Source: Methanolobus chelungpuianus (GTDB lineage: Archaea > Halobacteriota > Methanosarcinia > Methanosarcinales > Methanosarcinaceae). From it: DNA of 64,000 bases. The notes below the pieces were generated by a model. That model was not told the origin of the DNA. It ran no database searches and saw nothing but the letters and a program-made list of their open reading frames with translations. The DNA lies in assembly GCF_024500045.1 (NCBI RefSeq), contig NZ_JTEO01000002.1, positions 186,001 through 250,000 of the forward strand, read 5' to 3'. Position 1 is the stretch's first letter. Each line of letters starts with the position of its first letter. Of this stretch, positions 1 to 64,000 are shown piece by piece. The position numbers and the translations under genes were made by a program.

Positions 1-443
1 ACAATCTTGATGTTCCCGGACGCGGCCTGGAAGGTATCTATACCAGTGTCACAGGTACCTCGGCCGAGGACGCGGACTGTGGTCAGGTGGGTCGCGGCAA
101 TCGTGTCAATGGCATCATATCTCTCACGCGGCCTGCAAGCAGTGAGGCAGCGGCCGGCAAGAATCCTGTAAGCCATGTGGGCAAGATATACAATATACTC
201 TCTCACCGGATAGCCGACAGGATACACACTAACGTGCCGGATGTGGAAGAGGCCTATGTGTGGCTGTTGAGCGATATAGGCGTCCCCATAGACCAGCCAA
301 AGGTCGCAGCAGCGCAGCTTGTAATGAAAAAGGGTGCTGTGGAATCTGTGAGGGAGGAGGTCACGGAGGTAATTGATACAGAACTGGAGAATATCCGGCA
401 GTTCACCATGGAGCTCGCAAGGGGAATGATATCGCTCTATTAG
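1..443 (+). CDS. mat: S-adenosylmethionine synthetase, archaeal type (3' part only)
   Basis: Reading begins before the window; the frame is open from base 3. The visible 146 residues are the C-terminal part of the archaeal methionine adenosyltransferase, which makes SAM from methionine and ATP in the cytoplasm. The diagnostic stretch is VGRGNRVNGIISLTRPAS followed by EAAAGKNPVSHVGKIYN, strongly conserved in archaeal MAT and unlike bacterial MetK. It ends with a normal stop 7 bases from the convergent prenyltransferase gene. SAM feeds methylation and the many radical enzymes of methanogens. The identification is sure; only the 5' end is missing. Confidence 0.93.
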   Translation, partial: NLDVPGRGLEGIYTSVTGTSAEDADCGQVGRGNRVNGIISLTRPASSEAAAGKNPVSHVGKIYNILSHRIADRIHTNVPDVEEAYVWLLSDIGVPIDQPKVAAAQLVMKKGAVESVREEVTEVIDTELENIRQFTMELARGMISLY

Positions 444-450
444 GCCTGCC

Positions 451-1302
451 TCAGGCCCCGGCAAGGAAGGATACCAGTGCAAAGGCCATTGCCATCTTGA
501 ACATGCGGGATGACCCGGCAGGATCTCCTTTTCCCAGTATCCTGTAGACAGCGGCCGCAAACAGCAGATCGGCCACAGCTACCAGGAAGAGGTACCTCAC
601 ACTCATGAGGGACTGCAGGTAGGGCAGCGGACTGGCCAGTACAGCCACAAGGCCTATGGAAGCTGCAAGATATGCCGAACTCCTGGCCCCGATGACTATG
701 GGCAGGGTGCGTGCGCCGTCTTTCATATCTCCGTCCATGTCCTCGATATCCTTGACTATCTCCCTGGCAACCGTTGCAAGAGTTGCGAGCAGGAAAAGCA
801 CGAACACGCTTTCAAGCCCTCCTCTCTCAAAGAAGACTGCGCCTCCGAACAGGAATGTCGATCCGGTGAGATAACCCACTGTAAGGTTCCCGAGGAGTGC
901 CGTGCGTTTGAGCGTGCTTGCGTAGTATATCAATAGCAGGGAGTTGAAGAGTGCTATGAGTCCGCAGGGGACGTTGATAAGAAAAGCGGATGCTGTCCCC
1001 AAGCCAAACAGTGCAAGCGAGAAATATAAGGCTGCAGGGATGCTGATCCTTCCGGAGGGAATTGGCCTGTTCGGCTTGTTGATCCGGTCTATCTCAACAT
1101 CATAATAGTCATTAATAGCATTCCCGGCTCCTGTCACCAGGAAAACGGTGAGGAAGACCAGCGCAGACCCGCAGAAGGGGAAGAGCACGGTATCCGGGGC
1201 ATTAGCTGCCAGTATATTGTATGCAATGAACACTCCAATGGTGGCTGCTATTGCAGCCATGATGCAATTGCCATAGCGCATCAGTTCCAGGTATGCTTTC
1301 AT
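451..1302 (-). CDS. UbiA-family digeranylgeranylglyceryl phosphate synthase
   Basis: A polytopic membrane prenyltransferase of 283 residues that probably adds the second geranylgeranyl chain to geranylgeranylglyceryl phosphate, a step of archaeal ether-lipid synthesis. Both Asp-rich UbiA motifs are present: NDYYDVEID at residues 64-72 and DIEDMDGD at 185-192, which bind Mg and prenyl diphosphate. About eight hydrophobic segments are visible and the length is normal for the archaeal family. It lies 17 bases downstream of nadA on the same strand, so nadX-nadA and this gene can form one transcript although the pathways are unrelated. Another UbiA-type substrate cannot be fully excluded. Confidence 0.87.
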
Positions 1303-1319
1303 TTTTGCGGCTCCCGTAC

Positions 1320-2249
1320 CTATCTGTTCCTTTTGACAGCAAGCATGCGGTCAAGTGCGCGCCTCGCCTTGACCCTTATATCCTCAGGGACCGATATGAC
1401 ATGCTGCCTCCTCTCAAGACTGAACATAAGAGCTTCGATGTCTATTGCTTTCATCTCGGGGCAAACGGCAAATTCTGATGCAAAATAGAACCTCTTGCCG
1501 GGATTATCCTGCTCCAGCTTATGCAGGATGCCTTTTTCAGTTGCAATGATGAACTCTTCGGCAGGCGACCTGCTGACATGATCAAGCATGCCGGTGGTGC
1601 TGAATACCCTGTCGGAGAGTTCAAGGACCTCTCTGCGGCACTCCGGGTGGGAAAGCACCTCTGCACCCGGGTGTTCCTCTTTTGCCCCGATGATGTCGCT
1701 CACAAGTATCTGGTTGTGTGTGGGGCAGTAGCCGCTCCACGGAATTATTCTCTTGCTGGTGTTGCAGGCTACGTAATCTGCAAGGTTCCTGTCGGGTACG
1801 AAGAGTACTTCTTCCTCTTCAAGGGAGTTGACAACCTCGACAGCATTTGCCGAGGTGCAGCATATGTCACTTTCTGCCTTGACCTCCGCAGTCGAGTTCA
1901 CATAACATACGACCGCAGCATGGGGGTGTTTCTTCTTCTCTTTGCGCAGGGCTGAGGCCGTGACCATGGAGGCCATGGGGCATCCCGCATACAGCTCCGG
2001 AAGCAGCACGGTCTTATGAGGGCTCAGGATAGCTGCACTCTCTGCCATGAAATGGACGCCGCAGAAGACTATCACATCTGCTTCCTGCTGCATGGCCTGC
2101 TGGCTGAGTCCGAGGGAGTCTCCTGTAAAATCAGCTATGTCCTGAATCTCGCCTCTCTCGTAGTTGTGAGCGAGTATGACCGCATTATGCAGACCTTTCA
2201 GTTCATTGATCCTTTCAATTGTCTTTTTCATGTCCTGCATGGGATTCAC
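1320..2249 (-). CDS. nadA: Quinolinate synthase A
   Basis: Condenses iminoaspartate with dihydroxyacetone phosphate to quinolinate, the second step of de novo NAD synthesis. The protein has 309 residues, normal for the archaeal form. The N-terminal [14 protein letters not shown] motif is at residues 27-40. Three cysteines fit the ligands of the 4Fe-4S cluster: C90 (GCPMAS), C175 (SGYCPTH) and C263 (VCPEMK). It is followed on the same strand by the prenyltransferase (17-base gap) and preceded by nadX (33-base gap). The clustering with nadX and divergent nadC makes the assignment very secure. Confidence 0.95.
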
Positions 2250-2282
2250 TGGCAGATGACCGGTTATGTATGAATGGGCCCT

Positions 2283-3098
2283 TCAGGTTCCTACCTGCAG
2301 GGGGCTTGATATCTTTTTCAAGGTCGCGATTGCGGACAGCTGTGCGAGGTAGCTTGTCTTCGGGTTAGCCGGGGAGGGGACATTCTCAACCTTTGAGCTG
2401 AATTCCCCGAAAGCACCCTTGACTGTGATCTCGTGTATGTTGCGCGTGACAGAAGGGTCGGCGATCACTCTCACCAGGGTTCTTTCAAACCCTATTCCTG
2501 CAACGCTTAAGGTGGCCGCTACATTGACATTTGCAGGGAATGCTTTCACAGCATCCTTTGCCGGTCCCTCGAAAAGCACGGTAGCATCGCTTATGCTATC
2601 CAGGTCGATGTTGTTCATAACAACAAAAGGTGAGCCTGCAAGTCCTTGCGGTGGCTTCCGGGTTGTGATGGTGACCGAGTGGATTTCCCCGATTGATGCG
2701 GACTTGAGGCCGTCGAGGCCTGCAATGGCACCGGAAGGAAGGTACACCTTGCAGCTGTTCTCTGATGCAAGCTCCTCTATCCTGTTGCGCAGCCCTTCGT
2801 CTGCAAGCGCCCCGACACTCAGTATCAGTACGTCACAGTGAGAAGTCAGTGCAAGAGGCACAACATCATGGACCGCTTCCTGTGAGGCACATTCCACAAG
2901 AAGATCGATGTGCTTGACCATTTTAGCAATTTCCATGAACTCAGGACTGAATCTGCTGAACTGTCCTCTGAGCTTCTCGGCATCGCAGGCATTCCTGTCG
3001 TAGACCGCTATCAGTTCGGCTTTCACGACTCCTTCATCTATAGCCCTGCATATCCCTCTGCCTATGGTCCCGCAGCCTACGACTCCTATCCTGAGCAT
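2283..3098 (-). CDS. nadX: L-aspartate dehydrogenase
   Basis: NAD(P)-dependent enzyme that makes iminoaspartate for NadA, replacing the flavin oxidase NadB of aerobes, as expected in an anaerobe. The 271-residue protein has a Rossmann dinucleotide-binding start with GCGTIGRGI at residues 8-16 and the family segments DLLVECAS, LPSGAIAGLDGL and GLAGSPFVVMNNIDLDS. It heads the minus-strand nadX-nadA-prenyltransferase run and faces nadC across a 124-base shared promoter region. Length and motifs match the archaeal family. Confidence 0.92.
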   Translation of the reverse strand: MLRIGVVGCGTIGRGICRAIDEGVVKAELIAVYDRNACDAEKLRGQFSRFSPEFMEIAKMVKHIDLLVECASQEAVHDVVPLALTSHCDVLILSVGALADEGLRNRIEELASENSCKVYLPSGAIAGLDGLKSASIGEIHSVTITTRKPPQGLAGSPFVVMNNIDLDSISDATVLFEGPAKDAVKAFPANVNVAATLSVAGIGFERTLVRVIADPSVTRNIHEITVKGAFGEFSSKVENVPSPANPKTSYLAQLSAIATLKKISSPLQVGT

Positions 3099-3222
3099 CC
3101 TTCACACCATGGAATTGCGTACAATGAACGCTATTTTTACTCCACTGCTTACATTGATTATTTAAGTAGGTTTTCCTTGCAAACTGAAAGCATATAAATC
3201 TCTTGAAGATAATTATCCCAGG
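3099..3222. promoter_or_regulatory. Shared divergent promoter region nadX / nadC
   Basis: A 124-base AT-rich gap between divergently read nadX and nadC. It holds several TATA-like stretches (around 3131-3140, 3154-3172 and 3191-3199), so both NAD operons probably start here and may be co-regulated. I see no convincing operator repeat. Confidence 0.5.
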
Positions 3223-4059
3223 GTGAAAGAAAGGATGCTCATAACTGAGATCGAACGTTTTCTGGAAGAAGACCTTGGATATAATGACATATCCTGTACA
3301 CTTGTTCCTGACAGGGAGATAGAAGCTGTCATTTTCACAAAAGAGGACTGTGTCCTGGCCGGGCTGGATGTTGCAAGGTCCTTCTTTGACTATCTCGGAA
3401 TACATGCCGTTACTACCCTCTCAGATGGTGACAGGCTTGCAAAGGGAACTACCATATTCACTCTCTCCGGCAGCTCGGTATCCATACTCAGGGCAGAGCG
3501 TCTGGTTCTCAATTTCCTTGGCCACCTGTGCGGCATTGCAACACTGACGCGCAGGTGTGTGGACATAGTTGCGCCCGTGCCAGGCGTCAGGATCGCCTGT
3601 ACGAGAAAAACAACTCCAGGCCTGCGCAAGTATGAGAAACTGGCAGTCATTGCAGGAGGTGGCGACCCGCACAGGTTCAACCTCTCGGATACTGTCATGA
3701 TCAAGGACAACCATGTCAATATGATGGGTGTTGAAGCTGCCCTGAGATCTGCAAGGCAGAAGGCAAGCTTTACCCAGAAGATTGAGATCGAGGTCGAGTC
3801 GGCAGAGGATGCGTTAAGAGCTGCGGCGCTGGGAGCTGACATTATAATGCTGGATAACATGACCCCCTCTCAGGTCGCTCAAACAACGGCCAGTCTCAGG
3901 GAGGCTAGAATTGCCGAGCACATAGTGATTGAAGTATCCGGAGGCATCGGCCCCGATGATCTTGATGCCTATGCCAAAACAGGTGTTGATGTGATCTCCA
4001 TGGGTTCTCTTATACATCAGGCTCGCTGGATAGATGTCAGCCTTGAGTTTTCTGATTAA
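3223..4059 (+). CDS. nadC: Nicotinate-nucleotide pyrophosphorylase (quinolinate phosphoribosyltransferase)
   Basis: Converts quinolinate and PRPP to nicotinate mononucleotide, completing the pathway begun by NadX and NadA encoded opposite. The protein has 278 residues starting with GTG. Signature segments are TRKTTPGLR at residues 127-135, the substrate-binding HRFNLSDTVMIKDNH at 150-164, then EVESAEDALRAA, MLDNMTP and EVSGGI in the barrel domain. An internal ATG four codons later is an alternative start. Function is sure by motif and context. Confidence 0.95.
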   Translation: MKERMLITEIERFLEEDLGYNDISCTLVPDREIEAVIFTKEDCVLAGLDVARSFFDYLGIHAVTTLSDGDRLAKGTTIFTLSGSSVSILRAERLVLNFLGHLCGIATLTRRCVDIVAPVPGVRIACTRKTTPGLRKYEKLAVIAGGGDPHRFNLSDTVMIKDNHVNMMGVEAALRSARQKASFTQKIEIEVESAEDALRAAALGADIIMLDNMTPSQVAQTTASLREARIAEHIVIEVSGGIGPDDLDAYAKTGVDVISMGSLIHQARWIDVSLEFSD

Positions 4060-4191
4060 AATAGTAAGATTTAATATATATTGTCCCTCATATGCCTCGA
4101 TTAGATAACACAAGCTTTATATTAAACGCAGCATATTTATCAAGTTATAAGGAACACTATAATTTGATAATGGCTTATGGTTTGAGGGAAC

Positions 4192-5451
4192 ATGAATCAT
4201 TTTGGAAAAACACTTACTTTCATGTCACTGGCTGTATTCTTAATGCTAATCTCAGCAGGCGGTGCCTCTGGGAAGATACTGTTCAATGACACTATAGCAG
4301 AGAGCGACGGATACCAGATAAACAACTACGTTATCGATGTAGTTGAGGTGTTTCCGGATTATGATAGTGTAACCCTTCAGGTATTTGAAGGCAAGACCAA
4401 GACCCCGTTACATGATAAACTGATATCTGTTGGCAGTTCCTTCAAGTTCACTGTTGAAGGAGAAACCGTAGAAGTGAAGGTGATCTCCGTCCATTCCGGT
4501 GTAGTCCCTCGCACCAAACTATTAATTACCGTTACGGATGGAAGTTTCATTAACAGCAAGACTTCCGGTGTTGTCAGTGGTGGCCACACCAATGCTCAGT
4601 TCTCGGGTACTCCCGTACTTGAACTGACTAAGACTGTCGAGCCGGCGAATGCCGGCATAGGTGATATTTTGACCGTGAAAGTCACAGTTAAGAATACTGG
4701 GGATGACAAAGCTACCAAAGTGATATTTTCCGATCCCGCCCCGGCTAAATTCATACTCCAGCAGACCCTTATAGCTCCAACCGGGCAGATATCCTTGGAG
4801 AAAGGCGAAACACGCCTTATATACACCTATACGATGAAAGCAACAGAAGCCGGAACTTTCCTTTTCGAACCCACTACAGCTATCTTCTCTAACAGTATTG
4901 ATGATGACTTCCCTCAGGCCTCTTCCACTATCCCGACCATAGTAATAGAAGATAGCAGTAAAAAAGCCAATCTCGATGTTACGCTTGTGCTGGATAAATA
5001 TACAGTGGACAGGAGAGGTGATCTTCAGGGAACCATCCGGGTAAAGAACACAGGAGATTCTTCAGCAAGCGCTGTCACGATAAACTTATTAGTCCCTTCA
5101 GGGCTGAAGTATGCCGGTGGGGATTCTAATATTGAGATTATCTCGGAAGTACCCACCATTTACATGGAATCATTCGGCATGCAGCAGGAAAAAGAGATAT
5201 CTTTCAGCCTTAAGGCGCTGGATGAAGGTACTTACACACTGTCTGCCGAGAACTCATATCGCTTCAATGACGGAGTAAGTCCTAATCTTCAAAGTGCCAG
5301 CTCGACTTCCACAACCAATGCGATATATGTCAAGGAAGGTAAATACGATTACCTGCTCGAGCAGCCTGTCCACGTTTATCTGGTCCCCTTACTCTTGATC
5401 GGTGTCCTTGCAGGCTGGTTCTTCTACAAGCACAGGCAGTACAAGTTCTAA
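4192..5451 (+). CDS. Secreted, C-terminally anchored COG1361/CARDB-like surface protein
   Basis: A 419-residue protein with an N-terminal signal peptide (hydrophobic residues about 7-25, SAGGASG near the cleavage zone). Extracellular beta-sandwich repeats follow: one around 140-230 with LELTKTVEPANAGIGD and VKNTGDDKATKV, and another around 255-370 with VKNTGDSSASAV. One C-terminal membrane helix (about 391-410) ends in a short basic tail. These are CARDB/DUF11-type domains of archaeal envelope proteins. A Shine-Dalgarno GAGGGAAC precedes the ATG, and a TATA-like TTTAATATATAT lies near 4070-4080. It is followed 69 bases later by cetZ, so it may link envelope and cytoskeleton; that is inference. 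Exact function unknown. Confidence 0.75.
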   Translation: MNHFGKTLTFMSLAVFLMLISAGGASGKILFNDTIAESDGYQINNYVIDVVEVFPDYDSVTLQVFEGKTKTPLHDKLISVGSSFKFTVEGETVEVKVISVHSGVVPRTKLLITVTDGSFINSKTSGVVSGGHTNAQFSGTPVLELTKTVEPANAGIGDILTVKVTVKNTGDDKATKVIFSDPAPAKFILQQTLIAPTGQISLEKGETRLIYTYTMKATEAGTFLFEPTTAIFSNSIDDDFPQASSTIPTIVIEDSSKKANLDVTLVLDKYTVDRRGDLQGTIRVKNTGDSSASAVTINLLVPSGLKYAGGDSNIEIISEVPTIYMESFGMQQEKEISFSLKALDEGTYTLSAENSYRFNDGVSPNLQSASSTSTTNAIYVKEGKYDYLLEQPVHVYLVPLLLIGVLAGWFFYKHRQYKF

Positions 5452-5520
5452 TGCGGATCGCGAAGATTTTAAGCACAACATTTATTATATTAATATTATA
5501 TTTATTATAGGAGGAGTCTC

Positions 5521-6627
5521 TTGCTCAACATACTAATAATTGGAAACGGACAATGCGGAAACCGTATCCTTGATGCTATCAACAGGGAAGCTTTTGGCAC
5601 CAAGGGCCGCTTTGCCAAGTACCTGTCCCAGCAGAAATATAAAAGCAACGTGCAGACGATTGCGATCAACACTGCGGTGAACGACCTTAAGGAAATGAAG
5701 TTCACCAAGGCAAAGGACAGGATACACACACCTCACTTACATGGTGTAGGTGCAAACCGGAACGTAGGTAAACACGTCTTTGAGGACAACAAGACCTTAA
5801 TCATGAAAAATATTCATGATAGAGGAGACTTTGACGTTGCCTTCGTCATAACTTCAGCATCAGGGGGTACCGGTTCTTCTTTTACTCCAATGCTGATACG
5901 GGAGCTCAAGGAAAAATGCGACTATCCCATTTATGCGCTGGTTGTCCTGCCTTTCAGGGAAGAAGGGACGCTCTACCTGCAGAATGCGGCCTTCTGCCTG
6001 AAGGACCTGCGTGAGAGCGGTGCGGATGGTATCATCCTTGCTGACAACCAGTTCCTCAAACAGATGGGCGGGAACGTGGAGTCGGCCTACAATGGCATTA
6101 ATGATATGATAGCCAAGAGGCTTCTGTTCCTGCTGGACGCACTCGACAGCGAGATGATGATGGTCACCGACCTTGGGGACTTCAAGACCGTGATGAGCGG
6201 CGGTGCCGGGCTCGCAACTATTGGTTTCTATGAAGCCGAAGCTGAAATGCCTATCAAGTCCGTTATAAAGAATGCTCTCTCTCCTGAAGGTATGCTCTTC
6301 TCGACGGACGCCTACCAGGAAGCAAGCAGGTCGATGATAATTCTCAAAGGTGACAGAAAATACATGAGCATCGATGAGGTGTCATCTGAAGTGGAACAGC
6401 TTTCAAGCTGTGTAGGTCAGGTGTTCAAAGGGATTATTGTGCGCAACGACGAACTTCCCCAGGTGCTCACCGTGCTGACCCTGGAGTCGGCGATGGAACT
6501 CGAGAACCTGTATGCCATAGCTGTTGAGGCCATCAACTACGAGCGCCAGAAGAAAGAGAGGGTCGACAGCATGAAGGAAGTTGACAGGGCCTTCTCTCAG
6601 ATAAATGGCATGGACCCGTCCTATTGA
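5521..6627 (+). CDS. CetZ-type tubulin/FtsZ-superfamily GTPase
   Basis: A 368-residue cytoskeletal GTPase of the archaeal CetZ group, implicated in cell shape in haloarchaea. The N-terminal GNGQCGNRILDAIN and the tubulin signature SGGTGSS at residues 114-120 (canonical GGGTGSG) form the nucleotide site. VLPFREEGTLYLQNAAFCL and VESAYNGINDMIAKRL follow as in CetZ. The TTG start is supported by a strong AGGAGG at about 5510-5516. The upstream spacer is very AT-rich with TATA-like ATATTAATATTATATTTA, so it may have its own promoter. FtsZ proper is less likely because of the CetZ-like core. A T-rich stretch after the stop probably terminates it. Confidence 0.85.
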   Translation: MLNILIIGNGQCGNRILDAINREAFGTKGRFAKYLSQQKYKSNVQTIAINTAVNDLKEMKFTKAKDRIHTPHLHGVGANRNVGKHVFEDNKTLIMKNIHDRGDFDVAFVITSASGGTGSSFTPMLIRELKEKCDYPIYALVVLPFREEGTLYLQNAAFCLKDLRESGADGIILADNQFLKQMGGNVESAYNGINDMIAKRLLFLLDALDSEMMMVTDLGDFKTVMSGGAGLATIGFYEAEAEMPIKSVIKNALSPEGMLFSTDAYQEASRSMIILKGDRKYMSIDEVSSEVEQLSSCVGQVFKGIIVRNDELPQVLTVLTLESAMELENLYAIAVEAINYERQKKERVDSMKEVDRAFSQINGMDPSY

Positions 6628-6673
6628 ACGGGTCTCCCACCTGCCTTAATTACAGCAGGAGTAGCGGCTCCAA

Positions 6674-6693
6674 TTTTTTTCTTTTTGCCTTTT
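6674..6693 (+). terminator. Oligo-T terminator after cetZ
   Basis: Two runs of T (seven at 6674-6680, five at 6682-6686) follow the cetZ stop by about 45 bases; oligo-T runs are the usual archaeal termination signal. No strong hairpin precedes them. Confidence 0.5.
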
Positions 6694-6777
6694 CCCTCAA
6701 TTCTGTTCTCAGCTTTCCGTTGCCAAATACTTTAAAATACTCTAAATCCAAATGTAACCTTAAATTCCCGACCGCTT

Positions 6778-7461
6778 ATGAATGACGAATCCAACATTAT
6801 TGAGATAAGGAACCTCTCGAAGGTCTATCCGGGAGGTGTGGAAGTGCGTGCCCTTGACGGCATAGACCTTGATATCAAAAGAGGTGAGTTCCTTTCCATA
6901 ATAGGTCCTTCAGGCTCGGGGAAAAGCACTCTTCTCCATATGATCGGCATACTTGACACACCCAGTTCCGGAACTATCACCATAGATGGCCGTGTTGTCA
7001 CTGAGATGTCCGAAAAAGAGCGCTCCAAAGCTCGTAATGAAGTGCTGGGTTTTGTCTTCCAGTACCATCACCTTCTGCCCGATTTCACTGCCCTTGAAAA
7101 TGTAATGATGCCTTTGCTTATTGCAGGCACCGGTAAGAAAGTTGCGAGGGATATAGCTGCAGGTCTCCTGGAGGACGTGGGACTGGCCGAAAGGATGGAC
7201 CATCTGCCAAGCCAGCTGTCCGGAGGGCAGGCCCAGAGAGTCTCGGTTGCAAGGGCGCTTGCAAACAATCCGGGTATAGTCATAGGAGATGAGCCTACGG
7301 GCAATCTTGATACGAAGTCGAGCGATATGATATATGACCTGCTGAGAAAGCTGAATCAGGAAAGGGGACAGACATTCATCCTGGTTACCCATGATGAGAA
7401 GATGGCAAAGAAGACGGACCGCATAATAAGGCTCATCGACGGAAAGATATACGAGGATTAA
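6778..7461 (+). CDS. ABC transporter ATPase, LolD/MacB type (orphan)
   Basis: A 227-residue nucleotide-binding subunit. Walker A is GPSGSGKST at residues 43-51, the signature LSGGQ at 147-151, Walker B with the LolD-family extension DEPTGNLD at 171-178, and the switch His is in VTHDE near 205. Such ATPases normally sit beside an FtsX-type permease, but the next gene encodes a PPC-domain protein. Permeases without an ATPase neighbour occur at 11.9 and 13.7 kb and could be partners. It may share a transcript with the gene 18 bases downstream. The exported substrate is unknown. Confidence 0.88.
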   Translation: MNDESNIIEIRNLSKVYPGGVEVRALDGIDLDIKRGEFLSIIGPSGSGKSTLLHMIGILDTPSSGTITIDGRVVTEMSEKERSKARNEVLGFVFQYHHLLPDFTALENVMMPLLIAGTGKKVARDIAAGLLEDVGLAERMDHLPSQLSGGQAQRVSVARALANNPGIVIGDEPTGNLDTKSSDMIYDLLRKLNQERGQTFILVTHDEKMAKKTDRIIRLIDGKIYED

Positions 7462-7478
7462 ATTCCATCCAGAATCCC

Positions 7479-7919
7479 ATGGAGTATGTAAAAGGATCGA
7501 TAGGCAGGGTTTTCACGGTCCGGCTGGATCATGGTGATGACCTCCTTAATGAACTGGAAGGTCTTGCGAGGGCTGAGAATATAAGGTCTGCATTGTTCCT
7601 GCTGCTAGGTGCAGTCAGGGAGGCAACCCTTGTTGTCGGACCCCGGGAGAACAAAGTCCCTCCTGAAGTTCAGTGGGCCGGTTTTCAGGATACGCATGAA
7701 GTTGTTGGTATAGGTAACATCTTTTCAGAGAATGGTAATCCGAAGATCCACCTGCATGCTGCAGCAGGCAGGGGAACGGAGCCCAAGGTCGGTTGTCTGC
7801 GCGGCAAAAGTGAGATATTCATGGTCGCAGAAGTATTTATCCTTGAACTTACAGGAATCAACGCGGAAAGAGTGCTTGATGCAAACAGGGGTTTTGCGCC
7901 CGTTTCTTTCAGGAAATAG
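7479..7919 (+). CDS. PPC-domain (DUF296) protein
   Basis: A 146-residue single-domain protein of the plant and prokaryote conserved (PPC/DUF296) family, a trimeric fold joined to AT-hooks in plants but free-standing in prokaryotes. Typical features are VRLDHGDDLLNELEGLARAE near the start, LLLGAVREATLV, and the His-rich strand PKIHLHAAAGRGTEPKVGCL in which the histidines could bind a metal. Prokaryotic members have no settled function; DNA binding is often annotated but weakly supported. It lies 18 bases after the ABC ATPase and probably shares its transcript. Confidence 0.82.
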   Translation: MEYVKGSIGRVFTVRLDHGDDLLNELEGLARAENIRSALFLLLGAVREATLVVGPRENKVPPEVQWAGFQDTHEVVGIGNIFSENGNPKIHLHAAAGRGTEPKVGCLRGKSEIFMVAEVFILELTGINAERVLDANRGFAPVSFRK

Positions 7920-7925
7920 CCCTGT

Positions 7926-8309
7926 TTAGCTATTTGCACTGAGCTCCTTGAGTTGTTCAAGGGCTTCTGCAATTTCCTTGTTCCTTTTCAGGATGTTGTT
8001 CTCAAAGGTCTCGACGATCTGTTCAAAAGGCACCACCAGCTTATAGTATTTCACCGGCCTGCCCTTGTCGCTGTTTTTCTTCTCATTGCGCTCCTCTATC
8101 CATTTCCTTTCCCTTAAGGGGCGCATGGCAATGCTGACCTCAGGCTGCCGGAGGCCGGAAGCCTGCTCTATGTTCTGGGATGTGAGCTCTTCGCCGCAGA
8201 CAAGGCATGCTATGCATATGGCTTCAGTCCTGGGGACATCCAGGCCCTGCAGTAACTCTATGATCTCGTGACCTTTTCCTTCTAAAAGACTAGTATCATC
8301 AGATTTCAT
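7926..8309 (-). CDS. Winged-helix transcriptional regulator
   Basis: A 127-residue cytoplasmic DNA-binding protein. Residues about 20-95 form a winged helix: a helix with CIACLVCGEELTSQNIEQ, a recognition helix around ASGLRQPEVSIAMRPLRERKW, then a basic wing KKNSDKGRPVKYYKL. The C-terminal 30 residues (FENNILKRNKEIAEALEQL) look like a dimerising coiled coil. The pair of cysteines (CIACLVC) might sense redox state or metal, which is speculation. It is divergent from enolase across 148 AT-rich bases, so it may control itself or eno. Confidence 0.75.
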   Translation of the reverse strand: MKSDDTSLLEGKGHEIIELLQGLDVPRTEAICIACLVCGEELTSQNIEQASGLRQPEVSIAMRPLRERKWIEERNEKKNSDKGRPVKYYKLVVPFEQIVETFENNILKRNKEIAEALEQLKELSANS

Positions 8310-8407
8310 TTATTTACTATAATACTTATATGTTTATATAATTTATGTAGATATAATTGTTTTAATATAGTCTCAACGAATGCTAAAACTTGCTAATGAA
8401 CGGTAAC

Positions 8408-8451
8408 AATATATACGGTAATTGCGAAGTAGATGTATAATTCAAAGGTGG
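8408..8451 (+). promoter_or_regulatory. Enolase promoter: TATA box and Shine-Dalgarno site
   Basis: A TATA-like AATATATAC at 8408-8416 lies about 42 bases before the enolase ATG, and AAAGGTGG at 8444-8451 is a good Shine-Dalgarno site. Together they fix the start at 8458 rather than an upstream in-frame codon at 8422, and predict a short leader of roughly 15-20 bases. Confidence 0.6.
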
Positions 8452-8457
8452 AATAGG

Positions 8458-9732
8458 ATGGCGTATATTAGCGAGGATAATAAATATAGAATTGAGAAGA
8501 TCCGTGCACGTGAGATCCTGGATTCAAGAGGCAATCCGACTGTTGAGGTGGATGTTCGCACCTCATGTGGTTTCGGCAGGGCCAGTGTGCCATCCGGTGC
8601 TTCTACCGGTACCAACGAAGCTCTGGAGCTGCGTGACAAGGAAGACCGTTATGGCGGTAAAGGTGTCCTTGATGCGGTGGACAACGTAGCAACCACCATC
8701 GAGAGCGAGTTACTGGGAATGGATGTCAGGAACCAGCGCGAGATCGACGGGCTGATGCTTGCTCTTGACGGTACCGACAACAAGATGGAGCTTGGCGCCA
8801 ATGCGATCCTGGGTGTTTCCATGGCCGTTGCAAAGGCAGCTGCCGACTCCCTGAACATGCCGCTCTACAGGTATCTTGGCGGTGTGAATGCCTATACTCT
8901 CCCTGTTCCTACTATGAATGTCATCAATGGTGGAAAGCATGCAGGTAATGATCTTTCCATCCAGGAGTTCATGATCCAGCCAAAGGGTGCTGACACTTAC
9001 TCCGAGGCCCTGCGTATGGGTGTCGAGACATATCATGCACTCGGCAAGGTGCTCAAGTCCAAATACGGCGCATCTGCACTCAATGTCGGGTATGAGGGCG
9101 GCTATGCCCCTCCGCTTGAGATGACTGCCGATGCCCTTGATGCCCTCGTTCACGCTATCGAGGAGGCCGGTTACACTGAATCTGAGATAACTCTCGGTCT
9201 TGACGCAGCGGCATCGGAGTTCTTTGACGGGCAGAACTATTCCATCGACGGCAAGTTGCTCACGCCCGGCGAGATGATAGATTACTATCTCGAACTTATC
9301 GAGACCTATCCCATCATACTTATCGAGGACCCCTTCCACGAGGAATCCTTCGAGGACTTCGCAACCCTCACAACCGAGGCATGGGAGACCATAATAGTGG
9401 GTGATGACCTCTTCGTGACCAATGTGTCACGTCTTGCAAAGGGTATAGAGATGTGTGCAGGCAATGCCCTGCTGCTCAAGGTCAACCAGATAGGCACGAT
9501 ATCCGAAGCCCTTGATGCAGCTAACATGGCAGTGCGCAATGGTTACAGCGTAGTTGTGAGCCACCGCTCCGCAGAGACCGAGGACGCAACGATAGCAGAC
9601 ATCGCAGTTGCCCTCACTGCAGATCTCATCAAGACAGGAGCGCCCGCAAGAAGCGACAGGACTGCAAAATACAACCAGCTCCTGCGCATAGAAGAAGATC
9701 TGGGTGAAGCTGCACGTTACATGCAGCTCTGA
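8458..9732 (+). CDS. eno: Enolase (phosphopyruvate hydratase)
   Basis: Interconverts 2-phosphoglycerate and phosphoenolpyruvate; in methanogens mainly gluconeogenic. The start at 8458 gives 424 residues beginning MAYISEDNKYRIEKIRARE, of normal length. Conserved parts are ILDSRGNPTVEV, VPSGASTG (the substrate loop), LGANAILGVS, the Mg ligand segment LIEDPFHEE, LLLKVNQIGT with the catalytic lysine, and the signature SHRSAETED. One oddity is NVGYEGGYAPP, where most enolases have GDEGG: the first acidic residue is Tyr while the following Glu is kept. The activity should remain but this merits a check. Confidence 0.96.
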   Translation: MAYISEDNKYRIEKIRAREILDSRGNPTVEVDVRTSCGFGRASVPSGASTGTNEALELRDKEDRYGGKGVLDAVDNVATTIESELLGMDVRNQREIDGLMLALDGTDNKMELGANAILGVSMAVAKAAADSLNMPLYRYLGGVNAYTLPVPTMNVINGGKHAGNDLSIQEFMIQPKGADTYSEALRMGVETYHALGKVLKSKYGASALNVGYEGGYAPPLEMTADALDALVHAIEEAGYTESEITLGLDAAASEFFDGQNYSIDGKLLTPGEMIDYYLELIETYPIILIEDPFHEESFEDFATLTTEAWETIIVGDDLFVTNVSRLAKGIEMCAGNALLLKVNQIGTISEALDAANMAVRNGYSVVVSHRSAETEDATIADIAVALTADLIKTGAPARSDRTAKYNQLLRIEEDLGEAARYMQL

Positions 9733-9764
9733 ACCCTTTTAACTTTATATTTTTATTTTCTCTT
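9733..9764. terminator. T-rich convergent terminator between enolase and the LarA-like gene
   Basis: The 32-base gap between the two converging genes is almost all pyrimidine with several T runs (CCCTTTTAAC, ATTTTTATTTTC, CTTTTATC), suitable for terminating enolase transcription on the plus strand. Confidence 0.45.
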
Positions 9765-11015
9765 TTATCTTAGGAGCGGGACTGTCAGGCTGCCCTGGGG
9801 CAGGATAACTGCGTAGGGTTGTTTCCTCTGTTCTCTTATTTTTGCAACCGCCCTGTCAAAGGTTCCCTGAATATCCATGCAGGGCTGCAGTTTTGCCTTC
9901 CTGACGGTTGCATCGTCAAGCTCGGACACTGCCCACATCTCGGCATATACTCCGATCTGCGCCATCTTGGCAGCCTTATGATAACCGAGCTTGTAACCCT
10001 CATCTATCTTACACATGACTTCCTCGCATGTGTTCGCAGAACACAGCAGGTTCAGGAACGCATCATCACCCACTCCCTGCCTGCATTTTGATACCAGGAT
10101 GATAATCCCTCCCTCCTCAAGTGCCAGCTTGCCGTTCTCCAGTGCCTTCTGGGACTGGTAGAGGTCAATATCCATAGGATAGGGTGCGGCTGTGAGCACA
10201 ATGTTTCCCTTCCTGCTGCATTGTGCACAGAATACTTCGTTCGCCTTCTCCACAGCAATATCGAAGGACCTGAAAAGGTCGCCTGCAACCATGGCATAAA
10301 GTCCATGGTCTGCCGTAAGGACGGTCTGTATGGAGAATATGTTAAGGTCCCTGAGCACTTCCATTGCATCGTCCATGTCCTCTGCAACCGGGTTCCCTCT
10401 GATGGCCAGGGGTTGTGCAGCATCGGATAGTGCGTGCTTGTGGTTCATCTCGATGGTCCTGTATGATGCCACACCCGGCAGGAAAGCCTTTCTTCCTCCC
10501 GTATAGCCTGCAAAATAATGTGGCTCCACACTTCCGATAACTATGACGTTCCTGCTTTCGTTCACCATTCTATTAAGGTACATCTCGGTACCGTTACTAG
10601 AAACGCCAAGATATTCCATGTCCTCATCCCTGCGTGCGTCGTGCACGAATATCCTGTCCCTGAACTCGTCGTACATTTCCCCGAAGATATACAGGAACTC
10701 CTCCTCTGTAGGGCCCCTGTGTGCACCTGTCGCAACAAGGAATCGCACATCTTTGTGGCTTTTAAGGATATCACGCATCCTGAGGAGCACCTTTGCGGTG
10801 GGTGTCGGCCTTGTGGCGTCGTTCACCAGTACCAGTATCCTGTCACTGCTCTTTACGAAATCCTCAAGAGATCCAGTTCCCACAGGATTCCTCAAAGCCG
10901 CATCGATGATCTCTGACTCATCCCCTGCCCTCACCTGATTTGGTGCAATGACCTCGTGGGGGATTCCTACATCAAGGCCGACATACTCTTTTCCGTAAGG
11001 TATCTGTACTTTGAT
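9765..11015 (-). CDS. LarA-like lactate racemase domain protein (DUF2088), probable ATC start
   Basis: A 416-residue cytoplasmic protein of the nickel-pincer lactate racemase family. Seen motifs are NDATRPTPT, ATGAHRGPT, the long GSVEPHYFAGYTGGRKAFLPGVA region, and a C-terminal LSKCRQGVGDDAF. The catalytic histidines of LarA fall in GAHRGPT and EPHYFAG. The canonical start nearest the frame (GTG at 10934) would cut off the family's N terminus. The 27 codons upstream read IKVQIPYGKEYVGLDVGIPHE, which matches it, and the first of them, ATC at 11013-11015, sits six bases after a perfect GGAGGA. No ATG, GTG or TTG exists between there and the in-frame stop. Substrate is uncertain because many homologues racemise other hydroxyacids. 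Confidence 0.82.
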   Translation of the reverse strand: MKVQIPYGKEYVGLDVGIPHEVIAPNQVRAGDESEIIDAALRNPVGTGSLEDFVKSSDRILVLVNDATRPTPTAKVLLRMRDILKSHKDVRFLVATGAHRGPTEEEFLYIFGEMYDEFRDRIFVHDARRDEDMEYLGVSSNGTEMYLNRMVNESRNVIVIGSVEPHYFAGYTGGRKAFLPGVASYRTIEMNHKHALSDAAQPLAIRGNPVAEDMDDAMEVLRDLNIFSIQTVLTADHGLYAMVAGDLFRSFDIAVEKANEVFCAQCSRKGNIVLTAAPYPMDIDLYQSQKALENGKLALEEGGIIILVSKCRQGVGDDAFLNLLCSANTCEEVMCKIDEGYKLGYHKAAKMAQIGVYAEMWAVSELDDATVRKAKLQPCMDIQGTFDRAVAKIREQRKQPYAVILPQGSLTVPLLR

Positions 11016-11142
11016 AAAAACTCCTCCGTGATATCTCTTTGTCTGAGAGTGATAATAGGAATCTTTATTTATAGCATTTCGTCTTCATATATCCGGGCAG
11101 GACCAGTAGCGATCCTTGCCATGTTATATGGGAGTGCGAACC

Positions 11143-11769
11143 TTGACAGAACCGGTACAGTTACTATATTTCATTGCAGCCTCTGCGGCTCTGACACTGT
11201 TGCCGGGTCCTGATATCATCTTCGTGCTGACGCAGAGCATCTCCTCAGGCAAAGGGGCCGGCATTGCCACAGCGTGCGGCCTGTGCACGGGCCTCATGTT
11301 CCATACAACGGCTGCCGCACTGGGTGTTTCCGCCATTATCTATAAGTCTGCCCTGGCATTCACGCTCGTTAAGTATGCAGGTGCCATGTACCTACTGTAC
11401 CTTGCATTCCAGGCTATCCGCGAAAATGACAGCTTCATATCCTCCGTATCCGCAAACAGGTACGGCACTTCAGTTCTGTATAAGCGGGGCATCTTTATGA
11501 ACCTGCTCAATCCCAAGGTATCCCTTTTCTTCCTTGCCTTCCTGCCTCAGTTCGTGAACACCGGAGCAGGCAATGTCCCGATGCAGATGGTCTTCCTGGG
11601 CCTTGTGTTCCTTGTGCAGGCGCTGCTCATATTTATCCTGGTGTCCGTGTTCGCCGGTCATATTGGCCTCAGGCTCATGAACACGCCCGGTATCGGCAGG
11701 TATGTGAACCGTACAAAGGCCGCCATTTTTGCACTCATAGGTCTTGAGCTTGCGTTCTCGCATAAGTGA
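11143..11769 (+). CDS. LysE/RhtB-family amino-acid exporter
   Basis: A 208-residue membrane protein with about six hydrophobic segments. The family signature is at the start: LTLLPGPDIIFVLTQSISSGKGAG, then ATACGLCTGLMFHTTAAALG and, further on, NLLNPKVSLFFLAFLPQFV. These exporters remove amino acids or related metabolites from the cell. I place the start at TTG 11143 because GGGAGTG at 11130-11136 is a suitable ribosome site; GTG 11134 and ATG 11128 are in frame too. It is divergent from the LarA-like gene, with TATA-like sequences between them. The substrate cannot be read from sequence. Confidence 0.85.
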   Translation: MTEPVQLLYFIAASAALTLLPGPDIIFVLTQSISSGKGAGIATACGLCTGLMFHTTAAALGVSAIIYKSALAFTLVKYAGAMYLLYLAFQAIRENDSFISSVSANRYGTSVLYKRGIFMNLLNPKVSLFFLAFLPQFVNTGAGNVPMQMVFLGLVFLVQALLIFILVSVFAGHIGLRLMNTPGIGRYVNRTKAAIFALIGLELAFSHK

Positions 11770-11879
11770 ACCGGGATGATCTTGTTATCCGTGCCCTGGT
11801 CGCTATGCAATTCAATAATGCAAAATGTATTATATCCAGGAGTCCAAATATCAGTACCCGGCATAAAAATGAGGGATAG

Positions 11880-13049
11880 ATGTACGAACTGGACATAGCA
11901 TTCCGGCATATAAGCGCACGCAAAAGGCTTACATTCTTTGCCGTGTTCGCGGTAGCCCTTGCCATAGGCGTGATAGTTGTGCTCATGTCCCTGATGTCCG
12001 GGTTCACGGACGAGCTCATGTCTATGACCATAGAGAACTCGGCTCATATTGTTGTAAGCCCCGTGGAAGGTACAACAGACTACGTGCACTTCTACCGGCA
12101 CTATTCTGAGCAGATACTCGGCATTGAAGGCGTTTCAGCAGTGTCGCCTGTATTCACAGGACAGGTCGCACTGCAATACAGGGACAAGGCACAGGGTATC
12201 GAACTATACGGTATTGATCCAGTTGCAGAGGACGCTGTCATGCAGATTGACGAGAATATCGTTTCCGGGAACTTCTCCGCCCTTTCAAGAAGTAACAATG
12301 GCATAGTTCTTGGTGACAGGCTGGCTCAGGATCTTGGGGTCGGTGTTGGCGACACGGTATCTGCAGTGGTACCTGCATCAGATCCTGCTTCATATAAGGT
12401 TGTGGGGATATTCCATACAGGCACCCCCACGGATGAAACCCTTGCCTATGCACGCTTCGATTCTGTTCAGGATCTGTTTGGGGAGAGTGGTGTGGCAAGC
12501 GGCATTAAAGTGCGCACCAATGACCCTTATCAGGCGGAAGAAATATCCCTTTCGATAGAATCATCCACAGGACTTGATGCGGTAAGCTGGATAGAGGCAA
12601 ACAGGAATATACTGGAACTGTTAAACACCCAGGCTGTTCTTGTCTGGCTCTATTATGGTTTGATCTATCTCATAGCCGGTTTTGGCGTTGCGAATACCCT
12701 AATCACGGTGGTCATGGAAAAGCGCAGGGAAATAGGCATGCTGATGGCCATGGGAACTTCAAGAAGGCACATAACTAATATCTTTCTGCTGGAATCACTG
12801 ATCCTGGGCACAATAGGTGTACTGGTGGGCTGTGTTCTGGGATACCTTGGAACCGTACTGCTTTCCAGCTACCAGATCGACCTGCCCAGTGAGATGTATT
12901 TCGGGCTGACCACCCTCCCACTGAAGCTGGAGGCATCTAACTTTTTCTATGCCATCGTGTTCTCTTTTGTGATAAATGTGGTTGCAGGTGTGTATCCGGC
13001 AAGGAGGGCCTCACGCATGGATCCGGTGGAAGCCATTGAAAGTGAATGA
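11880..13049 (+). CDS. FtsX/LolE-type ABC transporter permease (orphan)
   Basis: A 389-residue permease with the MacB/LolCE layout: one N-terminal membrane helix (residues about 20-42), a large extracytoplasmic domain (about 45-250) and three C-terminal helices (about 260-290, 310-340 and 355-380). The cytoplasmic loop EKRREIGMLMAMGTSRRHI is the coupling element and AGVYPARRASRMDPVEAIESE the typical C terminus. No ATPase is adjacent; the orphan ATPase at 6.8 kb is a candidate partner. It is clearly related to the permease at 13.7 kb. It may handle surface lipids or proteins, but that is inference. Confidence 0.86.
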   Translation: MYELDIAFRHISARKRLTFFAVFAVALAIGVIVVLMSLMSGFTDELMSMTIENSAHIVVSPVEGTTDYVHFYRHYSEQILGIEGVSAVSPVFTGQVALQYRDKAQGIELYGIDPVAEDAVMQIDENIVSGNFSALSRSNNGIVLGDRLAQDLGVGVGDTVSAVVPASDPASYKVVGIFHTGTPTDETLAYARFDSVQDLFGESGVASGIKVRTNDPYQAEEISLSIESSTGLDAVSWIEANRNILELLNTQAVLVWLYYGLIYLIAGFGVANTLITVVMEKRREIGMLMAMGTSRRHITNIFLLESLILGTIGVLVGCVLGYLGTVLLSSYQIDLPSEMYFGLTTLPLKLEASNFFYAIVFSFVINVVAGVYPARRASRMDPVEAIESE

Positions 13050-13105
13050 CCTTAAAGCTTCCTTTAACAATTCTCTTATTCATACGACCTGATGCGGGCA
13101 GGTTA

Positions 13106-13161
13106 GTTCGCATCCATACGAAAAGTATATATTCTCAAATGTCGTTTGTGAACATGCGAAC
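13106..13161. promoter_or_regulatory. Inverted repeat around a TATA box
   Basis: GTTCGCAT at 13106-13113 and ATGCGAAC at 13154-13161 are perfect inverted copies flanking a TATA-like AAAAGTATATATT at 13121-13133. A dimeric regulator could bind both sides of the promoter. A second pair, CGAACGGG at 13157-13164 and CCCGTTCG at 13225-13232, overlaps the right arm. Together they lie upstream of the pyrophosphatase-like gene. Confidence 0.45.
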
Positions 13162-13276
13162 GGGTTTTCAGTACCTCTCCACAACAAAAGTGCCACCAAC
13201 CTGTGCATTAAATCCTTTTTGATTCCCGTTCGTCTCCTATGTTAGTTTTTTCTACAATGCGCACAGATAGGATGCC

Positions 13277-13696
13277 ATGAGGATCGTGGTAGAGACCCCA
13301 AAATACAGCTTTTCCAAATCCCGCAAGGAAGGCTCACAGTTCATTAAAGAGTTCATCTCTCCCATACCCACGCTGTTCAATTACGGCTTTGTTGATGGCA
13401 GTGTCAGTGAGGACGGAATGGGGATCGACGTCATTATCATCGGCCCTGTCATGAGAAAGGGGGATACCATGGAAAGATCCTGCTTTGACGGTATTGTAAG
13501 GTTCGTCGACGATTCCCTCCGGGACGACAAACATATAGTCTACCTGGAAGGCTTTTTCTCAAAGACCTTTTTCTCTTTCTATTTCCGGCTCTATGCATTG
13601 TTCAAATCGGTTGTTTATCTTTTCTCCCGGAAAGGTTTATGCACATGCAGGTTCGAGGGAATTGAACTTTATGAGGCCGGCATGGAGGGTCAGTAA
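13277..13696 (+). CDS. Divergent family I inorganic pyrophosphatase-like protein
   Basis: A 139-residue protein that aligns by eye with soluble family I pyrophosphatase (E. coli numbering in brackets): E6 (E20), Y36 (Y55), D46 (D65), D51 (D70), D78 (D97), D83 (D102) and K85 (K104), all with the family's spacing. The metal-binding D67 is replaced by M48, and the protein stops about 35 residues short of the usual length. Residues 92-117 are hydrophobic (FFSKTFFSFYFRLYALF), suggesting membrane contact. It may be an inactive or repurposed relative. I know no function for such a protein; the assignment rests on motif spacing only. Confidence 0.6.
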   Translation: MRIVVETPKYSFSKSRKEGSQFIKEFISPIPTLFNYGFVDGSVSEDGMGIDVIIIGPVMRKGDTMERSCFDGIVRFVDDSLRDDKHIVYLEGFFSKTFFSFYFRLYALFKSVVYLFSRKGLCTCRFEGIELYEAGMEGQ

Positions 13697-13733
13697 GTTC
13701 CCATTTCTTTCGGAACGTTCAGCGACTGTCCGG

Positions 13734-14891
13734 TCACCTTGTTGATATGGCTCTCACAGGGTCCAGGCTTGCTGCGCGCTGTGCCGGGTAGATGCCAGCT
13801 ATGAGGTTCAGCAGGAAGACAACGGTTATGATCAGGAGAACATCCGTCGGGCGCACAATTACAGGTATCGAGCTGATACCGTACACTCCTTCAGGCAGAG
13901 GATAGCTGCCTACAGAAAGTGCGATGACAGTTCCTGCAAGGGCTCCCAGTACAGCGCCTGCAAGTCCCAGCATCCCGCTCTCAAGCAGGAAAACAAGCCT
14001 TATCCCGGACCTGCTCATTCCCATTGCCATCAGGATGCCTATCTCTTTAAGCTTGCTCATGACCACCATGTTCAGGGTGCTCACGACTCCGAAAGATGCA
14101 ATAAGGAGTATGAATCCCAGGGTAACCTGGTTGGAGGACCTCTCGATTGCCAGGGTCTGCAGTATCTCCGGGTTGTTCTGGGTCCAGCCATCTGCCCTGT
14201 AGCCTTCTTCCCTTATGATGGAAGCTACTTCCCTGTCCCGATTAAAATCCGCCAGTCTCAGTGAAATGCCGTTGATGACATCCGCAGTGCCATAGAAATC
14301 CTGTGCCGTCCCAAGGGATGTATATGTCAGGCTTTCATCCGCAGGCGTGCCAGTATCGTATATAGCTATAACCCTCAGGGATAGGGTATTTGCATTTGGG
14401 AAAGATACTTCCACACTGTCTCCCATCTGCAGTCCAAGCCTGCGGGCGAGATCATCGCCTATCACGATCCCTCTCCTCGAGTATGCAAGCTCTTCAAAAT
14501 CACCTTCTATCACGTCATTGCTCACATGTGCTACTGCTTCCTCCTCCGTGGGTACGACTCCCTTTAGTGCTGCATTTGCGGTCTTGTCCCTGTACCGGAA
14601 AGAAGCCTCACCTATGAGATATGGAGAGGAAGCCACCACGCCCTCTATGCTGTTGACTTCCCTGACGATGTTCCCGTAGAGGTGTATGTAGTCCTCGCCT
14701 TCCTGGGGCGATACGACAACATGTGGCAGGTTGGCAACTGTGGACTCATATATCTCCTGTGTGAATCCTGCCATAAAAGCCTGGGAGACCATAAGGATCA
14801 TAACTGCTATCCCGATGGCTGCAACCGAGAGGATGGTCTGGCGCTTTCTTGCCTTTATGTGCCGGAGTGCTATGAAGAGTTCATACCGCAT
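13734..14891 (-). CDS. FtsX/LolE-type ABC transporter permease
   Basis: A 385-residue permease with an N-terminal membrane helix, a large extracellular domain and three C-terminal helices. The loop SKLKEIGILMAMGMSRSGI and the C-terminal AGIYPAQRAASLDPVRAIS are typical. It closely parallels the permease at 11.9 kb (both begin MYELD or MRYEL, then FRHI or LRHI with SARKR or KARKR). It starts 15 bases after the secreted PGF-CTERM-like protein, so the two form an operon. No ATPase is encoded next to it. Confidence 0.86.
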   Translation of the reverse strand: MRYELFIALRHIKARKRQTILSVAAIGIAVMILMVSQAFMAGFTQEIYESTVANLPHVVVSPQEGEDYIHLYGNIVREVNSIEGVVASSPYLIGEASFRYRDKTANAALKGVVPTEEEAVAHVSNDVIEGDFEELAYSRRGIVIGDDLARRLGLQMGDSVEVSFPNANTLSLRVIAIYDTGTPADESLTYTSLGTAQDFYGTADVINGISLRLADFNRDREVASIIREEGYRADGWTQNNPEILQTLAIERSSNQVTLGFILLIASFGVVSTLNMVVMSKLKEIGILMAMGMSRSGIRLVFLLESGMLGLAGAVLGALAGTVIALSVGSYPLPEGVYGISSIPVIVRPTDVLLIITVVFLLNLIAGIYPAQRAASLDPVRAISTR

Positions 14892-14906
14892 TCAGGACAC
14901 CTGTAC

Positions 14907-16004
14907 TTACCTGTTCCTCATTCTCAGGAAAAGGACGGCCGCAAGGCAGGTAGCTCCCAGGTAAGCAGTCGTGAACCCGGGAGCCTGCGTGTTCTCATTG
15001 TCTGTGGTATTGGTGGTGTTCACGCGCCTGACAGGAGCAGCCTCGATGATGGTCTCCCTCCTGTCCAGTATGACTCCTCCCCTGCCCATAACCTCTATGG
15101 TCAGCCTGTAGGTGCCTTCCGGAAGCCTGTTCTCCCAGATCGTCTCGACGGTCTCGTCATCACCGCTAAGGAGTACGGGTGACCTCTCGGTAGCCGACTC
15201 GACGACTGCCCCGTCGCTGTCCATTACCGTGAACCTTACCGAGCCTGTGTATGGCACCTGGGAGCGTCCTTCGATGGTAGCACTTGCACCGATAGCATCC
15301 CTGTAGATATCAGTAATGAATACATCCTCTTCTGCCGTAAATCCCTGCATGAGCGTAATGGTCTCGGAGGGTGCGTACATGTTAATCCTTACCCTTGCCT
15401 GGTAATCCTTCCCGCTTTCAAGCAGGGTGCTCCACTGGTGACTGATGACCCCCGGCTGGGTGTGCAGGGATACTTTCTGCTCCCTGGCAGAGTATACAAC
15501 ATCCGACCCGTTCACGAGCATGAACTCAAGGTCCATTATAACGGGCTGCACCGGCATGAGCATGAGACTCGCTCCTTCCGAATTTGCCACAAGGTTATTT
15601 ACATTGATACGGGGAATGACCTGTCTCCCGTGGACAAATGAATGGTTCCCGGAGTAAAGCAGGCAGTCTTTCTGCATTATCCTGCTCCTTACAGTGTACC
15701 TGCCGTCGGATCTTGTATCAGTCTCCCATTCAAAGACCTTAAGCACATTTGAACCGGCTGGTATACTGTCTATCCCGATGGTGGTCGTATCAAGCACTTC
15801 GCCCTCATGCTCAAGCATCATTTCAAGTTCCAGTCCCTGAAGACCTGAAGATGAATATATTGTCACATCCCCGCTGTCGATATCTGAGTACATGTCGGTT
15901 ATTCGAACATCATACTGTCCCTCCGGACAATCGGCTGCTAAAGAACTGCCGGAAAAAACAAGCATAAGCAAAATACTGGTCCATAGAACAAAGACGGGTC
16001 TCAT
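14907..16004 (-). CDS. Secreted protein with probable PGF-CTERM sorting signal
   Basis: A 365-residue exported protein: signal peptide at residues 1-23 (VFVLWTSILLMLVFSGSSLA), a beta-rich extracellular part with Ig-like repeats, a Thr/Asn-rich linker (VNTTNTTDNENT) with N-glycosylation sites, and a C terminus of APGF, a short hydrophobic helix and the basic end RMRNR. That tripartite tail matches the PGF-CTERM signal processed by archaeosortase A and lipid-attached in archaea. It is co-transcribed with the permease 15 bases downstream and may be its outer partner, as COG1361 proteins are elsewhere in this window. Function unknown. Confidence 0.72.
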   Translation of the reverse strand: MRPVFVLWTSILLMLVFSGSSLAADCPEGQYDVRITDMYSDIDSGDVTIYSSSGLQGLELEMMLEHEGEVLDTTTIGIDSIPAGSNVLKVFEWETDTRSDGRYTVRSRIMQKDCLLYSGNHSFVHGRQVIPRINVNNLVANSEGASLMLMPVQPVIMDLEFMLVNGSDVVYSAREQKVSLHTQPGVISHQWSTLLESGKDYQARVRINMYAPSETITLMQGFTAEEDVFITDIYRDAIGASATIEGRSQVPYTGSVRFTVMDSDGAVVESATERSPVLLSGDDETVETIWENRLPEGTYRLTIEVMGRGGVILDRRETIIEAAPVRRVNTTNTTDNENTQAPGFTTAYLGATCLAAVLFLRMRNR

Positions 16005-16251
16005 ACAAAGGCTCCGGGTTTTTAAATCAAATTTATCAGGTGATAGTATTTATATCAATCCATGCAGGTCCGTCTGACCGGAAAACCGCTGCTGCTGGAA
16101 AGATCTGCCTTATCCACGGCTGCTGAGCTGGTAAAATAATTACGGAAAGGGATTGTAAGGAGATAAATTGTAAGTATGCCGGAAAGGAGACCCTTCCCCG
16201 AGGCTGCAGGAAATCAGGCTCAGGGATTTATTTGTCCTTTCGGGTCTGTTC

Positions 16252-17427
16252 TTATTCGTATCTGAGCGCATCGAGCGGCTTCATCATCGAGGCTTTCCAT
16301 GCCGGATACATGCCCCCAAGAAGGCTTGTGGCTATCCCGAAAAGGAAGCCTTCCAGCACGTAGAACATGCTTGAGAATGTGAGCAGGTAAGATGTGTTCT
16401 TGACAAGCAGCGCCATTATGAGATAACTGCCCCCGAGGGTCAGTATTGCCCCTGCTGTGCTGGCTATCAGCCCCAGGAACAAAGCCTCAAGCAGGAACAT
16501 CTTCAGTATGTCTCTTCTTGAAGCTCCCACGGCTTTCATTATGCCTATCTCTTTTGTCCTTTCCATGGTTGACATGAGCATTACGTTAAGTATGCTCACG
16601 CCTGCAACAAGCAGTGATATCGAACCTATGCCCATCAGGAAGAGGGAAACTGACCTGAACACACTGTCAAGGCTCTCGGTTATTGAGTTCGTGGCAAAGA
16701 CCGTGACGGTGTCTTCCTTTTTGTTGAGACGCTCCTCAATGCCCTCCATAACGGGATCTATTTTATTGATATCCTTCACTACAACTATGGCCGTGCCGTA
16801 ACCGTCATCAGCATCAGGATACAGCTTCTCATACATTTCCGAGGATGTGAATACTCCGCTGTCGGTGCTGATGTCAAATCCCAGGCCCCTTTCCCTGAGT
16901 ATGCCGACCACTCGTAAATTCGTGTCGTCTATCTCTATCTTCTGCCCGAGACTCAGATCCAGGTTCTTGGCAATGCCGGAACCTACAACGCACTCAGTTG
17001 ACCCGGGTTTGAAATAGCGCCCCTGCTCAAGGTCTGCAAGCTTGTCAAGATCCTCCTTTTTCAGGTCATAGACCGAAACGTAGTACTGGAAAGTGGTCCC
17101 GCCTTTTTTATACTCGACAACATCTCCGCCGGATCTAACAGGTATCACGCTTTCTATGTTGCTGACCTTTTTTATCTGGGCTACCTGCTTATCAGTGATG
17201 TAGTCCTCCCCGGGGGCAGGATAGACTATTATCTTGTCCCCTATATCGGAAAAGGAATCAGTGACAGAGAGCTTCAGGCTGTTCCCGAGGATGCCCATGG
17301 AGGATATGGCTATGACCCCTATGATGATCCCGATGGCCGCAAGTATCGTGCGGACTGCCTGTCTTTTCAGGTTCCTCCTGGCAAGCTCAGCATACATGTT
17401 ATTTTTCAGGGGATCAGGTATCTTCAT
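16252..17427 (-). CDS. MacB-type ABC transporter permease (module 1)
   Basis: A 391-residue permease with the full MacB layout: N-terminal helix after RNLKRQAVRTILAAIGIIIGVIA, extracellular MacB-PCD domain (about 45-260) with YYVSVYDLKKEDLDKL and GLGFDISTDSGVF, and three C-terminal helices. ERTKEIGIMKAVGASRRDI is the ATPase-coupling loop. Its 5' end overlaps the ATPase gene by 14 bases, and upstream lie a COG1361 protein and a Yip1 protein, all on the minus strand in one operon. It probably works with that ATPase to move or pull on an envelope component. Confidence 0.88.
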   Translation of the reverse strand: MKIPDPLKNNMYAELARRNLKRQAVRTILAAIGIIIGVIAISSMGILGNSLKLSVTDSFSDIGDKIIVYPAPGEDYITDKQVAQIKKVSNIESVIPVRSGGDVVEYKKGGTTFQYYVSVYDLKKEDLDKLADLEQGRYFKPGSTECVVGSGIAKNLDLSLGQKIEIDDTNLRVVGILRERGLGFDISTDSGVFTSSEMYEKLYPDADDGYGTAIVVVKDINKIDPVMEGIEERLNKKEDTVTVFATNSITESLDSVFRSVSLFLMGIGSISLLVAGVSILNVMLMSTMERTKEIGIMKAVGASRRDILKMFLLEALFLGLIASTAGAILTLGGSYLIMALLVKNTSYLLTFSSMFYVLEGFLFGIATSLLGGMYPAWKASMMKPLDALRYE

Positions 17428-18100
17428 TAACTATCTCTCCGTCCTGCAGTCTTATTGTGGTGCGGGAATACTCTTCCATCCTGGGGTCGTGCGTGACCAC
17501 AATTACGGTGGTGCCGGCCTGGTTCAACTCTCTCAGGAGTTCCATGACCCCATGGCCTGTCCTTGTATCCAGGTTACCTGTGGGCTCATCGGCAAGCAGT
17601 ATGGGCGGGTTGTTCGCAAGAGCCCTGGCAATGGCCACGCGCTGCTGCTGGCCGCCTGAGAGCTCATTGGGCTTGTGATGAGCGTATTCCGGGGGAAGCT
17701 GGGCTTTCTGGAGCAGCTTAAGTGCTCTCTTTCTGCGCTTTTGCGGGGATGCGCCATTGAATATCATGGGTATCTCCACATTCTCAACGGCCGTCAGTGT
17801 CTGGATCAGGTTGAACTGCTGGAAGATAAAACCTATATTGTTCCTTCTCAGGGAAGTGAGCCCGTCGTCATCAAGGCTGGAGAGGTCCGTATTGTTGATC
17901 AGCACCTTGCCGCTGGTGGGCAGGTCAAGGCAGCCGAGCATGTTAAGCAGGGTGCTCTTCCCGGAGCCCGAGGAGCCCATTATAGTGACAAAATCTCCCT
18001 TCTCTATCTGTGCACTGACCTTATTGAGCGCATAGATCTTGTTTGCTCCGAGGGTATAGATCTTCGTCACTTTCTTTATTTCTACAATGGTCTCTGGCAT
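17414..18100 (-). CDS. ABC transporter ATPase, MacB/LolD type (module 1)
   Basis: A 228-residue ATPase with Walker A GSSGSGKST, the Q-loop FIFQQFNLI, signature [19 protein letters not shown], Walker [12 protein letters not shown] and the switch His in VVTHDP. It overlaps the permease gene by 14 bases and follows the COG1361 gene by 11 bases. Translational coupling fits a stoichiometric complex of ATPase and permease at the cytoplasmic membrane. Confidence 0.9.
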   Translation of the reverse strand: MPETIVEIKKVTKIYTLGANKIYALNKVSAQIEKGDFVTIMGSSGSGKSTLLNMLGCLDLPTSGKVLINNTDLSSLDDDGLTSLRRNNIGFIFQQFNLIQTLTAVENVEIPMIFNGASPQKRRKRALKLLQKAQLPPEYAHHKPNELSGGQQQRVAIARALANNPPILLADEPTGNLDTRTGHGVMELLRELNQAGTTVIVVTHDPRMEEYSRTTIRLQDGEIVNEDT

Positions 18101-18111
18101 ATCCGCACCAT

Positions 18112-19419
18112 TCAGTTGTCAGGGAGCTCTTCGTCCTCATCCTCGTCTTCATCTTCCCGCTCTTGCCGAGCCCTGTCGCCTTCATCTTCCCTGCGCTTTT
18201 TCCAGGAATTATATATCAGTGCAGCTATTCCTATGGCAAGGATGCCTGCAACTGCCCATAGCATGAAAGAGTTGTCATTTTCTTCTTCCGAGGTCGCGGA
18301 AGCAGAAGCAATGCTGTTGGTGCTGACGGAGATATTCTCCCGGATGGCCATATAGGCATTATTTGGGTCCCTGAACTCTATGATCACCGGTATGCTTGAG
18401 ACACTGCCGGACATCGTCTGTGCGGACAGTTCGAAACTGCTGAAGTCATCTGTCTCAAGGGTCCCGATGTAATAGCGTCCATAGGGCTGGACAGGCACTA
18501 CCTTGTCAGACTCTGCAACCGATATCATCACATTCTTCGCATCAGTGGTGCCGAAATTGTTCAGGTCTCCTGCGATTGTATACCTGTTACCTGCCCTGGA
18601 GACCTCCAGGGAAGTGAATATCAGAGAGTGCTGGCCTATTACCTCCACCTGCCTTGTGAGCTTACTTGTCTGGCGCATGTTGTCACCATTGAAGTAAGAA
18701 ACAACGAAGGATACATCCCGCTTTTCAGGACTGCTGTACATGGTGTTCAGAGTGAAGGTCGCTGTTGATTTATTTCCTGCGGGAATGGCCCCGATGAAAT
18801 ATTCGGAAGGTGTGAACACCATCCCTTCGACCTCAGGAGTTACTATGATGCTTGTGACTGCGTTTGACCTTCTGTTGACTATTTCCACATTGATGGTGGA
18901 AACTTCGTTCATGAGCGTGGAAGGCATATCAGGGAGAATGATCTGCAGGTCGCGGTCGTCAACCTTGACAGGGATCCTGTAGTTGAGATCGTACATGTTG
19001 CTCCCGCCCACAAGTTGCAGGTTCAGGAAATGCGTTCCTGCGGAAGCCGTGTTCTTTGCCCTGACATTGAAGGAGAGCTTGATGGTGTCCTGAGGCCCGA
19101 GCAGGCCGACGTTAGTGTGGCTGCTGTCAAGTACCTCGAAATTACCGTTCCCTCCAAGGGTCGCGCTGGCAATGTATGCGTTCATGCTCAGCGTCTCATC
19201 ATCCTCTGTGATGTATACCCTGCCGGTGGCCATATTCTCCAGTGTGACAGTGATGGTGCCCGTGTCCCCTGGCATGAATACCGCGGGTTCTATATCATAG
19301 CTCAGGCTGACCGTCGGGCGCACTTCGATGTTGCCGGTGGCTGCAAGGGCAGATGGGGAAAACGCGGCCACGATAAGGATGGCCGCAAGGAATATTCTCA
19401 GGCTAGATCTCACTTTCAT
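18112..19419 (-). CDS. COG1361 surface protein with acidic cytoplasmic tail (module 1)
   Basis: A 435-residue protein: signal peptide (residues 5-27), extracellular beta-sandwich repeats with YDIEPAVFMPGDTGTITVTLEN, a segment FTPSEYFIGAIPAGNKSTATFTL shared with the other COG1361 proteins here, a C-terminal membrane helix (about 390-407) and a cytoplasmic tail unusually rich in Asp and Glu after RKKRREDEGDRARQ. It overlaps the Yip1 gene by 4 bases and lies 11 bases before the ATPase. By context it is the extracytoplasmic partner of this ABC pair, in place of MacA; that role is inferred. Confidence 0.8.
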   Translation of the reverse strand: MKVRSSLRIFLAAILIVAAFSPSALAATGNIEVRPTVSLSYDIEPAVFMPGDTGTITVTLENMATGRVYITEDDETLSMNAYIASATLGGNGNFEVLDSSHTNVGLLGPQDTIKLSFNVRAKNTASAGTHFLNLQLVGGSNMYDLNYRIPVKVDDRDLQIILPDMPSTLMNEVSTINVEIVNRRSNAVTSIIVTPEVEGMVFTPSEYFIGAIPAGNKSTATFTLNTMYSSPEKRDVSFVVSYFNGDNMRQTSKLTRQVEVIGQHSLIFTSLEVSRAGNRYTIAGDLNNFGTTDAKNVMISVAESDKVVPVQPYGRYYIGTLETDDFSSFELSAQTMSGSVSSIPVIIEFRDPNNAYMAIRENISVSTNSIASASATSEEENDNSFMLWAVAGILAIGIAALIYNSWKKRREDEGDRARQEREDEDEDEDEELPDN

Positions 19420-20033
19420 GCACCGAAGATCCTTAGCTGAATTAATGCAATGTACAGAACATAAATCAGAATAGGCACTCCGACGGTAATGGCTGCATTT
19501 CTCACAGAGAGTTTCCTGGAATGGACAAGTGCAAATATCCAGATGTTAGCACTCCAGAGGGTAAAAATGATCCCTACTAATGTAGCCATTTTAAGGGTAG
19601 GGTCAGACATTAGTGTATTCTGCAGGTTGGGGTCAGAAAAGTCAATGTTAGAATAAGCTCTGAAGGTGTAGAATGCAGAAAATATGGAACCGATGATGCT
19701 GGGTATAAATCCGTAAGAAACAAACTCCATTGCCCTTTTAAAACTTCCTTCTCCATTAAACAGCATGGATATTATATAGAAAACCGCTGTGTAGACAGCC
19801 CACATTATGAAAGTTCCGAGGACTGCTCCTATCACTCCTATCACTATCCCGATCGAAGCAAAAGCTGCAGCTTCCTCGGGAAGTGCCCCCATCACGTTCT
19901 GCATTGTCACCACTGTAATGATGGCTCCGAGTGCTGCCATTATAAATATGATTACCAAAGGCGTCTTGAATTCTGTTGGCTCATTACTTTTTCTTTTGAA
20001 GAACCCGTTAGGGTTGGTTAATACTTCCAGCAT
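19416..20033 (-). CDS. Yip1-domain membrane protein (module 1)
   Basis: A 205-residue protein with five hydrophobic segments. The N-terminal LTNPNGFFKRKSNEPTEFKTP followed by membrane helices is typical of prokaryotic Yip1-family proteins, a poorly understood group named after eukaryotic vesicle proteins. It is the first gene of the minus-strand module and overlaps the COG1361 gene by 4 bases. The promoter must lie in the 20034-20284 gap shared with the divergent module 2. Function unknown. Confidence 0.75.
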   Translation of the reverse strand: MLEVLTNPNGFFKRKSNEPTEFKTPLVIIFIMAALGAIITVVTMQNVMGALPEEAAAFASIGIVIGVIGAVLGTFIMWAVYTAVFYIISMLFNGEGSFKRAMEFVSYGFIPSIIGSIFSAFYTFRAYSNIDFSDPNLQNTLMSDPTLKMATLVGIIFTLWSANIWIFALVHSRKLSVRNAAITVGVPILIYVLYIALIQLRIFGA

Positions 20034-20284
20034 GTTTGTACCTCCGCGAAATCAGGCTTGACATGTGTATATTCAGACCTGACTATTAATAGACAAACTC
20101 TTTACGTGAAGGGTATATTTATATTTTGTCACAAATCTGTCTGAAGTGCAGCCCAAAGCAACAGTTTATATTTCAGAACAGTTCTCTTTTATCTGCAGTC
20201 ATTCACCATGCCATTTGATTTTCAAAGATGTCCGGAGTAAGCCGTATCAACCGGCGGACTCAGTGTTATGTGCGGGGAGTAACA

Positions 20285-20992
20285 ATGGGCGAATCAATCG
20301 AGACTGGTGCGGATAAAAGAGAATCCGTTATTGAACTCGTCAGCCTGTGCAAAAGCTATCAGGTAGGGGACATGGAAGTGCCGATCCTGAGGAGCATAGA
20401 CCTGTCTGTGAAGAAGGGTGAGTTCGTTGCGATAATGGGGCCTTCAGGCTCGGGAAAAAGCACACTGATGAACATGATCGGATGCTTGGACAGGCCGACC
20501 TGTGGCAGTGTCCTGATAATGGGCAAGGATGTCAGCCGGCTTACGGATGCTGAACTTGCGAGGCTCAGGGGTTTTGAAATCGGTTTTGTGTTCCAGAACT
20601 TCAATCTCGTTCCCCGCCTGAGCGCTCTCCAGAATGTGGAACTTCCTACATACGCCAATAAAAAGGAAGGTGTAGACAGCAGGAAAAAGGCAAAGGAGCT
20701 CATTGGGCTGGTCGGCCTGCAGGACCGCATAGACTATAAGCCAACGGCGCTCTCAGGCGGCCAGCAGCAGCGCGTGGCCATTGCCAGGGCCCTGATCAAC
20801 GACCCTTCCCTTATACTGGCCGATGAGCCCACGGGAAATCTCGATTCAAAAAGTGGTAGGGAGATAATGGGTATTTTCACGGATCTCCATAACAAGGGAA
20901 GAACGATCATAATGATCACCCATGACCCAGGTCTTGCGGAATATGCGGACCGGGTCGTCCATCTCAAGGACGGTGTGATAGGTGCAACCTGA
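20285..20992 (+). CDS. ABC transporter ATPase, MacB/LolD type (module 2)
   Basis: A 235-residue ATPase with [57 protein letters not shown] and MITHDP. The start at 20285 is chosen because GGGGAG lies 7 bases before the ATG; an in-frame extension to 20228 lacks family similarity. About 60 bases around Walker A are almost identical in DNA to the ATPase of module 3. The COG1361 gene begins 9 bases after the stop. Confidence 0.9.
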
Positions 20993-21001
20993 GGAGAAAG
21001 T

Positions 21002-22249
21002 ATGTCAATGTCATTCAGTTACCTGAAAATGTACGCGATGTCTGCCTGGGTGATCGGGTTCGTCTTGGCATCTGCTTTGATCTGCACACCTGCAGCAGCC
21101 GCAAACGGGGCGGACCTGCAGGTAAGCATCCTGCAGTACCAACCGGTCCCGGCAGAGGTAGGGGAATACGTAACCGTATGGGTCAAGGTAGAGAATATGG
21201 GTTTCTCAAGAGCGGAAGACGTCTCAGTGCGAATGGTGCCGGAATATCCTTTCAGCCTGGACTCGTCTGCCAATGCCAACAAGACCACGGGAGTGCTGAA
21301 CCCCGAAAGAGCAGCCGTTCATGAATACCGCCTGTTCGTGGATGAGAATGCAAAGGACGGTATTGAGACTATAGAAGTGTGGTACCGGGAAGGAACTGAG
21401 GGCGTCTGGTACAAGGAGGAGTTCGATATAAGGATCGGCCTGAGCACCTTTGACAGCAGGGGCAGCGTCCAGCTTCAGGGAACTCCTGTAATGGAGCCCG
21501 AGGTATTCATGCCCGGTGACAGAGGTACTATCAGGTTCAGCCTGGTGAACGCTGCCACTTCGCCTTCGGTATTGGTAGGAGGGGAAGAGTTCGACACCAA
21601 TGCCAGGATACAGTCTGCCTCCCTTGAAGGTACCGATGGCATCGAGGTCACAACAGGCACCTATCACGGCAGCGGCATCATAGGGCCGGGGGAGTCTGTC
21701 AATCTCACATACAATATCCGGGTGGGTGATGAGGTTGAGGACGGAACATATTATCTTTACCTTGCTGTTGAGGGGAATTCCCACGCTTTAAGCAACAACT
21801 GGAGGATTCCTGTAAGGATCGACTCGTCCTCTGTCAGGGTCATACCTTCAAGCCTTCTGGTTCTCGAGAATGGTGCAGGCACCCTTGAGCTCGATGTTGC
21901 CAACATCCATCCCAACAGGCTCTCTTCGGTGAGCGTGCGCCTCCAGGCCGAAGGCATGGAGTTCTCTCCCTCTGAATATTTCATAGGCTCCATGGACCCT
22001 GACGAGCTCTTCACCATCCAGTTCGAGGCAGCTTCTGCTGACAATGAATCATTTTCCCCGAGAGATCTGACCATAATCGCCAATTACAGGAACGGTGTCA
22101 ACCAGCACTCATCTGTGGTAGACACCCGGCAGCTGCGTAGTGTTGAAGTACAGGATAACAACAGTCCTGGTATTGCACTGGCCGTGATCCTGCTAGCGGC
22201 ACTCGCTGTCGTGGGTTATGTGATGTACAGGCGCAGGAAGACTAAATAA
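21002..22249 (+). CDS. COG1361 surface protein (module 2)
   Basis: A 415-residue envelope protein: signal peptide (residues about 12-35, ending in CTPAAAANG), several extracellular CARDB-like repeats with VKVENMGFSRAEDV, PEVFMPGDRGTIRFSLVN, EDGTYYLYLAVEGNSHALSNNWRIPV and FSPSEYFIGSMDPDELFTIQF, one C-terminal helix (about 388-406) and the basic end YRRRKTK. It is a near length-match and clear paralogue of the module 3 protein. It lies between the ATPase and two permeases and so is likely their extracellular partner. Confidence 0.82.
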   Translation: MSMSFSYLKMYAMSAWVIGFVLASALICTPAAAANGADLQVSILQYQPVPAEVGEYVTVWVKVENMGFSRAEDVSVRMVPEYPFSLDSSANANKTTGVLNPERAAVHEYRLFVDENAKDGIETIEVWYREGTEGVWYKEEFDIRIGLSTFDSRGSVQLQGTPVMEPEVFMPGDRGTIRFSLVNAATSPSVLVGGEEFDTNARIQSASLEGTDGIEVTTGTYHGSGIIGPGESVNLTYNIRVGDEVEDGTYYLYLAVEGNSHALSNNWRIPVRIDSSSVRVIPSSLLVLENGAGTLELDVANIHPNRLSSVSVRLQAEGMEFSPSEYFIGSMDPDELFTIQFEAASADNESFSPRDLTIIANYRNGVNQHSSVVDTRQLRSVEVQDNNSPGIALAVILLAALAVVGYVMYRRRKTK

Positions 22250-22263
22250 TAGGTGCCGGACCA

Positions 22264-23478
22264 ATGCTCAACCTCAGGCAGTCTTTGGGTATATCCCTGG
22301 GAAGCATAGGCAGTTCCAAGCTCAGGTCGGCCCTCACGGCCCTGGGCATTGTCATAGGTGTTGCAGCTGTGATAGCCAACGTGACCCTGGGTGCCAGCTT
22401 CAACCAGTACTTCACAGACGAGATAGGTGCCGTAGGCTCCAATTTCATTGTCATCTACAGCCAGAACACCAATATCTTCTATGACAACCAGCTGGAGCTC
22501 ATAAGGAATACTCCCGGCGTTGCCGGTGCTTCTCCCATAAACCAGCAGATGGCGAGGGTGACATATCTTTCCACGTCCAGACAGATCGATATTCAGGGAG
22601 TGAATGAGGACTATGGCGAGGTAGCAAACATCCGGATGGAGTCAGGCGAGTTCCTGACCGATAATGACAGGTATGTCGCGGTGCTGGGTGCGGAAGTTGC
22701 CAACGAGAAGTTCGATAAGAAGATATCAGTCAAGAATCCCATTGACATCACATTCCGGCGTGAGGACGGGGGTGTCGTCACCCGGAAATTCATAGTCAAG
22801 GGTGTGATACAGGATCCCAACACCACATTTGCACAGACAGGCGTTGAACCGGAGATACGCATCTTCATACCTATTGATACTATGAACGAGATACTGGGTA
22901 TCGATTATTATGGTGGTTTCTTCATCAAGGCCGAGAGTCTGGAGGCTGTCCGGACCACGGGGGATGAGATCGACAGGCGTCTGGCCCGCAGTCTTGGGGT
23001 GCCCAACAGGGATCTTGAGAACGACGATGCAAAACCCTATGTGCTCTTTGACCAGATCGAGATACTGGAGCAGACGGACCAGTTATCAGCAGCCTTAACA
23101 GCTCTTCTGACCTCTGTTGCACTGATCTCTCTCATTGTAGGCTCTATCGGGATAATGAACATCATGCTGGTCACTGTTGCCGAAAGGACCCGGGAGATCG
23201 GTCTGATGAAGGCACTGGGTTTCACAAAAAAGGATATTCTGGTATTATTCATCATAGAGTCGATGATAGTGGGGCTGATAGGAGGGATACTTGGAGTAGC
23301 TCTGGGAGTTGCTGCCGCCCTTGTGGTCAACAGTTATCTTGAGCTGCCCAATATCTTCCCTGCAGGGCAGATCGCGATCGGCTTTGTGGTGGCTGTAGGC
23401 ATAGGCCTTATTGCAGGTGTCTACCCTGCCAACAAGGCTGCAAGAATGGATCCGGTTGAAGCGCTGAGGAAGGAGTAG
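22264..23478 (+). CDS. MacB-type ABC transporter permease (module 2, first copy)
   Basis: A 404-residue permease: N-terminal GSIGSSKLRSALTALGIVIGVAAV with the first helix, an extracellular domain about 45-275 containing TSRQIDIQGVNEDYGEVANIRMESG, then three C-terminal helices with the coupling loop AERTREIGLMKALGFTKKD and the end AGVYPANKAARMDPVEALRKE. A second permease follows 4 bases later, so this module has two different permeases and could form a heterodimer like LolC-LolE. Confidence 0.9.
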   Translation: MLNLRQSLGISLGSIGSSKLRSALTALGIVIGVAAVIANVTLGASFNQYFTDEIGAVGSNFIVIYSQNTNIFYDNQLELIRNTPGVAGASPINQQMARVTYLSTSRQIDIQGVNEDYGEVANIRMESGEFLTDNDRYVAVLGAEVANEKFDKKISVKNPIDITFRREDGGVVTRKFIVKGVIQDPNTTFAQTGVEPEIRIFIPIDTMNEILGIDYYGGFFIKAESLEAVRTTGDEIDRRLARSLGVPNRDLENDDAKPYVLFDQIEILEQTDQLSAALTALLTSVALISLIVGSIGIMNIMLVTVAERTREIGLMKALGFTKKDILVLFIIESMIVGLIGGILGVALGVAAALVVNSYLELPNIFPAGQIAIGFVVAVGIGLIAGVYPANKAARMDPVEALRKE

Positions 23479-23482
23479 GACA

Positions 23483-24694
23483 ATGGATCTCAGGGAGGCA
23501 CTGGTCATAGCACTTGGCAGCATCAGGAGTGCAAAGCTGCGTTCAGCCCTTACCATGCTTGGCATCATTATAGGGGTGGCTGCAGTGGTTGCCAATGTTT
23601 CACTGGGTACAAGCTTCAACCAGTATTTCACTGATGAGCTTGGCTCCCTTGGTTCCAATTTCATCATCATATACAGCCAGGACGTCAACATATTCTATGA
23701 TGCGCAGCTTGAAGTGATCAGGAACACGCCGGGGGTGGTGGGTGTCTCGGCCTTCAACCAGCAGACTGCTGCCGTAACTTATCTTTCGGCTACCAGACAG
23801 ATAGACGTGCAGGGGGTAAGTGCGGATACCCAGGAGATATCCAACCTTCATGTTGGATCGGGTAGTTTTCTCACAGACAAGGACCGGCATGTGGCAGTCC
23901 TGGGAAAAGAAGTGGCTGAGGAGAAGTTTGGCAGGAACGTCCCTGTCAAGAACTATATTGATATCACCTTCCGCAGGAACGACGGCACCACGGTGACCCG
24001 GAAGTTCAGGGTAAAGGGAGTACTGGAAGGAGAGGATAACACCTTTGTCCAGGGCGGGCCTGACAGGGATGTCACCATCTATATCCCTATACGGACCATG
24101 AACGAGATTCTCGGGGTGGAAGACTACAGCGGCTTCTCAGCAAAGACCGCCAGTGCGGAATCCGTAAGGCCGGTCTCTGAAGAGGTGGACAGGCGACTTG
24201 CAAGGAACCTTGGAGTTCCGGCGCGTGATATTGACAATGAGGATGCAAAACCCTACCGTATCTTCAATCAGGCGGACATCCTTGATCAGCTAGATATGCT
24301 TTCCAATTCCCTTACCATACTGATAACCGTCATAGCCCTGGTGGCTCTGCTTGTTGGATCCATCGGCATTATGAATATCATGCTGGTGACCGTGACCGAG
24401 AGAACGAAGGAGATCGGCCTGCTGAAATCCCTGGGCTACACAAGATCCGATATCCTGACGCTCTTCATGTTTGAGTCCGTAGTAGTAGGTGTTATAGGCG
24501 GTATCCTTGGAACCCTGCTTGGGATGGCAGGGTCCTTTGCGGTCGAGATATACCTTGATATTCCCCGCGTCTTCCCGATGTACCTGATCTTCCTGGGCTT
24601 TATCATATCGGTAATCGTCGGGCTTATTGCAGGTGTCTATCCGGCCAGCAGGGCTGCCAGTCTGGATCCGGTGGAAGCTCTCAGGCATGAGTGA
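23483..24694 (+). CDS. MacB-type ABC transporter permease (module 2, second copy)
   Basis: A 403-residue paralogue of the preceding permease, alike along its whole length (GSIRSAKLRSALTMLGIIIG, TSFNQYFTDELGSLGSNFIIIYSQDVN, AGVYPASRAASLDPVEALRHE) but diverged in the extracellular domain. The tandem pair must have arisen by duplication. It probably forms a heterodimer with its neighbour and uses the ATPase at the head of the operon. It is the last gene of module 2. Confidence 0.9.
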   Translation: MDLREALVIALGSIRSAKLRSALTMLGIIIGVAAVVANVSLGTSFNQYFTDELGSLGSNFIIIYSQDVNIFYDAQLEVIRNTPGVVGVSAFNQQTAAVTYLSATRQIDVQGVSADTQEISNLHVGSGSFLTDKDRHVAVLGKEVAEEKFGRNVPVKNYIDITFRRNDGTTVTRKFRVKGVLEGEDNTFVQGGPDRDVTIYIPIRTMNEILGVEDYSGFSAKTASAESVRPVSEEVDRRLARNLGVPARDIDNEDAKPYRIFNQADILDQLDMLSNSLTILITVIALVALLVGSIGIMNIMLVTVTERTKEIGLLKSLGYTRSDILTLFMFESVVVGVIGGILGTLLGMAGSFAVEIYLDIPRVFPMYLIFLGFIISVIVGLIAGVYPASRAASLDPVEALRHE

Positions 24695-24732
24695 TATCAT
24701 GCATCTCTTTTAGTTATTGGACCAGCCGGTCG

Positions 24733-24771
24733 ATATATGGAAATGCTTAAGTAGTTAGACTGAATAGTCTA
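24733..24771 (+). promoter_or_regulatory. TATA box with overlapping inverted repeat before module 3
   Basis: An ATATAT box at about 24733-24738 is followed by the perfect inverted repeat TAGACT-GAAT-AGTCTA at 24756-24771, which would lie at the expected transcription start, as a repressor operator would. The next gene starts at 24822. Confidence 0.4.
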
Positions 24772-24821
24772 GCCTGTCGAATAATAGACGAGTTTTCCGA
24801 CGGGATACTAGAGGTATATGC

Positions 24822-25535
24822 ATGGTTGGCAAGGACTTGGATCGTTCTGTTACAGAAGGCAATGACATTGTGATCGATATATGTGATCTCAGGAAGAGCT
24901 ATCGCCTCGGGGATATGGAGGTTCCTATCCTTCACGGGATCGATCTGTGTGTTAAAAAGGGTGAATTCGTTGCGATAATGGGTCCTTCAGGCTCGGGAAA
25001 AAGCACACTGATGAACATGATCGGATGCCTGGACAGGCCTACGAGCGGTAAGGTCGTGCTAATGGGAAAGGATACATGTGCAATCTCTGACAACGAGCTC
25101 GCCGAGCTTCGGGGCTTTGAGATCGGTTTCGTTTTCCAGAGCTTCAACCTGATACCACGCTTAAGCGCATACGAAAATGTATTGCTCCCTACCTACTCCA
25201 ACTCAAAGAAAGGGCACAACGCTTCGCAAAGGGCGAAGGACCTGTTAAAGCTGGTCGGTCTCGATGACCGCATGAACCACAGGCCCACCGAGCTTTCCGG
25301 AGGGCAGCGCCAGAGGGTCGCTATAGCCAGGTCCCTTATCAATGAACCTTCCCTTATCCTTGCCGACGAACCTACCGGGAACCTCGATTCAAAGACAAGT
25401 GAGGAGATACTGGGTATCTTTTCAGAGTTGCATCGCAACGGATGCACCATAGTGATGATCACACACGACCCTGAAATGGAAAAATATGTGGACAGGGTAG
25501 TGCACATAAAAGACGGCTACATAAAAAATAACTGA
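24822..25535 (+). CDS. ABC transporter ATPase, MacB/LolD type (module 3)
   Basis: A 237-residue ATPase very like the module 2 ATPase: [57 protein letters not shown] and MITHDPEMEKYVDRV. It opens a three-gene operon with a COG1361 protein and one permease. Conserved Walker and signature residues are all present, so it should be active. Confidence 0.9.
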   Translation: MVGKDLDRSVTEGNDIVIDICDLRKSYRLGDMEVPILHGIDLCVKKGEFVAIMGPSGSGKSTLMNMIGCLDRPTSGKVVLMGKDTCAISDNELAELRGFEIGFVFQSFNLIPRLSAYENVLLPTYSNSKKGHNASQRAKDLLKLVGLDDRMNHRPTELSGGQRQRVAIARSLINEPSLILADEPTGNLDSKTSEEILGIFSELHRNGCTIVMITHDPEMEKYVDRVVHIKDGYIKNN

Positions 25536-25545
25536 AGTGATTCTG

Positions 25546-26784
25546 ATGACTGGGGTAAGCGATATTATACGAAAGATCATAGGCTCTTTAGTCTGCCTTG
25601 GAATGATACTTGCATTATTCACGCCGGTATCCGCAAGTTCCGGTGCGAATCTGAGAGTGGATGTACTGGATTACGACCCATACCCTGCCGAGATAGGCAA
25701 ATATGTGGATGTCCGGGTCAAAGTTGAGAACATCGGGTACGGCCGTGCGGATGCTGTTTCACTGAAAATCGAGCCGGAATATCCGTTCTCGCTGGATTCC
25801 GAGAGGAATGCCGTGAAGTCCATCGGCATACTGGCACCGGAAAAAGCAGTGGTGCATGAGTACCGCCTCTTCGTGGATGGGAATGCGAAGGTTGGAACCG
25901 GCAACATAGATATCTATTACAAGGCCGATGACGGGGACGCCTGGTTCAAGAAAACAGTTTCCCTCAGGGTGGGTTCCGACACTTTTGACAGCAAGGGCAC
26001 TATCCAGCTCAGCGAGATATCCAGCGATCCTGCGGTATTCATGCCTGGTGACAGGGGTACTGTGAGTTTCACTCTCAGGAACACCGCCACAACCAGCACG
26101 GTCACCATCGATGGCCAGGAATACGATACCAATGCAAGGGTCCAGTCGGCCTCCCTCAGGGGGATTGAAGGGATAACGGTCACCAGTGACAGCTATTCAG
26201 GCTCAGGTATCATTGGTCCGGGGGATTCTATTACTCTTAGCTATAATATCAGGATTGATAACAATACAGAGGATGGCACCTACTACCTGGACTTTTTCAT
26301 GGTGGGCAACTCCCACGCCTACAATAATAACTGGAGGATACCGGTCAGGGTTGATTCCTCGGCTGTAAAGGTCATTCCCTCCAAACCCCTAACGCTTACT
26401 GACGGTGAGGGTGTTTTCGAGTTCGATGTAGCAAACAGTCATCCCAATACCCTCAATTCGGTCAGTGTGAGGCTGGTATCTGATGATATCGCATTCTCCC
26501 CGGAGGAATACTATATCGGCTCCATGAACGCCGATGAGCTGTTCACCATCCAGATAAAGGCCAGGGACTCCGGCAACGGAACCTCTTCACCGGTAACGAT
26601 CGAGGTAGATTACAGGAACGGCGTGAACAGCCATAGCGACCGGGTAGGCGTACGGAATGTGGGCGTAGTGCAGAGCGACTCCGGCAACACCGGTAGCCTT
26701 GCACTGACATTCATCGGTCTGGCGCTGCTGGTCGGGCTTCCTGCTGTTGCTCTCTACAGGCGTAAGAAGCAGAGTAACAAGTAA
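25546..26784 (+). CDS. COG1361 surface protein (module 3)
   Basis: A 412-residue paralogue of the module 2 surface protein with the same order: signal peptide, VKVENIGYGRADAVSLKIEPEYPFSLD, PAVFMPGDRGTVSFTLRN, NNTEDGTYYLDFFMVGNSHAYN, FSPEEYYIGSMNADELFTIQ, a C-terminal helix (about 386-404) and the basic end RRKKQSNK. I favour ATG 25546, since GAAGTGATT precedes it; GTG 25537, two bases after the ATPase stop, is the alternative. It is probably the extracellular partner of the permease that follows 17 bases later. Confidence 0.82.
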   Translation: MTGVSDIIRKIIGSLVCLGMILALFTPVSASSGANLRVDVLDYDPYPAEIGKYVDVRVKVENIGYGRADAVSLKIEPEYPFSLDSERNAVKSIGILAPEKAVVHEYRLFVDGNAKVGTGNIDIYYKADDGDAWFKKTVSLRVGSDTFDSKGTIQLSEISSDPAVFMPGDRGTVSFTLRNTATTSTVTIDGQEYDTNARVQSASLRGIEGITVTSDSYSGSGIIGPGDSITLSYNIRIDNNTEDGTYYLDFFMVGNSHAYNNNWRIPVRVDSSAVKVIPSKPLTLTDGEGVFEFDVANSHPNTLNSVSVRLVSDDIAFSPEEYYIGSMNADELFTIQIKARDSGNGTSSPVTIEVDYRNGVNSHSDRVGVRNVGVVQSDSGNTGSLALTFIGLALLVGLPAVALYRRKKQSNK

Positions 26785-26801
26785 ATGCAGGAGATTACCC
26801 T

Positions 26802-28016
26802 ATGCTGAGCCTGAAGCACTCAATAAGGATAGCCCTTGGGAGCATCGGAAGCGCAAAAATGCGCTCGGCCCTCACGACCCTGGGGATCATTATAGGCATT
26901 GCCGCGGTCATAGCCAATGTCTCGCTGGGAGCAAGTTTCAGCCAGTACTTCACCGAGGAGATAGGCTCTGTCGGTAACAACTTCATCATCATCCAGAGCA
27001 AGACCTCCAATCTGCTTCATGATAACGAACTCGAGCTTGTGAAGAGCACCCCCGGGATAACGGGTGTCTCTCCCATAAGTCAGCAGGTGGCTGAGGTGGA
27101 ATACCTCTCAACTACCAGACAGATATCGGTGCAGGGTGTGAACGAGGACTATGAGGAAGTGGCCAATATCCGGATGGAATCCGGCAGCTTTCTCACAGAT
27201 AAGGACAAGTATGTGGCTGTGCTGGGTCACGATGTTGCGTATGAGAAGTTCGGCAGGACAATATCGGAGAAGAACACGATCCAGATGACCTTTGTAAAGG
27301 CAAACGGCGAGACCGTGACCCGGAACTTTAAGGTCAAGGGCATAATTGCCAGCCCTGAGACATCCTTTGTCCAGAGCGGCATAGAGTCTGACGTCCGGAT
27401 ATTTATCCCGATTTCCACTATGAATGAGATCATGGGAGAGGATTACTACTGGGGTTTCTTTGCTGCTGCAGAGAGCATGGAATCCATTTCCGATGTAACC
27501 GATGAGGTCGACCGCAGGCTTGCCAGGAATCTCGGTGTCCCTGCACGCGATGTCGACAACGAGGACGCGAAACCATATTCTCTCATGAACCAGGAAGAAA
27601 TACTGGAACAGGTCGACCAGATGTCGGCAGCCCTCAGTTCCTTGCTGACTGCAGTCGCACTGATCTCTCTCATTGTGGGCTCTATAGGTATCATGAACAT
27701 CATGCTGGTGACGGTTACTGAAAGGACCAGCGAGATAGGTATCATGAAATCTCTTGGATATAAGAACAGGGAAGTCCTCACGATGTTCATTGTGGAATCC
27801 ATGGTAGTGGGCCTTATTGGCGGCATCTTCGGTACGGCACTCGGAGTACTTGGAGCTTACGTAGTGGTCGGTGCCATGGGTATGCCCCACGTGTTCCCGC
27901 TGAACATGATCTTTGTTGGCGTGTTCGTCTCGATCATCGTAGGTCTGGTTGCAGGCGTATACCCGGCGAACAAGGCCGCAAAGATGAACCCGGTAGATGC
28001 CCTGAGACACGAGTGA
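26802..28016 (+). CDS. MacB-type ABC transporter permease (module 3)
   Basis: A 404-residue permease, paralogous to the two of module 2 (GSIGSAKMRSALTTLGIIIG, ASFSQYFTEEIGSVGNNFII, GVNEDYEEVANIRMESGSFL, ERTSEIGIMKSLGYKNRE, AGVYPANKAAKMNPVDALRHE). It has an N-terminal helix, an extracellular domain and three C-terminal helices. Module 3 has one permease where module 2 has two, so a homodimer is expected here. Confidence 0.9.
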   Translation: MLSLKHSIRIALGSIGSAKMRSALTTLGIIIGIAAVIANVSLGASFSQYFTEEIGSVGNNFIIIQSKTSNLLHDNELELVKSTPGITGVSPISQQVAEVEYLSTTRQISVQGVNEDYEEVANIRMESGSFLTDKDKYVAVLGHDVAYEKFGRTISEKNTIQMTFVKANGETVTRNFKVKGIIASPETSFVQSGIESDVRIFIPISTMNEIMGEDYYWGFFAAAESMESISDVTDEVDRRLARNLGVPARDVDNEDAKPYSLMNQEEILEQVDQMSAALSSLLTAVALISLIVGSIGIMNIMLVTVTERTSEIGIMKSLGYKNREVLTMFIVESMVVGLIGGIFGTALGVLGAYVVVGAMGMPHVFPLNMIFVGVFVSIIVGLVAGVYPANKAAKMNPVDALRHE

Positions 28017-28049
28017 AAGAATATCATGACTGAATTAAGGAGGTAAAGA

Positions 28050-28286
28050 ATGTTCGATGCATTGTTCATAGGGATTCCCTTTCTGCTGTTCTTCCTGTTT
28101 TTCGGGGCAGGCATAATAGGGACCCTTTTCTGGATATGGATGCTCATAGACTGCGCCACAAAGGAGCCATCAACGGGTAACGACAAGCTGATATGGATAT
28201 TGGTGATCCTTCTCACTCACCTGATCGGTGCCCTGATATACTTCCTTGTCAGGAGGCCAGAGCGCATCCGGGAGTTTGGTGCCTGA
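28050..28286 (+). CDS. PLDc_N-domain small membrane protein
   Basis: A 78-residue protein with two membrane helices (about 5-30 and 45-66) separated by MLIDCATKEPSTGNDKLIWI, the pattern of the phospholipase D nuclease N-terminal (PLDc_N) domain found in cardiolipin synthases and as free small proteins. A strong AGGAGGTAA lies before the ATG. It follows module 3 by 33 bases and may be the last gene of that operon. Free-standing members have no known function. Confidence 0.75.
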   Translation: MFDALFIGIPFLLFFLFFGAGIIGTLFWIWMLIDCATKEPSTGNDKLIWILVILLTHLIGALIYFLVRRPERIREFGA

Positions 28287-28414
28287 AGGGGTGCTTAAGT
28301 CAATAACGATGAATGCAGCCTGTAAGCTTCCTTCAGGCTGCTCCTCTCTCCGAAGGCAAGCCAAATGAACCTTTGGGCAGAATGCACGACTTTGTATATA
28401 TTATATCGATCGGG

Positions 28415-29104
28415 ATGGAACGAATGTTTGGGAGAACTGGCACAGCCTTCAGCCTTCTCAGAAGGCACCTGCGTGATTTCGTAGCTGTGGCTTTCAGGAA
28501 GCAGACATACCTTAATTTCCTTTACCTGCTGTTCACATTCCCCCTTGGAACGGCTTATTTTGTATTCCTGGTGACCGGCCTGTCGCTGGGATTCCACCTG
28601 CTGGGCATCTGGCTGGGTATTCCTATACTGCTGCTTGTTTTCCTTGCATGGTGGGAAATGGCATCCTTTGAAAGGCAGCTTGCAGAATGGCTTCTGGGTG
28701 TGAAAATACCACCGATGTCCCACACTATGGATAAGCCGGACAGCGTTCTTGACAGCTGGGTGTCAAAGCTGAGAAACCCCGTGTCATGGAAGGCCCTGCT
28801 GTTCTTGCTGCTGAAATTCCCTCTGGGAGTATTCTCGCTGGGTGTATCCCTGTTCATGATAGCAATGACAGTGTTACTGTTCCTGGCACCCCTGATAGGA
28901 TACGCCCTGGTGTCTGGCCCTCACCCGGCTGGTTTCCATCCTTATTCATCGGAACTTTCCATGATCGCGTTTTTCTCAGCCTTACCGGTGGGGCTGTTAT
29001 CCCTTCATGTAATAAATCTGCTTGCAGGAACAGCAGGAAAATTTGCAGTGCTGATGCTTGGCGTATCATCTAAAGAGGACGGGTTTGCGGACCAGGAAAG
29101 CTGA
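28415..29104 (+). CDS. Membrane protein with a putative-sensor domain
   Basis: A 229-residue protein with two repeats of a paired-helix unit: TYLNFLYLLFTFPLGTAYFVFLV followed by the second copy KALLFLLLKFPLGVFSLGVSLFM. This repeated FPLG pattern is that of the putative sensor domain often joined to histidine kinases, here without a kinase. A TATA-like TTTGTATATATTATATC at 28391-28407 lies so close to the ATGs at 28415 and 28424 that a leaderless or near-leaderless mRNA is likely, which argues against longer in-frame starts at 28313 or 28382. The winged-helix gene that converges on it could belong to the same circuit. Confidence 0.68.
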   Translation: MERMFGRTGTAFSLLRRHLRDFVAVAFRKQTYLNFLYLLFTFPLGTAYFVFLVTGLSLGFHLLGIWLGIPILLLVFLAWWEMASFERQLAEWLLGVKIPPMSHTMDKPDSVLDSWVSKLRNPVSWKALLFLLLKFPLGVFSLGVSLFMIAMTVLLFLAPLIGYALVSGPHPAGFHPYSSELSMIAFFSALPVGLLSLHVINLLAGTAGKFAVLMLGVSSKEDGFADQES

Positions 29105-29117
29105 ACCGGGAAGCATC

Positions 29118-29393
29118 TCATTTCTCATTGAGCCTCGTATAGAAGTCAAGTATAAGGTGGGTCTTCTCGTTATCAAGGTTCAGGCGGAAGGTCCTTATCT
29201 GCTTTCCAAGTGGCTTCTCTATAACGATGCCCGTTTTGATGAGGGGTGCAATGACCCTCGCGACACTGGAATGGGACAGGCCGGTCTCCTCTGCTATGCC
29301 GGAAAGATAGGTCGATTCGTTCCGGTGCTGTATAAGGTTTTTAAGAACGGTCATCTGGGCTGTCTTTCCAAAAATCTCTTCCAGTGCATCCAT
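29118..29393 (-). CDS. Small winged-helix regulator
   Basis: A 91-residue DNA-binding protein: helices KTAQMTVLKNLIQHRNESTYLSGIA, recognition helix around TGLSHSSVARVIAPLIKTGI and a wing with KPLGKQIRTFRLN. It resembles compact MarR/ArsR-like archaeal regulators and would act as a dimer. It converges on the sensor-domain gene with 13 bases between. The target is unknown. Confidence 0.72.
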   Translation of the reverse strand: MDALEEIFGKTAQMTVLKNLIQHRNESTYLSGIAEETGLSHSSVARVIAPLIKTGIVIEKPLGKQIRTFRLNLDNEKTHLILDFYTRLNEK

Positions 29394-29541
29394 TGTATCG
29401 TAGCATAGATATTCATTGATAAGTTATAATACTTTCTTTAATTTGGACGACTGGGCTAATTAAGATACAACCCTTTGATATTTGGAAAGGTTTTAATAAC
29501 ATCATCCTGCTATACTTATTCACAGTTAGGGTAGTATCACC

Positions 29542-30054
29542 ATGAATACTGAGAACATTGATCCTGAGATCCTGGCGCTGATAGAGAGCAAACCCGGCAT
29601 AAGCGATGCAGAGATAGCCAGATCACTTGGAGTGGATGAAAGTCTGGTCCGTCAGAGGATAGCCTTTCTTTCAGATACCCGTGAGAAGATCCTCATCGTG
29701 GACGAGGAGATCGACGCCTCCACCGCACTCAAGGTGGCGCTCGAGGCAGAAGGTTACAATGTTATAGAGGCCCTTGACGGATACGAGGGTATCCGCAAGG
29801 CAAAGTCTGAGACCCCTGACGTGATCCTCCTTGACATCATGATGCCAGGCATGGATGGCTTTGAGGTGTGCAGGCGCCTCAAGGCTGACCCGGCTTCCAG
29901 TCACATCCCTGTTATAATGCTCACTGCCAAGGGAGAGATTGACGACAAGGTGGAAGGACTCGAGCTGGGCGCAGACGATTACGTTACAAAACCTTTCAAT
30001 CTCAAGGAGCTCAAAGCCCGTATAAGGATGGTGCTTCGAAGAGGCGCTGTCTGA
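29542..30054 (+). CDS. Response regulator with N-terminal helix-turn-helix
   Basis: A 170-residue protein in the reverse of the usual order. Residues 1-48 look like a helix-turn-helix (PGISDAEIARSLGVDESLVRQRI), and residues 49-170 are a CheY-like receiver with the phospho-acceptor D98 (ILLDIMMPGMDG), the acidic pocket DEE at 54-56, T128 (MLTAK) and K150 (VTKPF). It lies 33 bases before a membrane histidine kinase, its likely partner. Archaeal response regulators seldom carry DNA-binding domains, so this architecture is notable. Confidence 0.85.
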   Translation: MNTENIDPEILALIESKPGISDAEIARSLGVDESLVRQRIAFLSDTREKILIVDEEIDASTALKVALEAEGYNVIEALDGYEGIRKAKSETPDVILLDIMMPGMDGFEVCRRLKADPASSHIPVIMLTAKGEIDDKVEGLELGADDYVTKPFNLKELKARIRMVLRRGAV

Positions 30055-30087
30055 GTTTTCTTCTCTTTTAATCTTCATTCCGGCCTT

Positions 30088-31830
30088 ATGTGGGAAAAAA
30101 AGAACAGATGGAACCTTGTAATTTTTGCAGTGATAGTGTTGCTGCTGGTTGGCTCCATCTTTTTTCTCTGGATGAAGGCAAATCTTGAGGTCAGGTCCAT
30201 CGTGGAGGAACAGTACCAAACCCAGCAGCTCATCCTGACCCAGTATGTTTCTTCTTCCATTGCAGAGCTGCTGAACGAGCGAGTGCTCTTGCTGGAGGTG
30301 GTGGCGCGGAAACAGCAGGGGGTTCCGGAAGACCTGTTCATGTCCGAGTTCGAGACAGTATATGCAGTGGCAGATATCTACTACGTGCTGGAGTTCATTG
30401 ATGCCGGCGGTACCGTGGTATCCGGGTATCCCGCTGAACGTGTGCCTCACGGCTACAACCTTTATTCCAATGATATGACCTGGGCATTCGAGCATGTCAG
30501 GGACACAGGACAGGTCTACGTATCAGAGCCTGTGACCACGATGGAGGGTATTTTCGGAGCCTATGTGTGGGTTCCTGTTTTCGAGAACGGTCAGTTCAGG
30601 GGTTCCATCCTCGGCATTGTTTCGGACGAGAGCATCCTCGAGCAGTTCGAAACCAGTTCCGACAGCAAGAGCTATGTCTATATCGTAGATGATAGCGGGA
30701 TGATACTGTATGACGAGTCCGGTATCTTTGAGAAAGGCGCAAGTTACCTGGATCATGGGGATTCTGTTGGTGACGAACGCCTGCGCATCATTGAAGAGCA
30801 GATGAGAGGTCAGGTTGGCAATGGCAAGTACTGGCTGGAAACCCCTGAAGGCAGTGAGTATGTGCTTGTTTCATATTCGCCAATAAAATGGCACAATCAG
30901 CAATGGTCTGTGGGCCTTACAAGCCCCGGTGATGCTGTTGACGACATAATTATCTCGGTTTATGTAAAACTGTTCACGGTGGCAGCGGTCTCTGTCCTGT
31001 TCATTCTGTTCGTGAGCTCTCAGGTCTATTTCATACTTCTTAACTGGAACAAGACCCTTGAGCGGGAGGTGGAGAGAAAGACGGCCGAACTCCAGCAGTC
31101 CAATGAGTCGCTGACATCTGCCAACACAAAGCTCAAGGAACTTGACCGGCTGAAGAACGAGTTCCTGTCCATGGTCTCCCATGAGCTCAAGACTCCGCTC
31201 ACGGCCATGAAGACCTCGAGCGAGTTCCTGCTGGAGGACACTTGTGATCCCAATGTCAGGAAGCAAATGCTTGCACTCATAGTACGCAACGTTGACCGGC
31301 AGGCGAGACTTGTGGATGACCTCCTCGATATCTCCCGGATCGAGTCCAACAGGATGAAGTTCAATATTGAGCCAGTGAGCCTGCAGGAGGCCCTGGAGCA
31401 CTCTCTTGAGACCATCCGCCGCTTCTCGGAAAGCAAAGGGGTCGCTCTCGTTAATGACGTGCCTTCGTCGATGGAAGCGGTTCTTGCAGATAAGGATAAG
31501 CTTGTCCAGGTGTTCGTCAACCTCCTGAACAACGCTGTCAAATTCACCCCTCGCGGCGGGAAAGTGACCGTCCGTGCACGTGAGATCGGTGATAGGGTGG
31601 AGGTCACGGTCACAGATACGGGCATAGGCATTGATCAGTCCCATCTGGATCATGTATTTGATAAGTTCTATCAGATCGACAGCACATCCACCCGTGCCGC
31701 CGGGGGCTGCGGACTGGGACTCGCGATCACAAAAGGTCTCATTGAAGGCATGGATGGCTCGATAAGGGCCGAGAGTGAACCCTGCACAGGCAGCAAGTTC
31801 ATCTTCACACTGATAAGGGCGGGAAATTAG
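30088..31830 (+). CDS. Membrane sensor histidine kinase with extracellular Cache-like domain
   Basis: A 580-residue kinase: first helix at residues 9-29, an extracellular Cache-like sensor about 30-285 (motifs GYNLYSNDMTWAF, VSEPVTTMEGIFGAYVWVPVF), second helix about 293-318, a coiled coil 320-355, HisKA with H365 (SMVSHELKTPLTAMK), and HATPase with N481 (NLLNNAVKFTP), D510 (DTGIGI) and GGCGLGLAITKG at 539-550. It probably senses a small molecule outside the cell and phosphorylates the regulator encoded just upstream. The ligand is unknown. Confidence 0.88.
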   Translation: MWEKKNRWNLVIFAVIVLLLVGSIFFLWMKANLEVRSIVEEQYQTQQLILTQYVSSSIAELLNERVLLLEVVARKQQGVPEDLFMSEFETVYAVADIYYVLEFIDAGGTVVSGYPAERVPHGYNLYSNDMTWAFEHVRDTGQVYVSEPVTTMEGIFGAYVWVPVFENGQFRGSILGIVSDESILEQFETSSDSKSYVYIVDDSGMILYDESGIFEKGASYLDHGDSVGDERLRIIEEQMRGQVGNGKYWLETPEGSEYVLVSYSPIKWHNQQWSVGLTSPGDAVDDIIISVYVKLFTVAAVSVLFILFVSSQVYFILLNWNKTLEREVERKTAELQQSNESLTSANTKLKELDRLKNEFLSMVSHELKTPLTAMKTSSEFLLEDTCDPNVRKQMLALIVRNVDRQARLVDDLLDISRIESNRMKFNIEPVSLQEALEHSLETIRRFSESKGVALVNDVPSSMEAVLADKDKLVQVFVNLLNNAVKFTPRGGKVTVRAREIGDRVEVTVTDTGIGIDQSHLDHVFDKFYQIDSTSTRAAGGCGLGLAITKGLIEGMDGSIRAESEPCTGSKFIFTLIRAGN

Positions 31831-31884
31831 GTCCCGCTAATACGAATTATGAAACCAGTATAAGTCCGGAATAAGAGGTAAAAA

Positions 31885-32202
31885 ATGTTAGTAACAACAA
31901 CAGACGGAGTAGAAGGTAAAGAACTTGAAATACTCGGCGTGGTCTTTGGAAATACCGTTCGCGCCAAGCACATAGGAAGTGACATTGCAGCAGGCCTGAA
32001 GAACATTGTCGGAGGCGAGCTTAAGGGTTATTCGGATATGCTCTCCCAGGCAAGGAAGGAGTCCTATGACAGGATGGTGGAAGAAGCCAGGAAGATGGGT
32101 GCCGATGCAGTTGTGAATGTGAGGTTCACCACGTCACAGACCATGGCAGGGGCTGCGGAGCTGCTAGCCTACGGGACAGCTGTGAAGATAAAAAAGAACT
32201 GA
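31885..32202 (+). CDS. YbjQ-family (DUF74) protein
   Basis: A 105-residue cytoplasmic protein with the family marks VFGNTVRAKHIGSDIAAGLKNIVGGELKGYSDML, REARKMGADAVVNVRF and LAYGTAVK. YbjQ/DUF74 proteins form pentamers and have been called heavy-metal binding, but no activity is established. A ribosome site AAGAGGTAAAA precedes the ATG. It converges on the next kinase gene with 5 bases between. Confidence 0.85.
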   Translation: MLVTTTDGVEGKELEILGVVFGNTVRAKHIGSDIAAGLKNIVGGELKGYSDMLSQARKESYDRMVEEARKMGADAVVNVRFTTSQTMAGAAELLAYGTAVKIKKN

Positions 32203-32207
32203 TACGA

Positions 32208-33848
32208 TCAGGAAGGCGGGACCAGTGAGGTGCCTGTCTTGTCCTGCTTTTTTTCAACCGGTATTGTAAAGCTGAATATACTGCCTTTCCCGGGCTCGCT
32301 TTCCACCTCAATGCTTCCTTCTAGCATTTCCACGAACTCCTTTACAATATATAATCCAAGTCCTACTCCATCAAAATTTCTTGTAAGGGATGAGTCAACC
32401 TGGGAAAAGGGTTTGAACAACTTGCTCCGGTCTTCTTCGGAAATGCCGATTCCCGTATCTTCAATAATGGCTGTCAGGGTGATATCGTCCGCAGAAGTGA
32501 ATCTCACGCTAACGCTTCCTTTTTCGGGGGTGAACTTGATCGCGTTGCTTATGAGATCATAAAGGATGGTTTTCAATTTGTTTTCGTCCGAGTATATATC
32601 CCTCAGGCCGGTTTCAAGATGGAAGCCCAGTTCAATCTTTTTCTTCCTGGCCAGCGGCATTGCGAATGCTTCAATGGCTGCAATCAAAGAGGACAGCTGG
32701 AACTCCTTCTTTTCTACTTTCATGCTTCCTTCTTCTATGTGGGAATGCTCTATGATGGAATTGACAATCATCATCAGCCGCTCTCCGCTTTTGACAATGA
32801 TATCTGTGCACTTCCTCTGTTCCTCATTAAGAGGTCCCAGGTCACCCTTCTGAAGGATGTCAGAATAGCCGATGACATGGTTGAGCGGAGTCCTTAGCTC
32901 ATGACTCATGGTTGTAATGAAATCTCTTTTAACCTGGGCAGCGCTATCTGAAACGACTTTCGCCATGACAAGGGCCTTTATAGCTTTCTCTCTGTCAGTT
33001 ATGTCAGTGCCTGATGTAAGGAGTCCCTGGATCTTTCCATTCTCGTCTTCAAGGATCATGTTGTTCCATTCGAATGTTCTGGTTTCCATGCTTTTGGTCA
33101 GGACCGGTGATTCAAAACTGGTCTTGAGGGTCACTTCCTTTTCCATCAGCTTCCTGTATTCCTCCTTTGCCTCTTCTCTGATATCCTCTGGCAGCAGGGT
33201 CTCAAAAAAGTCCTTTCCTGTAAGTTCGCGTTCCTCATATCCAAGGATCTCGCAGCCTTTCTTGTTTATGAGGAAGATCTTCCCTTCCCTGCTGGTGGCA
33301 AGTATACTGACAGCTACCACGTCAAGATACTTCTGGGCTTTATCCCTCTCCTTCCTGAGGTTCATCTCGACTTTCTTAAGCATGGCGATATCGACCATCA
33401 GGCCGTTAATGCCTGTGATCTTTCCATTGTGCGTGATCGGGCGGGATGTGGTATGCACATAGGTGATATCTCCCGATTTCTTTATTATGCGGAACATGTA
33501 GGGTTTTCTCTCGCCTGCGATCGTAAACCTGATATCTTCCATCAGCCCCGGAAGATCTTCCGGGTGTATATATCTTGCATAAGGTGTTCCGATAATCTCT
33601 TCAACCTTATATCCGGTTATGTTTTCGATAGCTGAGTTTATGTATGTGAACATGCCGTCGTTATCAATAGAGAAGACTACATCATTAAGATTCTCCAGGC
33701 GCTCACTATAGAATTCTTTTGTATCTGCCAGTTCCTTACTCAGCAAACAGAGTTCTTCACTAAGCTGGCGGACCCTGGAATTGAGGGATGCGTTTGAGCG
33801 TGTTTTCTGTGAGCTTTTCTTATGAGGGTCTGCACTTTTGTGAATCAT
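32208..33848 (-). CDS. Soluble PAS-PAS sensor histidine kinase
   Basis: A 546-residue cytoplasmic kinase without membrane helices. A coiled coil at residues 20-50 is followed by PAS1 (about 52-155, DGMFTYINSAIENITGY), PAS2 (about 172-288, GKIFLINKKGCEILGYEERELTG), HisKA with H316 (TMSHELRTPLNHVIGYSDIL) and HATPase with N435 (DLISNAIKFTP), D464 (DTGIGI) and G496 (GVGLGLYIVKEF). Each PAS is followed by a PAC-like strand (TGINGLMVDI, QGLLTSGTDITD). It is monocistronic, and its partner regulator is not adjacent. The ligands cannot be read from sequence. Confidence 0.88.
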   Translation of the reverse strand: MIHKSADPHKKSSQKTRSNASLNSRVRQLSEELCLLSKELADTKEFYSERLENLNDVVFSIDNDGMFTYINSAIENITGYKVEEIIGTPYARYIHPEDLPGLMEDIRFTIAGERKPYMFRIIKKSGDITYVHTTSRPITHNGKITGINGLMVDIAMLKKVEMNLRKERDKAQKYLDVVAVSILATSREGKIFLINKKGCEILGYEERELTGKDFFETLLPEDIREEAKEEYRKLMEKEVTLKTSFESPVLTKSMETRTFEWNNMILEDENGKIQGLLTSGTDITDREKAIKALVMAKVVSDSAAQVKRDFITTMSHELRTPLNHVIGYSDILQKGDLGPLNEEQRKCTDIIVKSGERLMMIVNSIIEHSHIEEGSMKVEKKEFQLSSLIAAIEAFAMPLARKKKIELGFHLETGLRDIYSDENKLKTILYDLISNAIKFTPEKGSVSVRFTSADDITLTAIIEDTGIGISEEDRSKLFKPFSQVDSSLTRNFDGVGLGLYIVKEFVEMLEGSIEVESEPGKGSIFSFTIPVEKKQDKTGTSLVPPS

Positions 33849-34107
33849 GGTTCTTCAAAATTAATCATTTAGTTTATATATTTATTAATCTCGAACTACT
33901 TAAGTTTTGTGAGGCTACAAACACCACTTATAAATATATTGGATAGAAAATACTTTATTTTCGGGTGATTTGAAGATGCATTGGATGTTATTCTATATCC
34001 TTTAATTGTGCATAAAAAAATGCGGCCTTTGTAGATTCACTTTTAAACTATAAGGCACATAATAAACTATACTACAAAAACACACATTAAAGAAATGGGG
34101 AGAATAC

Positions 34108-34833
34108 ATGGGGTTAGATGACATAATCAAGGAAATAACTCATGAAACAGAGAGCATAGTGAACACGAAGACCTTGGTGGGCGAGCCCACTACCTGGGAA
34201 GGGAAGACCATAATGCCAATCATGAAAGTCTCTGCTGGTTTCGGAAGTGCAGGCGGTGAAAACCACCAGGGGAACGGCAGGGATGGGTATGCAGGTGGCG
34301 GATATGCAGGAGTCAATATGGAGCCCATCGGCTTTGTGGTCATTTCCGAAGAAGATGTTCGCTTACTGACGCTGTCAGGCAGGAGCAGCTTCAATAGCAT
34401 TATTGATGTGATCCCTGAGCTGGCGGCCAGACTTCCTCAGACCGCATCGAGGGTAAGGGAGGCTGGCACCCACATGGCAGAGGACGTGAACCGGAGGGTG
34501 AGAGAGAGAAAGGAAAAGCGCTCACAGGAAGGTAAGAGTTCTGTAACTGAGATGGTCAGGGAAGGTGCAGAGAAAGTAGGCCAAAGAGTAAAAGACATGC
34601 AGGCTGAAGAGGGTTCCCTTACTGACAGGGTCAGGCAGGGTGCTGAGAAAGTATCCCAGAAGGTCAAGGATATGAGAGGCGGTTCAGAAGCAGAAACTGA
34701 AAGCCAGAGTGACCAGCCATTCGGGGAAAAAGAACCTTCAGAAGAGAACAAGCAGGCATTCGGGAGCCGTTCCATGGAAGAGGGCGGTACCGGTGGGAGC
34801 AGCCAGTCATTTGGCGGAAGAGGGGGAGCATGA
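34108..34833 (+). CDS. GerW/YtfJ-like protein with charged repeat tail
   Basis: A 241-residue protein. Residues 1-115 match the GerW (YtfJ) family first known from spore-forming bacteria: TKTLVGEPTTWEGKTIMPIMKVSAGFG, a Gly-rich stretch GGGYAGVNMEPIGFVVIS and DVIPELAARLP. The tail holds two copies of a charged helical unit (about 142-162 and 165-189): VREGAEKVGQRVKDM and VRQGAEKVSQKVKDM, then a low-complexity Gly/Ser/Glu end. The function in archaea is unknown. A TATA-like AAACTATACTAC lies near 34065. It is monocistronic. Confidence 0.78.
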   Translation: MGLDDIIKEITHETESIVNTKTLVGEPTTWEGKTIMPIMKVSAGFGSAGGENHQGNGRDGYAGGGYAGVNMEPIGFVVISEEDVRLLTLSGRSSFNSIIDVIPELAARLPQTASRVREAGTHMAEDVNRRVRERKEKRSQEGKSSVTEMVREGAEKVGQRVKDMQAEEGSLTDRVRQGAEKVSQKVKDMRGGSEAETESQSDQPFGEKEPSEENKQAFGSRSMEEGGTGGSSQSFGGRGGA

Positions 34834-34961
34834 TCCCTCTTACCCGCTGAAGCACTTTGAGATACATCAGGTAATCCAGCAGGCATGCCCGCTTCTAATA
34901 TATGCGGCTCCGATAAAGCTATTTTTCAATAGACTGTCTAATTTAAACTAGCACTTATACC

Positions 34962-34983
34962 ATTAAGCTAATTATAGCTTAAT
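34962..34983. promoter_or_regulatory. 9-bp inverted repeat upstream of the FilR1-type regulator
   Basis: ATTAAGCTA-ATTA-TAGCTTAAT is a perfect palindrome with a four-base centre, 132 bases before the regulator's ATG. A related sequence, ATTAAGC-AAATAAA-GCTTAT, lies downstream at about 36027-36046. Such paired sites suggest operators, perhaps for autoregulation; the downstream one might also be chance in AT-rich DNA. Confidence 0.4.
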
Positions 34984-35115
34984 AACCTTTAAATAAAAAA
35001 ACAACTTTTATTTCTGAGGAGGATTGGAGCACTTCTTTAAGCATCTGGCATAGAGGGAGGTTCTTCGGTACCATGTTTGACAGAAGCAATTTGACATACA
35101 GTGGGGCATACTTGA

Positions 35116-35901
35116 ATGGAAAAGACATCAATTCAAGAACTAATCGCATCAGAACAGATAAGGCATGCACTTTTAATTTTGAACGAGGGTCCAAAAGAAT
35201 CTGGCGGACTTGCATCATCTCTTGATGTGAGTATAAGTGAACTGCCTTCCATAACAGGGCTTTTGGAAGAAAGCTATCTTATCACCGGGAAAAATGGCAT
35301 CTATGCACTTACCCGGATAGGAGAGCTGATTGTCGAGAAACTCAAGCCTCTCTTGTGCATTGAAACTACAATGAATGCCGCTGAGGGGTTCTGGAGAAGT
35401 CGTAATCTGGACTTCATACCTTCTCCTCTGCTTAAAAAGCTGCATAAGCTAAACTCCTGCACTATCATTAAACCCAATTTCCCGGACATTTACGATTATA
35501 ACAGGGAAGTTCATGAGATGTCCAAGGCATCAGGCTCTGTCAGTGTGGCAGCTACCTGCCTGCATCCCGCTTTTCCGGAGCTGTTCTCTGAGATACTGGA
35601 AAGAAGGATCAACCTGTCCTTAATTTTCGACATCTGTCTGTTTGATAAGGTTAGAAAGGACCACAGTGAGCATATAAGAAGTCTTCTGAAGAACAGGAAG
35701 GTTGAACTTTATGTCTATGCCGAAGATATGCCTTTCCTTTCATTCAAAGTCAACGATGCATGTATTGAACTGAAACTGCTTACTGACAAGGGCACATACG
35801 ATTACAAGCGCTTAGTCTGTTGCAGCCCTGATGCGGTGGAATGGGGTAAGGAACTTTTTGAGCACTATCGCCAGCAGTCTGTCAGGGTAAGTGCAATATA
35901 G
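35116..35901 (+). CDS. FilR1-type (COG4742) archaeal transcriptional regulator
   Basis: A 261-residue protein: an N-terminal winged helix (residues 8-80, with GGLASSLDVSISELPSITGLLEESYLI) and a C-terminal FilR1/DUF1724 domain with YDYNREVHEMSKASGSVSV, CLHPAFPELFSEILERRINLSLIFD and LLTDKGTYDYKRLVCCSPDAVEWG. This family is abundant in Methanosarcinales, where some members regulate methyltransferase or adaptation genes. It lies immediately outside the left end of the integrated element, 33 bases after the stop, and its 3' end is intact. Confidence 0.85.
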   Translation: MEKTSIQELIASEQIRHALLILNEGPKESGGLASSLDVSISELPSITGLLEESYLITGKNGIYALTRIGELIVEKLKPLLCIETTMNAAEGFWRSRNLDFIPSPLLKKLHKLNSCTIIKPNFPDIYDYNREVHEMSKASGSVSVAATCLHPAFPELFSEILERRINLSLIFDICLFDKVRKDHSEHIRSLLKNRKVELYVYAEDMPFLSFKVNDACIELKLLTDKGTYDYKRLVCCSPDAVEWGKELFEHYRQQSVRVSAI

Positions 35902-35933
35902 GATATTTTCAACCACACAGGGGGCGGAATCAG

Positions 35934-35950
35934 TAACGCCGAGGTTGGGA
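35934..35950. repeat. Left attachment site of the element
   Basis: Seventeen bases identical to the tRNA-Ser 3' end at 39034-39050, found 33 bases after the FilR1-type gene. Similarity stops at once on the element side (GAAAAAAA versus TTTGAACC), as expected for a recombination product. Confidence 0.8.
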
Positions 35951-36090
35951 GAAAAAAACAGAGTTAAAATCCTTAAACACTTTCACTTAGCTTATTCATT
36001 GAATTCATATGTTTAAATAACTTTTTATTAAGCAAATAAAGCTTATGATAATTAAATTTGAGGAAATCTCTTTAAAAGTCTCATTAACTG

Positions 36091-36134
36091 GCGCATGTGC
36101 GCCCAATCCCGGGAGGACATGAGCGCACATGCGC
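36091..36134. repeat. Perfect 12-bp GC-rich inverted repeat
   Basis: GCGCATGTGCGC at 36091-36102 and its exact inverse at 36123-36134 frame a 20-base centre that itself holds the palindrome CCCGGG. It stands out in AT-rich DNA. It could be a replication or recombination site of the element, a protein-binding site, or a transcribed hairpin; followed by an A run, it would terminate transcription only on the minus strand. Confidence 0.55.
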
Positions 36135-36339
36135 GCCGGAACGTTAAAAAAAAGCGACTTATAAACCAAACGAGAAAAAAAGATGATCCGTAAAAAATGA
36201 CGGCCATTTCAAGTTTAATCCATCATAAACAAAGAGCATATTTCTTTATTTTGAAAAAACAATTTTGTTTAATTTACAACGAAACTAAAAAGACTAAAAT
36301 GAATCACGAAAGTTATAAATAATTAGAGATTATAGAACT

Positions 36340-36460
36340 TATTGACTAGACTTAGCATCCACAATAAAGTGGTTTATTATTAAGCTGTGGGGAGCTATCT
36401 CCCTGTAAATAGGAGATTACAAGTTAGTTAGGCATGTTTCCACAGCAACCCCTTTTTTAT
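36340..36460 (+). ncRNA. Candidate structured small RNA of the element
   Basis: A TATA-like TTATAAATA at about 36312-36320 is followed by a region with a closing helix GCTGTGG/CCACAGC (about 36382-36388 and 36438-36444), an inner hairpin GGGAG-CTAT-CTCCC, and then CCCC and six T, an archaeal oligo-T terminator. No good reading frame exists here. Promoter, folded body and terminator together suggest a transcript of about 120 nt. Both ends are estimates. Confidence 0.4.
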
Positions 36461-36602
36461 ACCTGAAAAGTTCTATCTGGAAAGACTGATTTAAGTGAAC
36501 GATCCGAAAGAGCCTCTAAGGGAAATGTGCCCTCGCTGACCCGCTGCAGGTCTCTCCCTCACCTACGCGCAAGCGCCCCCACCTGGCACTAAGATACATT
36601 CC

Positions 36603-36634
36603 TTTTATAAATATGTACAAACCTTCTTAGGTTT
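36603..36634 (+). promoter_or_regulatory. TATA box of the nuclease gene, probable leaderless mRNA
   Basis: TTTTATAAATATG at 36603-36615 lies about 25 bases before the ATG at 36635, the distance at which archaeal transcription starts, and there is no Shine-Dalgarno site. The message is probably leaderless. Confidence 0.5.
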
Positions 36635-37201
36635 ATGAGTATCAAGGACAGATTTTCTAAGGCTATTAATGCATTTCTGGATGATGAAGAAGAGAAAGTA
36701 GATAGAAAGCCTTCCATGAAAGAAAAGGAGCCTTCCGAAAACAACATCATGGAAGAGAAGATAGAGAAAGGAAACGAGTTTGAGAGCTTTGTAGTTAAGA
36801 AGTTCAGCAGGAAGTATTTTTCTATAGTGGCCTGGACAACTGACATTAACAGAAAACATAATAGATATGTTGAGTCTGATTCTGATCCTGACTTAAGGAT
36901 AAGATACGTACCTACTGATGAGGAATTTTCTATTGAGTGTAAGTTTAGATCAGGACTGTACCAGGGAAAAATAGCATGGTGCAAATATGAACAGATGGAA
37001 AGATACAGAGATTATAGGGAAAAGACAGGAATACCACTTTTTATTGTTATCGGTTTTGGAGGGGAGCCGGGAAAACCGGAGAGGATGTTTTGTGTACCTA
37101 TTGAAGAGATTAAGTATAATCAGTTATACCCTTCTGCGATAGAGGCCTTTGAGAGAAATCCGAAGGAATATTTTTTCTGGAAAAATGGAGTGCTTGAGTA
37201 A
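36635..37201 (+). CDS. Small PD-(D/E)XK-fold nuclease of the integrated element
   Basis: A 188-residue protein with a charged N-terminal tail (residues 1-45) and one nuclease-like domain. E48/E50 in GNEFESFVVKKF, D86 in SDSDPDLRIR, and E101-x-K103 in FSIECKF after a beta strand form the E...D...ExK layout of the restriction-endonuclease fold. Y118-E-Q120 on the following helix matches the conserved lysine or glutamine position. It might resolve junctions, nick the element's hairpin DNA, or restrict competitors. It is AT-rich like the rest of the element and unlike the host genes. The fold is seen from motifs; the role is open. Confidence 0.65.
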   Translation: MSIKDRFSKAINAFLDDEEEKVDRKPSMKEKEPSENNIMEEKIEKGNEFESFVVKKFSRKYFSIVAWTTDINRKHNRYVESDSDPDLRIRYVPTDEEFSIECKFRSGLYQGKIAWCKYEQMERYRDYREKTGIPLFIVIGFGGEPGKPERMFCVPIEEIKYNQLYPSAIEAFERNPKEYFFWKNGVLE

Positions 37202-37267
37202 ATCGTAGAATTTTAGTACAGGAAAGGGACCGTAAAGAAGCCCGCTTCCCTTCTCTCCTTCCCATGC

Positions 37268-37461
37268 CGGAAAAGAAAGGGTAGTTGTTTTAGTATGGAG
37301 ATTATTTCCGGTTGGGTCAGTCAGTCACGGGCTATTTTCGCACACTCGGACTTACTGCTTAAAGCCTGCGCCCACTGGGACGCCAGGCATTAAGCGTAAG
37401 TCCTCAAACAGACTGTGCGAAGCCCGCGACCGACCGACTGACCTTATACGGAAAAGAAAGG
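37268..37461. repeat. Hairpin of about 129 nt flanked by 13-bp direct repeats
   Basis: CGGAAAAGAAAGG occurs at 37268-37280 and 37449-37461. Between them, 37315-37443 folds into one long imperfect hairpin: GGTCAGTC with GACTGACC, CGGGCT with AGCCCG, TCGCACA with TGTGCGA, GGACTTAC with GTAAGTCC, GCTTAA with TTAAGC, and GCCT with AGGC, capped by CCC-ACT-GGG. About 45 base pairs form. It may be a replication or transfer origin, a recombination site, or a structured RNA. It does not resemble a known rho-independent terminator because no T run follows. Confidence 0.6.
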
Positions 37462-37546
37462 AAATATAAGTTTTATTTTTCTAACCTCTATTTCATGTGA
37501 AGCTTTTTTATAAATAAACCCCCGAAAAAAGAACCTTAAAATCAAT

Positions 37547-37627
37547 GTGCGTGCCAAGGTTGGCACACACGCCTTAATCGTGTACCTAAGGGAACAGGAG
37601 AAAAAAGCCAAAACGCCGCGTAGCGGC
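37547..37627. repeat. Two short hairpins between the nuclease and integrase genes
   Basis: GTGCCAA-GG-TTGGCAC at 37551-37566 (extended by GTG and CAC outside) and GCCGC-GTA-GCGGC at 37615-37627. They stand in an otherwise AT-rich non-coding stretch of about 600 bases. No gene is seen from 37202 to 37800. Confidence 0.5.
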
Positions 37628-37706
37628 ATTATTGCTAACTAGATAAGATTTAACATATTATTATAAAAGTAGTATCTAAATAAGCAAACGATAACAAGAG
37701 CTTTAA

Positions 37707-37755
37707 CGATGAAAAAAAGTAATGAAAAATAACAGTACCACATAAAATAGTGGTT
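37707..37755 (-). terminator. Terminator of the integrase gene
   Basis: Read on the minus strand after the integrase stop, a small hairpin CCAC-TATTTTAT-GTGG (37739-37754) is followed by TTTTTC and then a run of seven T (about 37709-37715). This fits termination of the integrase message. Confidence 0.45.
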
Positions 37756-37800
37756 CCAGTGGAAATTTAGCCCTTATTTTGAGTACATTTAGACCAAATT

Positions 37801-38958
37801 TCATAACACAACTTCAGCTAATATTTTTGCAACTTCTGGATCCCTAGCTGCAAGCTCCATTAAGGCAATGGAAATTTCAGCCCTTTTTTCATCAAGATTC
37901 ACTGCAGTTTCTATATTAAGAACCATTCCACACTTAGCACAAAATTTAGATGTAGAACCATTTACATGTTCACACCGTAAACACGTAACTGCAGTTAATT
38001 CAGGCCTTAAATCTTCTTTTTTAACTATTCCATGAATTCTTAAAATAGCGTCATCAATTTGACGACCTGATAAGTGAATATAAGTTCGAGGCATATCTGA
38101 ACCATGAACCCATCCTAAATGGTCCTCCATTTGTGCCTGGGTAAGGTGTTGGGCTAATTCAGTACTTCGGGAATGCCTAAAAAGATGACTATAAACTCTT
38201 TTATCAACTCCGGCCTTTTTAGCAATTCTTTTGACAAGAGAACTAAAAGCCGGATGCTGCATATGTCCTCCTTGGTTTCGCTGGCCAATATTAAGCCATA
38301 AAAACGAATCCGAATTCATTTTATTAGGGTGCATATCAATCCAGGAAGCAAGATAAGGGACAGAAAAAACAAGCCTTACTCTTCTCATTCCTGTTTTACC
38401 ATCAATAGTTAAAACAGCTCCGTATTGATCATATACAATATGCTTTAATTTCAAATTTCCAATTTCACTTATACGAGCACCACTGTCATAAAGAACAGCA
38501 ATAAAGGCCTTATCCCTTAAATGATTAGCTGCAAGAATCATCTTTTTAATATCAGACTCCGTTAAAAGTTCCTCAGGAATCTTCCTGTTAATTTGGCCCT
38601 TTACACGAATCCATTTTGTGCATTCCGGATCATCCCCTCCATTCTGCCAACGAAAGAAACGCTTAAGAGTTAGCTTATAATCGTGTTTAGTCCACTGCTT
38701 AATATCTTTACGTTCAATTTTTCCAACCACACGATAGAGATCGTCAATAGTAGCGTTTTTTAAATCAAGATTATAATCACGAACTAAAATATGAAGTGTT
38801 GAAATATATTTAAGCACTCGAACAGTTTTGAGACCCTCCGCATAAAGAACATCCCGAAATCTGTACATTAAATCTTTATTCTCACGACTGTAACTAGCAG
38901 CTTCAATCCTTTGTTCAAGTAAACTTAAACTTTTTTCGTGATTGTAAATAGACGCCAT
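37801..38958 (-). CDS. Tyrosine recombinase (integrase) with C-terminal zinc ribbon
   Basis: A 385-residue recombinase of the XerC/D-like archaeal group. A SAM-like N-terminal domain (about 25-125) is followed by the catalytic domain with R162 (SGARISE), K188 (DGKTGMRRV), H258-x-x-R261 (SHLFRHSRST), the H/W position at W283 (HLGWVHG) and the nucleophile Y293 (TYIHLSG). A four-cysteine ribbon (CLRC...CAKC) follows the active domain. The ATG at 38958 is preferred because GAGTGAT sits just before it; TTG 38973 is an alternative. Its start lies about 80 bases from the tRNA. All catalytic residues are present, so it should integrate and excise this element. Confidence 0.9.
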   Translation of the reverse strand: MASIYNHEKSLSLLEQRIEAASYSRENKDLMYRFRDVLYAEGLKTVRVLKYISTLHILVRDYNLDLKNATIDDLYRVVGKIERKDIKQWTKHDYKLTLKRFFRWQNGGDDPECTKWIRVKGQINRKIPEELLTESDIKKMILAANHLRDKAFIAVLYDSGARISEIGNLKLKHIVYDQYGAVLTIDGKTGMRRVRLVFSVPYLASWIDMHPNKMNSDSFLWLNIGQRNQGGHMQHPAFSSLVKRIAKKAGVDKRVYSHLFRHSRSTELAQHLTQAQMEDHLGWVHGSDMPRTYIHLSGRQIDDAILRIHGIVKKEDLRPELTAVTCLRCEHVNGSTSKFCAKCGMVLNIETAVNLDEKRAEISIALMELAARDPEVAKILAEVVL

Positions 38959-39033
38959 AATATCACTCTTCAAGGTTTTTATTTATTGATTACCCGTGCA
39001 GAGTGAAAGTGTTATAGCTTTTAACTGTTATTT

Positions 39034-39050
39034 TAACGCCGAGGTTGGGA
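39034..39050. repeat. Right attachment site inside the tRNA-Ser 3' end
   Basis: Seventeen bases identical to 35934-35950, covering the acceptor 3' strand, the discriminator base and part of the T stem, plus three bases beyond the gene. Integration therefore leaves the tRNA intact. Confidence 0.8.
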
Positions 39051-39152
39051 TTTGAACCCAAGCACTCCTCCCGGAGAAACCGGTCTCGAGCCGGTCGCGT
39101 TTGGACTCCTGGGCGGTCAAGCCTTCGGATTAGTCCGCTCTGCCACCTCGGC
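39037..39152 (-). tRNA. tRNA-Ser (anticodon CGA) with a probable 29-nt D-arm intron
   Basis: Acceptor GCCGAGG pairs with CCTCGGC, followed by discriminator G; CCA is not encoded. The T arm is TTGGG-TTCAAAT-CCCAA, the long class II variable arm CTCC-GGGA-GGAG, and the anticodon arm ACCGG-CTCGAGA-CCGGT with anticodon CGA at 39086-39088. The D region has 48 bases instead of about 19. Removing 39101-39129 restores a normal D arm. The insert and its flanks fold as a relaxed bulge-helix-bulge: outer GCG/CGC, central GACT/AGTC, bulges AAT and CAAA. The exact splice points could differ by one or two bases. Confidence 0.8.
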
Positions 39153-39206
39153 ACGCAGTGTTCCAAGGTTTTTATGTATTATATAGGTATCGAGATTATG
39201 CCCGGA

Positions 39207-40445
39207 TCAAAAGTCAAACAGTGAGCTCTGGCCTTTTTTATTGTCCCTGCCCTTCTCACCTTTCCCCGCTCTGCCCGTATCCGTACCAGAGGGAAGTTCT
39301 ATGCGGCCATACTGCCCGCCCCCTCCGGGGTGGAGGATCACTCTCTCTTCCCTGAATGCAAGGATCGCGTCAACTATCCTCCTGTCCACGAAGTCCATGC
39401 TTTCGGCAGGTACATGCAGGAGCACCTGCAGTTCATCCGTGAACCTGTCAAGGAGCGCATTCCAGGCGTCCTGTACTCCCTTCGTATTGATGCTTGCATG
39501 CCCCAGGGCCATCATGATGATCTCTGACAGGGGCATCAGGTGTACGTAGGGGGGCCTGTGTTCAGGATGGATGGGCTCCGGCAGGTCTGCAAGCTCGTTG
39601 ACCCTGTCATATACGCCTTTCTTTATCCGGCCGCCGCAAACACTGCATTTCCATTTTTTTGATACGCTCTCTTCCAGTGAGTAATGGGTGAAGCATTTGA
39701 TGCAGGCAGATTCATTGTACTTTCCTTCCTGAGGATAGAATCCGACATTCAGGATCACACGATAACTGTTCTCCCTGAGGATTGCTTTCCTTAGCCCTTC
39801 AAAGGACATATCGGGCACTTCCATCCTGTTGAATTCCCTTGCAAGCTTATTGGAAACCGGGGAGTGTGCATCGGAGTTGGAAAGGAAGGTAAGTCTGTGC
39901 AGTTCGCTTATGCGGTCAGCATAATCGCTATCCGCACTCAGGCCCAGCTCGAGGAAGGAAACATAGTCCGTCATGTCTCCATAGCAGCTCTTAAGGGAAT
40001 CATGGTATGCATACATTGCAGTCCAGGGAGTAAAAGCATGACACGGGCCTATCAGGGCGCTAACATCCCTTGCTATCTCGGCAATCTGCACTCCGTCAAG
40101 GCGCACGGTAGGGCGTCCGTCGGATTCCAGGTTGCCATATCGGGATATTGTTTCTGCGAGCTCTTCTGCCTTTGACAGGGACGGCAGTATCAGAAGATGA
40201 TGCACTCGGTTTGCATCCTCTATTTCAGTGGTAAGTGTAAAAGAAGTCCTTCCTATGGATATGTTCTCGTCGTCAAGGGAGGCTTTCCTGATCTCTTTCA
40301 TCCACAGGGGATGTATACAGTCTCCTGTTGCGACCAGGTCTATGCCTTTTTTTGCAGCTTCCTGTGCGATGGTGGGAAGGTCCATTCTGCCCGAACAGGC
40401 CATTGAATATTTTGAGTGCAGGTGGAGGTCTGCGTTGATTATCAT
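39207..40445 (-). CDS. endoQ: Endonuclease Q (PHP-domain DNA repair nuclease)
   Basis: A 412-residue enzyme that cuts DNA 5' of deaminated or damaged bases such as uracil and hypoxanthine. The PHP metal site is visible: DLHLHSKYSMACSGRMDL at the start, TGDCIHP, TTEIED, GPCHAFTP and SNSDAHSP. A zinc-finger part follows with CIKC and CSVC, then a helical region and HPGGGGQYGRI. The last residues QSSLFDF form a PCNA-interacting (PIP-like) box, in keeping with known EndoQ-PCNA binding. The gene is the last of the minus-strand replication/translation run and ends 55 bases from the tRNA. Confidence 0.88.
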   Translation of the reverse strand: MIINADLHLHSKYSMACSGRMDLPTIAQEAAKKGIDLVATGDCIHPLWMKEIRKASLDDENISIGRTSFTLTTEIEDANRVHHLLILPSLSKAEELAETISRYGNLESDGRPTVRLDGVQIAEIARDVSALIGPCHAFTPWTAMYAYHDSLKSCYGDMTDYVSFLELGLSADSDYADRISELHRLTFLSNSDAHSPVSNKLAREFNRMEVPDMSFEGLRKAILRENSYRVILNVGFYPQEGKYNESACIKCFTHYSLEESVSKKWKCSVCGGRIKKGVYDRVNELADLPEPIHPEHRPPYVHLMPLSEIIMMALGHASINTKGVQDAWNALLDRFTDELQVLLHVPAESMDFVDRRIVDAILAFREERVILHPGGGGQYGRIELPSGTDTGRAGKGEKGRDNKKGQSSLFDF

Positions 40446-40454
40446 CAGACACCT

Positions 40455-41234
40455 TCAGCCGATGTATCGCAGGTCCTCGTCCTTGATATTCGCTTCAGGC
40501 ATAGCCATCTGCTGTTGCTGCTGTTCGACCTCTTTGAGACGGGCAACGATCTTCTCCATCTCCTTTGCACGCTCTTCGAGGGGACCTTCATCAATCTCGA
40601 TAGAGAACAGCCTGGATATGACCTTCAGCAGTGATTGCGCGCTCTTGGGGTCCACAAGGTATCCGGAAGTAAGTCCCATAAGGCATGCAGCATCCATTTT
40701 CCTGAACCTGCTCAGTCCCAGTATAAGACCTGAAGCGCCTACGATCCCTCCTCCGGGCTCGTTCTCCCTGAAAACGACTCCTGCATTAACGAGCTCTTCC
40801 TTAAGCTCCGGGTTATTGACGGCTCCCAGGACCTCATCGGAATGTGTGAGCTGCCCTGTAGGGAATCCTCCAAGCGTATATATCTTTTTGATCCCGAACT
40901 CTTCTGCGATGTCAAGATAGAGGTCGCATAGCTGGTAGTGCCCTTCAGCAGTACTGCTCTGGTGGTCCCCTACAAGGATGAGAATATCGCATTCGTCAGT
41001 ACTGCAGATATACATCTCGTTGTTGACCATATGGATCTCGCTGTTCTCGTCAACGAGTACCTGTGGAGGAAAGTGATGTGAGTATATCTCGATGATCTTC
41101 TCTGCATCAAGCTCTTCGATAAGGTGTTCTGCAACAAGTTTTCCTACATGTCCCACGCCGGGAAGGCCCACAAGGAATACCGGTTCTCGTAGCTGAAGTT
41201 CATCCTTAAGCCGAATTACTTTTATTTCCTGCAT
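40455..41234 (-). CDS. PAC2-family protein (proteasome assembly chaperone-like)
   Basis: A 259-residue cytoplasmic protein of the archaeal PAC2 family: VFLVGLPGVGHVGKLVAEHLIEEL at residues 18-41, HHFPPQVLVDENS, LILVGDHQSSTAEGHY, TLGGFPTGQ, GGGIVGASGLIL and LMGLTSGYLVDPKSA. A coiled coil with five glutamines (EVEQQQQQM) precedes the end. The family is related to eukaryotic proteasome assembly factors, but its archaeal role is not firmly shown. Its ATG overlaps the end of nop10 by 13 bases. Confidence 0.85.
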   Translation of the reverse strand: MQEIKVIRLKDELQLREPVFLVGLPGVGHVGKLVAEHLIEELDAEKIIEIYSHHFPPQVLVDENSEIHMVNNEMYICSTDECDILILVGDHQSSTAEGHYQLCDLYLDIAEEFGIKKIYTLGGFPTGQLTHSDEVLGAVNNPELKEELVNAGVVFRENEPGGGIVGASGLILGLSRFRKMDAACLMGLTSGYLVDPKSAQSLLKVISRLFSIEIDEGPLEERAKEMEKIVARLKEVEQQQQQMAMPEANIKDEDLRYIG

Positions 41235-41392
41235 AGTTCCTCCTTCCTTGCCAAGCGGCGATATTTACCATACGGGTCCTTAGGGGAGTATCTGGCAGGA
41301 CTGGGGTCCACGGCAACTGATCCGCATGAAGGGCACTTCTCCTCGAAGGTGTACCTGCTGCAGTTCCGGCATCTGTGGATCTTCAGTCCCAA
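41222..41392 (-). CDS. nop10: H/ACA RNP protein Nop10
   Basis: A 56-residue zinc-ribbon protein of the pseudouridylation guide RNP, with Cbf5, Gar1 and L7Ae. The zinc cysteines are in HRCRNCSRYTFEEKCPSC, and the conserved tail is PARYSPKDPYGKYRR. The start is TTG at 41392, with GGCGTGAT eight bases before it as the Shine-Dalgarno site. The 3' end overlaps the PAC2 gene by 13 bases. It sits right after aIF2-alpha, its usual archaeal neighbour. Confidence 0.9.
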   Translation of the reverse strand: MGLKIHRCRNCSRYTFEEKCPSCGSVAVDPSPARYSPKDPYGKYRRLARKEELCRK

Positions 41393-41399
41393 AAGAACA

Positions 41400-42197
41400 T
41401 CACGCCTTTACTGTATCGTTGTGCCGGTGGAACTCTCCCTTCCCGCCAAGCTGCTCGATAGTAGTGACAGCTGTGGTGGCAGCTTTCTTAAGCACTGATT
41501 CCGCTTTCTTGTAGTCCGGTGCGATCACTTTTATGCGGTACCTGGGCGCACCTGTGTAAGTGATGTCCACCCTTACATTCTCTTCCTGGATATCATTGGC
41601 TGCTATCAGGGCTGATTTTATGACCTCTATCCCTTCGGGCAGGATGCAGGTCAGGTCGACATAGCCTGCGATATCCACATAAGGCAGCTTGATATTGTTC
41701 TGCGCAATCTGGACTATGCTGGCTGTCAGTTTCTTCTTCAGCTTGACGTCATTGAAAGCGTTGGCGCCGATCATTGCGGCTTCTTCAAAGGCCGAGTACA
41801 GGCTGCCGAAATGCTCTGCCAGCTTCTGGGCAACCTTCTGCATCTCTTCCTCATTGGTGCCTGTCTCCTCTGCCACGAACTGGAGCCATTTGGTAGCTTT
41901 CTGCTCGCTCTTCCATTCCTGGATCTTTGCACGCTTCTGGTGCTCATTGACATCCTTGAGGGAAAGGTCAATGTGACGGCGGGAGGGGTCCACATTGAGT
42001 ACTTTACAGACTATCTTCTGTCCTTCTCTCACGTGGTCCCTGACGTACTTGACCCATCCGGCCTTGATCTCGGAGATATGGATGAAACCTTCCTTCCCGT
42101 CATACTCTTCCAGTGTCGTGTATGCGCCGAAGTCAGTGACATCCTTAACGGTACATACAACGAATTCTCCGATCTCTGGCCAATTGTTCTTTTCCAT
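41400..42197 (-). CDS. eif2a: Translation initiation factor aIF2 subunit alpha
   Basis: A 265-residue subunit of the aIF2 trimer that brings initiator tRNA to the ribosome. It has an N-terminal S1 domain (residues 9-85: GEFVVCTVKDVTDFGAYTTL, EGFIHISEI, RRHIDLSLKDV), a helical middle (about 90-175) and a C-terminal alpha-beta domain that binds the gamma subunit (PRYRIKVIAPDYKKAESVL). Length and order are typical. It is followed by nop10 after 7 bases and preceded by S27e after 11 bases. Confidence 0.94.
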   Translation of the reverse strand: MEKNNWPEIGEFVVCTVKDVTDFGAYTTLEEYDGKEGFIHISEIKAGWVKYVRDHVREGQKIVCKVLNVDPSRRHIDLSLKDVNEHQKRAKIQEWKSEQKATKWLQFVAEETGTNEEEMQKVAQKLAEHFGSLYSAFEEAAMIGANAFNDVKLKKKLTASIVQIAQNNIKLPYVDIAGYVDLTCILPEGIEVIKSALIAANDIQEENVRVDITYTGAPRYRIKVIAPDYKKAESVLKKAATTAVTTIEQLGGKGEFHRHNDTVKA

Positions 42198-42208
42198 TAT
42201 GGACCCCT

Positions 42209-42388
<180 letters not shown>

Positions 42389-42393
42389 TTAAA

Positions 42394-42672
42394 TCACTCC
42401 GCGAATTCGAATTTCTTTGCTCTGAAAGCTGGCCTCTGGTGTGCTTTGTTGCACTCAGTGCACTTGTACTTGAGCCAGATCCTCTTGGTGGGTTTGTCTC
42501 CTCCGGGGACCTTTGAGAATTTACCGGTGTTGCCTATTCCGGTCTGTCTCTTCTTCTGTCTTGCAATGTGTGTCAAAGACGATGCTTTTCCCTTCTTCAC
42601 TCTTTCCACAACTATCTCAGTGTGTTTCTTGCATGAAGGGCAATATGTTTTGAATCTCTTCGGGATCTTCAT
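42394..42672 (-). CDS. rpl44e: Ribosomal protein L44e
   Basis: A 92-residue large-subunit zinc protein: [20 protein letters not shown] at the start, [17 protein letters not shown] in the middle and [11 protein letters not shown] near the end, with the paired CxxC zinc ligands. Normal length. It lies between GINS and S27e on the minus strand. Confidence 0.95.
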
Positions 42673-42697
42673 TATCTACACCTTGAATAAGTCTGAG

Positions 42698-43441
42698 TCA
42701 ATTATCTGTGATCATCTGTGCCACGTTGCGTTTAACAAGCACCTTAGCATTAAGGGCCGGCAGAACAACAACGTCTTCCGCACACAATGTATAATTGCGA
42801 TTGTCCATAGCCTTGAAAGTAGGCACGTTTTCCAGTATTCGCACAACAACGAATTCCTTATTTATATTACTTTTGGCTATCTGTTCTCTTTCGTCCTTTT
42901 CCTGAACCTCGGGAGCAGTGTCCGCAGTGGTACCGGCTTTCCCAGTAAAGGCTTCCGCTGCTGCATCTGAAGCTTCAGGAACATGTGCTGCCCTGCTCTC
43001 CCCGGATAGTGTACTCCCTGATGGGATATGTCCTTTTCCCTTCTCCTCTGCCGGGGATATGTGAGGATTGATAACAGGCTCAAGCATCTGCCTGCGCGCT
43101 GTGTTGATTGCTGAGAGCACAGCCTCATATACTTCCTTCTCCTGCGGAAGCAATTTCCCTATATCCTGTATGGTGGACTTGCTGGAAAAAGCATTGGTTG
43201 TGGCGCTGCCAATTATCTTTTTTATGCGGCGCATGAAAATAAGTTCCACGGAGGTGATAGCGTTCTGGAGCTCGTCTTCCAGTATCTTAGCTTCCACTGA
43301 ACGCGGGTTCTTCAGCCGTGATATCTCTTCCTCCAGTTCCTTGATGTATTCTTCCACCTTTTGATAGAAGTCTGTATTCATGGACTTAAGGGAAGAGCTT
43401 CTTTCCTCTCTCAGGGTATCGGTAAGCTCAGTGCGATCCAT
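42698..43441 (-). CDS. GINS complex subunit (Gins51/Gins15 type)
   Basis: A 247-residue replication protein of the CMG-like helicase complex (MCM, GINS, RecJ-like). The N-terminal helical A domain holds YIKELEEEISRLKNPRS, SVELIFMRRIKKIIGSA and LPQEKEVYEAVLSAI. A 60-residue Ala/Glu-rich linker follows, then the C-terminal B domain VVVRILENVPTFKAMDNRNYTL with LPALNAKVLVKR. The A-then-B order marks Gins51. ATG 43441 is chosen because GAGGTGTG precedes it; it overlaps the end of priS by 14 bases. Confidence 0.88.
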   Translation of the reverse strand: MDRTELTDTLREERSSSLKSMNTDFYQKVEEYIKELEEEISRLKNPRSVEAKILEDELQNAITSVELIFMRRIKKIIGSATTNAFSSKSTIQDIGKLLPQEKEVYEAVLSAINTARRQMLEPVINPHISPAEEKGKGHIPSGSTLSGESRAAHVPEASDAAAEAFTGKAGTTADTAPEVQEKDEREQIAKSNINKEFVVVRILENVPTFKAMDNRNYTLCAEDVVVLPALNAKVLVKRNVAQMITDN

Positions 43442-44660
43442 ATTCAGCCACACCTCTGCATATCAGGTACACAGCCGCATATTCCGGCACTTCCTGCACG
43501 CCTTCCTCTACCATGAGATCCTTTCCTTTCATCTGCACAGCAAAAGGCTTGATTGCTTTTATCTTTACCGATTTGTCCCCGAACACCACAGCATCGTTCA
43601 GGGGCTCGAAACCTTCAAGCTCGTCCATCTTTAGGGCAGTCACTTTCATCCCTGACTTGCCGTGAAGGGACCCGGGAAGGCGTATGAGGCGCTTTATGTC
43701 TGCGGTGACCGGCTCGTCAACCTGAGTATTCCCAAAATTTACTTTTGATTGATCTACAGCTTGGCTTATTAATTGATGAATTACATCTTGAAAATCGTCA
43801 ACGGGTCCAAAATCCAATCTCCCATATTTAATGATGTCTTGTAAAGCTGCTGAGCTTTTAGATATTCTCTTTAGTTCTTGAAATCTTTTGGATGTGCTTT
43901 TCCCAAATCCCTTTAAATCCCTCAGTTCTCGAAACATGTCCTTGTCAGGTTTCGTAGATTCAGATATCAGGTATTGGACAATATAATTTGCAATCCTTTT
44001 CCCCCACCCTGCTCCATTATTTCTTAAAATGTATTTATAAGGTACAGCTGTTTTACCTCTGAATGTTTCTGTACCACTTCCATGTTCTCCAACCATCCAT
44101 TCTTTACTATAGTGCATTTCGGGGCTAATTTTTCCACTAATATAATCAACGATCTCACGCCTTTCAGGGCTTTCAAGGGACAGCACCGAAGGATCGCTGA
44201 TATGAAAATGATATCCTCTCCCTCCTGAGAATACTGCATGTACGGCGCTCTCATCGAATCCGAAATCATTGATGAGGAAATCCAGCAGCTTGAGGGTTTC
44301 TTTTTTTCCTTTCTCCAGCATGTCGCCGTAGGAATTTATCTTGCCTGGGAGATGGTCCGAGTCTATATCGAATATCAGGTCTGCCTTAAGCCAGTTCTTC
44401 TCCTTCATCTTCGGGGCTCCCGGATACTCATAGTAGGCCACGGAGTAGTATGCATGGGCAGGCGCCATTCCCCTGAGGTAGTCATACAGTTCCCCCTCTG
44501 ACCCGAAGTCCCTGTGCCTTTTCATGAAAACGTCGTCTGCACTTCCGAACTCGATGAATCCCCATTCCCTTGAAGTGAACTCCGGCGGCAGTGTGAGTTG
44601 CGCCTGTGAGTAATATTCCTGGAATTTCGATACAATGAAAGCCCGTGTTTTATCATCCAT
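43428..44660 (-). CDS. priS: DNA primase small (catalytic) subunit PriS
   Basis: A 410-residue archaeo-eukaryotic primase that starts DNA strands with PriL. The catalytic Asp pair is in ADLIFDIDSDH, SGGRGYHFHI is the second metal/NTP motif, and RLPGSLHGKSGMKV is the third. The start at 44660 (MDDKTRAFIVSKF) fits the family; an in-frame extension to 44777 would overlap the next gene. The stretch about 43735-44160 is clearly AT-richer with different codon choice than both flanks, yet the frame is intact. This hints at recombination inside the gene. Confidence 0.92.
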   Translation of the reverse strand: MDDKTRAFIVSKFQEYYSQAQLTLPPEFTSREWGFIEFGSADDVFMKRHRDFGSEGELYDYLRGMAPAHAYYSVAYYEYPGAPKMKEKNWLKADLIFDIDSDHLPGKINSYGDMLEKGKKETLKLLDFLINDFGFDESAVHAVFSGGRGYHFHISDPSVLSLESPERREIVDYISGKISPEMHYSKEWMVGEHGSGTETFRGKTAVPYKYILRNNGAGWGKRIANYIVQYLISESTKPDKDMFRELRDLKGFGKSTSKRFQELKRISKSSAALQDIIKYGRLDFGPVDDFQDVIHQLISQAVDQSKVNFGNTQVDEPVTADIKRLIRLPGSLHGKSGMKVTALKMDELEGFEPLNDAVVFGDKSVKIKAIKPFAVQMKGKDLMVEEGVQEVPEYAAVYLICRGVAEYGSH

Positions 44661-44758
44661 ATGTACAGTTTTCTCCGGAAGTATGAAATTTTGCAGTAGT
44701 CCTAATTGACTTAATCCGTCATAAAACTTATAGTCTTCATTCGCATTATAGTTCCCGC

Positions 44759-46756
44759 ATGAAGCAGGAAATGACAAGTGCAGATGTTGCTGCTCTGGTG
44801 TTTGAACTGAGTTCGGGAGAGAACTCTATCATCGATTCAAAGATAGGCAAGATATACCAGCCTGCGCCCGATGAGCTGCGTATCAACCTCTTTGTTTATA
44901 ACAAGGGCAAGGACAATCTTGTCATTGAGGCAGGCAAACGTGCCCACATGAGCGAGCACATACTTGAGAGCCCCAAGATACCGCAGTCTTTTCCCATGCT
45001 TTTGAGAAAACATGTGATGGCAGGCCGCATCACCTATGTGAAACAGTACGATTTTGACAGGATCATTGAGATCGGCATGGTCCGCGGCGGCGTTGAGACA
45101 ATACTCGTTGCAGAGCTCTTCTCCCCTGGCAATATAGTCCTGCTGGACTCGGAACGCAAGATCATCCTTCCCATGAGGCCAGTGACTTTCAGGGGCAGAA
45201 GGATAAGGAGTGGAGAGGTCTACCAGTATCCTGAGGCCCAGCTTAGCCCTGTGGATGCAGGCGAGAAGGACCTGGAGGCCGTGTTCTCGTCCTCGGATTC
45301 GGATGTGGTGCGCACCATAGCCACCAGGTTCAACCTGGGAGGCACCCTGGCAGAAGAGGTATGCCTCAGGGCCGGGATCGATAAGAACACTCCTGCGAGG
45401 GACATGGGCATTGAAGGTGTTGTACGCATTGCAGGCTCGATGCGGGAACTGTTCTCCCCGCTCACAAAGGGAGAGCTCAGCCCGTATATCGTTAAAAAGG
45501 AAATAAAGGGTGAGACCAGGCCGGTCGATGTAGCCCCGTTTGAACTCAGATCACATGCAGGTCTTGAGAAAGAAGCCTTCCCCTCCTTTAACAAAGCCCT
45601 TGATGCATTTTTCGGCAAAAGGTCTGCTGAGGGGGTCACCCAGGTAGTTGAGGCTGTAAAGAAGGAAAAGGTGGATGTTTTTGAAAGGCGCCTGAAAAAG
45701 CAGGAGGAAGCCATAGAGAACTTCGGCAGGGACGCTGAAAGACAGGTGGAAGTGGCCGAGAAGATCTATGCCCATTACCAGGCTATAGAAACTGTCACCG
45801 GTGTCCTCGAGAGCGCCCGGCAGAAGGGTTACTCGTGGGACGAGATAAGGTCCATTCTCAAGAAGGCAAAGGACACGGTCCCCGCGGCAAAGGCCATATC
45901 GAGCATCGACCCGGCCACGGGTAAGATGGTGCTTGACCTTGATGGCACGAAGGCCACCATTGACCTGAAGCTGACGATCCCGCAGAATGCCCAGTCATAC
46001 TATGAGAAGGCCAAAAAGCTGGCCAGGAAGAAGGAAGGTGCATTGAAGGCTATTGAAGATACCAGGGCGGCCATGCAGAAGAGGGAAAAGAAGGCAGTTT
46101 CCGACGGCAGGCGCAAGGCCCACATGAAAAAGCACTGGTACGACCGCTTCAGATGGTTCTATTCATCCGAGGGTTTCCTTGTAGTGGGCGGAAGGGATGC
46201 GGAAACGAACGAGGAGCTCGTAAAGAAGTACATGGACAAGAGCGATATAGTCTTCCACACCCAGGACCCTGGCGCACCCATGACCGTAATAAAAGCTCAG
46301 GGCAAGCCTGTGACCGAACAGACCCTGACGGAGGCCGCACAGTTCGTAGTATCCTATTCCAGCATCTGGAAGTCCGGCCAGTTCAGCGGGGATTGCTACT
46401 GGGTCCTGCCCGGGCAGGTCTCAAAGACTCCCGAATCAGGCGAGTATGTGAAAAAGGGTGCTTTCATCATCCGCGGTGAGCGTAACTACTTCCGTGATGT
46501 CCCCGTGGGAGCGGCTGTTGCCCTGGAGCTTGGGGCGGAGACACGCGTCATAGGAGGTCCGGTGTCAGCAGTAAGGCAGCACGGGCAGCACGTCATAGAA
46601 CTGACTCCCGGGAAGTTCAACCAGAACGATATAGCGAAAAAGATCTACAAGGTGTATGTTGATCGGCTCAAGGAAGTCAACTTCGTCAAGCAGATAGCTT
46701 CGCCTGACAGGATTGCCATGATGCTTCCCCCGGGTGAGTCCGATATTAAAGCATAA
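44759..46756 (+). CDS. rqcH: RqcH/NEMF-family ribosome quality control factor
   Basis: A 665-residue NFACT protein that binds stalled large subunits and, in bacteria and eukaryotes, directs C-terminal tailing of the nascent chain. It has the NFACT-N domain from the start (MTSADVAALVFELSSGENSI, FELRS), a long coiled coil about 300-440 with the helical hairpin YAHYQAIETVTGVLESARQKGYS, and NFACT-R from about 460 (KKHWYDRFRWFYSSEGFLVVGGRDA, DIVFHTQDPGAP). The gene starts divergently from priS; their coding parts do not overlap if priS begins at 44660. It precedes pelota by 97 bases, a natural pair. Confidence 0.92.
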   Translation: MKQEMTSADVAALVFELSSGENSIIDSKIGKIYQPAPDELRINLFVYNKGKDNLVIEAGKRAHMSEHILESPKIPQSFPMLLRKHVMAGRITYVKQYDFDRIIEIGMVRGGVETILVAELFSPGNIVLLDSERKIILPMRPVTFRGRRIRSGEVYQYPEAQLSPVDAGEKDLEAVFSSSDSDVVRTIATRFNLGGTLAEEVCLRAGIDKNTPARDMGIEGVVRIAGSMRELFSPLTKGELSPYIVKKEIKGETRPVDVAPFELRSHAGLEKEAFPSFNKALDAFFGKRSAEGVTQVVEAVKKEKVDVFERRLKKQEEAIENFGRDAERQVEVAEKIYAHYQAIETVTGVLESARQKGYSWDEIRSILKKAKDTVPAAKAISSIDPATGKMVLDLDGTKATIDLKLTIPQNAQSYYEKAKKLARKKEGALKAIEDTRAAMQKREKKAVSDGRRKAHMKKHWYDRFRWFYSSEGFLVVGGRDAETNEELVKKYMDKSDIVFHTQDPGAPMTVIKAQGKPVTEQTLTEAAQFVVSYSSIWKSGQFSGDCYWVLPGQVSKTPESGEYVKKGAFIIRGERNYFRDVPVGAAVALELGAETRVIGGPVSAVRQHGQHVIELTPGKFNQNDIAKKIYKVYVDRLKEVNFVKQIASPDRIAMMLPPGESDIKA

Positions 46757-46853
46757 TGTCTTTAATATCTCCCTTGCCCATTACTCTATGATTAGTTCTG
46801 AATGCCAGGATACTTGATACCAAATTGCTATAATATGATCAGCAGGTGCTGCG

Positions 46854-47894
46854 ATGCGTGTCACAAACAGAAGTATGAGGGGCCGTGAAGGCGAAATATC
46901 CGTAACAGCTGAAACTCTTGATGACCTGTGGCATCTGAAGTACATAATAGAGAACGGTGACCTGGTATTTGCCCTGACGAAAAGGAAGGCTGACACCGCA
47001 AGTGATAAGCTGAGGCCGGAGAAGGCAGAGAAGGTGAATGTGCGGCTTGGCCTGAGGGTTGAGGGCCTGGAGTTCCACAGGTTTTCCAACAGGCTGAGGA
47101 TACACGGGGTCATTGAGCAGGGCATGGATGCGGGGCAGCACCATACGTTCAATGTTGAGGAAGGCACGAACCTGTCCATTATCAAGACATGGAAAAAGGA
47201 TCAGCTTGAGCGCATAGATGAGGCGGAGGCAGCCTCAAAGCGTCCCAAGGTTGTGCTGGTCGCTGTGGAGGAGGGTGATGCGGATATCGGTCTTGTGCGC
47301 CATTACGGTATAGAGATGTACTCCCACATCTGCCAGTCCTCAGGTAAGGGGGAGGGTTCCCTCAGGGATGTATTCTTCCACGAGATAGTGGAGAAGCTCG
47401 TGACTGCAGCTCCTGGTTCCGAGGCTATAGTCGTTTCGGGCCCCGGATTCACGAAAGAGGATTTCATCAAGTATCTGCAGTCCAAGCAGCCTGAACTTGC
47501 TTCAAGGGCACTGGTCGAGGATACCTCGTCCATCGGGATGTCCGGTTTCCAGGAGGTTCTCCGAAGAGGTGCTGTGGACAGGATAACCGAGGAATCCCGG
47601 ATAGCCAGGGAGTCCACCCTTATGGATGAACTGCTCAGGGAGATCGCTGTACAGGGAAAGGCTGCCTATGGGATAGAAGAGGTCAGGGCTGCCCAGGATT
47701 ACGGTTCAATAGAGACGCTGCTGGTGGCTGACGAGTTCCTGCGTGAGGAAAGGGAAAAAGGGGATATCGATTCTTTCCTGCAGTCGGTGGAGCATTCCCA
47801 GGGAAGGATAGTGATATTCAGTACGATTTTCGAGCCGGGTCACAAGCTTCTCGCACTCGGGGGCATTGCTGCGCTCCTGCGGTTCAGGATATGA
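46854..47894 (+). CDS. pelA: Pelota, ribosome rescue factor (aPelota)
   Basis: A 346-residue eRF1-like protein that with aABCE1 splits stalled ribosomes and in archaea also serves as release and rescue partner of aEF1-alpha. The N-terminal domain (1-130) holds ETLDDLWHLKYIIENGDLV and VEGLEFHRFSNRLRIHGVIEQGMD. The central eRF1-2-like domain (VVLVAVEEGDADIGLV) lacks the GGQ motif, as expected for Pelota, and the C-terminal domain holds KAAYGIEEVRAAQDYGSIETLLVADEFL and EPGHKLLALGGIAALLRF. The ATTGCTATAATATG stretch near 46827-46840 can serve as its promoter. Confidence 0.94.
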   Translation: MRVTNRSMRGREGEISVTAETLDDLWHLKYIIENGDLVFALTKRKADTASDKLRPEKAEKVNVRLGLRVEGLEFHRFSNRLRIHGVIEQGMDAGQHHTFNVEEGTNLSIIKTWKKDQLERIDEAEAASKRPKVVLVAVEEGDADIGLVRHYGIEMYSHICQSSGKGEGSLRDVFFHEIVEKLVTAAPGSEAIVVSGPGFTKEDFIKYLQSKQPELASRALVEDTSSIGMSGFQEVLRRGAVDRITEESRIARESTLMDELLREIAVQGKAAYGIEEVRAAQDYGSIETLLVADEFLREEREKGDIDSFLQSVEHSQGRIVIFSTIFEPGHKLLALGGIAALLRFRI

Positions 47895-48436
47895 TCCGGT
47901 GTTCATAGCCAGTGGACATACTCACTGCCTGACGGGACTTCCATACTCTGTCTGGTCCCTCTGCATCGTCACCGAGACTTATGTATTTATTTAACAGTGC
48001 TTAATAAACTTTTCGGGTAGGTTGTGCATGAATCATTCACAAATGGCGCAGACAGAAGAATTTATCGATTTATATTTATCTCTCTATATTATCTTTTTAT
48101 AATAAAGAGTTATATTGAGCTTTTTTTTAAATCAGAGCGGCTATTTCATCTTAAGGTCGTATTGAATCCCTATGGTGACTCAAATACGCAAAAGGGCTTA
48201 TTAAGTCCGCTTCATGTTCAGGTAACGAACAAAAAGGATATATACTACTCTGCCAAAGTCCTTATCAGGAGGTGTAAATGGTAGAATTGGTGATAGACAC
48301 TTAGTGATACTAATAAGCATAATAAAATTACAGCATTTGCAGGTTGTTTGTTTTACAGACCTTTGATGTCAGTTATATCTGAATTATCAGTAATTGATAG
48401 TAATTATTGAAAAATATGTTAGGGAAGTGATTAACT
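47895..48436. other. 542-base gap before the acetate transporter
   Basis: AT-rich DNA with no convincing long gene. An 86-codon frame at 48024-48284 has an odd Tyr/Ile/Phe-rich composition and no family resemblance, so I reject it. The right part holds a TATA-like GGATATATACT (about 48238-48248) and a perfect Shine-Dalgarno site before an eight-codon frame. This looks like the leader of the transporter gene. Confidence 0.5.
48278..48304 (+). CDS. Possible 8-residue leader peptide upstream of the acetate transporter
   Basis: AGGAGGTG at 48267-48274, complementary to the 16S rRNA tail, is placed three bases before ATG 48278, which opens MVELVIDT and stops at 48304. A TATA-like box about 25 bases upstream of 48265 would start the transcript just before it. 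Such a perfect ribosome site on an eight-codon frame, 132 bases before the structural gene, suggests a regulatory leader, though it may be chance. Confidence 0.35.
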   Translation: MVELVIDT

Positions 48437-49009
48437 ATGGATGGAGAAGTAATTATAAAAGACAGGACTGCAAGCCCGGCAGCAACAGGTTTCTACGGAC
48501 TGGGTTTCGCAGCAACATTTGCAGGTCTTCTGAACATGGGCATGTTCAGTGACGCACTGGTAGTAATTGCAATGGCAATATTCCTCGGAGGATTCTCCGA
48601 ACTGATCGCAGGCTGGCAGCTATGGAAGAAAGGAGACACCTTTGGTGGCACAGCGTTCACAATCTTCGGTCTCTGGTGGCTCGGTTTCTCATACATCAAC
48701 CTTGCTCCTGCAGGTCTCTGGGGTGCTCCGTTGGAAGCTGCAAGTGCAACCTCTATGGGATTCTTCACCCTCATATGGGGCATTATTGCAACCTTACTGA
48801 CAATAGTCACACTTAAGATCGGTGTAAAAGGGATCATCCTTGTATTCATACTGCTTGACCTGACTTTCTTCAGCCTTGCAGCTGTGTTCTTCGGAGTACT
48901 GCCACTGGTCGTTGCAGGAGCAATAACCCTCCTCGTCGGTCTTGCAGCACTCTACCTTGCAACTGCACTGGTCATGGACGAAGTCGGCAAGATCAAGATC
49001 TGGTACTAA
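48437..49009 (+). CDS. Acetate/succinate transporter (AceTr, YaaH/GPR1 family)
   Basis: A 190-residue membrane protein with six helices. The family marks are SPAATGFYGLGFAATF near the start (NPAPLGL-like), LGGFSELIAGWQLWKKGDTFGGTAF, and FGLWWLGFSYINL. Homologues take up or export acetate with protons. In a methanogen it could import acetate for carbon or methane, or release it. GGGAAGTGAT lies before the ATG. The alternating hydrophobic segments and length are typical, but the direction of transport cannot be told. Confidence 0.88.
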   Translation: MDGEVIIKDRTASPAATGFYGLGFAATFAGLLNMGMFSDALVVIAMAIFLGGFSELIAGWQLWKKGDTFGGTAFTIFGLWWLGFSYINLAPAGLWGAPLEAASATSMGFFTLIWGIIATLLTIVTLKIGVKGIILVFILLDLTFFSLAAVFFGVLPLVVAGAITLLVGLAALYLATALVMDEVGKIKIWY

Positions 49010-49031
49010 AAGCAAAGAGCATTGTAAAAGT

Positions 49032-49061
49032 CCGGCATTCAGCCGGCAATTTTTTTCTTTT
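49032..49061. terminator. Hairpin plus oligo-T terminator after the acetate transporter
   Basis: CCGGC-ATTCA-GCCGG at 49032-49046 is followed by CAA, seven T, C and four T. It lies between the converging transporter and dacZ genes and would end the transporter transcript. Confidence 0.75.
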
Positions 49062-49075
49062 AAAATACTATACTG

Positions 49076-49948
49076 TTATTGGAAGCACTTTGCCCTTTCC
49101 GTTGACTCTATGGCCATGAGCTCCTTTCCGTCCATGTAGACGTGAATGACTCCGCCGGATTCCGAGACCGTGATAGCTATGGAGACGGTGTCCCTGCTTA
49201 TGGCGGCTGCCGAGACGTGCCTCCCTCCAAGGCCCTTGTCCAGCCTGATGTCTCTGGCATCCACATCCAGGTACCTTCCTGCGGCCTCCATCTTCCCGTC
49301 CTCGGATATCACGAACACGCCGTCAAGCTGTGCAAACTCCTTTACGGATTCCCAGTTGTTGCGGTTAAGGACATCTCTGTCCTCGTCCCTGTGACCTGCA
49401 TAAGGGTTGAGGATTATCTGGTGTGAACGGATCATGACTTCCTCTACGTCTCCCAGGATGAACGCCGTGCCCACCTGCTTTCCCTCTCTGCCCATGTTGG
49501 CTATATCAAAGGCGATCTTCAGCACTGCCTGCATCACATCAGGCTGAACTCTCTCCTCACAGGTCTTCAAAGCTTTCACCAACGGGTTCTCTCCCAGGTC
49601 ATGAACGACAATGGCGCTGGAATCTGCAGTTTCTATAATCCCCACAACAAGACCCTCCTTCAGTTCGCCAAGCATATGCTCGACAGCAGATATATTCTCT
49701 ATCTGGTCTATCCTGCCGGTAGCCTGCTGTGCTATCCTGTCAGTGATCTCTTTGAGCTTCTCTTCCCTGCCCTTACTGGTTGCGACCAGGTGATCTATGA
49801 TGCTCTTTGGGCGGCGGGATGTAAAGAAGACAGGTACTTCCGTTCTGACATCGTTCTGGTCGACATCACCTGAAATTATAATGGCGGTGGATCCCAAATC
49901 CTCAGCAAGTCTGATTGCCGCTTTTACAACTGATCTGATATTGTCCAT
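49076..49948 (-). CDS. dacZ: Diadenylate cyclase DacZ (c-di-AMP synthase)
   Basis: A 290-residue archaeal cyclase that joins two ATP into c-di-AMP, a second messenger linked to osmolyte and potassium control in archaea. An N-terminal regulatory half (1-200) is followed by the DAC domain with LDGVFVISEDG (DGA motif, here DGV at 209-211), AAGRYLDVD and GLGGRHVSAAAIS (the RHR motif reads RHV at 243-245). It ends TVSIAITVSESGGVIHVYMDG. Start 49948 is chosen for the GAGGGG just before it; an in-frame extension to 50032 looks artificial. Confidence 0.85.
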   Translation of the reverse strand: MDNIRSVVKAAIRLAEDLGSTAIIISGDVDQNDVRTEVPVFFTSRRPKSIIDHLVATSKGREEKLKEITDRIAQQATGRIDQIENISAVEHMLGELKEGLVVGIIETADSSAIVVHDLGENPLVKALKTCEERVQPDVMQAVLKIAFDIANMGREGKQVGTAFILGDVEEVMIRSHQIILNPYAGHRDEDRDVLNRNNWESVKEFAQLDGVFVISEDGKMEAAGRYLDVDARDIRLDKGLGGRHVSAAAISRDTVSIAITVSESGGVIHVYMDGKELMAIESTERAKCFQ

Positions 49949-50072
49949 TTTTCCCCTCAGTGATGTCGTTTTGAACCACTTATATATAATATCTCCCATT
50001 ATAAATAAAAACTTGTCTCCCAGCGCCAACAATTTAAGTCACTGCATCAAATGAATATAGGTGATTGGTTTG

Positions 50073-50615
50073 GTGAGGACCTTTATTGCAGTGGACCTTC
50101 CGGAGGAGTTGCGTTCAAGGATCGCGCAAATACAGTCCAGATTCGATGATTTCAAGTTTAAGCTAGTGGATCCCTCTCTTGTCCATATTACCATGAAGTT
50201 CCTTGGGGAAGTGCCCGAAGAACAGATAGGTGACATTGCAAAAGTTATGGATGGGATCTCATATGCTCCTTTTGAAGTATCCCTTCGTGGAGTGGGAGCG
50301 TTTCCCAAGCCAAAGTTCGCAAAAGTTGTCTGGATTGGCTGTGAAGGAAACTTCGATGGACTGCACCGTCTTGTCGAGGAGTCGCTATCGCCGTTTGGTT
50401 TCAGGAAAGACGCTCATGACTTTAATGCCCATGCAACTCTGGCAAGGGTAAAGTACCTTCCAAAAAAGAATAAGGAAAAGTTCCTTCAGTTGATCGAGGA
50501 GCTGAAGGACATCGAGATCGGAACCATGCAGGCGGATTCTATACGGCTCAAAAGGAGCACGCTTACCCCGGAAGGCCCTCTTTATGATACACTTCACGAG
50601 GTCCGGCTGAAGTAA
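50073..50615 (+). CDS. thpR: RNA 2',3'-cyclic phosphodiesterase ThpR (2H family)
   Basis: A 180-residue 2H phosphoesterase, also called 2'-5' RNA ligase. The two HxT motifs are HITM (in SLVHITMKFLGEV) and HATL (in FNAHATLARVKYL). The N-terminal RTFIAVDLPEEL is typical. AGGTGAT at 50057-50063 supports a start at GTG 50073 or TTG 50070 rather than GTG 50061, which overlaps the site. Its cellular RNA substrate in archaea is not settled; tRNA-processing intermediates are one idea. Confidence 0.9.
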   Translation: MRTFIAVDLPEELRSRIAQIQSRFDDFKFKLVDPSLVHITMKFLGEVPEEQIGDIAKVMDGISYAPFEVSLRGVGAFPKPKFAKVVWIGCEGNFDGLHRLVEESLSPFGFRKDAHDFNAHATLARVKYLPKKNKEKFLQLIEELKDIEIGTMQADSIRLKRSTLTPEGPLYDTLHEVRLK

Positions 50616-50637
50616 GCTCTCCCAATTATATTCTCTT

Positions 50638-51657
50638 TCACTGGTTCTCGTATTGTGAGAATCCGCTTGAGCGGATTATCCTCTTATCTGCAGTGATTAT
50701 AAGGCACTCCACTCCTTCAAGTTTTTCTATCATTTCCATTCCGTCCTCTTCGCCCATGACGAACAGTGCTGTCGCAAAGGCATCAGCATCCATGGCGCTG
50801 CCTGCAATAACAGTTGAGCTCATGAGGCTCTGTGAGGGATATCCTGTCCGCGGGTCGGATATATGGGAGACTTTTGCTGCCTCGTTGAAATAGCGTTCGT
50901 AGTTGCCGCTTGTTGCAACTGCCACGTCCTCAATGTCCATCACTGCGATCGCCTCTTCACTCTTCTCGGGATTCTGCAGTCCTACTTTCCAGGGAATGCC
51001 TCCTGCCTTTGTGCCTATATATCTCCCGTCTCCTCCGGCATTGACAAATCCTGACTCAATCCCATCCTCCAGGAGCGATTCAACCGCCAGGTCCACCGCA
51101 TATCCCTTTGCCACTCCTCCCAGGGTAAGCTTCATGCCTTCCTCAAGACTTATGTTCCTGTTCTCTATAGTGATGGCAGAATGGTTGACAAGCTTCAGGG
51201 TCTCATTGATCTCTTCTTCAGTGGGCGGTGCATTAGTGCTCCCGGGAATGAACTTGCTCTTCCACAGGTCCAGCAGCGGCTGTATGGAAATGTCAAAGGC
51301 TCCCTGGCTGCTCTCTGAATAATAGGCAGACCTGTTTATCACATAGGCGAGGTCCGGATTTGCATCTGTGATATATCCCTGTCGGTTAAGCACGCTCAGA
51401 TCGCTGCTATTATCATAGTTGTTCATAAGGGCATCCACATACTCTATTCTTCCAAATGCCTTGTCAATGGACTCATGTGCCAGCTCCTCGTCATGTCCGA
51501 GCACTGTGATAGTGACAGTCGTATCCATTATACTTCTGGTACTGCTATAGGTCTCCAGACTGCCCGGGCCCCCTTGGCCGGAAGAGGGTATATAGTTCAT
51601 AATAAGTAATGCCATAAAAGCCACTACTATGACAATGGCAACTGTTTTATACTTCAT
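50638..51657 (-). CDS. apbE: FAD:protein FMN transferase ApbE
   Basis: A 339-residue membrane-anchored enzyme (N-terminal helix at residues 6-23) facing outward, which attaches FMN to threonine in target proteins. The family segments are MDTTVTITVLGHD, NNYDNSSDLSVLNR, LTLGGVAKGYAVDLA, GFVNAGGDGRYIGTK, VATSGNYERYF, SHISDPRTGYP and AMDADAFATALFVMG. The gene is divergent from the MmcA-Rnf operon. RnfG (T166) and RnfD need this covalent flavin, so the context explains its presence. Confidence 0.92.
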   Translation of the reverse strand: MKYKTVAIVIVVAFMALLIMNYIPSSGQGGPGSLETYSSTRSIMDTTVTITVLGHDEELAHESIDKAFGRIEYVDALMNNYDNSSDLSVLNRQGYITDANPDLAYVINRSAYYSESSQGAFDISIQPLLDLWKSKFIPGSTNAPPTEEEINETLKLVNHSAITIENRNISLEEGMKLTLGGVAKGYAVDLAVESLLEDGIESGFVNAGGDGRYIGTKAGGIPWKVGLQNPEKSEEAIAVMDIEDVAVATSGNYERYFNEAAKVSHISDPRTGYPSQSLMSSTVIAGSAMDADAFATALFVMGEEDGMEMIEKLEGVECLIITADKRIIRSSGFSQYENQ

Positions 51658-51766
51658 GCCGTATGAAAAGTATAATTAATATATATGCACGACGGTACAG
51701 TAAGCTCAATCGAGTTTCTTACATATCGATATTTGTTATACGGTTTATCTGCAGGAAGTAATCATA
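51658..51766. promoter_or_regulatory. Divergent promoter region apbE / MmcA-Rnf operon
   Basis: A 109-base AT-rich gap with TATA-like TATAATTAATATATATG at 51671-51687 and TATCGATATTTGTTATAC near 51724-51741. Both the flavin transferase and the electron-transfer operon probably start here, allowing joint control. Confidence 0.5.
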
Positions 51767-52180
51767 ATGAAGAGCCCGGATGAAAAAACAGGGACTGGTG
51801 GCAATTCAAGTAAGGACAGATACCTGATTGTTGCACTTCATCAGTTAATGGAAGAGTATGGCTGGAGAGGTATAGAGAAGCACTTCGCTTCTTCAAGGCA
51901 CACTATCATATATGTCAAGCCTGGTTCGCCTCTTGATAAAATAGAACTCAGGGCGAATGTCCTTGGTAACCATCTGGATGTGGACTTTTATGGCTACACG
52001 CCTAAAAAGGGACTGATGGATAAATTCTTCGACTTCAATGTAAGGGTCGTCCGTAAGTCTTTCGAGATCAGCGCATACGTGTCAGATGAAATGAAAATAA
52101 CCAGTGAACATAACCTGCGCAATGCAATTGGTATTGTTCTGAAGGAACTCGAGGAAGTGGCTCAAGCGAAAGAGCAGTGA
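51767..52180 (+). CDS. Conserved small protein heading the MmcA-Rnf operon
   Basis: A 137-residue soluble protein that I do not recognise. The first 20 residues are polar; the rest looks like an alpha-beta domain (LIVALHQLMEEYGWRGIEKHF, HTIIYVKPGSPLDKIELRAN, HLDVDFYGYTPKKG, VVRKSFEISAYVSDE). No cysteine or cofactor motif is present. Its stop lies 8 bases before the cytochrome start, which favours co-translation and a role in making or regulating the complex. No function is claimed. Confidence 0.65.
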   Translation: MKSPDEKTGTGGNSSKDRYLIVALHQLMEEYGWRGIEKHFASSRHTIIYVKPGSPLDKIELRANVLGNHLDVDFYGYTPKKGLMDKFFDFNVRVVRKSFEISAYVSDEMKITSEHNLRNAIGIVLKELEEVAQAKEQ

Positions 52181-52188
52181 GGTTATTT

Positions 52189-53673
52189 ATGTCTAAATTG
52201 AACACGGTTTTAATTGCAATCCTTGTTTTCATGTTTGCCGCAGCCGGCGTATATGCGTACGTTGGTTATAATGGCAATGATGTAATGGCCGTCCATTATA
52301 TGACACAACAGGAATGGTCTGACAGTTCCTGCGGAGGCTGTCATATTGGGATGTACGACGAGGTTTCCAGGTCATATCATGTGCAGCAAGATCTTGCCCA
52401 GTGGACCTCTATAATGGAATACGGAGTGGTTGCCGGAAGCATTCAGGGTGATGCCAGGGCAAGCACATACGGCCAGGTACATCCCGGAGGCGGGTACATG
52501 GCGGAATATGGTATGGACATCGACTGCATGGTATGCCATGAACAGAACGGCCTTTATGATTTCCATGCACGTGCAGGAGCTATCAGTGCCGGTAACATTG
52601 AAGTGGCGACTGATGCAGCTCTCGATGAGGCAAGAACCCATGCAGAACAGGATCCTCTTTATGTCCTGAGCTACATGCTTGACGTACTTACGCCGCTTCC
52701 CATAGTCACTGAGATACACGATCATGTGAACGGTGCTCCAAGGAAGGAACTGTGCGCCAACTGCCATGTAAGCGAGGTTTCCACAACTGCAGTTACATGG
52801 ACTTCCCCTGATCATGCCCAGTATGATGTGCATGCGAATGTGAGCTGCTATGAGTGCCATGCCACTGAGGATCACCAGATAGGACGCAAGGAACTGCTCA
52901 ACGCCCCCGAGGAAATGCATGAGGCATTCGAGGGAGAGGTACAGAGCTGTGATTCCGTCGGATGCCATGCAGGCATATCTCATGGTGCGATGACGGATGG
53001 GCATCTTGAAACCGTGAGCTGTGAGTCATGCCACATACCGGCTCTTCCCGGAGGTGAGATATCGGGCGAGTCCCCTATAAGGGAATTCAGCTGGGCTAAC
53101 GGCACTCGTGAAGTGGTGACCCATGATTCTACTTTCACTCCGGTGCTTGCATGGTATGATGGCACTTACTATGACCGTCTTCCTGTTAACGGCAGCAGTG
53201 ATTCCCCCAATGCCATGCTGAGGCCTTTCAGCGTGATAACCGGCACCTGGTGGGATGAAGGCAACAACCCCGCAGTGGTCGCAGATCCGGACAACAGTTC
53301 TGCAATAGGTAATCCGATACTGCCTGCACACGTGCAGAGAGCTGATGCAGATAATGACAGTGCAGTCACAGAGGGGGAGATAAGGTCCTTCGATGCAGAC
53401 GGTGACGGCGAGGCCGACTATCCCAACGCAGTTCTCAGGACAGTGGAAATGTACTTCCCGGTGAGTCACAATGTTGCAAGCTCTACCACCGGACTCGCCC
53501 AGCCGCTCGGATGTGGTGACTGCCATGGCGTAACGGCAAGTGCAATCGACTGGCAGGCCCTGGGATACGAGGCCGATCCGGCAGGAGCTGACAATGATCT
53601 GTCCGGTACTGCAATCGATGTGGATATACCCGGCCAGAGACCCACAGAGGTTGAAAGGGAGCCGGCATTCTGA
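52189..53673 (+). CDS. mmcA: Seven-heme cytochrome c, MmcA type
   Basis: A 494-residue exported multiheme cytochrome that carries electrons between Rnf and outside acceptors or methanophenazine in Methanosarcina. The signal peptide is at residues 5-24. Heme sites are C48-C51-H52, C113-C116-H117, C189-C192-H193, C220-C223-H224, an unusual CX4CH at C254-C259-H260, C278-C281-H282 and C442-C445-H446: six CXXCH and one CX4CH. Between hemes six and seven, residues 386-410 hold two Asp-rich loops like EF-hand calcium sites. ATG 52189 is chosen over GTG 52177. It is the second gene of the operon. Confidence 0.92.
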   Translation: MSKLNTVLIAILVFMFAAAGVYAYVGYNGNDVMAVHYMTQQEWSDSSCGGCHIGMYDEVSRSYHVQQDLAQWTSIMEYGVVAGSIQGDARASTYGQVHPGGGYMAEYGMDIDCMVCHEQNGLYDFHARAGAISAGNIEVATDAALDEARTHAEQDPLYVLSYMLDVLTPLPIVTEIHDHVNGAPRKELCANCHVSEVSTTAVTWTSPDHAQYDVHANVSCYECHATEDHQIGRKELLNAPEEMHEAFEGEVQSCDSVGCHAGISHGAMTDGHLETVSCESCHIPALPGGEISGESPIREFSWANGTREVVTHDSTFTPVLAWYDGTYYDRLPVNGSSDSPNAMLRPFSVITGTWWDEGNNPAVVADPDNSSAIGNPILPAHVQRADADNDSAVTEGEIRSFDADGDGEADYPNAVLRTVEMYFPVSHNVASSTTGLAQPLGCGDCHGVTASAIDWQALGYEADPAGADNDLSGTAIDVDIPGQRPTEVEREPAF

Positions 53674-53683
53674 GGTGATCATC

Positions 53684-55030
53684 GTGGAAAGTAAAAGATT
53701 GAAGAAAATCCCGGAACAGGTAGTCATTCCATTAAAACAGCACCGTGGCACGGTCTGCAAGCCTCTGGTGAAGAAGGGCGATCAGGTGCTTATCGGCCAG
53801 AAGATAGGAGAGTCAGTCTCCTATAATTCTTCGGATGTACACTCCAGCATATGCGGAGAAGTAGTTGCCATTGAAGACGCCCCCAATCCTGACGGTAACA
53901 AGGTGCTAAGTGTAATAATAAAGACCACCGACTCGCAGGAAACGGTTGCTTTCGTGCCTAAGAAGAATCCTTCATCTGAAGACCTTCTCGCCATTATGCA
54001 GGATGCAGGCATTGTGGAGCACTACGGTGCACCTACCCACACAGTGATCAGGCCTGAAGGGAAGAAAATAGACCTTGTCCTCATAAATGCCACTGCATCC
54101 GAATGGATCGGTGGTAAATATGCAACTCCCAAGGAGTATGCCACCCAGATGCTGGATGCACTGAAGCTGCTGATCAAAGCCTCAGGGGCTGCAAAAGGTG
54201 CCGTCGTCCTGAGAAAAGATGATAAGGAATCCATTGAGGCTTTCGAGGGAGTCCAGGTTAATGGAAAGGCCCTCAAAGTAGCCCCTCTTCTTGGTACACG
54301 CCGTCTTGGCCACTATTTCAAGGACCAGGGCTCAAATATCATTGTTGCATCCCAGGAGCGGATATATGGTAAGAACATCCTTAGCTTCTTCACTCACAAT
54401 GTCACAGGGCGCAAGGTTCCCGTGGGCTGCAACCCTACAGACGTAGGGGTTGCAGTATGCGGGGTCAAATCAGCAAAGGCTCTCTATGATGCTGTGCATG
54501 AAGGCAAGCCCTATTATGAGACAGTCATAACCCTTGAAGGTGACGTGGACTGTCCCAAGTTCATGCTGGTCAGGATAGGCACACCTTTCAAGGACATCAT
54601 AGAGGAGTGTAATTTCAATGGAGAGATCGGCAAGATCATTGCGAACGGTGTCATTACAGGTGTTGCACAATATACGGATGAGGTCCCGGTAACCAAGGGA
54701 ACCACCAGGATCACACTGCTGACCAAAGAACAGGTCCTTCGTGATGAGTCTCTGGCATGTATCCATTGTGCACGCTGCGTGGATGCCTGCCCTGTTTCCC
54801 TGCTGCCTACCAGGCTTGCCGTGATGGCTAACCAGGGCCGTTTTGATGAATGCCGCCAGATGCATATCCATTTCTGCATAGAATGCGGCAGGTGTTCGTT
54901 TGCCTGCCCCTCGAAGATACACATACTGCAGCTCATCAGGTACGCAAAGAGTGCAATTGATAATGCATACGAGGACGCCGTCCAGAAGGAGTCGTCCAAC
55001 CTGAAGGTTGGATGCTGCGGAGGTGAGTAA
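53684..55030 (+). CDS. rnfC: Rnf complex subunit RnfC
   Basis: A 448-residue cytoplasmic-face subunit of the ion-translocating ferredoxin oxidoreductase. It holds an N-terminal biotinyl-like region (VIPLKQHRGTVCKPLVKKGD), the flavin/NADH-binding-like middle, and two 4Fe-4S clusters: CIHCARCVDACP and CIECGRCSFACP near the C terminus. GTG 53684 follows a perfect GAGGTGATC at 53672-53680, so the long in-frame extension upstream, which lies inside mmcA, is not used. In this system electrons come from reduced ferredoxin. Confidence 0.94.
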   Translation: MESKRLKKIPEQVVIPLKQHRGTVCKPLVKKGDQVLIGQKIGESVSYNSSDVHSSICGEVVAIEDAPNPDGNKVLSVIIKTTDSQETVAFVPKKNPSSEDLLAIMQDAGIVEHYGAPTHTVIRPEGKKIDLVLINATASEWIGGKYATPKEYATQMLDALKLLIKASGAAKGAVVLRKDDKESIEAFEGVQVNGKALKVAPLLGTRRLGHYFKDQGSNIIVASQERIYGKNILSFFTHNVTGRKVPVGCNPTDVGVAVCGVKSAKALYDAVHEGKPYYETVITLEGDVDCPKFMLVRIGTPFKDIIEECNFNGEIGKIIANGVITGVAQYTDEVPVTKGTTRITLLTKEQVLRDESLACIHCARCVDACPVSLLPTRLAVMANQGRFDECRQMHIHFCIECGRCSFACPSKIHILQLIRYAKSAIDNAYEDAVQKESSNLKVGCCGGE

Positions 55031-55031
55031 C

Positions 55032-56057
55032 ATGGGCTACACAATTTCAGCCCCACCACACATAAAATCAGGTATTAGTTTCAGATCGATCAATACAGCC
55101 AAGATACTGGCCCTTGTCCCTGTATCCCTTGCATCAGTGTATTTCTTTGGCATACCGGCCCTTGGTATCATACTTGCGGCCGTGCTGGCTGCGGTCATTA
55201 CTGAGTTCGGTATACAGAAGATATTCAAGCAGGATGTTACTATAAAGGATGGCCATGCGGCGCTTATCGGACTGATGTTCGCACTGCTGACACCTCCGGA
55301 AGCACCCATATGGATAGCGGTAATTGGCGCCTTTTTAGCAATCGCGATAGGTAAGCATGCCTTTGGTGGCATCGGTTCATACATATTCAACCCTGTGCTG
55401 GTTGCATGGGTGTTCGTCAGGAGTTCCTGGGGAGGCCACATGACCCCGGCTTCAATACCAAACCTGGGACAACTGTCTGATCTGCTGCTTGAAAATGGTG
55501 CCGGGCTGCTTGTAGATGTGTCTCCGGTCCTCATACTGATTGGCGGTGTTTACCTTGTCTATAAAAAGTATGTGGAATGGAGGGTTCCGCTTGTCTTTGC
55601 GGTGACAGTGTTCTTCTTCAACCAGACCATAGCATTCCTCAGTGCAGTATTCAGCCTTGTCCAGGAGGGTGTGCTGAACCCATTGATGTACCTGGCGACA
55701 ATATTCACTTTCCTGCAGGTGACTGACGAGCTGTCCTACGTTATGGTAGGTGTCGTATTTTTCGGCATCCTGTTCCTTGCAACAGACTCCCCGACCTCGC
55801 CTGTGACAAAGAACGGGCGCCTCATTTATGGGTTTGCCTGTGGCCTGCTGGTCTCAATCTACGGTTACTTTGGTAACTACGTGGACGGGACACTGTATGG
55901 TATCTTCCTGGCAAACGCAATAGCAGCATATATCGAGACAAAGACACTCCCTGCAATGTATGGACGCGAGTCCCTGCTTGAGAAATCTTACAGGCGTGTT
56001 GTGAAAAGAATTCCTTCATCCCTGAAATTCGAGGTGATATCAGATGAGCGAATCTAA
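55032..56057 (+). CDS. rnfD: Rnf complex subunit RnfD
   Basis: A 341-residue membrane subunit with about nine or ten helices. It carries covalent FMN at the threonine in the TDSPTSPVT region, where NqrB/RnfD attach flavin. Start 55032 has GGAGGTGAG right before it. It begins one base after the rnfC stop. It is likely a target of the ApbE encoded 3.4 kb upstream, and helps form the ion path. Confidence 0.93.
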   Translation: MGYTISAPPHIKSGISFRSINTAKILALVPVSLASVYFFGIPALGIILAAVLAAVITEFGIQKIFKQDVTIKDGHAALIGLMFALLTPPEAPIWIAVIGAFLAIAIGKHAFGGIGSYIFNPVLVAWVFVRSSWGGHMTPASIPNLGQLSDLLLENGAGLLVDVSPVLILIGGVYLVYKKYVEWRVPLVFAVTVFFFNQTIAFLSAVFSLVQEGVLNPLMYLATIFTFLQVTDELSYVMVGVVFFGILFLATDSPTSPVTKNGRLIYGFACGLLVSIYGYFGNYVDGTLYGIFLANAIAAYIETKTLPAMYGRESLLEKSYRRVVKRIPSSLKFEVISDERI

Positions 56058-56610
56058 TAAGGAAACAGTAGTCATCATAGGGAAGCTCTTCCTTATATCT
56101 GCCATTGCAGCTTTGCTTCTTGCGGTTACCTACATACCCACACAGGCACAGCTTGAAGAGAATATAATCGCTGCCCAGAAAGTGATTCTGGCGAACCTCG
56201 TACCGGGAGCTGACAACTTCGATCCGGTAGAGGGGCCTGCAAATGACGCAGGAGAGCGGGAAGTACTATACTACCGTGCAGTGGACGGGTCGGGTAATAT
56301 CATTGCCTACGCTTTCTTCCAGCAGCAACAAGGTTCCCAGAGCAGGATTGTAGTGGCAGGGGCAGTAGATTCCTCTTTCTCCACTGTGCTGGGAATGGAT
56401 GTATTGAGCCATGAAGAAACACCAGGTCTGGGTGCAAAGATAACAACACCTGCTTTTAAGGACCAGTTCAGGGGAGTTCCAATGGAACAGCTGTCTCTGT
56501 CACGATCTGGCGGCTCTATTGATGCCATTACCGGAGCTACTGTCTCTTCACAGGCTGTGGTCAGTGCACTGAATACCAAGATCAATCAGATAAAGGCTGC
56601 AGAGGCTTAG
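56044..56610 (+). CDS. rnfG: Rnf complex subunit RnfG
   Basis: A 188-residue protein with one N-terminal membrane anchor (residues 12-30) and an outward FMN-binding domain. T166 in AITGATVSSQ is the covalent FMN site made by ApbE. GLGAKITTPAFKDQF is the other family mark. It overlaps rnfD by 14 bases. Confidence 0.93.
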   Translation: MSESNKETVVIIGKLFLISAIAALLLAVTYIPTQAQLEENIIAAQKVILANLVPGADNFDPVEGPANDAGEREVLYYRAVDGSGNIIAYAFFQQQQGSQSRIVVAGAVDSSFSTVLGMDVLSHEETPGLGAKITTPAFKDQFRGVPMEQLSLSRSGGSIDAITGATVSSQAVVSALNTKINQIKAAEA

Positions 56611-56619
56611 GTGATATAA

Positions 56620-57234
56620 ATGAACGTTTTAGCTGAATTCATGCGTGGAATTACGAGGGATAATCCCATATTCGGACTTGTGCTGGGCCTCTGTCCGACA
56701 CTGGCGGTCACAACTTCAGTTGAGAATGCAATAGGCATGTCTGCAGGCACGGCTTTTGTGCTGGTATGCTCTAATATCTTCATATCGGCCATGAGAAAAC
56801 AGATACCATCGGCTGTCAGACTTCCCATATTCATTATAATCATAGCCACTTTTGTGTCTATTGTAAGAATGGTGATGGAAGCTTATATGCCTGCAATGTA
56901 CGCGGCCCTGGGGGTTTTCATTCCTCTGATAGTCGTCAACTGTATTATTATTGGACGTGCAGAAGCGTATGCGAATAAGAACAGCATATTTCCTTCTTTC
57001 ATAGATGCGCTTGGTATCAGTGCAGGTTTCCTGCTTGTTCTCATGCTCATCGGCGGTATACGTGAGATCCTTGGAACAGGGCAGATAGTTACCTTTGGTT
57101 ACACGGTGCTGTCACTTCCGGCAAACCCTGCCGTGACAACCATGATACTGCCGCCGGGCGCATTCCTCACAATTGGTATTCTCATGGCGATAGTCAACTA
57201 TCAGAGGGCTAAGAAGAGAGCAAGAGGTGGTTAA
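56620..57234 (+). CDS. rnfE: Rnf complex subunit RnfE
   Basis: A 204-residue membrane subunit with six helices: RGITRDNPIFGLVLGLCPTLAVTTS at the start and VNCIIIGRAEAYANKN in the middle are diagnostic for RnfE/NqrD. It carries the conserved Cys (LCPTLAV) that with RnfA binds a membrane-embedded iron-sulfur centre. It starts 9 bases after rnfG. Confidence 0.93.
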   Translation: MNVLAEFMRGITRDNPIFGLVLGLCPTLAVTTSVENAIGMSAGTAFVLVCSNIFISAMRKQIPSAVRLPIFIIIIATFVSIVRMVMEAYMPAMYAALGVFIPLIVVNCIIIGRAEAYANKNSIFPSFIDALGISAGFLLVLMLIGGIREILGTGQIVTFGYTVLSLPANPAVTTMILPPGAFLTIGILMAIVNYQRAKKRARGG

Positions 57235-57236
57235 AA

Positions 57237-57824
57237 ATGGTAGAAAAGGCTTTATTAGCGATATTTCTGGAAGGTGTGTTCATCAAGAACTTCCTGATCA
57301 TCCAGTTCCTTGGTCTGTGCTCCTTCGTAGGCGTCACCAAAGATGTCAAGAGTGCAGCAGGAATGTCAGGTGCTGTCATTTTCGTTATGGCAATGGCAGC
57401 CACGGCATCCTATCTGCTCTATACATACATTCTTGTGCCCACAGGTATGACCTTCCTTGACCTGATTAGTTTCATCGTGGTCATTGCTGCGCTCGTCCAG
57501 CTTGTGGAATTCGTGGTAAGGAAGAACATTCCTTCCCTGTATCGTTCACTGGGTATCTATCTTCCACTCATCACGACCAACTGTGCAGTGCTTGGTGTAG
57601 TGCTGCTGAATGTGCAGTCCGAGTACAACTTCATGCAGAGCGTTGTATTCGGTATTGCTGCAGGTGTAGGATATACCATTGTCATGCTGATGATGGCCTC
57701 TATCAGGGAGCGTTCGACATTTGTAAGCATCCCTTCCTCGATCAGGGGACTTCCGCAGGCGTTCCTTATAGCTACAATGCTATCGCTTGCATTCGTTAAT
57801 TACTTCTGGGTGATCCCAATATGA
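57237..57824 (+). CDS. rnfA: Rnf complex subunit RnfA
   Basis: A 195-residue membrane subunit with six helices, homologous to RnfE in opposite topology. NFLIIQFLGLCSFVGVTKD, PSLYRSLGIYLPLITTNCAVLG and MLMMASIRERSTF are typical, with the conserved cysteines in LGLCSF and TTNCAV. It starts 2 bases after rnfE and overlaps rnfB by 4 bases. Confidence 0.94.
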   Translation: MVEKALLAIFLEGVFIKNFLIIQFLGLCSFVGVTKDVKSAAGMSGAVIFVMAMAATASYLLYTYILVPTGMTFLDLISFIVVIAALVQLVEFVVRKNIPSLYRSLGIYLPLITTNCAVLGVVLLNVQSEYNFMQSVVFGIAAGVGYTIVMLMMASIRERSTFVSIPSSIRGLPQAFLIATMLSLAFVNYFWVIPI

Positions 57825-58621
57825 GCACTACCACTACTTTCATCATCGAATCAATGGCTATCCTTGGAGGTCTCGGACTTGCCGTAGGCCTGATGCTTAT
57901 ATTCGCATCAAAGAAATTCAAGGTTGAGACCAATCCGCTGGTAGAGGAAATAATAACCATCCTCCCGGGTGCGAACTGCGGAGCGTGCGGTTATGCAGGA
58001 TGTGCGGACTTTGCTGACCGCGTGGTCAACGAGAACGCCCCTATCACAGGATGTCCTGTGGGCGGTTTCGAAGTTGCAAAAGGCATAGGGGGGATCCTCG
58101 GGCAGGATGTCTCGGAAAGCGAGAAACAGTATCCGTTCATCAGGTGCCATGGCGGTCTGAACTGTACCGACCGTTTTGAGTACGTCGGCTTTGAGGACTG
58201 CAAGGCGGTAATGATGCTCTCAGACGGTGAGAAAGGATGCAGCTACGGATGTATGGGACGCGGTACCTGTGTGCGTGCATGCCCGTTCGATGCTCTTACC
58301 ATCGGAGAGGACAGGCTTCCTCATGTGAACAGGAACCTGTGTACAAGCTGTGGGCTCTGTATCAGTTCATGCCCCAATGACGTACTGGTCTTTGCGAAGG
58401 AATCCGAGAAGGTGCATGTACGCTGCGTATCCCACGACAAGGGCAAGACTGTAAAGGAAGTCTGTACTGTGGGCTGTATAGGATGTAAGATATGTGAGAA
58501 GAACTGCCCCGAGCAGGCCATCACTGTGACCAACTTCCTTGCTGTGATAGATCAGGATAAGTGTACCGGATGTGGGATTTGCGTGGAGAAATGCCCGCAG
58601 AATACCATTGAGATAAGGTGA
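57821..58621 (+). CDS. rnfB: Rnf complex subunit RnfB
   Basis: A 266-residue iron-sulfur subunit with one N-terminal membrane helix (residues 10-30). The 4Fe-4S domain GANCGACGYAGCADFA and CPVGG is followed by two pairs of ferredoxin clusters (CSYGCMGRGTCVRACP, CTSCGLCISSCP, CTVGCIGCKICEKNCP, CTGCGICVEKCP). It is the point where ferredoxin delivers electrons. It overlaps rnfA by 4 bases. Confidence 0.95.
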   Translation: MSTTTTFIIESMAILGGLGLAVGLMLIFASKKFKVETNPLVEEIITILPGANCGACGYAGCADFADRVVNENAPITGCPVGGFEVAKGIGGILGQDVSESEKQYPFIRCHGGLNCTDRFEYVGFEDCKAVMMLSDGEKGCSYGCMGRGTCVRACPFDALTIGEDRLPHVNRNLCTSCGLCISSCPNDVLVFAKESEKVHVRCVSHDKGKTVKEVCTVGCIGCKICEKNCPEQAITVTNFLAVIDQDKCTGCGICVEKCPQNTIEIR

Positions 58622-58625
58622 TATT

Positions 58626-58958
58626 GTGACATACGATACAAAACTGGGTATTGAGGAGAACAAGGTTGCAGCGTTGAGCTACGTAGGTATCTGGATAGCT
58701 GCTATAATCCTCCTGCTTATTGAAAAAGATAACAGGTTCGTCAGGTTCCACGCAATGCAGTCCCTCATGGTATTCCTGCCTCTGTCGCTGCTCGTGTTCT
58801 TCATAGCATGGATACCGTATGTGGGCTGGGTACTGGCTGATTTCATAGGCTTCCCCGCTATGTTCCTTGTAGTCATCTTTGCAATAATGGCCTACAGGGG
58901 AATGAAGTTCAAGATACCCTTCATCGGCAGATACGCTTACAGGCTTATCTACGGTTAA
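58626..58958 (+). CDS. DUF4870-like membrane protein at the end of the Rnf operon
   Basis: A 110-residue protein with three helices. KVAALSYVGIWIAAIILLLIEKDNRFVRFHAMQSL is the mark of the DUF4870/Tic20-like family. A small membrane protein occupies the same place after rnfB in Methanosarcina. Its start GTG 58626 lies 4 bases after the rnfB stop. It may help assembly, but that is unproven. Confidence 0.78.
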   Translation: MTYDTKLGIEENKVAALSYVGIWIAAIILLLIEKDNRFVRFHAMQSLMVFLPLSLLVFFIAWIPYVGWVLADFIGFPAMFLVVIFAIMAYRGMKFKIPFIGRYAYRLIYG

Positions 58959-58967
58959 GGGCTTTAA

Positions 58968-58999
58968 AAGGGTGGTACTGCTGATACCAGTATCGCCCC
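58968..58999 (+). terminator. Hairpin after the Rnf operon
   Basis: GGGTGGTACTG and CAGTATCGCCCC form an imperfect stem after the last gene, with a short T stretch (CCTGTTTTCATTTCTT) following about 10 bases later. A moderate terminator candidate. Confidence 0.35.
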
Positions 59000-59095
59000 A
59001 GTCCTGTTTTCATTTCTTGTCGCTTACGAAAGGTTAAAAAACAACATTCACCTATACATGTCGAAGACTATCTTTTTCTGCCGGAGGGTTTAGAA

Positions 59096-60055
59096 ATTAA
59101 AGAAGAGATATGGATTGAGAAATACAGGCCCTTTAAGCTTGATGATGTGGTTGGCCAGACCGAGACCGTTGAAAGGTTGAAATCCTATATCAAGACCAGG
59201 AACCTGCCACATCTGCTGTTCTCGGGACCTCCAGGTGTTGGCAAGACCGCAACTTCGGTATCAATTGCCCGTGAGATTTTCGGTGATTCCTGGCGTGAGA
59301 ACTTCACCGAACTGAATGCATCGGATGAGCGCGGCATAGATGTTGTAAGAACCAAGATCAAGAACTTTGCAAAAACAACTCCTATCGGAGGCGCTGACTT
59401 CAAGATAATCTTCCTTGATGAAGCGGATGCACTGACATCGGATGCCCAGTCCGCCCTCAGGCGGACCATGGAGCGCTATACCAACAACTGTCGCTTCATC
59501 CTGTCATGCAACTACTCTTCCAAGATAATAGAACCCATCCAGTCCCGCTGTGCAGTCTACAGGTTCCGCCCTCTCTCCGATGAGGCTGTTGCTGAACGTG
59601 TGCGTTTTGTGGCCCGCAACGAAGGGCTTGACATAGCCGATGATGGTGTGGACGCCATCAAGTATGTTGCCCAGGGCGACATGAGAAAGGCTATCAATGC
59701 CCTCCAGGCGGCTGCACTGATCGCTGATACCATCCACAGGGATGCCATCTACAAGATAACGGCAACCGCGCGTCCGGAACAGGTGCGTGAACTTATTGAT
59801 ACCGCCCTGTCGGGTAATTTCACTGCGGCAAGAAAGCTCCTGAATGCTTTCCTGCTTGAGCAGGGTCTGTCAGGTGAAGATGTTATCGGCCAGATATACA
59901 GGGCCATTTTCGAGACCGATATCCCCGAAAAAAAAATGGTGCAGCTTATAGACGTTATCGGTGAGATCGATTTCAGGCTCACAGAAGGAGCGAACGAGCG
60001 CATCCAGCTTGAATCCCTGCTGGCCCACTTCGCACTTTCCGGAAAGGAATGCTGA
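59096..60055 (+). CDS. rfcS: Replication factor C small subunit, probable ATT start
   Basis: A 319-residue clamp-loader ATPase. Walker A GPPGVGKT at 44-51, DEAD at 108-111, sensor FILSCNYSS and the SRC motif QSRC at 149-152 are all present, followed by the collar domain. The family's N terminus (KEEIWIEKYRP) lies upstream of the first canonical codon (GTG 59147, which would remove it). In that frame ATT at 59096-59098 stands seven bases after GGAGGG, with no ATG, GTG or TTG before the preceding in-frame stop. A TTA two codons earlier is too close to the ribosome site. Assembly error is an alternative. Confidence 0.9.
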   Translation: MKEEIWIEKYRPFKLDDVVGQTETVERLKSYIKTRNLPHLLFSGPPGVGKTATSVSIAREIFGDSWRENFTELNASDERGIDVVRTKIKNFAKTTPIGGADFKIIFLDEADALTSDAQSALRRTMERYTNNCRFILSCNYSSKIIEPIQSRCAVYRFRPLSDEAVAERVRFVARNEGLDIADDGVDAIKYVAQGDMRKAINALQAAALIADTIHRDAIYKITATARPEQVRELIDTALSGNFTAARKLLNAFLLEQGLSGEDVIGQIYRAIFETDIPEKKMVQLIDVIGEIDFRLTEGANERIQLESLLAHFALSGKEC

Positions 60056-60558
60056 TGTCACTGGAAGCACAGGTACTTGAGCTACTGAGCGCTGTACCCC
60101 CATGGCTCTCTACTATTATCATTAGCTGCCTGCCGATATTCGAGCTTAGGGGCGCCATCCCGATAGCCCTGGGGGTGTACGGTCTCTCCCCCGTACGTGC
60201 CTACATGCTGGCAGTACTCGGGAACATGCTTCCGGTCATCCCCCTGCTGTTATTCCTGGACCCGGTTTCCACACAACTGAGGCGCTATACAGTATTCGAT
60301 CGTTTTTTTTCGTGGCTCTTTAACCGAACCCGTCGCAATCACGAAGAGCGATTTGAGAAGTACGGTCTGCTGGCGCTGACACTTTTCGTAGCAGTGCCTC
60401 TCCCTGTCACCGGTGCATGGACAGGCTGCGCTGCAGCATTCGTATTTGGGATCAAGTTCAAGCACGCCTTCCCTGCCATACTTGCAGGTGTCATGATAGC
60501 AGGTTTGATCGTCAGCATAGTAACGCTGACAGGCATAAGCCTGTACGACCTTCTCTGA
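60055..60558 (+). CDS. Small export membrane protein (COG2426)
   Basis: A 167-residue protein with about five helices of the COG2426 small multidrug export family: LPIFELRGAIPIALGVYGLSP and VAVPLPVTGAWTGCAAAFVFG, with the paired re-entrant-like Pro/Gly motifs. The family resembles the DedA fold and its substrate is unknown. Its ATG shares the A of the rfcS stop (TGATG), so translation is coupled; an ATG at 60049 overlaps rfcS more. Confidence 0.82.
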   Translation: MSLEAQVLELLSAVPPWLSTIIISCLPIFELRGAIPIALGVYGLSPVRAYMLAVLGNMLPVIPLLLFLDPVSTQLRRYTVFDRFFSWLFNRTRRNHEERFEKYGLLALTLFVAVPLPVTGAWTGCAAAFVFGIKFKHAFPAILAGVMIAGLIVSIVTLTGISLYDLL

Positions 60559-60600
60559 TGTGCGCAGTGTCAGGAACAGAAGGTCATAAGATGGTAAGAT

Positions 60601-60621
60601 GGCTCTGCTATGTGCAGAGCC
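60601..60621. terminator. Perfect 8-bp hairpin between convergent genes
   Basis: GGCTCTGC-TATGT-GCAGAGCC lies between the export protein and the histone gene, read from opposite sides. No T run follows on either strand at once, so it may terminate weakly or act at RNA level. Confidence 0.4.
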
Positions 60622-60660
60622 TGGGTCTCAGAAATAGCAACTAAATCTTTCAAAACGGAA

Positions 60661-60873
60661 TTATTTTCCCAGCATTTCCCGGGCGAGCTTGATATCTTCC
60701 GCCTTGACGGTCTTTCTGCCGGCATGTTCTGCCAGCTTTATAGCTTCTCTGGAAACCTCCAGTCCGTAGGATTCAAGCATTTCAGTAAGGGCCATTGCTG
60801 CTGATTCGCTGACTCTCTGCGCGCCAGCATTCCTTATTACTCTTTCAATGGGTGCAAATGGTATTATTGTCAT
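60661..60873 (-). CDS. Archaeal histone
   Basis: A 70-residue single histone fold of the HMfA/B kind that wraps DNA in archaeal nucleosome-like chains. PFAPIERVIRNAGAQRVSESAA starts helix one; the long central helix is in LTEMLESYGLEVSREAIKLAEHA; KTVKAEDIKLAREML ends it. No tail is present. The AT-rich 230-base gap upstream holds several TATA-like stretches (TATATAAATA near 60941) for a strong promoter. Confidence 0.93.
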   Translation of the reverse strand: MTIIPFAPIERVIRNAGAQRVSESAAMALTEMLESYGLEVSREAIKLAEHAGRKTVKAEDIKLAREMLGK

Positions 60874-61103
60874 AAATATGCCTCAATAAAACTCACATCT
60901 TCTAACAAAGCATTCTATATATGTTAATTGGTAAATAAGGTATATAAATATGCTCAATAACCAAATCCTGTTGGATACTGCATTGAAGCCCTGTTTTGCC
61001 CGGGTGAAACTGCATCATGTCCGACAGAATAGTTTATTCCGGGAGATATGAAAAATGATATTTAGAGAGCGCCCGTAGCGTATTCAGGGTCGCCTCACAG
61101 AGC

Positions 61104-61538
61104 TTATCTGTTCTTTACTTTTTCGGCAAGATCTTTTCCCAGCCGGTTGCACTCGAACAGATCCTTTTCAGTAGGGGTGTACTGTATTCGCAGCACAGGG
61201 TCTATAATTATAACTCCTGCGTTGCGCAGTTTCTCTGCTATCTTTACCGGTGCTTCCCCGCTCCAGCCATAGGAGCCAAAAGCAGCACCTATCTTCCCGC
61301 TAACGCCCGCATCGATAAGGCGGTCAATGAATTTTGCGATGGGGTCAAGCATCGTGTAATAGAACGTAGATGAACCTACAGCGATGGCATCGTAAGATGC
61401 TGCTTCAACGGGGTCCCATTCATAGAAATTATTTACCTCTGCATCGACATGGCGCTCCCTGGCTCCCTCTGCGATGGCCTCGGCCATCATCCGTGTATTC
61501 CCCTGGGTACTAAGGTAAACTACTGCAAGTTTTGGCAT
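61104..61538 (-). CDS. Flavodoxin-like protein
   Basis: A 144-residue FMN-binding electron carrier. YLSTQGNTRMMAEAIAEG is the phosphate loop at the N terminus; VGSSTFYYTMLDPIAKFIDRL and AAFGSYGWSGEAPVKI form the isoalloxazine-binding loops. It resembles the flavodoxin domain of F420H2 oxidase (FprA) but stands alone. GAGGAGG before ATG 61538 decides the start; the in-frame extension to 61589 covers that site. Confidence 0.88.
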   Translation of the reverse strand: MPKLAVVYLSTQGNTRMMAEAIAEGARERHVDAEVNNFYEWDPVEAASYDAIAVGSSTFYYTMLDPIAKFIDRLIDAGVSGKIGAAFGSYGWSGEAPVKIAEKLRNAGVIIIDPVLRIQYTPTEKDLFECNRLGKDLAEKVKNR

Positions 61539-61795
61539 GTATGCTCCTCCTCTGTGGAAACTATATCCGGATGACAGATCAGAATCCACTCCATATGAAA
61601 AATGTGGTATGATCGTTGATATATCTTTCTTTAGCCTGGCCTGGGGACGGGCGGTTTAACAGCGGGCCATGAACGAATGGCTGGAACAAGTCACTCAATA
61701 ACAGCCTCATGTCCATAACGGGTTATATTTATTGCTGATAACCCTTATTCTAATACGACCTTCTAATACACCTTTACTTATAAAGGAGGCAACTT

Positions 61796-63109
61796 ATGGA
61801 TGAGAGAATTGCGCCCCATGTCGAGGAATTAAGCAGGGTGCTTGGAAACAGATATACAGAGGAGATCAGGGCGGAACTGGAGAAACTCCTGCAGTACAGG
61901 GTTCCGCTGGATGAGGCTAAGAGGACGATCCTGAACAGGTTCACTTCAAGGTCCCCTGCATCCGTGCAGGTGAAGGACCTTGTTGGAGGAATGAACGGTT
62001 TCGATATAATCGGCCGTGTAATCAGCATTGAGAAAAAGAACGTCACAGTGCAGGAAGACAAGAGGAGTGTTTTTACAGGCTCCTTTGGTGACGGAACTGG
62101 CATTTGTTCCTTTACCTGCTGGGATGACATGTCCCTTAAGGCAGGAGATGCTATCAGGATAAAGAATGCATACACCAGGATGTGGAATAACAGGCCTGAG
62201 CTTTACTTCGGGAAACGCTCGGTGATAGAGAAGCTTCCTGATGATCAGTTACAGGACATCGCGGAAATGTCCCATGCAAAACCCAAGAAGCTACAGGACA
62301 TCGCGCCCGCGGATGTGATGGCCAGTTCCGAGGTTGTCATAGTTGAGATGTATCACAGGGACATTTCGCTCAAGGGCAAGATGCTGACGATCACCGAAGG
62401 GGTCATCGCGGACGAGACCGCAAAGCTACCTTTCACTTCATGGACTCCGCTCAGGGGGGCCGACATAGGGAGCTTTATACATTTTGAGGGTGCAAGTATC
62501 AGGATATTCAGGGGACTACCTTCCATCAACTTCAGTGACAATACCACCATAAGCCTGATAGCACAGCCTGAAAAGCTGCCGTTCACGCTGCATTCTGTAA
62601 GCAGTGCAGCGGACCCTGTACCTATACTGAACGTACTTGATAAGAGCGGCATCTTCGACGTGACCGTTGCAGGTAATATCATCTCGGTCAGGCCCGGTTC
62701 AGGCATCATTGAGCGCTGTCCGGTGTGTAACAGGGTGACGCAGAAAGCAAGCTGCAGGGCTCATGGGCCTGTGGAATGCGTGTCTGATATGCGTATAAAG
62801 TTCATCCTCGATGACGGGACTGGCTCCCTTCACGTGATGCTCAATTGCGAGCTTTCAGAGGCTGTTTACGGAAAGACAATGTACGAAGCGGAAAAGATGG
62901 CCCGTGAATCCATCTCGAAGGAAGTTGTGTTCGATGATATGAAACGCGTGCTGACCGGGAAGTATATCGCTATCAGGGGCAATTCCTCGAAGAACGAGTT
63001 CGGTGTCACACTTGTGGCAAAGTCTGCCTGGTGTCCCGATGCCGACCTGAAGGGGCGCATGGATATCCTGCTTAAAAGGATCGAAGGACAGGTGAGCAAT
63101 AATGGCTGA
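61796..63109 (+). CDS. Replication protein A-like ssDNA-binding protein with zinc finger
   Basis: A 437-residue RPA with three OB-like folds (about 50-160, 175-275 and 285-425). The second half holds a zinc site CPVC...C-x2-H (ERCPVCNRVTQKASCRAHG), as in RPA of Methanosarcina and haloarchaea. DIIGRVISIEKKNVTV, FGDGTGICSFTCWDDM and FILDDGTGSLHVMLN are typical OB strands. AAGGAGG lies before the ATG. It overlaps its partner gene by 8 bases, as in other archaea. Confidence 0.9.
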   Translation: MDERIAPHVEELSRVLGNRYTEEIRAELEKLLQYRVPLDEAKRTILNRFTSRSPASVQVKDLVGGMNGFDIIGRVISIEKKNVTVQEDKRSVFTGSFGDGTGICSFTCWDDMSLKAGDAIRIKNAYTRMWNNRPELYFGKRSVIEKLPDDQLQDIAEMSHAKPKKLQDIAPADVMASSEVVIVEMYHRDISLKGKMLTITEGVIADETAKLPFTSWTPLRGADIGSFIHFEGASIRIFRGLPSINFSDNTTISLIAQPEKLPFTLHSVSSAADPVPILNVLDKSGIFDVTVAGNIISVRPGSGIIERCPVCNRVTQKASCRAHGPVECVSDMRIKFILDDGTGSLHVMLNCELSEAVYGKTMYEAEKMARESISKEVVFDDMKRVLTGKYIAIRGNSSKNEFGVTLVAKSAWCPDADLKGRMDILLKRIEGQVSNNG

Positions 63110-63986
63110 GAGGGAAATGGCCTACAGGATATTTGCCTGCGAGTTCAATGATTCCAGGTTCCAGGTCAGTTCCGCTTCGGATGCTCCCGGTCAGGCGGAT
63201 CTGCACGCCCCTAATTTCCTCGTGACAACAGCGGGTGCAAAGGTGAACCGTCTTTTCATAGCCGGAGTCATAACCGAGGTAGAGGATATCGGGAGCCAGA
63301 AAGGAGGCGAAAAGGAACTGTGGAGGGCAAGGGTATCGGACCCCACAGGTACCTTCACAATATATTCGGGCAATTACCAGCCTGAGGCATCGGTGTTCCT
63401 TTCCACTGTGGAGGTCCCGTCCTTTGTGACCATCGTTGGCAAGGTCCGCTCCTATGAGCCGGGGGATGGCTCGGTTTTCGTCTCCCTGCGTCCGGAGGAG
63501 ATAAACCATGCAGATGAGAGCATACGTAACCGGTGGATGGTTGATACTGCGGAGCTGACCCTTGACCGGCTGGACATATTTGACGAGGCTCTGTCATCAG
63601 GGCTTAGCGGGACGGACCTGTTAGATCATCTCTCACTGAAGAACGTGCCTTCAAACATCGCAGAAGGAATATGCATAGCCCTTGATCACTATCATACGGA
63701 CAGGGATTATATCCGCGGTCTGAAGATACAGGTAAGGGACGCCCTGCTATCTATCGGGAGCAGCCTGTCTGCGTCACCAGGTGGTGGCCTGGCTGACATT
63801 GAACAGTCCGTAATGGTCATGCTTCATGAAATGAACCAGGGCAAAGGCGTGGAATATGCCGTGCTGGTCCGGGAGGCAGGAGAAAAGGGTATTCCTGCTG
63901 AACTGGTTGAGAAGGCCGTGCGCTCTCTCCTTTCCGACGGGAGTCTATACGAACCCAGGGTAGGTTTCTTCAGGGCTATCGACTGA
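63102..63986 (+). CDS. RPA-associated protein (COG3390 type)
   Basis: A 294-residue companion of RPA. An OB fold at residues 35-130 holds RLFIAGVITEVEDIGSQ and RVSDPTGTFTIYSGNYQP; a helical C terminus (about 150-294) ends with a winged-helix-like part (VREAGEKGIPAELVEKAVRSLLSDGSLYEP). COG3390 proteins are encoded beside RPA in euryarchaea and bind it. Its start overlaps the RPA stop by 8 bases. The gene ends just inside the window. Confidence 0.88.
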   Translation: MAEREMAYRIFACEFNDSRFQVSSASDAPGQADLHAPNFLVTTAGAKVNRLFIAGVITEVEDIGSQKGGEKELWRARVSDPTGTFTIYSGNYQPEASVFLSTVEVPSFVTIVGKVRSYEPGDGSVFVSLRPEEINHADESIRNRWMVDTAELTLDRLDIFDEALSSGLSGTDLLDHLSLKNVPSNIAEGICIALDHYHTDRDYIRGLKIQVRDALLSIGSSLSASPGGGLADIEQSVMVMLHEMNQGKGVEYAVLVREAGEKGIPAELVEKAVRSLLSDGSLYEPRVGFFRAID

Positions 63987-64000
63987 GCCCTGCAGGATAT

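Follow-up and report, generated by a model that had tools for sequence, protein, structure and literature searches.

The window analysed here, a 64-kb stretch of a Methanolobus chromosome (host assembly G000; 2.6 Mb, 99.99% complete), contains an integrated insert of 3.1 kb that is framed by a perfect 17-bp direct repeat. Its content is a tyrosine integrase, a putative PD-(D/E)XK nuclease and a predicted rolling-circle origin. The features are listed below in window coordinates.

35934-35950, no strand: distal att copy TAACGCCGAGGTTGGGA (17-bp direct repeat; single copy at the uninterrupted G023 site)
36091-36134, no strand: short GC-rich hairpin near the distal att (inverted repeat I5, 93%; DNA fold z = -3.8)
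36635-37201, + strand: PD-(D/E)XK nuclease-like protein, 188 aa (E50, D86, E101-x-K103; 14-sequence alignment)
37306-37446, no strand: long imperfect hairpin of ~140 nt (DNA z = -7.7/-9.6)
37514-37645, + strand: predicted Rep-Arvir-type rolling-circle origin (double-strand origin, dso); 111.7 bits, E = 1.6e-31 with covariance model R1, whose 28 source sequences include this one
37547-37570, + strand: inverted repeat GTGCGTGCCA-AGGT-TGGCACACAC, candidate Rep binding site (helix 1; changes on both sides in 5 pairs)
37580-37595, loop 37587-37590, + strand: candidate nick hairpin GTGTACC-TAAG-GGAAC (compensatory changes in L096 and L102; CTAAGG loop as in HRPV-3 and HGPV-1)
37613-37629, + strand: third origin hairpin ACGCCGC-GTA-GCGGCAT (helix 3; changes on both sides in 6 of 7 pairs)
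37801-38973, - strand: tyrosine integrase, 390 aa from TTG, with a C-terminal zinc ribbon (Pfam Phage_integrase E = 6.5e-19, DZR 2e-3)
39034-39050, no strand: tRNA-proximal att copy TAACGCCGAGGTTGGGA, overlapping the 3′ end of tRNA-Ser
39037-39152, - strand: tRNA-Ser(CGA) target gene (Rfam RF00005, 39.5 bits, E = 1.1e-5)

Integration at tRNA-Ser(CGA) and the two encoded proteins

The insert is a tyrosine-integrase element whose point of integration is exactly the 3′ end of tRNA-Ser(CGA). The repeat occurs twice on the forward strand of the window and never on the reverse strand, and GC content is 37.2% in the element against 49.0% in its flanks. In the closest relative, G023, the site is uninterrupted: the joined window flanks align without a gap across the junction, with one att copy and 94% identity over the tRNA side. 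The same neighbouring genes are present without the insert in G026, G010 and G021. With the site unoccupied in all four genomes, the insertion looks recent. Within its own genome the insert is present as a single copy.

These comparisons supply the empty site that an earlier note on this DNA had called for, and they uphold its reading of the 17-bp repeat, tRNA target, low GC content and intact integrase as marks of a real insertion. Chance recurrence of the repeat in insert-free relatives, which that note had named as one outcome that would speak against it, was looked for and not seen. Specifically, the tRNA-Ser(CGA) locus was found in all 27 genomes of the genus, and the stretch fetched around it carries one att core apiece in each of the 20 genomes examined. 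Other integrases occupy the same tRNA gene in G015, G011, G022, G016 and G005, and the locus is therefore a hotspot. The Rfam alignment places an insertion of ~35 nt within the D-arm of this tRNA, which is probably a non-canonical intron and probably accounts for the absence of the gene from the ARAGORN calls.

The integrase has a complete catalytic set (R/K/HxxR/HLGW/Y) in an intact reading frame, and its start is likely the ATG at 38958 rather than the TTG. The nearest relative found, in G006, is 70% identical and carries one stop; pairwise dN/dS between the two is ~0.1, with dS saturated. Identity is 51-55% to integrases of a proviral class and 41-42% to those of capsid-less plasmids. Searches of IMG/VR with the integrase and with the nuclease gave no match.

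The E50, D86, E101-x-K103 signature of the nuclease is invariant across 14 relatives. The 188-aa protein itself has no Pfam match, and some of its homologs match Pfam families weakly (TnsA_N 3.6e-5, MunI 1.3e-4, PDDEXK_11 1e-3). Two AlphaFold models are of low confidence (pLDDT 44-46). A whole-genome search located relatives in 19 of 60 genomes, the host included, and a peptide-pattern scan of the genome collection for the nuclease found nothing. Homologs reside in the inovirus-like proviruses L051, L054 and L102 and also in L089. They recur beside integrases in L046, where the neighbour is a Xer-type recombinase at tRNA-Glu, and in L054, and across the att in L102, while further relatives sit where no integrase was found nearby. 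Since the nuclease accompanies several different integrases or none, it is a common accessory gene rather than a partner that defines this integrase. The earlier note would have taken recurrence of the nuclease-integrase pair and hairpin in other genomes as support for a family, but the pair is not diagnostic and defines no family. That note had also considered that relatives might carry the same genes without att ends, and this proved true in part: the nuclease gene does so, in other contexts.

A conserved element with three covarying helices

Non-coding DNA makes up ~1.38 kb of the insert, and the earlier description of two genes plus ~1.3 kb of hairpin-rich non-coding DNA without a replication initiator was accurate. 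The structure at 37306-37446 is strongly stable. With DNA folding, none of 200 shuffled sequences was as stable, the RNA z-score is -9.65, and stability is exceptional on both strands. Its 3′ arm is 84.5% identical over 71 bp to L098. An Rfam scan of the hairpins matched no family, and the region 36330-36600, considered as a structured RNA, was ruled out (z = -0.67).

A DNA search with the region between nuclease and integrase revealed a conserved element, and it was not the long hairpin that matched. This element (~95-130 bp, at 37514-37645) recurs in 25 of 112 genomes of the family, mostly at 78-90% identity. The covariance model extends this to 40 places in 31 of 186 Methanosarcinales genomes, in a set holding one genome per species. 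The helices covary, with 11 pairs changed on both sides, and none of 500 shuffles attained the paired percentage or the covariation score of the real alignment. The middle helix was initially drawn as CCTTA/TAAGG, a pairing in which no both-side change ever occurs, and this was replaced by GTACC-TAAG-GG[A/T]AC. The latter shows compensatory changes in L096 and L102, and an A-T pair is restored in three sequences.

The window representative scores within the range seen in rep-bearing elements (45-148 bits) under the model to which it contributes. The stem of its candidate nick hairpin contains an A.A mismatch, and a perfect 4-bp stem with a TAAG loop does not occur in the 128 kb of the two window strands. 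It also departs from the consensus at its 3′ end (TGCTAACTAG for TGCTGGGTAGG) and at one pair of the inverted repeat. Comparisons of plasmids with the element DNA and of phages with the origin gave no match. The exact origin core is likewise absent from IMG/VR; a looser pattern gave 21 matches there, none accompanied by a rep, integrase or nuclease homolog or by a wider origin match, and these were taken as chance.

Linkage to Rep-Arvir initiators and resemblance to haloarchaeal origins

Genes of ~480 aa near the conserved elements encode PF25227/DUF7845 proteins (E = 1.2e-26), which have been defined as Rep-Arvir rolling-circle initiators (Wang et al. 2026, Nucleic Acids Res, PMC13107129). 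All eight PF25227 places in the family share their DNA with a conserved element, the rep reads toward that element in every case, and the distance between them is 0.1-3.8 kb, filled by variable cargo. In L229, from another family of the order, a divergent rep (31% identical) ends 73 bp from an element. Overall, the element lies downstream of all nine intact rep genes found, these being the eight PF25227 genes and that of L229.

A similar arrangement is seen in haloarchaeal viruses. The betapleolipoviruses HRPV-3 and HGPV-1 carry the hairpin GTGTGGCTAAGGCCAC downstream of an annotated "transcriptional regulator", which is taken here as their Rep-Arvir. The corresponding hairpin of L229, AGGTGTAGCTAAGGCTACAC, agrees with it at 16 of 20 positions, and that of the window at 13 of 20. 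The origin of SNJ2 has been shown to be essential by mutagenesis: changes at A191/A192 in its loop and at G188-C195 in its stem abolish replication or leave it intact, in agreement with expectation (PMC13107129). By numbering, the HRPV-3/HGPV-1 hairpin is in register with these stem and loop mutants.

The conserved element therefore matches Rep-Arvir origins in its sequence, in its predicted structure and in its position relative to rep. From this homology and from the linkage to rep, we infer that 37514-37645 is a Rep-Arvir-type origin, and that the insert holds the bipartite origin of this family, an inverted repeat plus a conserved hairpin. Covarying helices would fit a structured RNA too, such as a regulatory or antisense transcript. 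However, the loop and closing stem are identical to those of a pleolipovirus DNA origin, the linkage to rep is invariable and Rfam gives no match, which together make an RNA most improbable.

The 2026 study reported no equally conserved downstream element outside Halobacteria (PMC13107129), and the methanogen element therefore extends that work. It would provide Rep-Arvir elements of methanogens with a conserved, testable replication origin where the defining study had no convincing one. The candidate nick hairpin is common to methanogen elements and haloarchaeal pleolipoviruses; if the reading is true, the TAAG-loop Rep-Arvir origin extends from haloarchaea to methanogens. Moreover, vectors for Methanolobus and its relatives could be built on the origin combined with a methanogen rep.

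A predicted origin without its initiator

The element lacks genes for Rep, an SSB-like protein, Zot and capsid proteins. Permissive tblastn searches of the insert for rep, p64, p82, MCP and Zot detected no remnant of these genes, and its weak matches to Zot, rep or MCP (E > 0.2) were put down to chance. The host genome has no Zot gene and no PF25227 gene either, so that an encoded initiator is absent from element and genome alike. Elements with a helper-type rep are known only from related genomes.

The balance of evidence tilts slightly towards the insert being a helper-dependent mini-replicon, that is, a rep-less satellite of Rep-Arvir integrative viruses or plasmids. We see an even chance for its specific form, a satellite pared down to integrase, origin and a single nuclease, in which the Rep-Arvir of a methanogen inovirus-like virus or plasmid would act in trans to start replication at the origin. 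In such a cycle the integrase would excise the element as a circle. The Rep of an incoming element with a Methanolobus-type Rep-Arvir would then bind the TGCCA/TGGCA inverted repeat and nick the TAAG-loop hairpin in trans, and the circle would be copied by rolling circle and spread together with its helper. Synthesis of the second strand may begin at the 140-nt hairpin, a candidate single-strand origin or morphogenetic signal. Full elements carry a conserved structured block in the interval from p82 to the origin. This block lies on the corresponding flank of the origin, as expected of either kind of signal, and has no sequence homology to the hairpin. The nuclease would be accessory cargo, perhaps serving superinfection exclusion or DNA processing.

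Several observations agree with a satellite, including the compact 3.1 kb with intact ends and integrase, the consensus nick hairpin, an origin score in the rep-bearing range, the low dN/dS of the integrase and the absence of the insertion from the nearest relatives. The earlier note had suggested that the element might rely on another plasmid or virus for copying. The Rep-Arvir-type origin and the missing rep lend weight to this suggestion, but it concerns a single instance that might also be a deletion remnant. The host assembly holds no helper at present, the origin is off consensus at its 3′ end and at one inverted-repeat pair, and many rep-less origins lie in decayed loci beside C-terminal rep fragments, so within this family origins outlast reps.

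This last observation points to a distinct, less probable history, in which a full Rep-Arvir provirus or plasmid at tRNA-Ser lost its rep, structural and SSB-like genes and is no longer a mobile unit. About half of the origin loci retain only rep fragments, and the helper-free genome and the failure to find a second intact mini-element are in keeping with such a loss. Indeed, a search of 186 genomes from the order, one per species, yielded no further element of this form, and none of the other sites among the 40 with an origin proved to be an intact, rep-less insert bounded by att copies. Yet no relic of any lost gene was detected, the integrase and nuclease frames are open, the att ends are identical, and the empty sites in the relatives speak for a recent arrival. 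The insert is also a mosaic, combining an integrase of the proviral class with an orientation relative to the origin that is of the plasmid class. None of seven rep-bearing relatives compared shares both, and a single internal deletion therefore does not explain it. A minimal self-excising island, in which integrase and nuclease cargo move by excision and passive transfer and the origin is vestigial, would account for the intact integrase and att ends and for the recurrence of the nuclease near integrases in other loci. However, it leaves unexplained why a three-helix origin with a consensus nick loop is kept within 3.1 kb, and we regard it as quite improbable.

If it is a satellite of Rep-Arvir replicons, the insert would be a very small archaeal one, and its closest parallels are integrative elements of known type. 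SNJ2 is likewise integrative, by its integrase, and both it and the betapleolipoviruses HRPV-3 and HGPV-1 have an inverted repeat and a C-G-closed TAAG-loop hairpin downstream of a PF25227 initiator (PMC13107129). Unlike the insert, they have genes for the initiator and for virion proteins, and the methanogen origin differs from theirs in a different inverted repeat and an additional, third covarying hairpin. The inovirus-like proviruses of Methanosarcinaceae (Roux et al. 2019, PMC6813254; L085, L089 and L102, with L089 and L102 assigned to inoviruses from gene content) share the origin and have integrases 52-55% identical to that of the insert, and L089 and L102 also carry nuclease homologs. 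Where bounded they span ~13-16 kb and encode rep, p64, p82 (SSB-like by guess), an MCP-like protein and a Zot or Zot-like ATPase, none of which the insert has. Four bounded elements, two proviruses and two plasmids, are listed here.

L085: inovirus-like provirus, 16.4 kb, at tRNA-Ser, with rep, capsid-type genes and a Zot or Zot-like ATPase
L102: inovirus-like provirus, 13.1 kb, at tRNA-Arg, with rep, capsid-type genes and a Zot or Zot-like ATPase
L081: capsid-less Rep-Arvir integrative plasmid of Methanolobus, 8.5 kb, at tRNA-Thr, with rep, p64 and p82
L082: capsid-less Rep-Arvir integrative plasmid of Methanolobus, 6.4 kb, at tRNA-Thr, with rep, p64 and p82

The two plasmids resemble the insert in having an integrase, an att pair at a tRNA gene, the same origin and the same orientation of integrase to origin, and differ in their rep, p64, p82 and other cargo and in the more distant integrase (41-42%). 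Size and content thus form a series from full proviruses through capsid-less plasmids to the window insert as its rep-less end. Helper-dependent virus satellites such as RS1 of CTX phage, P4/PICI and pSSVx/pSSVi are similarly small, keep a cis replication signal and often an integrase, and lack the functions that their helper supplies. They are known to depend on helpers, whereas the dependence of the insert is putative and no packaging or helper-interference gene was recognised in it. The "new type of archaeal mini-element" envisaged in the earlier note is accordingly not categorically new, and is instead a reduced relative of a known kind of Rep-Arvir element, the proviruses and integrative plasmids of Methanosarcinaceae.

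Initiator remnants and origin variation

At several loci in relatives' genomes (L080, L084, L087, L092, L093 and L100), the gene for the Rep-Arvir initiator (rep) is reduced to its C-terminal part, with the conserved origin retained alongside; in M. profundi Mob M (L087) this remainder is a 139-aa ORF. In genus g3, the inverted repeat of the origin is altered to TGTCTCA/TGAGACA while the TAAG hairpin is unchanged (L103, L105, L107 and L109), a pattern suggesting that Rep and its binding site have co-evolved.

Conserved components of Rep-Arvir elements

Methanolobus Rep-Arvir elements carry a conserved, structured non-coding block (76-92% identical), found in the integrative plasmids L081 and L082 (L082:10321-11168), in L084, L087 and L088, and in the inovirus-like proviruses L085 and L089. 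L088 and L089 form a tandem pair with differing integrases in genome G002 (2.378-2.399 Mb).

Between p82 gene and origin: structured block, ~470 bp
L089:7800-8036 and L085:7986-8234: p82, conserved 78-88 aa protein, adjoining coat-like gene

The pattern of p82 suggests an ssDNA-binding (PC4-like) protein; a Pfam search with it returned zero matches.

The tRNA-Ser(CGA) target gene

The D-arm of tRNA-Ser(CGA) (39037-39152) is interrupted by a ~35-nt insertion, probably a non-canonical intron. ARAGORN did not detect this gene, which is kept in all 27 of the 27 genomes of the genus.
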